A stretch of DNA of 14,036 nt, taken from assembly GCA_027063585.1 (NCBI GenBank), contig JAMORM010000246.1:1-14036 (forward strand). Reading direction: 5' to 3'. The DNA comes from Sulfurimonas sp. Its GTDB lineage: Bacteria; Campylobacterota; Campylobacteria; Campylobacterales; Sulfurimonadaceae. Within the stretch, counting starts at the first letter, position 1. Every line of letters starts with the position of its first letter. Below are positions 1 through 14,036 of the stretch, one piece after another. The translations under genes and the position numbers were made by a program. The notes under the pieces were generated by a model. The model did not search any database and was not told where the DNA came from. It worked only from the letters and a program-made list of their open reading frames with translations.

Positions 1-249
1 CATGACGGAAATTATTATATCGACAATGAGGGCTTGGCAGAGCTTGAAGCCAATGGACAAATTCTTCTAAAATATACAGATGCAAACGGCGAAATCAAAA
101 ATCCTAATGGCAGTGTTGCAAGCATCGCAGGTGTTTGTAATAAAGAAAAAAACATATTTGGTCTTATGCCACATCCAGAGCGTGCTATGGAATCACTTTT
201 AGGAAGTGATGACGGTATAAAAATGCTTCAAGGTTTTTTAGCATCGTGA
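1..249 (+). CDS. purQ: Phosphoribosylformylglycinamidine synthase subunit PurQ, 3' part
   Basis: This is the C-terminal part (about 82 codons) of the glutaminase subunit of FGAM synthase, which supplies ammonia from glutamine for step four of purine biosynthesis in the cytoplasm. The reading frame is open from the first base of the window, so the start lies upstream. Visible family signatures are HDGNYY at the very start, NPNGS in the middle and LMPHPERA near the end; the His and Glu of HPER complete the class I amidotransferase catalytic triad together with a Cys that must lie outside the window. The length after HPER is normal, so the 3' end is intact. Its TGA overlaps the GTG start of the next gene by 4 bp (GTGA). 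That is a housekeeping gene leading a tightly packed plus-strand unit. Confidence 0.93.
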   Translation, partial: HDGNYYIDNEGLAELEANGQILLKYTDANGEIKNPNGSVASIAGVCNKEKNIFGLMPHPERAMESLLGSDDGIKMLQGFLAS

Positions 250-1292
250 TAAAAACACTTTTACTTACTCTTATTTTCATCTCATCACTTTTTGCCAATA
301 AAGTGATTTATCTCAGCTATGATGAAATTCCACAAAGAGTAATTAAAGGAGAAATCTTTCCTGTCACTTATAAAACATTATCAACAGTAAAGAAATTTGA
401 TGATGTTTTGTATGAATTTTCTAACCAAAAAAATTTACAAATACTTGATGAAGCACCTCAAAGAGTGCGAAAAGGAAAGTATTATTATGATACTTTTCAT
501 ATGCAAGCAACAAAAAAAAATGCTAGATTACCTGATGTAGAAGCATTTTTAATGGCACCGCATGACTATAATAGCACAAAACTCAAAGGCTCAAAACTCA
601 ATGTCATTACACTCAATCCAAGTAAAAAATTTTCAAATATTATCGCAAATAATTTTTCAATCCTAGAGTATAAAACTACCGTATATGACAACACGCACAA
701 TATTGTTATTTTTGTAGCTTCCGCACAAAACTGTGATATTGAAAAAATACATTTTAACGATGTTTACAAACAAGGTACAGAATCAGAATCGGGCACGTAT
801 GATGATGTAAAAATAACTTATTTTCTTGTTATTGATAAAACAATAGAAAATTTTTCTTTTTCATACTTTAATTTATTGAAAAATGATTATATACAGGTAA
901 CTATTCCCATTATAGTTAATGATGACAGTGTTACCACCCAAAGTGATTTACGTCCGCGAGATCAGTCACATGACACAATAAAAATGTATATAGCCGCTGC
1001 TGTTGCTTTTGTAGGCTTTCTTTTAATACTTATACGACGAAGATATCTCTATTTAGTTTTAATTATCATCCCACTGATATACATTATATATCTGGCTATA
1101 CCGCAAAAAAAAATATGTATAAAAGAAGGGGCACAGATTTATCTGCTGCCTGTAAAGAATTCAACTATTTTTGAAACAACACATACACAATATCATCTAA
1201 CAAAAGAAGGTCAAGTGCAAAACTTTATAAAAGTAAAATTAACAAATAATAAAATAGGCTGGGTAAAACATGAAGATACTTGCTCATATTAG
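246..1292 (+). CDS. Membrane-anchored protein with C-terminal SH3-like domain
   Basis: Unrecognised protein of 348 residues, probably facing the periplasm. It begins with a classical signal peptide (Lys3, hydrophobic stretch about 4-16, likely cut after SLFA at 17). A soluble region of about 225 residues rich in beta-type sequence follows, distantly reminiscent of BatD-like proteins (similarity by eye only). Two close hydrophobic helices lie at about 247-263 and 267-285, separated by an Arg-rich turn (RRR). The final 60 residues look like a bacterial SH3 fold, with a GWV motif near 338-340 typical of its last strands. The GTG start overlaps the purQ stop by 4 bp, and no other start preserves the signal peptide. 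Its 3' end overlaps the acyltransferase gene by 23 bp, suggesting co-expression in an envelope context. Function unknown; a role in cell-wall or membrane binding is only inference from the SH3-like tail. Confidence 0.75.
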   Translation: MIKTLLLTLIFISSLFANKVIYLSYDEIPQRVIKGEIFPVTYKTLSTVKKFDDVLYEFSNQKNLQILDEAPQRVRKGKYYYDTFHMQATKKNARLPDVEAFLMAPHDYNSTKLKGSKLNVITLNPSKKFSNIIANNFSILEYKTTVYDNTHNIVIFVASAQNCDIEKIHFNDVYKQGTESESGTYDDVKITYFLVIDKTIENFSFSYFNLLKNDYIQVTIPIIVNDDSVTTQSDLRPRDQSHDTIKMYIAAAVAFVGFLLILIRRRYLYLVLIIIPLIYIIYLAIPQKKICIKEGAQIYLLPVKNSTIFETTHTQYHLTKEGQVQNFIKVKLTNNKIGWVKHEDTCSY

Positions 1293-1968
1293 CTGGGCTT
1301 ATGCCACGTTTATAATATTTACCGGGCTTACTTTTTCCATAATCATGTACCCCGTTTTACCCCGACCATATGCCAGAAAAATTTCAGCATGGTTTATAAG
1401 ACTGAGTACATTTTTTACTACTACAATCGAAGGGAATGAAGACCCTGATGCACAAATGTTTTTAGTAAACCATCAAAGTGATTTAGATATTTGCGTTATA
1501 GAAACTATCACAAAAAAAGACATTACCTGGGTTGCCAAAAAATCTCTCTTTGAAGTACCGTTTTTCGGACTTGCAATGAGTATGCCAGAAGATATTGGAA
1601 TAGAAAGAGAAAGCAAGACATCTTTAATTAAGCTTCTTCGTGCGGCAAAAGACAGACTTAAGAAAAAAAGGGTCATAACAATGTTTCCAGAGGGTACTCG
1701 CTCTCGAGGTGCAAAAATGTTACCATTTAAATCAGGGGCAAAGGTTATAGCTGATCAGTATAAGCTCAAGGTACAACCTATTGTCCTTATAGAGACTGCC
1801 AAATGTTATGATATTAAACATTTTTATTATGTACCAAGAAACATAAAAGTTATATTTTTAGACTCATTTATCGCAGATAAAAATGAGAAAAATTGGTTAA
1901 GTGAATTAAGAGAAAAAATGCAAAAGGTGTATGATCATGAGTTGGCAAACAATACTCGCAATAGGTAG
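1270..1968 (+). CDS. 1-acyl-sn-glycerol-3-phosphate acyltransferase family protein (PlsC-like)
   Basis: Predicted lysophosphatidate acyltransferase of 232 residues that would transfer a second fatty acyl chain to 1-acyl-glycerol-3-phosphate, making phosphatidate at the inner face of the cytoplasmic membrane. An N-terminal hydrophobic segment (about 10-31) can anchor it. The family blocks are in order: block I NHQSDLD at 67-73, which is the catalytic NHx4D; block II around GIERES at 110-115; block III FPEGTRS at 139-145; block IV around VQPIVLI at 168-174. Length is normal for PlsC. The start ATG lies inside the preceding gene (23 bp overlap) and the 3' end overlaps crcB by 32 bp, so translation is probably coupled. 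Genomes of this group may carry more than one PlsC paralogue, so the family call is firm and the exact substrate is not. Confidence 0.88.
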   Translation: MKILAHISWAYATFIIFTGLTFSIIMYPVLPRPYARKISAWFIRLSTFFTTTIEGNEDPDAQMFLVNHQSDLDICVIETITKKDITWVAKKSLFEVPFFGLAMSMPEDIGIERESKTSLIKLLRAAKDRLKKKRVITMFPEGTRSRGAKMLPFKSGAKVIADQYKLKVQPIVLIETAKCYDIKHFYYVPRNIKVIFLDSFIADKNEKNWLSELREKMQKVYDHELANNTRNR

Positions 1969-2326
1969 CGGCGGATTTATCGGAGCAGTTTTACGCTCAT
2001 ATATTAATGGCCTGATTTCGCATAGAGTACCGCATGAACTTCCATTTGGCACACTTGGTGTAAATCTGATAGGAAGCTTTATAATGGGTTGTCTTGTAGC
2101 CTATTTTATGTATTCAACACTCCTAACTCCGCATATGAAATCTTTTCTATCAACAGGAATTTTAGGAGCATTAACAACCTACTCTACTTTTGCGATAGAA
2201 AGCTTTTTACTTTTAGAGGGCGGCAGTATTGCACTGGGCCTTATGAATATGGCACTAAATGTTTTTGGTACGGTATTTATGGCTGGAAGCGGTTATTATC
2301 TGATCAATCATTTTTTTAAATCCTGA
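1937..2326 (+). CDS. crcB: Fluoride ion channel CrcB/Fluc
   Basis: Small four-helix membrane protein of 129 residues, normal for Fluc channels, which form antiparallel dual-topology dimers that export fluoride. The family motifs are all visible: GGFIGAVLR at 12-20, GTLGVNLIGSF at 38-48 with the polar Asn43, and GALTTYSTF at 77-85, which carries the central sodium-site loop and a pore-lining Phe. I chose the second of two in-frame ATGs, at 1937. An AGGTG-like ribosome site ends about 7 bases upstream of it but would be almost fused to the ATG at 1931, and MSWQ fits the compact family N-terminus. The gene overlaps plsC by 32 bp and is the last of the plus-strand unit. Its stop region overlaps the convergent ABC gene by 11 bp. 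No fluoride riboswitch precedes it, and none could fit because its upstream DNA is coding. Confidence 0.92.
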   Translation: MSWQTILAIGSGGFIGAVLRSYINGLISHRVPHELPFGTLGVNLIGSFIMGCLVAYFMYSTLLTPHMKSFLSTGILGALTTYSTFAIESFLLLEGGSIALGLMNMALNVFGTVFMAGSGYYLINHFFKS

Positions 2327-2888
2327 TTATTTCATCCGCACACCATGATGCCAAATCCATATCATGGGTGATAAGCAACATACCCATAGAATTCAAATTT
2401 TTTATAAGCATCTTCATCACATCAAGTTGAACCACATTGTCAAGTGCTGATGTCGGTTCATCCAGCAAAAGAAGTTGAGGCTGCATCAGCATAGCTCTGA
2501 GGATAGACGCACGCTGAAGTTGTCCTCCTGAGAGTTCGTGTGGAAGTTTTAAGAGCAGCTCATATTCTAAGTTCATATTTTCTAGAAAAGATTTTAATTT
2601 TTGCAAAGGAGCTACATCTTTAATTTGATGCAGTAATGTATAACTTGGATGAAAAGAGCTGTAAGGGTCTTGAAAAATTTCAGATACTCGCGATATTTTA
2701 ATACTCCCGTTTTGTGGTTTTAGATTTCCAAGTATAAGTTCAAAAAGTGTACTTTTTCCTGCTCCGCTCTCTCCGACTATAGCTTTTAGTTCACCTTGTT
2801 TTAAAGTAATAGAAAAATTTTCAAAAAGTAACTTCTCTTTTTTATATCCAAAAGTTAAATTTTTCACTTCCAATACATTATGCTTCAA
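2316..2888 (-). CDS. Short ABC transporter ATP-binding protein (Opp/Dpp/Nik-like)
   Basis: ATP-hydrolysing subunit of 190 residues with a full set of nucleotide-binding motifs: Walker A GESGAGKST at 39-47, Q-loop FQDP with Gln73, signature LSGGQ at 119-123, Walker B LLLLDE at 139-144, D-loop SALD at 147-150 and the switch His175 in ITHD. The QDPYSSF stretch after the Q-loop is typical of the peptide/nickel importer ATPases (DppF, NikE, OppF). It ends about 10 residues after the H-loop region, so the 60 or so C-terminal residues usual in that family are absent; the catalytic core is complete. The start is a TTG, 4 bp downstream of the dUTPase stop, so the two genes probably share an mRNA. No permease or binding-protein gene is nearby, and the substrate cannot be read from the sequence. 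Confidence 0.82.
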   Translation of the reverse strand: MKHNVLEVKNLTFGYKKEKLLFENFSITLKQGELKAIVGESGAGKSTLFELILGNLKPQNGSIKISRVSEIFQDPYSSFHPSYTLLHQIKDVAPLQKLKSFLENMNLEYELLLKLPHELSGGQLQRASILRAMLMQPQLLLLDEPTSALDNVVQLDVMKMLIKNLNSMGMLLITHDMDLASWCADEIIRI

Positions 2889-2892
2889 AAAA

Positions 2893-3588
2893 TCAACTCT
2901 TATTTAATGCAAGATAAGCTTTTTCTAATTTTTTATACAAAATATCTGGTGTAACATCACTGTTTTCTTCCCAAATTCTTTTCATAACTACGTTATCTTC
3001 ATCACCATTCCAGACTTTAATATAGGTTCCTTCTTTATATCCATGATCTTGACGAAACTGATTCAAAATATTTTTTCCTACATACAGACGGTAGAGTGTA
3101 TCTAAGTTCAAGCCGCTCATACTTACTAGGTCAAAAAATTCCGATATCAATTCACCCAAATCAATTTCATCTTTTGATACGGCAATTCGTATAAGATTTT
3201 CCACTTTTTCAATCACATTTTCTTGTGTCGCAAATTTTAAAGTATCATTTTGAATATTGCTTAGCGATTCCAGTGCTGAAATATCTATAGCTATATCTTC
3301 AATACCGCCTTTTAAATTTTTTTCATACACCTCAATTGCCAAGCTCATTATAAAATGCCAGACATCAATAACTTCAATCTGATGATTTTGCCAGTCAGGC
3401 TCTACATCTATGCTTTTCCAATGTTTCCATCCAAAACTATCCACCATTTCTGCACATTCCATATATATACAGCGTTTCCAGTTAATTGTTTTTCCATTTT
3501 TTGTCACGCCTTTTGTCCAATTTTCGCCATTGGTTGCATCATTAAGCTGATTTTGCAGCTGTAACATCAAAAAAATTTTATTATCCAT
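2893..3588 (-). CDS. dut: Dimeric (all-alpha) dUTPase
   Basis: Hydrolyses dUTP to dUMP and pyrophosphate in the cytoplasm, keeping uracil out of DNA and feeding thymidylate synthesis. The 231-residue product resembles the all-alpha NTP pyrophosphatase family (MazG/dimeric dUTPase fold), as in Campylobacter jejuni, rather than the trimeric beta type. Near the N-terminus is MLQLQNQLND, typical of the first helix. The metal-binding acidic pairs are ECAE (about residues 44-47) and EVID (about 72-75), followed by WHF. The conserved GYKEGTYIKVW segment sits near residue 190. The ATG at 3588 is preferred over an adjacent upstream TTG because AAGGAAA lies at a good distance upstream. The gene is followed 4 bp later by the ABC ATPase gene and is divergent from a small cysteine protein. 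Confidence 0.88.
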   Translation of the reverse strand: MDNKIFLMLQLQNQLNDATNGENWTKGVTKNGKTINWKRCIYMECAEMVDSFGWKHWKSIDVEPDWQNHQIEVIDVWHFIMSLAIEVYEKNLKGGIEDIAIDISALESLSNIQNDTLKFATQENVIEKVENLIRIAVSKDEIDLGELISEFFDLVSMSGLNLDTLYRLYVGKNILNQFRQDHGYKEGTYIKVWNGDEDNVVMKRIWEENSDVTPDILYKKLEKAYLALNKS

Positions 3589-3617
3589 CAATTTCCTTTT
3601 GTTTATTTTATCTAATA

Positions 3618-3626
3618 TGCTAAAAT
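3618..3626 (+). promoter_or_regulatory. Extended -10 promoter for the small Cys protein
   Basis: TGCTAAAAT fits an extended -10 element (TGn plus TAAAAT) 24 bases before the ATG at 3650, with an AAGAGAG ribosome-site-like stretch between. The 61-bp gap to the divergent dUTPase gene must also hold that gene's promoter; the complementary strand has TA-rich candidates such as the TAAAAT around 3607-3612, so the two promoters probably overlap. No -35 is evident, which is common for the main sigma factor of Campylobacterota. Confidence 0.4.
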
Positions 3627-3649
3627 TTTCTACTTAAAAAGAGAGATTT

Positions 3650-3823
3650 ATGAAAAGAATTAATTGTAGAAAATGTGAGTATTATTATGTGACCTGGGAA
3701 GCATCCAAACCGCATGGCTGTAAAGCTTATGGATTCAAGTCAGCCCAAATTCCTTCTATGGTCGTTTTTAACAGTAGTGGAGCCGAATGCTCTTTATTTA
3801 AGGCAAAGAGGATGAGTAAATAA
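3650..3823 (+). CDS. Small four-cysteine protein, 57 residues
   Basis: A short open frame with good coding character. It starts at an ATG preceded by an AAGAGAG-like ribosome site and a plausible promoter, and it ends in TAA. The product is basic and has cysteines at 6, 9, 24 and 47, spaced CxxC then two single Cys, a pattern compatible with one zinc or iron-sulfur site. The N-terminal CRKCEYYYVTW and the PHGCKAYGFKS segment look like conserved-family sequence rather than a chance frame, and I recall similar small hypothetical proteins in proteobacteria without a named function. It overlaps the convergent YhbP-like gene by 26 bp at its 3' end and faces away from dut. No function is assigned; a metal-binding accessory protein is only an inference from the cysteines. 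Confidence 0.7.
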   Translation: MKRINCRKCEYYYVTWEASKPHGCKAYGFKSAQIPSMVVFNSSGAECSLFKAKRMSK

Positions 3824-4223
3824 TTTTTTTGCCAAACCCCAGTCTATTGTCTGTGAGTTTAAAATAATCCACCTCTATTTGCCACAATTTTGGCAACATT
3901 GCCAAAGCATAAGGAAAAGTTTTAAAATATAACTTTTTTAGCTCTTTATCATGCGATTCCTGCATTGTACCTCTAAACTGCAGTCCTTGTATTTTTCCTA
4001 CCTCATCTGTTTCAAGTAAAATATTACCGGCAACAGCAGAGTTTTGTAAAACATGCTTTACATGTAATGTCTCATCGCTGCTTGCAACGACAAAACAGAG
4101 TTTGTCGGTATCATAAGCATAAAAAAGACTGCAGACACTCAATTCTGCATTATTTGTAGTCGCAAGACTCATAACATGATGTTTGGCTATAAAAGCAGTA
4201 ATTTTTTGTATATCTTGATTCAT
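3798..4223 (-). CDS. YhbP-like (UPF0306) split-barrel protein
   Basis: A 141-residue protein resembling Escherichia coli YhbP (UPF0306), a member of the FMN-binding split-barrel (pyridoxamine-phosphate-oxidase-like) superfamily. The recognisable segments are IAKHHVMSLAT at 12-22, the central GKIQGLQFRGTM at 76-87, FPYALAMLPKLWQIEVDYFKL at about 103-123, and the family-typical TDNRLGFGKK at 124-133. Whether it binds flavin cannot be seen. The ATG at 4223 is chosen over an adjacent TTG because it overlaps the upstream stop as TGATG, a standard reinitiation arrangement. It is the last gene of the four-gene ovo unit, so a redox or thiol-related role is tempting, but that is guilt by association. 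Its 3' end overlaps the convergent small Cys gene by 26 bp. Confidence 0.8.
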   Translation of the reverse strand: MNQDIQKITAFIAKHHVMSLATTNNAELSVCSLFYAYDTDKLCFVVASSDETLHVKHVLQNSAVAGNILLETDEVGKIQGLQFRGTMQESHDKELKKLYFKTFPYALAMLPKLWQIEVDYFKLTDNRLGFGKKIIYSSSLP

Positions 4224-4444
4224 CAATGCTGATACATATAATTTTCTAATTTTTCCGCATCTGTAATATCGCGTTTGTCCAACATCATTTTTGCGGTTTC
4301 ATCCGCGCCCAGCATCTCAAATATATCAAATGGGTTTGTTATGTTGTAGTAACTTTTTATAAAATCAAGCAGTATTGAAAAATTATCTTTTTTTGTCGTA
4401 TATTTTTTATACTCTTTATATTCAGCCCAGTTTATATCAACCAA
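4223..4444 (-). CDS. Small protein of unknown function in the ovo operon
   Basis: Unrecognised product of 73 residues, predicted mostly helical and charged, with no cysteine, membrane segment or named motif. Aromatic and acidic runs occur near the start (DINWAEYKEYKKY), with FDIFEMLGADETAKMM in the middle. I chose a TTG start at 4444 because AAAGGAGAG ends about 4 bases upstream, the strongest ribosome site of this operon. It gives an 8-bp overlap with the ovoB stop. An upstream in-frame TTG at 4471 or GTG at 4465 would extend it to 82 or 80 residues with weaker signals. Its TGA overlaps the YhbP-like ATG as TGATG, so the two are probably translated in tandem. It may be a partner of one of the operon enzymes, but nothing in the sequence shows that. 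Confidence 0.65.
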   Translation of the reverse strand: MVDINWAEYKEYKKYTTKKDNFSILLDFIKSYYNITNPFDIFEMLGADETAKMMLDKRDITDAEKLENYMYQH

Positions 4445-5633
4445 TTTCTCTCCTTTGTAATGCACTTTCAAGTCGCCTTACTATCTCTGTCATTTTAGCA
4501 GAGCTAACAGCAAAATTCAAGCGCATAAAACCACTGCCTTCTCTGCCAAAACTAAGTCCGGGATTTAATCCGAGTTTTGCTTCATTGATGAAAAAATCTC
4601 TCAGTTTTTTGTCTGTCAAACCCATACCCCGGCAATCAATCCATCCCAGATAAGTCGCTTCTATAGGTGTTATCTTTATAAACTGTGGATATTTTTCTGC
4701 CACTGCTTCGAGCATTAAATAGTTGTTATACAGATGTTCTTTTAAGTCTTCAAGCCATCTCTTGCCCTTTTTATAGGCTGCTTCAAAAGCAACATGAGAA
4801 AGCGATGAACCTTGGGCGAAATGTACTCTGTCATATGCTTTTTTAAATTGCTCTTTAAGTTCTTTATTGGGTATAGATACACTACTCATGGCAAATCCGG
4901 CCATATTAAAGGTTTTGCCTACCCCGACAGCTGTCAGGGTTATGTTTTTCGCTTCTTCGCTCAGCGATGCAAAAGGTATATGTTTATAAGGTTGATAAAC
5001 TAAATCTGAATGTATTTCATCTGCAAAAACAATAATATCATTCTGCAGACAAATCTCTAATATCTCTTGGAGTTCCTCTTTTTGCCATACTCTTCCGACC
5101 GGATTATGAGGAGAGCATAACAATAAAAGTTTTGTATTTTTATCAATTTTTGTCTTTAAATCTTCAATATCAAATCTGTATGTTCCTTCAGAATCAAGCT
5201 TGAGAGAATTTTTAACAAGTTTGCGCTTAAGTTTTAAAACACTGTGAAAGAACGGAGGATACACAGGTGTTTGCACAATTACACCCTCCCCTTCTTTTGT
5301 AAAAGCTTCTATACATGTATGCATGGATGCCACAACAGAATGAGAATAGAGCATATCTTCTACATTCAAATCAACACCATGCTCTTTTTTCATCCACTCA
5401 ACCTGCGCCATAAATGCCGACTTTGGTACTTCTTCATAGCCCATAACCGGATGTTGAAGTCTTTGTTTTACGGCATCTAAAACACATTGCGGCGTATCTA
5501 TGTCCATATCTGCCACCCATACCGGCAAAATATCATCTGTGCCGAAAAGCTCTTTTCGCAGAACATACTTTTCCGCATTCGTCCCCTCACGCTCACAAGA
5601 CGTAGCAAAACTGTACTTTAACGCTTTTTCCAT
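4437..5633 (-). CDS. ovoB: PLP-dependent C-S lyase, MalY/PatB type, probable OvoB
   Basis: Fold-type I PLP enzyme of 398 residues in the MalY/PatB branch (cystathionine beta-lyase-like aminotransferases). Motifs in order: PVWVADMD at 37-44, the class-typical N-terminal block; SPHNPVGR at 174-181 with the cofactor-contacting Asn; FADEIHSDLVY at 203-213 whose Asp205 should bind the pyridine nitrogen; VGKTFN at 238-243 with Lys240 as the Schiff-base lysine; and FMRLNFA near the end with the carboxylate-binding Arg. In isolation it would be called a cystathionine beta-lyase or aminotransferase. Its start lies 16 bp inside the end of ovoA, so its likely job is OvoB: cleaving the histidine-cysteine sulfoxide made by OvoA to give 5-thiohistidine, with pyruvate and ammonia from the cysteine part. 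AGGTGAG precedes the ATG. The lyase family is certain; the ovothiol role is inference from context. Confidence 0.8.
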   Translation of the reverse strand: MEKALKYSFATSCEREGTNAEKYVLRKELFGTDDILPVWVADMDIDTPQCVLDAVKQRLQHPVMGYEEVPKSAFMAQVEWMKKEHGVDLNVEDMLYSHSVVASMHTCIEAFTKEGEGVIVQTPVYPPFFHSVLKLKRKLVKNSLKLDSEGTYRFDIEDLKTKIDKNTKLLLLCSPHNPVGRVWQKEELQEILEICLQNDIIVFADEIHSDLVYQPYKHIPFASLSEEAKNITLTAVGVGKTFNMAGFAMSSVSIPNKELKEQFKKAYDRVHFAQGSSLSHVAFEAAYKKGKRWLEDLKEHLYNNYLMLEAVAEKYPQFIKITPIEATYLGWIDCRGMGLTDKKLRDFFINEAKLGLNPGLSFGREGSGFMRLNFAVSSAKMTEIVRRLESALQRREIG

Positions 5634-7717
5634 ACACTCACCTGCGAAATCGTATGCTGATATTTTCTTGCCGTCTCTTTTATAACAAACTCCAAATCTT
5701 CTACATGTAAAAGTTCAAACTTCTCTGCTAAAATATCTTTTAAACACTCTATCGTTTTTATCTCTTTGCCGTTTTCATCTTTATAACCGCCGAGCCAAAA
5801 CTCTTTTTTCGTAGAACTTTCCTGCCATGTATAGGGAGATGTAAGCATCAAAATACCATCATTATTCAGTCTCTCATCAATCGTATCCAAAAAGAGTCTC
5901 GGATTATAGAGTCTGTCTATCAGATTTGTCGCCATTATCAAATCATAACTATTAAAATTTGGCTTGAGATTACAGGCATCCCCCTGCCAAAAGGAGACTT
6001 TTTTTGCTAAATTCTCATAACCTAGATCCTGCAGAGTTATTTTTTTATTTACTGTGAGTTCACCCTCTTGTTTTGTACTAAAAGCAACATAACCCTCATC
6101 TTTTAATTTGGAACCTACACTCACAAAACGCACAGAAAAGTCTATGCCCTCAATACTATCAAAAGTTTTTGCAAGCTCATAGCTCGCTCGCCCTGTTGCA
6201 CAGCCCAAATCAAGTGCTTTTGTTGTATTTGACGCATATTTTGAAGCGATTTTTGCACAAGCAACAGCAAAATTATCAACACCGAAATGGATATCGCCGT
6301 ACTGAAATTCACAATACTGAGAGACAAGTTCGTCACTTTCATAAATGTCACTCCTTTCATCTTCTGTATTACATGTAATGACGTAACGAAAACCTGCATT
6401 TTGAAAAAAATGTTTTCTAAAAGCGTACCGAGAATGTTTCATTATTAAATTCCCGCTGCTTGCCCACGATGAACCTAATATAAGAGCATGTTTGTCATCA
6501 AATGTTGGTACAGAAAAATCATCATAAGCTTCATGCACTTCAAAGCCTTTATATCCTCGTATAGGCGTTCGGCTCCATTGCCAGACATTCCCTATCACAT
6601 CATAAATTCCATTAAAACTAAACTCATCTACAGGACAGGATGAAGCATAATGATAAAAATTAATATTTGCTCGGCTTTCATGCAACTCGGGAACATCTTT
6701 AAGATTTGAATGCTGATACACAACTTCATATTCGGCTTCACTCGCCAAAGCATAGCTGAGTTTGTCTTTTTGACTTTTATACCTGCAAAACGCTTCCGCT
6801 TCTAAAGCATTCACATCCACAGGCCAATCCAGTGGCATATCTATAATTTCACTCAATGCCCGGTATTTAAAAATTGTATCTTCTTTTACCCAGAAATGCG
6901 GATATTTTGCTTGAGATTTTTGTAAAAATTCCAATCCTTCTGCATCCCAAAACTCTTCTCTCTCATACCCGCCCTCATTGACAAATTCCAAAAATTCACC
7001 GTTGCTCACAAGGTATTTTGATACTTGAAAATCCTGCACGACTTCACGATAACTGCCATACTCATTATCCCAACCGTAGAGGTTATGTGATTTGTCTTTG
7101 CCTAATGTAATTTCTGCACCCTTTATTGTAATCATCTCGTTTTTTGGTGCATTTGAGGTATGTGTACATAGATTAAATTCAGGTACTTCCTTTATAAATT
7201 CAATAGGCATCTGACGATGCAAAACAAGTGAAGTCTCAATATGAATACGCTCATGCTCAATCCCCATAAGTATAATCCACATAGGGGAGTCATCCTGAAT
7301 CGGCAGTGTAAAATCCAGATGCATAATCAAGCTCTCAACAAGTCTGCGTACAGCATCTCGGTAAGCTCTAACCTCTCTTACTTGTGGCCATTTATAATGA
7401 GATTCGTGCATATCATCCCAACTCATTTCATCCACGCCCACGGCAAAAATAGATTCAAATTCAGGATTTATTCTCTCATTTATTATCTTCATATTAATGA
7501 GTTTATTCACAAAAAAAGTCGCCGTATGCCCAAAATAAAATATCATCGGATGGCGGGTCGGTTCACTTTTTTTATAAAAAACACTCTCATCTTTTAAGAG
7601 TTCAAACACCTTTTCAAACAAATCAAATGTATTATGAAAATATGCGAGTATCTCTTCACGTTTTTTTGCAACACTCTCACCGTCAAGTGTTATGGGGTAC
7701 ATACTTAGTTTACTCAA
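5618..7717 (-). CDS. ovoA: OvoA: 5-histidylcysteine sulfoxide synthase / 5-thiohistidine N-methyltransferase
   Basis: Three-domain enzyme of 699 residues, the usual size of full-length OvoA. An N-terminal DinB_2-like helical domain (about 15-175) carries the mononuclear iron site: HERIHIE at 155-161 is the HxxxHxE motif, and His64 in GHTATFF is a good third-ligand candidate. A formylglycine-generating-enzyme-like domain (about 195-450) shows GNVWQWSR at 376-383, SSWASSG around 416-422 and AGFRY at 441-445. A SAM-dependent methyltransferase domain (about 465-699) has DLGCATGR at 503-510. OvoA uses oxygen and iron to couple cysteine sulfur to C5 of histidine; the methyltransferase end should N-methylate 5-thiohistidine to ovothiol A. 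The TTG start is preceded by AAGGAAG at a good distance; the next ATG (codon 6) lacks such a site. It heads the minus-strand operon and overlaps ovoB by 16 bp. EgtB-type ergothioneine synthase is less likely because those usually lack the C-terminal methyltransferase fusion. Confidence 0.92.
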   Translation of the reverse strand: MSKLSMYPITLDGESVAKKREEILAYFHNTFDLFEKVFELLKDESVFYKKSEPTRHPMIFYFGHTATFFVNKLINMKIINERINPEFESIFAVGVDEMSWDDMHESHYKWPQVREVRAYRDAVRRLVESLIMHLDFTLPIQDDSPMWIILMGIEHERIHIETSLVLHRQMPIEFIKEVPEFNLCTHTSNAPKNEMITIKGAEITLGKDKSHNLYGWDNEYGSYREVVQDFQVSKYLVSNGEFLEFVNEGGYEREEFWDAEGLEFLQKSQAKYPHFWVKEDTIFKYRALSEIIDMPLDWPVDVNALEAEAFCRYKSQKDKLSYALASEAEYEVVYQHSNLKDVPELHESRANINFYHYASSCPVDEFSFNGIYDVIGNVWQWSRTPIRGYKGFEVHEAYDDFSVPTFDDKHALILGSSWASSGNLIMKHSRYAFRKHFFQNAGFRYVITCNTEDERSDIYESDELVSQYCEFQYGDIHFGVDNFAVACAKIASKYASNTTKALDLGCATGRASYELAKTFDSIEGIDFSVRFVSVGSKLKDEGYVAFSTKQEGELTVNKKITLQDLGYENLAKKVSFWQGDACNLKPNFNSYDLIMATNLIDRLYNPRLFLDTIDERLNNDGILMLTSPYTWQESSTKKEFWLGGYKDENGKEIKTIECLKDILAEKFELLHVEDLEFVIKETARKYQHTISQVSVWKKR

Positions 7718-7743
7718 TCTTTATCTTCCTTTTTCATCGGGTT

Positions 7744-7749
7744 ATTGTA
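7744..7749 (-). promoter_or_regulatory. Candidate -10 of the ovoA promoter
   Basis: On the minus strand TACAAT lies about 27 bases upstream of the ovoA TTG and just upstream of the AAGGAAG ribosome site. There is no TTGACA-like -35 at the right distance; instead that position is occupied by the inverted repeat at 7766-7783. The assignment rests on sequence match and position only. Confidence 0.4.
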
Positions 7750-7765
7750 TTTTTCAAGACTAAGG

Positions 7766-7783
7766 CCTAGGTTAAAACCTAGG
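7766..7783. repeat. Inverted repeat CCTAGGTT-AA-AACCTAGG, possible operator of ovoA
   Basis: Two perfect 8-bp arms (7766-7773 and 7776-7783) flank AA. The half CCTAGGTT also recurs as a direct copy at 7778-7785. It covers the place where the -35 of the ovoA promoter would sit, so a regulator binding site is the simplest reading. In RNA it would make a hairpin only if the tight 2-base loop opened. No known regulator's consensus was matched. Confidence 0.5.
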
Positions 7784-7813
7784 TTCCGAAAGAATATCGA
7801 ACTTTTATCTTAA

Positions 7814-7828
7814 CTTAATAGTATTAAG
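7814..7828. repeat. Perfect 7-bp inverted repeat CTTAATA-G-TATTAAG
   Basis: A 15-bp dyad with a single central G lies midway between ovoA and pgeF. It is all A/T apart from the outer C/G pair and the centre, so it suits a protein-binding site better than a stable RNA hairpin. No T-tract follows on either strand, which argues against a terminator. It could serve either divergent gene. Confidence 0.4.
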
Positions 7829-7837
7829 GTTTTAATC

Positions 7838-7878
7838 TAGTCTGATTTACCTGAAAGCCTAAAAGGCGAAACTACAGA
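7838..7878 (+). other. Small nested RNA fold in the ovoA-pgeF spacer
   Basis: On the plus strand GCCT/AGGC with an AAA loop (7857-7867) is nested inside a possible TCTG/CAGA outer pairing (7841-7844 with 7875-7878). The flanks CTGAAA (7851-7856) and GAAAC (7868-7872) are unpaired, and TAGTC (7838-7842) can pair with part of GAACTA-type sequence downstream (AAACTA at 7869-7874). It lies upstream of, not inside, the predicted pgeF transcript if the TATAAT at 7928 is used. No named riboswitch family was matched. Treat as a possible structured element only. Confidence 0.25.
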
Positions 7879-7927
7879 AAAAAATTTAGTTTTGAATTAT
7901 CGTGCTTTCTCAGCCGTTCCCTTATGT

Positions 7928-7933
7928 TATAAT
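7928..7933 (+). promoter_or_regulatory. Consensus -10 (TATAAT) directly before pgeF
   Basis: A perfect TATAAT ends 6 bases before the ATG at 7940, which puts the expected transcription start at about the A of that ATG. No Shine-Dalgarno sequence lies upstream of the ATG. Together these suggest a leaderless mRNA. The alternative is transcription from further upstream through the structured spacer. Confidence 0.5.
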
Positions 7934-7939
7934 CATTAT

Positions 7940-8662
7940 ATGAAATTTTATCAAAGTAAATTATTAAATAACTACTCAAAGCTCACACATGCCTTTACAT
8001 GTAAGGAAAGTAACAACCTAGCCTTTCATGTTAATGATATAAAAAAAAATGTAATACAAAATCATAAACATCTGGCAAAAGAACTCAATTATGATTACAA
8101 AACACTTGTTCATATGAAACAAATCCATTCAAATATCGTAAAAATCATTGATGAAAATGATAATTTTGACAATCCTCCTACCTGCGATGCTCTTATTACA
8201 AATAAAAAGAAAACTCCCCTTATGGTGATGGTAGCTGACTGCTCACCACTCCTCTTTTTTGATCCAAAACAAAATGTTATCGCTACAGCGCATGCCGGTA
8301 GAGCAGGAGCATTTGAAAATATAATTCAAAATGTCATACTTAGTTTTATACATGATTTTCATTCTGATATTAAGGATATTATAGTAAGTATAGGACCTGC
8401 AATCTGTCAAAACTGCTATGAGATTAATAACGAGATATACCAAGAGGTAAAAGAGAGAAAACTTGATTTTGCTGTAAGTAAAAAAGGCAAAAAAATTTAT
8501 TTGGATATTCGAAAAATACTCTTAAAACAATTACATGTAATGGGTATAAAAGAAAAAAATATTGAAATATCAGAGATTTGTAACTGCTGTCATGCAGATA
8601 CATTTTATTCCTATAGAAAAAATAACAACACGGGGAGATTTGCCGGTATTATAATGCTTTAA
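7940..8662 (+). CDS. pgeF: PgeF/YfiH family protein (multicopper polyphenol oxidase-type, purine nucleoside phosphorylase)
   Basis: Cytosolic protein of 240 residues, normal for the YfiH/YlmD/DUF152 family. Members have been described as purine nucleoside phosphorylases/adenosine deaminases and, for E. coli, as an editing enzyme in peptidoglycan precursor synthesis; the older laccase label is probably misleading. The three metal-site residues are visible: His63 in MKQIHSN, Cys101 in MVADCSPLLFFDP and His118 in ATAHAGRAG. The usual AHAGWRG reads AHAGRAG here. The C-terminal SYRKNNNTGRFAGIIML is also typical. An in-frame TTG at 7892 would add 16 residues, but MKFYQSKLL at the ATG fits the family start. 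A TATAAT lies right before that ATG without a ribosome site. Its stop overlaps the convergent rrf2-type gene by 4 bp. It is divergent from ovoA. Confidence 0.88.
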   Translation: MKFYQSKLLNNYSKLTHAFTCKESNNLAFHVNDIKKNVIQNHKHLAKELNYDYKTLVHMKQIHSNIVKIIDENDNFDNPPTCDALITNKKKTPLMVMVADCSPLLFFDPKQNVIATAHAGRAGAFENIIQNVILSFIHDFHSDIKDIIVSIGPAICQNCYEINNEIYQEVKERKLDFAVSKKGKKIYLDIRKILLKQLHVMGIKEKNIEISEICNCCHADTFYSYRKNNNTGRFAGIIML

Positions 8663-9063
8663 ATTTCGTAAAAATATGTCGCATAGGCACGGTCAAGTTC
8701 AGATAATTTTATATTAAAAACTGCTCTGACTTTTTCTTGAATATCTTTCCAAAACGAATTTAGTACTACACTTGCACCCACATTTTCAGACACAGTAAAA
8801 AGTTCACCTTCTAAAGCTTCAACAACATCCAAAACTATAATCTTAGAAGCATCGGATGCTAATTTATACCCGCCGTTTGCCCCTCTTACACTTATAACAA
8901 AGCCGTGTTTTTTTAAACTTGAAAGAATCTGTTCAAGATAGCCGTGTGATATTTGTGTAACTGCGGCTATTTCTTTAATCTGCATCAGTTTATTTCTTGG
9001 AGAGTTATACAGGGCATGCATTGCGGCAACACCATAAAGACTTTTTGTAGAAACACCTACCAT
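8659..9063 (-). CDS. Rrf2 family transcriptional regulator without cysteines
   Basis: Winged-helix regulator of 134 residues in the Rrf2 family (relatives are IscR, NsrR and CymR). The N-terminal STKSLYGVAAMHALY is the family start. The recognition region IKEIAAVTQISHGYLEQILSSLKKHG spans about 29-54, and the wing VRGANGGYKLA spans about 59-69. It contains no cysteine at all, so it cannot bind an Fe-S cluster in the IscR/NsrR manner; the sensing mode must differ (CymR-like protein partner, ligand or none). The ATG overlaps the DUF4395 stop as TGATG, so the regulator is translated as the second gene of that operon and probably controls it through the palindrome at 9506-9536. A known named orthologue was not recognised. 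Confidence 0.88.
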   Translation of the reverse strand: MVGVSTKSLYGVAAMHALYNSPRNKLMQIKEIAAVTQISHGYLEQILSSLKKHGFVISVRGANGGYKLASDASKIIVLDVVEALEGELFTVSENVGASVVLNSFWKDIQEKVRAVFNIKLSELDRAYATYFYEI

Positions 9064-9497
9064 CAGACAACAAACCTTTTATACAGGTAATATATTTTAC
9101 AACCCAGACAGTAATCAAATGCAAGTTCTAAGAACAAACAGACTAAAAGTATGCCGCTTGTTGCATAAAGAAGAGTCTCTACATGTAACAAGTCAAACAA
9201 CAAAATCAAAACTAAAAATAAAAAACCGAAGTAGGTTGCCAATATCTTAGGGGCACTGTCTTCAAGCCTACTTTTTACATGTAAGAGCTCTTTTGTTCTT
9301 AAGGATAAAAAATATAAAAGACTATAACTTTTATTTACAAAAAGTCTTATAGAAAAATCCGCTATTAAAAAAAGTATAATAAATTTGTTGAGTGTCATTA
9401 AATAGAAGCTCATAAGCAATAAAATGTAAAATGCATTTATTCTTACAATATTAGCATCAATCTTTATAAATGAAACGGGACAGGATTTTTGACTCAT
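9063..9497 (-). CDS. DUF4395 family membrane protein
   Basis: Integral membrane protein of 144 residues. Four hydrophobic segments lie at about 19-36, 38-54, 86-104 and 108-127. Family-like features are the N-terminal SCPVSF with Cys6, the following VRINAFY, and the C-terminal CLGCKIYYL with Cys130 and Cys133 as a CxxC pair. Proteins of this family are often encoded beside thiol or sulfur redox genes, but no biochemical function is established to my knowledge. The ATG is preceded by a strong AAGGAG at 5 bases, and the TTGACA/TATTAT promoter at 9524-9553 drives it. It heads a two-gene unit with the Rrf2 regulator. The conserved cysteine pair next to the membrane suggests redox or metal sensing, which is inference. 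Confidence 0.78.
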   Translation of the reverse strand: MSQKSCPVSFIKIDANIVRINAFYILLLMSFYLMTLNKFIILFLIADFSIRLFVNKSYSLLYFLSLRTKELLHVKSRLEDSAPKILATYFGFLFLVLILLFDLLHVETLLYATSGILLVCLFLELAFDYCLGCKIYYLYKRFVV

Positions 9498-9505
9498 GTC
9501 GACTC

Positions 9506-9536
9506 CTTGTATTAATTATTGTAATAATAATACAAG
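9506..9536. promoter_or_regulatory. Long palindrome, candidate Rrf2 operator
   Basis: Outer arms CTTGTATTA (9506-9514) and TAATACAAG (9528-9536) are perfect inverted copies. An inner pair ATTATT (9515-9520) and AATAAT (9523-9528) flanks GT, so almost the whole 31 bp is dyad-symmetric, offset by half a base at the centre. It covers the proposed -10 and the start-site region of the DUF4395-rrf2 promoter and reaches into the ribosome site, a position that would repress. An Rrf2 dimer binding such a site fits the family. Confidence 0.6.
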
Positions 9537-9553
9537 AAGCAGATAAATGTCAA
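9524..9553 (-). promoter_or_regulatory. Sigma-70-type promoter of DUF4395-rrf2
   Basis: On the minus strand TTGACA (complement of 9548-9553) is followed after 18 bases by TATTAT (complement of 9524-9529). The predicted start is near 9517, giving a leader of about 20 bases that contains AAGGAG before the ATG at 9497. This is the best -35/-10 pair in the window. It lies in the 73-bp gap behind dxs, so the unit is transcribed independently of the flagellar operon. Confidence 0.6.
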
Positions 9554-9570
9554 GTAAACTTAGCAATTTA

Positions 9571-11403
9571 CTAAAGATTAAATGCTTTTATTCTTTGTGC
9601 AAGTTGCTCAGGCAGAAGATGTAAAGATTCTTCTACAACTTTTGTATTTCCATGGGTTATAAATTCATCCTCATACTCAAAAGAGACTACAGAAATATCC
9701 AAAATATTTTCTTTGGCTAAAAATTCTAAAAGTGCAGAGGCAACACCACCTAGTTTTGCCGTATCAGAAAATACAAACCATTTTTTACATTTTTTTGACA
9801 ATTCTTTAAGCCTCTCTTCATCAAGCGGTTTGACAAAACGCAGATCTAAAATTGTTACATCTGCATCCAAGTATTTCGATGTCTTATACGCTCGTCCGAC
9901 ACCATTGCCATACCCAATGAGTAAGGTATCACTCTTCGCAGTTTGGAGCAGTTGAGATTTTCCTAATTCAAAAGGCACAGATTCAGGAAGCTGTGTCTCT
10001 ATAAAAGAGCCTCGTGGATAACGCAGTGAACAGGGATGTTCATACTTTGCCGCAAAACCCATTGCCTGATGAAAACTTTTTTCATCACGAGGAGCAAAAA
10101 GTGTCATATTCGGGATGGCTCTTAAATAGCTTACATCAAATGCACCCTGATGCGTCTCACCGTCTTCACCTACTATACCGGCACGATCGAGGGCAAAAAC
10201 AACAGGCAGGTCCATCAAACAAGTATCATGAATTACCTGATCATAAGCACGCTGCAAAAAAGTCGAATAAATTGTACAAAAAGGCTTAAATCCCTCTTTT
10301 GCAAGTGCCGCCATAGAAGTCACGGCATGCTGTTCTGCAATTGCTACATCCCAAAACCGGTCAGGATATTTTTCAATGAGCTCACTAAGCCCTGTACCGC
10401 TTGGCATAGCTGCTGTTACACCCACAATCTTATCATTTTTTTCACACAAAGCAAGCAGTGACTCTGTATATATCTGTGTAGCACTTTTAGTTACTGTTTT
10501 TTTTGCAGAATTACCGCTGGTGAGATCAAAAGGGCCGACACCATGCCATTTTTCTTCTTTACCTTCTGCTATTTCGTAACCTTTGCCTTTGAGAGTCTGT
10601 GCATGTATAAGAACAGGCTTATTCAATTTTCTGGCTGTTTGCATAATATCCACAAGCTGTGCAATATTATGCCCGTCAACCGGACCAATGTAATTAATCC
10701 CCATCTCTTCAAAAAGCATCCCCGGTGTTACCAGTTTTAATGATTCTTCCATACGCTTTGCAATATATCTGGCACCTTCACCAAAATTATCTACAAAACT
10801 TTCAGTATTTTTCTTAAATCTTTGATAAAAAGGAGAGGCCATAGCAGAACTAAGCATTCTACTGATTGCACCAATCGGCTTTGAGATACTCATTTCATTG
10901 TCATTAAGAATTATTACCATCGGGTATTTTCTATCGCCAAGCTCATTCAATGCTTCATATACCATACCTGCTGTCATAGAACCATCACCAATAAGCACAA
11001 CAGGAATACGCTCATTTTGTTCGCCTTTAAGGGCAATGGCTTTTGCCGCTCCTACACCTAAAGAAATAGAAGTTGAACTATGCCCGGCTACAAAATAATC
11101 ATCAGAACTTTCACTCGGTTTTGTATATCCGCAAATGCCGTTAAACTGTCTTAAAGTGTCAAATTTTTCCCACCGTCCGGTAAGAAGTTTATGTGCATAT
11201 GCCTGATGTGAAACATCAAAAATAAAAGGATCTTTTTGAGAATTAAATACCTTGTGCATTGCAACAATTATTTCTGTAGCACCGAGTGTAGAACTTAAAT
11301 GACCGCCATTTTTACTCACAACTTCTAAAATTCTTTTTCTTATATCATCGCTCAGAGTTTCAAGCTCTTTAATATTTTTTTCTTTTATATTTATTCTACT
11401 CAC
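9571..11403 (-). CDS. dxs: 1-deoxy-D-xylulose-5-phosphate synthase
   Basis: Thiamine-diphosphate enzyme that condenses pyruvate and glyceraldehyde-3-phosphate to DXP, the entry step of the MEP isoprenoid pathway and a precursor source for thiamine and pyridoxal. The 610 residues match the usual length. Visible signatures: NGGHLSSTLG at 32-41; DVSHQAYAHKLLTG at 63-76; the ThDP/Mg motif from GDG at 139-141 to NDN at 167-169; VDGH near 242-245; AEQH at 356-359 with the cofactor-activating Glu357; DRAGIVGEDGETHQGAFD at 406-423; and the C-terminal transketolase domain with YGNGVG and DLRFVKPLD. The start is a GTG overlapping the fliH stop by 8 bp, so dxs is translationally linked to the flagellar genes, as known from Campylobacter-type genomes. 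A separate promoter inside fliH cannot be excluded. Confidence 0.96.
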   Translation of the reverse strand: MSRINIKEKNIKELETLSDDIRKRILEVVSKNGGHLSSTLGATEIIVAMHKVFNSQKDPFIFDVSHQAYAHKLLTGRWEKFDTLRQFNGICGYTKPSESSDDYFVAGHSSTSISLGVGAAKAIALKGEQNERIPVVLIGDGSMTAGMVYEALNELGDRKYPMVIILNDNEMSISKPIGAISRMLSSAMASPFYQRFKKNTESFVDNFGEGARYIAKRMEESLKLVTPGMLFEEMGINYIGPVDGHNIAQLVDIMQTARKLNKPVLIHAQTLKGKGYEIAEGKEEKWHGVGPFDLTSGNSAKKTVTKSATQIYTESLLALCEKNDKIVGVTAAMPSGTGLSELIEKYPDRFWDVAIAEQHAVTSMAALAKEGFKPFCTIYSTFLQRAYDQVIHDTCLMDLPVVFALDRAGIVGEDGETHQGAFDVSYLRAIPNMTLFAPRDEKSFHQAMGFAAKYEHPCSLRYPRGSFIETQLPESVPFELGKSQLLQTAKSDTLLIGYGNGVGRAYKTSKYLDADVTILDLRFVKPLDEERLKELSKKCKKWFVFSDTAKLGGVASALLEFLAKENILDISVVSFEYEDEFITHGNTKVVEESLHLLPEQLAQRIKAFNL

Positions 11404-12175
11404 TCAACGCTGCCTTTTTCACTCTTTCAAATCTTTTTGATATTTGTGCATCAATATTTCCTGCATCACTCAATACAATAACACCACCCTCACTGACTGC
11501 ACTATCTGGCAAGACTTCTACATGTTCCAGTTTTCCCAAATGTTCAACTATTGCACTATGATCTTTAGGGTTCACTTTCAACGTTATCTTTGAAGCACTT
11601 TGTAACTCTTTCATTAACTCATCACTTAATGTCTTAGCGATCTGGGCTGAATTTTCACTTACTTCTATTTTTATCACTTCTTTAGCTATATCTAAAGCAG
11701 CGTGTAATAATTCGCTTTTTACACCTTCCAAAGCTTTTTTAAACTCATCAGCACTCTCTTCAAGTTTTTGTACAGAAGTCATGAAAAGCTCTAATTTGTG
11801 ATTCAGCGCTTTGTCAATTTCTTCACGAGCTTTTGCCTCTCCTGCTTTTAAACCTTCATTAAAAGCCTCTTCTTTTGCTTTTTTCAACTCTTCTTGAAAT
11901 TCTTCTTCTTTAGCTTCAAGTTTCATTTGCAGTTTAATAAAATTTGATGACATTTCATCCGTTTTTTTCATCAATGATTCAATAAGAGAGTCTTTTGAAG
12001 TCGTACTCAAGGCACTGGAATCAACATCTGAAACTCTGGCTTTTGGATTATCCTCTGCTGTAAAAACTTTTTCTTCGCTTTTTTGTTGTTCATTTGAACC
12101 CATGGCTATAACTTTAAAACTGTATTTATGCACATTATGTTCATCAACTGCGTTGCTAGATATTATAGTTGCCAT
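11396..12175 (-). CDS. fliH: Flagellar export ATPase regulator FliH
   Basis: Cytoplasmic stator-like protein of 259 residues that binds the FliI ATPase and docks it to the export gate and C-ring. The first 60 residues are low in conservation, as usual. A long charged coiled coil follows (about 65-150, rich in Lys and Glu) containing the small-residue repeat AFNEGLKAGEAKAREE near 103-118, which resembles the GxxxG-type helix packing region of FliH. The C-terminal globular part has LHAALDIAKEVIKIE at about 156-170 and SEGGVIVLSDAGNIDAQISKR near 228-248, the segment shared with the E-type peripheral stalk fold. It starts 4 bp after the fliG stop and overlaps dxs by 8 bp. Function in the export apparatus is established for the family; no odd features seen. 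Confidence 0.92.
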   Translation of the reverse strand: MATIISSNAVDEHNVHKYSFKVIAMGSNEQQKSEEKVFTAEDNPKARVSDVDSSALSTTSKDSLIESLMKKTDEMSSNFIKLQMKLEAKEEEFQEELKKAKEEAFNEGLKAGEAKAREEIDKALNHKLELFMTSVQKLEESADEFKKALEGVKSELLHAALDIAKEVIKIEVSENSAQIAKTLSDELMKELQSASKITLKVNPKDHSAIVEHLGKLEHVEVLPDSAVSEGGVIVLSDAGNIDAQISKRFERVKKAALSE

Positions 12176-12179
12176 TTTT

Positions 12180-13208
12180 TTACTCTATCATCTCTTCAGT
12201 TGAACCCATCTGAATAGCTCCAGATTCGGCCAACTGATTTACAACTTCAACAATTTTTCTCTGAGCTGCTTCTACATCTTTCATTTTCACTGCCCCAAGG
12301 AACTGCATCTCTTCTTCAAATGCTTCACGTGCTCTCTCACTCATAGCAGAGAAGAACTTCTCTTTTAACTCTTCAGGAGCGGACTTAAGTGCCAGCATAA
12401 GTTCTGCTTTGTCCACAGCTTTTAAAACTTCAGCAATAGAATTTTTGTCCAATGTAACCATATCCTCAAAAGTGAACATCATCTCTTTAATCTGCGTCGC
12501 TAACTCTTCATCAACCTGTTCGATATTTGCTAATGTTGCTTTAGAATTTTTTGCACCAAGACGGTTAAATATATCTGCAACGGCGCGAGTTCCTCCAACT
12601 TCAACTTTATACGATGCGAGAGACTCAAGTTTTGACTCTAACACTGCTGAAACTCTTTTGATTACGGATGGAGAAATATCACCGAGCTTTGCCATACGCA
12701 TTGCCACTTCACTTCGTAAATCATCCGGAAAATACTGAAGAGTATCTGCTGCTTCTGTCGGATCCATATGTGCCAAAATAAGCGCAATAGTCTGAGGGTG
12801 TTCATTAATAATAAAGTCTGAGAGCTGCTGTGGCTTAATTTTTGACAAATAGGCAAAATTTTGTGTATTTTGCATACTTTTAGAGAGTTTATCTAAAATC
12901 TTTTTTGCCTCTTCCGGACCAAGCGTTCTATACAACAACTCTCGGGCGTATTCCATACCACCTGATGTCATGTATTGACCCGATTGAAAAATTGCATGAA
13001 ATTCTTCCAAAACAGCTGTTGCAATAGCCTTGTCTATTGTTCTATTCGCTGCAATGTATTTAGAAATTTCTGTAATAGCTTCAACACCCATATTAGAAAA
13101 TATAGCTGCTGTTATATCTTCACCCAGTTGCAGTAAAAGTATGGCAATTTTTTCTGCCATACTCATTTCATCAAGTACCGCTTGTTGTTGCTGTGTTAAA
13201 GTAGACAT
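12180..13208 (-). CDS. fliG: Flagellar motor switch protein FliG
   Basis: Rotor protein of 342 residues forming the upper C-ring, transmitting torque from the stator and switching direction on CheY signalling. N-terminal region: EKIAILLLQLGED at 19-31, the FliF-binding domain. Middle domain: NEHPQTIALILAHMDP at 135-150 with the EHPQ motif that contacts FliM; the usual Arg after EHPQ is Thr here. Linker: GG at 205-206. The MFTF hinge at 244-247 precedes the C-terminal charged torque domain (about 250-330), with LDKNSIAEVLKAVD at 253-266 and ERAREAFEEEMQFLG at 291-305 bearing the charge-rich helix that faces the stator. An AGAGGAAG-type ribosome site inside the fliF end serves the ATG, which lies 2 bp after the fliF stop. 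Confidence 0.96.
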   Translation of the reverse strand: MSTLTQQQQAVLDEMSMAEKIAILLLQLGEDITAAIFSNMGVEAITEISKYIAANRTIDKAIATAVLEEFHAIFQSGQYMTSGGMEYARELLYRTLGPEEAKKILDKLSKSMQNTQNFAYLSKIKPQQLSDFIINEHPQTIALILAHMDPTEAADTLQYFPDDLRSEVAMRMAKLGDISPSVIKRVSAVLESKLESLASYKVEVGGTRAVADIFNRLGAKNSKATLANIEQVDEELATQIKEMMFTFEDMVTLDKNSIAEVLKAVDKAELMLALKSAPEELKEKFFSAMSERAREAFEEEMQFLGAVKMKDVEAAQRKIVEVVNQLAESGAIQMGSTEEMIE

Positions 13209-13210
13209 AG

Positions 13211-14036
13211 TTACTTCCTCTCTTTTGTAGGAATTTCAGATTCTTCACTTAAGAGGGCTTCAAGCAAAGAGGCCACTTCTTCCGGTGTATCTTCCGCCAT
13301 CGTTTTTACTTTCTCCAAAATAACTTCATGTTTCAAATCATCTTCGTTAAAGTTGCTCCCCATACCAAGTTGGTCTTCGACTTTTTTACGCATTTGCTGT
13401 ACTTTTTCTACCAAGTCATCACCTTCTTCTTCATCAAGCTCCAATGAAGGTGCCACAAGTTCTTCATCTTCTTTTGAAACTTCAAGCATCTTGTCTGCAA
13501 ACGGAGCAATAACTTTTTTGTATAAAATAAACAATAATATAAGTACAAACAAGTACTTAAACAGGTCAGAAAATGGTGCTAAGTATGTCTCGCTAAATGT
13601 AATTGCCTTATTAACTCCTGCTACACCTTTATTTGTCGATGCTCTTTCAAACTGCAAATTCTGAACACTTATTTGATCACCTCTATTTGGATCAATACCT
13701 ATAGATCGGCTCGCAAGAGATGTTAATGCATTAATATCGGCATCATCCAGCGGTACATATTCCATTTCTTCAGTAGGATTCCCGTCTTTATCTACTTTTG
13801 CTTTATATTTTCCATCAACTACAACAGCAGCCGTAATCCTTTTAATTCTTGCAAACTGGCTTTTGGTAGTACTGACGGTTTTTCCTACTTCATAATTGGT
13901 CGTACCGGAGTTTTTTGAATATTTTTCAGTTGTTTTATTTGATGCGAGTCCCTGAACGGGGCCTATATTACTCACTGTTCCCGGTACACCGCCAACTTCT
14001 TGTGGAGAACTACCTTCTCTTTTTTCTTCATTGACC
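13211..14036 (-). CDS. fliF: Flagellar MS-ring protein FliF, C-terminal part
   Basis: The minus-strand frame is open to the window edge, so only about 275 C-terminal residues of a roughly 560-residue protein are present; the start is outside. FliF builds the MS-ring in the cytoplasmic membrane, the base on which the rotor and export gate assemble. Visible are the SPQEVGGVPGTVSNIGP stretch typical of the RBM3 loop, periplasmic ring sequence, one C-terminal membrane helix (about YLFVLILLFILYKKVIAPF), an acidic cytoplasmic tail rich in Glu and Asp, and the terminal helix TPEEVASLLEALLSEE, the FliG-binding end. A GTG at 13975 lies inside the frame, but the conserved sequence continues upstream of it, so it is not the start. 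Neighbours fliG and fliH follow with 2- and 4-bp gaps in one operon. Confidence 0.93.
   Translation of the reverse strand, partial: VNEEKREGSSPQEVGGVPGTVSNIGPVQGLASNKTTEKYSKNSGTTNYEVGKTVSTTKSQFARIKRITAAVVVDGKYKAKVDKDGNPTEEMEYVPLDDADINALTSLASRSIGIDPNRGDQISVQNLQFERASTNKGVAGVNKAITFSETYLAPFSDLFKYLFVLILLFILYKKVIAPFADKMLEVSKEDEELVAPSLELDEEEGDDLVEKVQQMRKKVEDQLGMGSNFNEDDLKHEVILEKVKTMAEDTPEEVASLLEALLSEESEIPTKERK

Follow-up and report, generated by a model that had tools for sequence, protein, structure and literature searches.

Gene content of the locus

The window analysed here is a stretch of 14,036 nucleotides from Sulfurimonas sp. (contig JAMORM010000246.1; assembly of 1.53 Mb, 73% complete), and the view taken in a first-pass annotation, that it derives from a Campylobacterota-like genome, is supported. 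ORF calling places four genes head to tail on the reverse strand at 3798–7717, namely ovoA, ovoB, a small gene here called S73 and a yhbP-like gene (Table 1). The four-gene locus described in that annotation is therefore present, with overlaps of 16 bp (ovoA/ovoB), 8 bp (ovoB/S73) and 1 bp (S73/yhbP). Judging from their recurring homologues and the predominance of synonymous changes, all four are real genes. The unit is probably co-transcribed, and its promoter would be expected in the intergenic stretch between ovoA and the divergent yfiH frame. A consensus scan of 3500–8100 gave 18 promoter-like sites (16.1, sd 3.7, in shuffled sequences) and five terminator-like sites (2.6, sd 2.0, in shuffled sequences).

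Table 1. Positions of the ovoA–yhbP genes and of the adjoining intergenic stretch in the window

Feature	Position	Strand	Description
ovoA	5618..7717	-	699 aa, TTG start after aaggaag
ovoB	4437..5633	-	398 aa, ATG start, PatB-family PLP C-S lyase
S73	4223..4444	-	73 aa, TTG start, helical protein
yhbP-like gene	3798..4223	-	141 aa, ATG start, split-barrel (PNPOx-like) protein
Intergenic stretch, divergent yfiH frame to ovoA	7718..7891		terminator-like hairpin 7766-7783 (-)

Two further frames lie close by. The ORF o57 (3650–3823, forward strand; 57 aa, four cysteines) overlaps the end of the yhbP-like gene tail to tail; it has no Pfam or NCBIfam match and is itself matched in 22 of 39 loci compared. 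An Rrf2-family regulator is encoded at 8659–9063 (reverse strand) and is matched upstream of ovoA in seven of the 39 loci; because its translation contains no cysteine, it is by sequence not of the iron-sulfur type.

Identity of OvoA and OvoB

The ovoA product scores 649.7 bits against TIGR04344 (cut-off 400), the equivalog model for the N-terminal sulfoxide synthase, and 322.6 bits against TIGR04345 (cut-off 170), that for the C-terminal thiohistidine N-methyltransferase. Its DinB_2 and FGE-sulfatase domains are followed by the C-terminal 5-thiohistidine N-methyltransferase, and over residues 3–698, near its full length, it matches the solved OvoA structure 8khq with 831 bits, as against 347 bits for EgtB-IV and about 60 bits for EgtB in the same PDB sequence search. 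The C-terminal part taken separately resembles OvoM (9bxl, 305 bits) more than OvsM (9bxh, 199 bits). The two family models and the 8khq match bear out the earlier identification of the protein as OvoA (5-histidylcysteine sulfoxide synthase/4-mercaptohistidine N1-methyltransferase). It has the same three domains as 8khq, and no feature distinguishing the two was found, initiation at TTG and the genes that share the operon being features of the lineage. EgtB and SenA were also considered as identities and rejected on model scores, at 172.9 bits (cut-off 360) and 155 bits (cut-off 420), respectively. The HxxxHxE motif spans H155–E161, and H64, H155, H159 and E161, which from work on EgtB and OvoA we take to be the iron-site residues, are invariant in 28 of 28 OvoA proteins (that of the window and 27 relatives). 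Elsewhere, in genus g26, the open frames for OvoA at two loci (L151 and L152) measure 487 and 474 aa, which suggests from sequence that these proteins lack the C-terminal methyltransferase domain; the pathway may end at 5-thiohistidine there, or a separate enzyme may take over.

The ovoB product, encoded 16 bp into the end of ovoA, reaches 553.6 bits against TIGR04350 (cut-off 340), which places it among the PatB-family PLP C-S lyases and fits OvoB, the PLP sulfoxide lyase of the first-pass annotation. Its likeness to OvoB is by family model, and its closest relative in the PDB is the cystathionine beta-lyase PatB (6qp3, 302 bits). K240, in the motif GVGKTF, is presumably the PLP lysine. The pathway proposed earlier, of OvoA, a PLP lyase and a methyltransferase, agrees with these family models and structure matches, and at the level of sequence an ovothiol A pathway at this locus is well supported. 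By analogy with the chemistry described in the introduction of PMC12631010 and in passages of PMC9103826, OvoA would join histidine and cysteine with O2 to give 5-histidylcysteine sulfoxide, OvoB would cleave this product to 5-thiohistidine, and the C-terminal domain of OvoA would methylate the ring nitrogen of 5-thiohistidine to yield ovothiol A.

The two trailing genes

The 73-residue frame chosen for S73 in the first-pass annotation has a well-placed start, TTG 4444 lying directly after aaaggagagaaa, whereas the longer 82-aa frame from TTG 4471 lacks such a site. S73 has no match in Pfam or NCBIfam, and its AlphaFold model (pLDDT 95.7), which has five helices, found no PDB match with E<=0.001 in Foldseek. 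There are 901 homologues at E<=1e-3, and among the best 120 of these the organism-named ones come from Sulfurimonas, Campylobacterales or Campylobacterota. The dN/dS ratio of S73 was 0.13 and 0.10 in the comparisons with L032 and L043; the comparison with L065 was saturated, and that with L031 was left out because it was in a wrong frame.

The ATG of the yhbP-like gene shares one base with the stop codon of S73 (TGATG). Its earlier naming as YhbP/UPF0306 holds approximately: some public records give close relatives that name, but the window protein scores 109.1 bits against NF002900, under the cut-off of 176 for the YhbP equivalog, and 23.2 bits against PF01243, under the gathering threshold of 28.1. 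The AlphaFold model (pLDDT 91.1) gave 133 PDB matches at E<=0.001, the best being 6vna (TM 0.79), and so predicts a PNPOx-like split barrel; like YhbP/UPF0306 and the PNPOx-like barrels (HugZ/ChuZ, Pden_1323, Rv1155), the protein would be a split barrel, with TM (query) values of about 0.6–0.8 to heme- and F420-binding and PNPOx-like members, although it falls under the curated cut-offs. In all four comparisons made, dN/dS lay between 0.07 and 0.12. The flavin, heme and F420 barrels among the fold matches are consistent with a flavin- or heme-type protein that may have a role of its own.

A PNPOx-like fold in the model also raises the question of whether YhbP replaces pyridoxamine-phosphate oxidase (PdxH) and so feeds PLP to the OvoB-type lyase. 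Canonical pdxH (TIGR00558) is rare in the order: of 248 genomes sampled, only 26 exceed the cut-off, among them 1 of the 22 in the family, and the window's own genome has no match. The gene accompanies YhbP less often than expected (4 of 89 genomes with YhbP, 22 of 159 without; p 0.03, kinship ignored). However, TIGR00558 is not among the matches of YhbP at E<=0.001, and 137 of the 248 genomes have neither gene, so that YhbP is not a general replacement for PdxH; we regard this explanation as very improbable.

Occurrence and gene order

Of the 248 genomes from the order, 102 have an OvoA over the TIGR04344 cut-off, as does 1 of 14 control genomes. Among 60 relatives surveyed, the own genome included, 35 of the 37 members of the genus have an OvoA match, and of the misses only G020 looks truly devoid of OvoA, because the contig of G022 ends inside ovoB. 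A passage in PMC9103826 on the distribution of OvoA/OvoB describes two species bearing them as anaerobic; it cites two references for this, among them the Sulfurimonas hongkongensis genome paper. On account of this citation and of the count for the order, the pathway genes cannot be called new; ovothiol genes are already known in the group, and the locus is a further case of a known pathway.

An absence of the trailing genes from the ovoA loci of close relatives, which the first-pass annotation would have counted against its reading, was not seen: both are usually present, S73 in 31 of the 37 genus genomes and YhbP in 35 (own genome included). The order ovoA-ovoB-S73-yhbP, with yfiH divergent ahead of it, recurs in the genus, the four genes also stand in this order in genus g25, and the arrangement looks old in the family. 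Adjacency alone says little, because the conserved order often extends to o57, a dUTPase, an ABC ATPase and CrcB.

Linkage was followed further in 80 named loci, the best 80 of 101 S73 matches; they are not independent of the first set of loci, since 18 of the 80 share S73 DNA with a first-set locus. Of these loci, 66 also carry a dUTPase in the same orientation. ovoA is next to ovoB in 60, separated from it in six (L204, L220, L222, L228, L234 and L235), not within the flank in five and cut by the contig end in six, the other three being without ovoB. At another locus (L038:6412–9474) a 1020-aa ORF sits between ovoA and ovoB.

In 77 of the 80, the gene directly upstream of S73 is ovoB; the two are within 200 bp of each other in 72 loci and 218–397 bp apart in five, where the gap contains only short opposite-strand frames. 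One of the 72, L217, has a match to residues 343–393 of ovoB only, and the three loci with no ovoB beside S73 are L206, L213 and L167, the last with a flank of only 0.8 kb. In all 11 named loci in which ovoA is separated or not within the flank (L217 included), ovoB stays upstream of S73. On the other side, yhbP follows S73 within 200 bp in 71 loci, is separated in four (L202, L210, L214 and L219) and is not found downstream in five (L175, L181, L201, L226 and L233); S73 is with ovoB in all nine of these. At L214:6237–8237 the genes between S73 and yhbP are Sir2-like and ADP-ribosylhydrolase-like, as named by eye from their translations. So close a linkage of S73 to ovoB is more than would be required of a pure passenger, although synteny is broad in this region.

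Separate losses and association with OvoA

Although the four genes usually travel together, they can be lost or kept independently, and for this reason S73 and yhbP are probably not required ovothiol genes. G070 (completeness 100) has no OvoA match, and its 15-kb locus, in which no match to ovoB was found, keeps yfiH, S73-yhbP and o57-dUTPase-ABC. In a tree of YhbP, dUTPase and o57 from 26 loci chosen for gene content, in which the inner genus nodes are weak, G070 stands between the groups of genus g25 and genus g1, both with the full order, at ultrafast bootstrap values of 87 and 85; because it nests among ovoA-bearing lineages, ovoA-ovoB was most simply lost there. The genomes of L206, where dxs directly precedes S73-yhbP, and of L217 also have no OvoA match, as genomes without a completeness figure. 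In G282 ovoA-ovoB is on another contig and S73-yhbP is still found between yfiH and dUTPase, and in G020 and G085 (completeness 99) yhbP is kept with no match to OvoA or S73. A relative of S73 lies behind dprA in G057, which has no OvoA match. Conversely, ovoA and yhbP are kept with no S73 match in three g26 genomes and in six OvoA-bearing genomes of the genus (G012, G014, G026, G036, G271 and G280); of the latter, G036 and G271 have ovoA-ovoB-yhbP without S73, as do G171, G204 and G246. G035, whose locus is also L226, has ovoA-ovoB-S73 without yhbP. Several of the genomes with missing genes are MAGs, in which an absence may be missing DNA and is weaker evidence.

In the order beyond the family, neither trailing gene is positively associated with OvoA. 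Among the 226 genomes outside the family, YhbP is present in 19 of 83 with OvoA and in 49 of 143 without (p 0.10, direction negative), and S73 in 1 of 83 and 3 of 143, respectively (p 1.0), 'without' meaning below the TIGR04344 cut-off and thus including G224, with a cut gene of 130 bits. One of the three S73 genomes without OvoA, G201, has a weak match (E 7.6e-4) with an internal stop. Genomes of the family itself are too few for a test of association, either for S73 (11 of 19 with OvoA, 1 of 3 without; Fisher p 0.57) or for YhbP (18 of 19 with OvoA, 3 of 3 without; p 1.0).

The first-pass annotation had all four genes acting in the making, recycling or use of ovothiol. In such a system YhbP could, for instance, be a reductase of ovothiol disulfide that depends on flavin. 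The overlaps would suit such a system, as would the match of the predicted YhbP fold to flavin, heme and F420 barrels, and in 9 of the 80 named loci all four genes are together where dUTPase is not found despite more than 3 kb after yhbP. Glutathione is relevant here as well: the canonical glutathione synthetase (TIGR01380), the one glutathione route examined, is over the cut-off in none of the 60 relatives, in keeping with the earlier description of the group as glutathione-free, so that another disulfide-reducing route would be needed. Weaker TIGR01380 matches occur in 36 of the 60; the strongest, in G038, reaches 218.9 bits and so falls short of the cut-off of 299, which three control genomes exceed. 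Against a four-gene system, however, G070 and the L206 genome retain S73-yhbP although neither has an OvoA match, G020 and G085 retain yhbP alone, ovoA-ovoB occurs without S73 in several genomes, and YhbP is found in the 49 OvoA-negative genomes outside the family noted above. In family f20, moreover, the 18 genomes with both OvoA and YhbP have the two genes either on one contig and more than 100 kb apart (nine) or on different contigs (nine). Since S73 and yhbP persist without OvoA, are absent from several OvoA genomes and do not associate positively with it beyond the family, the claim that the trailing genes act in ovothiol metabolism is not supported, and we consider a four-gene system unlikely.

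An ovothiol role is not supported for yhbP; for S73 it is possible, mainly because of the close linkage to ovoB, which is the one lead to such a role. S73 alone might be the true partner, an OvoB accessory binding, stabilizing or channelling 5-histidylcysteine sulfoxide, with YhbP as a passenger. The 77 loci with ovoB directly upstream argue for this, as does the retention of ovoB beside S73 both where ovoA is split off or out of the flank and where yhbP is separated or not found. Yet no ovoB lies beside S73 in G070, L206 or L213, the S73 relative of G057 stands behind dprA in a genome with no OvoA match, and the six genus genomes listed above have OvoA and no S73 match; we find an accessory role doubtful. 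Put more broadly, there is an outside chance that S73 is an undescribed, lineage-specific OvoB partner that belongs to the ovothiol pathway as a small protein without enzyme activity and handles 5-histidylcysteine sulfoxide or 5-thiohistidine.

Interpretation and significance

Our current working hypothesis, which we think likely, is that ovoA-ovoB is an ovothiol A pair heading a family-conserved unit in which S73 and yhbP are coupled passengers. The passenger status of both would follow from their separate losses, and S73 would be a small helical protein tending to remain behind ovoB. Extra genes around ovoA have been described before, the passages of PMC12631010 on Proteiniphilum presenting a 5-thiohistidine N-acetyltransferase cluster as an ovoA neighbourhood with additional genes, three of which were there judged unlinked to 5-thiohistidine, partly for occurring without OvoA. 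The present locus likewise has extra genes around ovoA, but the extra enzyme in Proteiniphilum is a GNAT-like acetyltransferase, as that source describes it, and neither S73 nor YhbP resembles one.

The neighbours described here outlive the pathway genes, which cautions against assigning pathway roles from operon overlap alone. With OvoA in so large a share of the genomes sampled, ovothiol genes are ordinary equipment in the order, and such bacteria, in which canonical glutathione synthetase was over the cut-off in none of the relatives surveyed, could help in asking what ovothiol does without glutathione.
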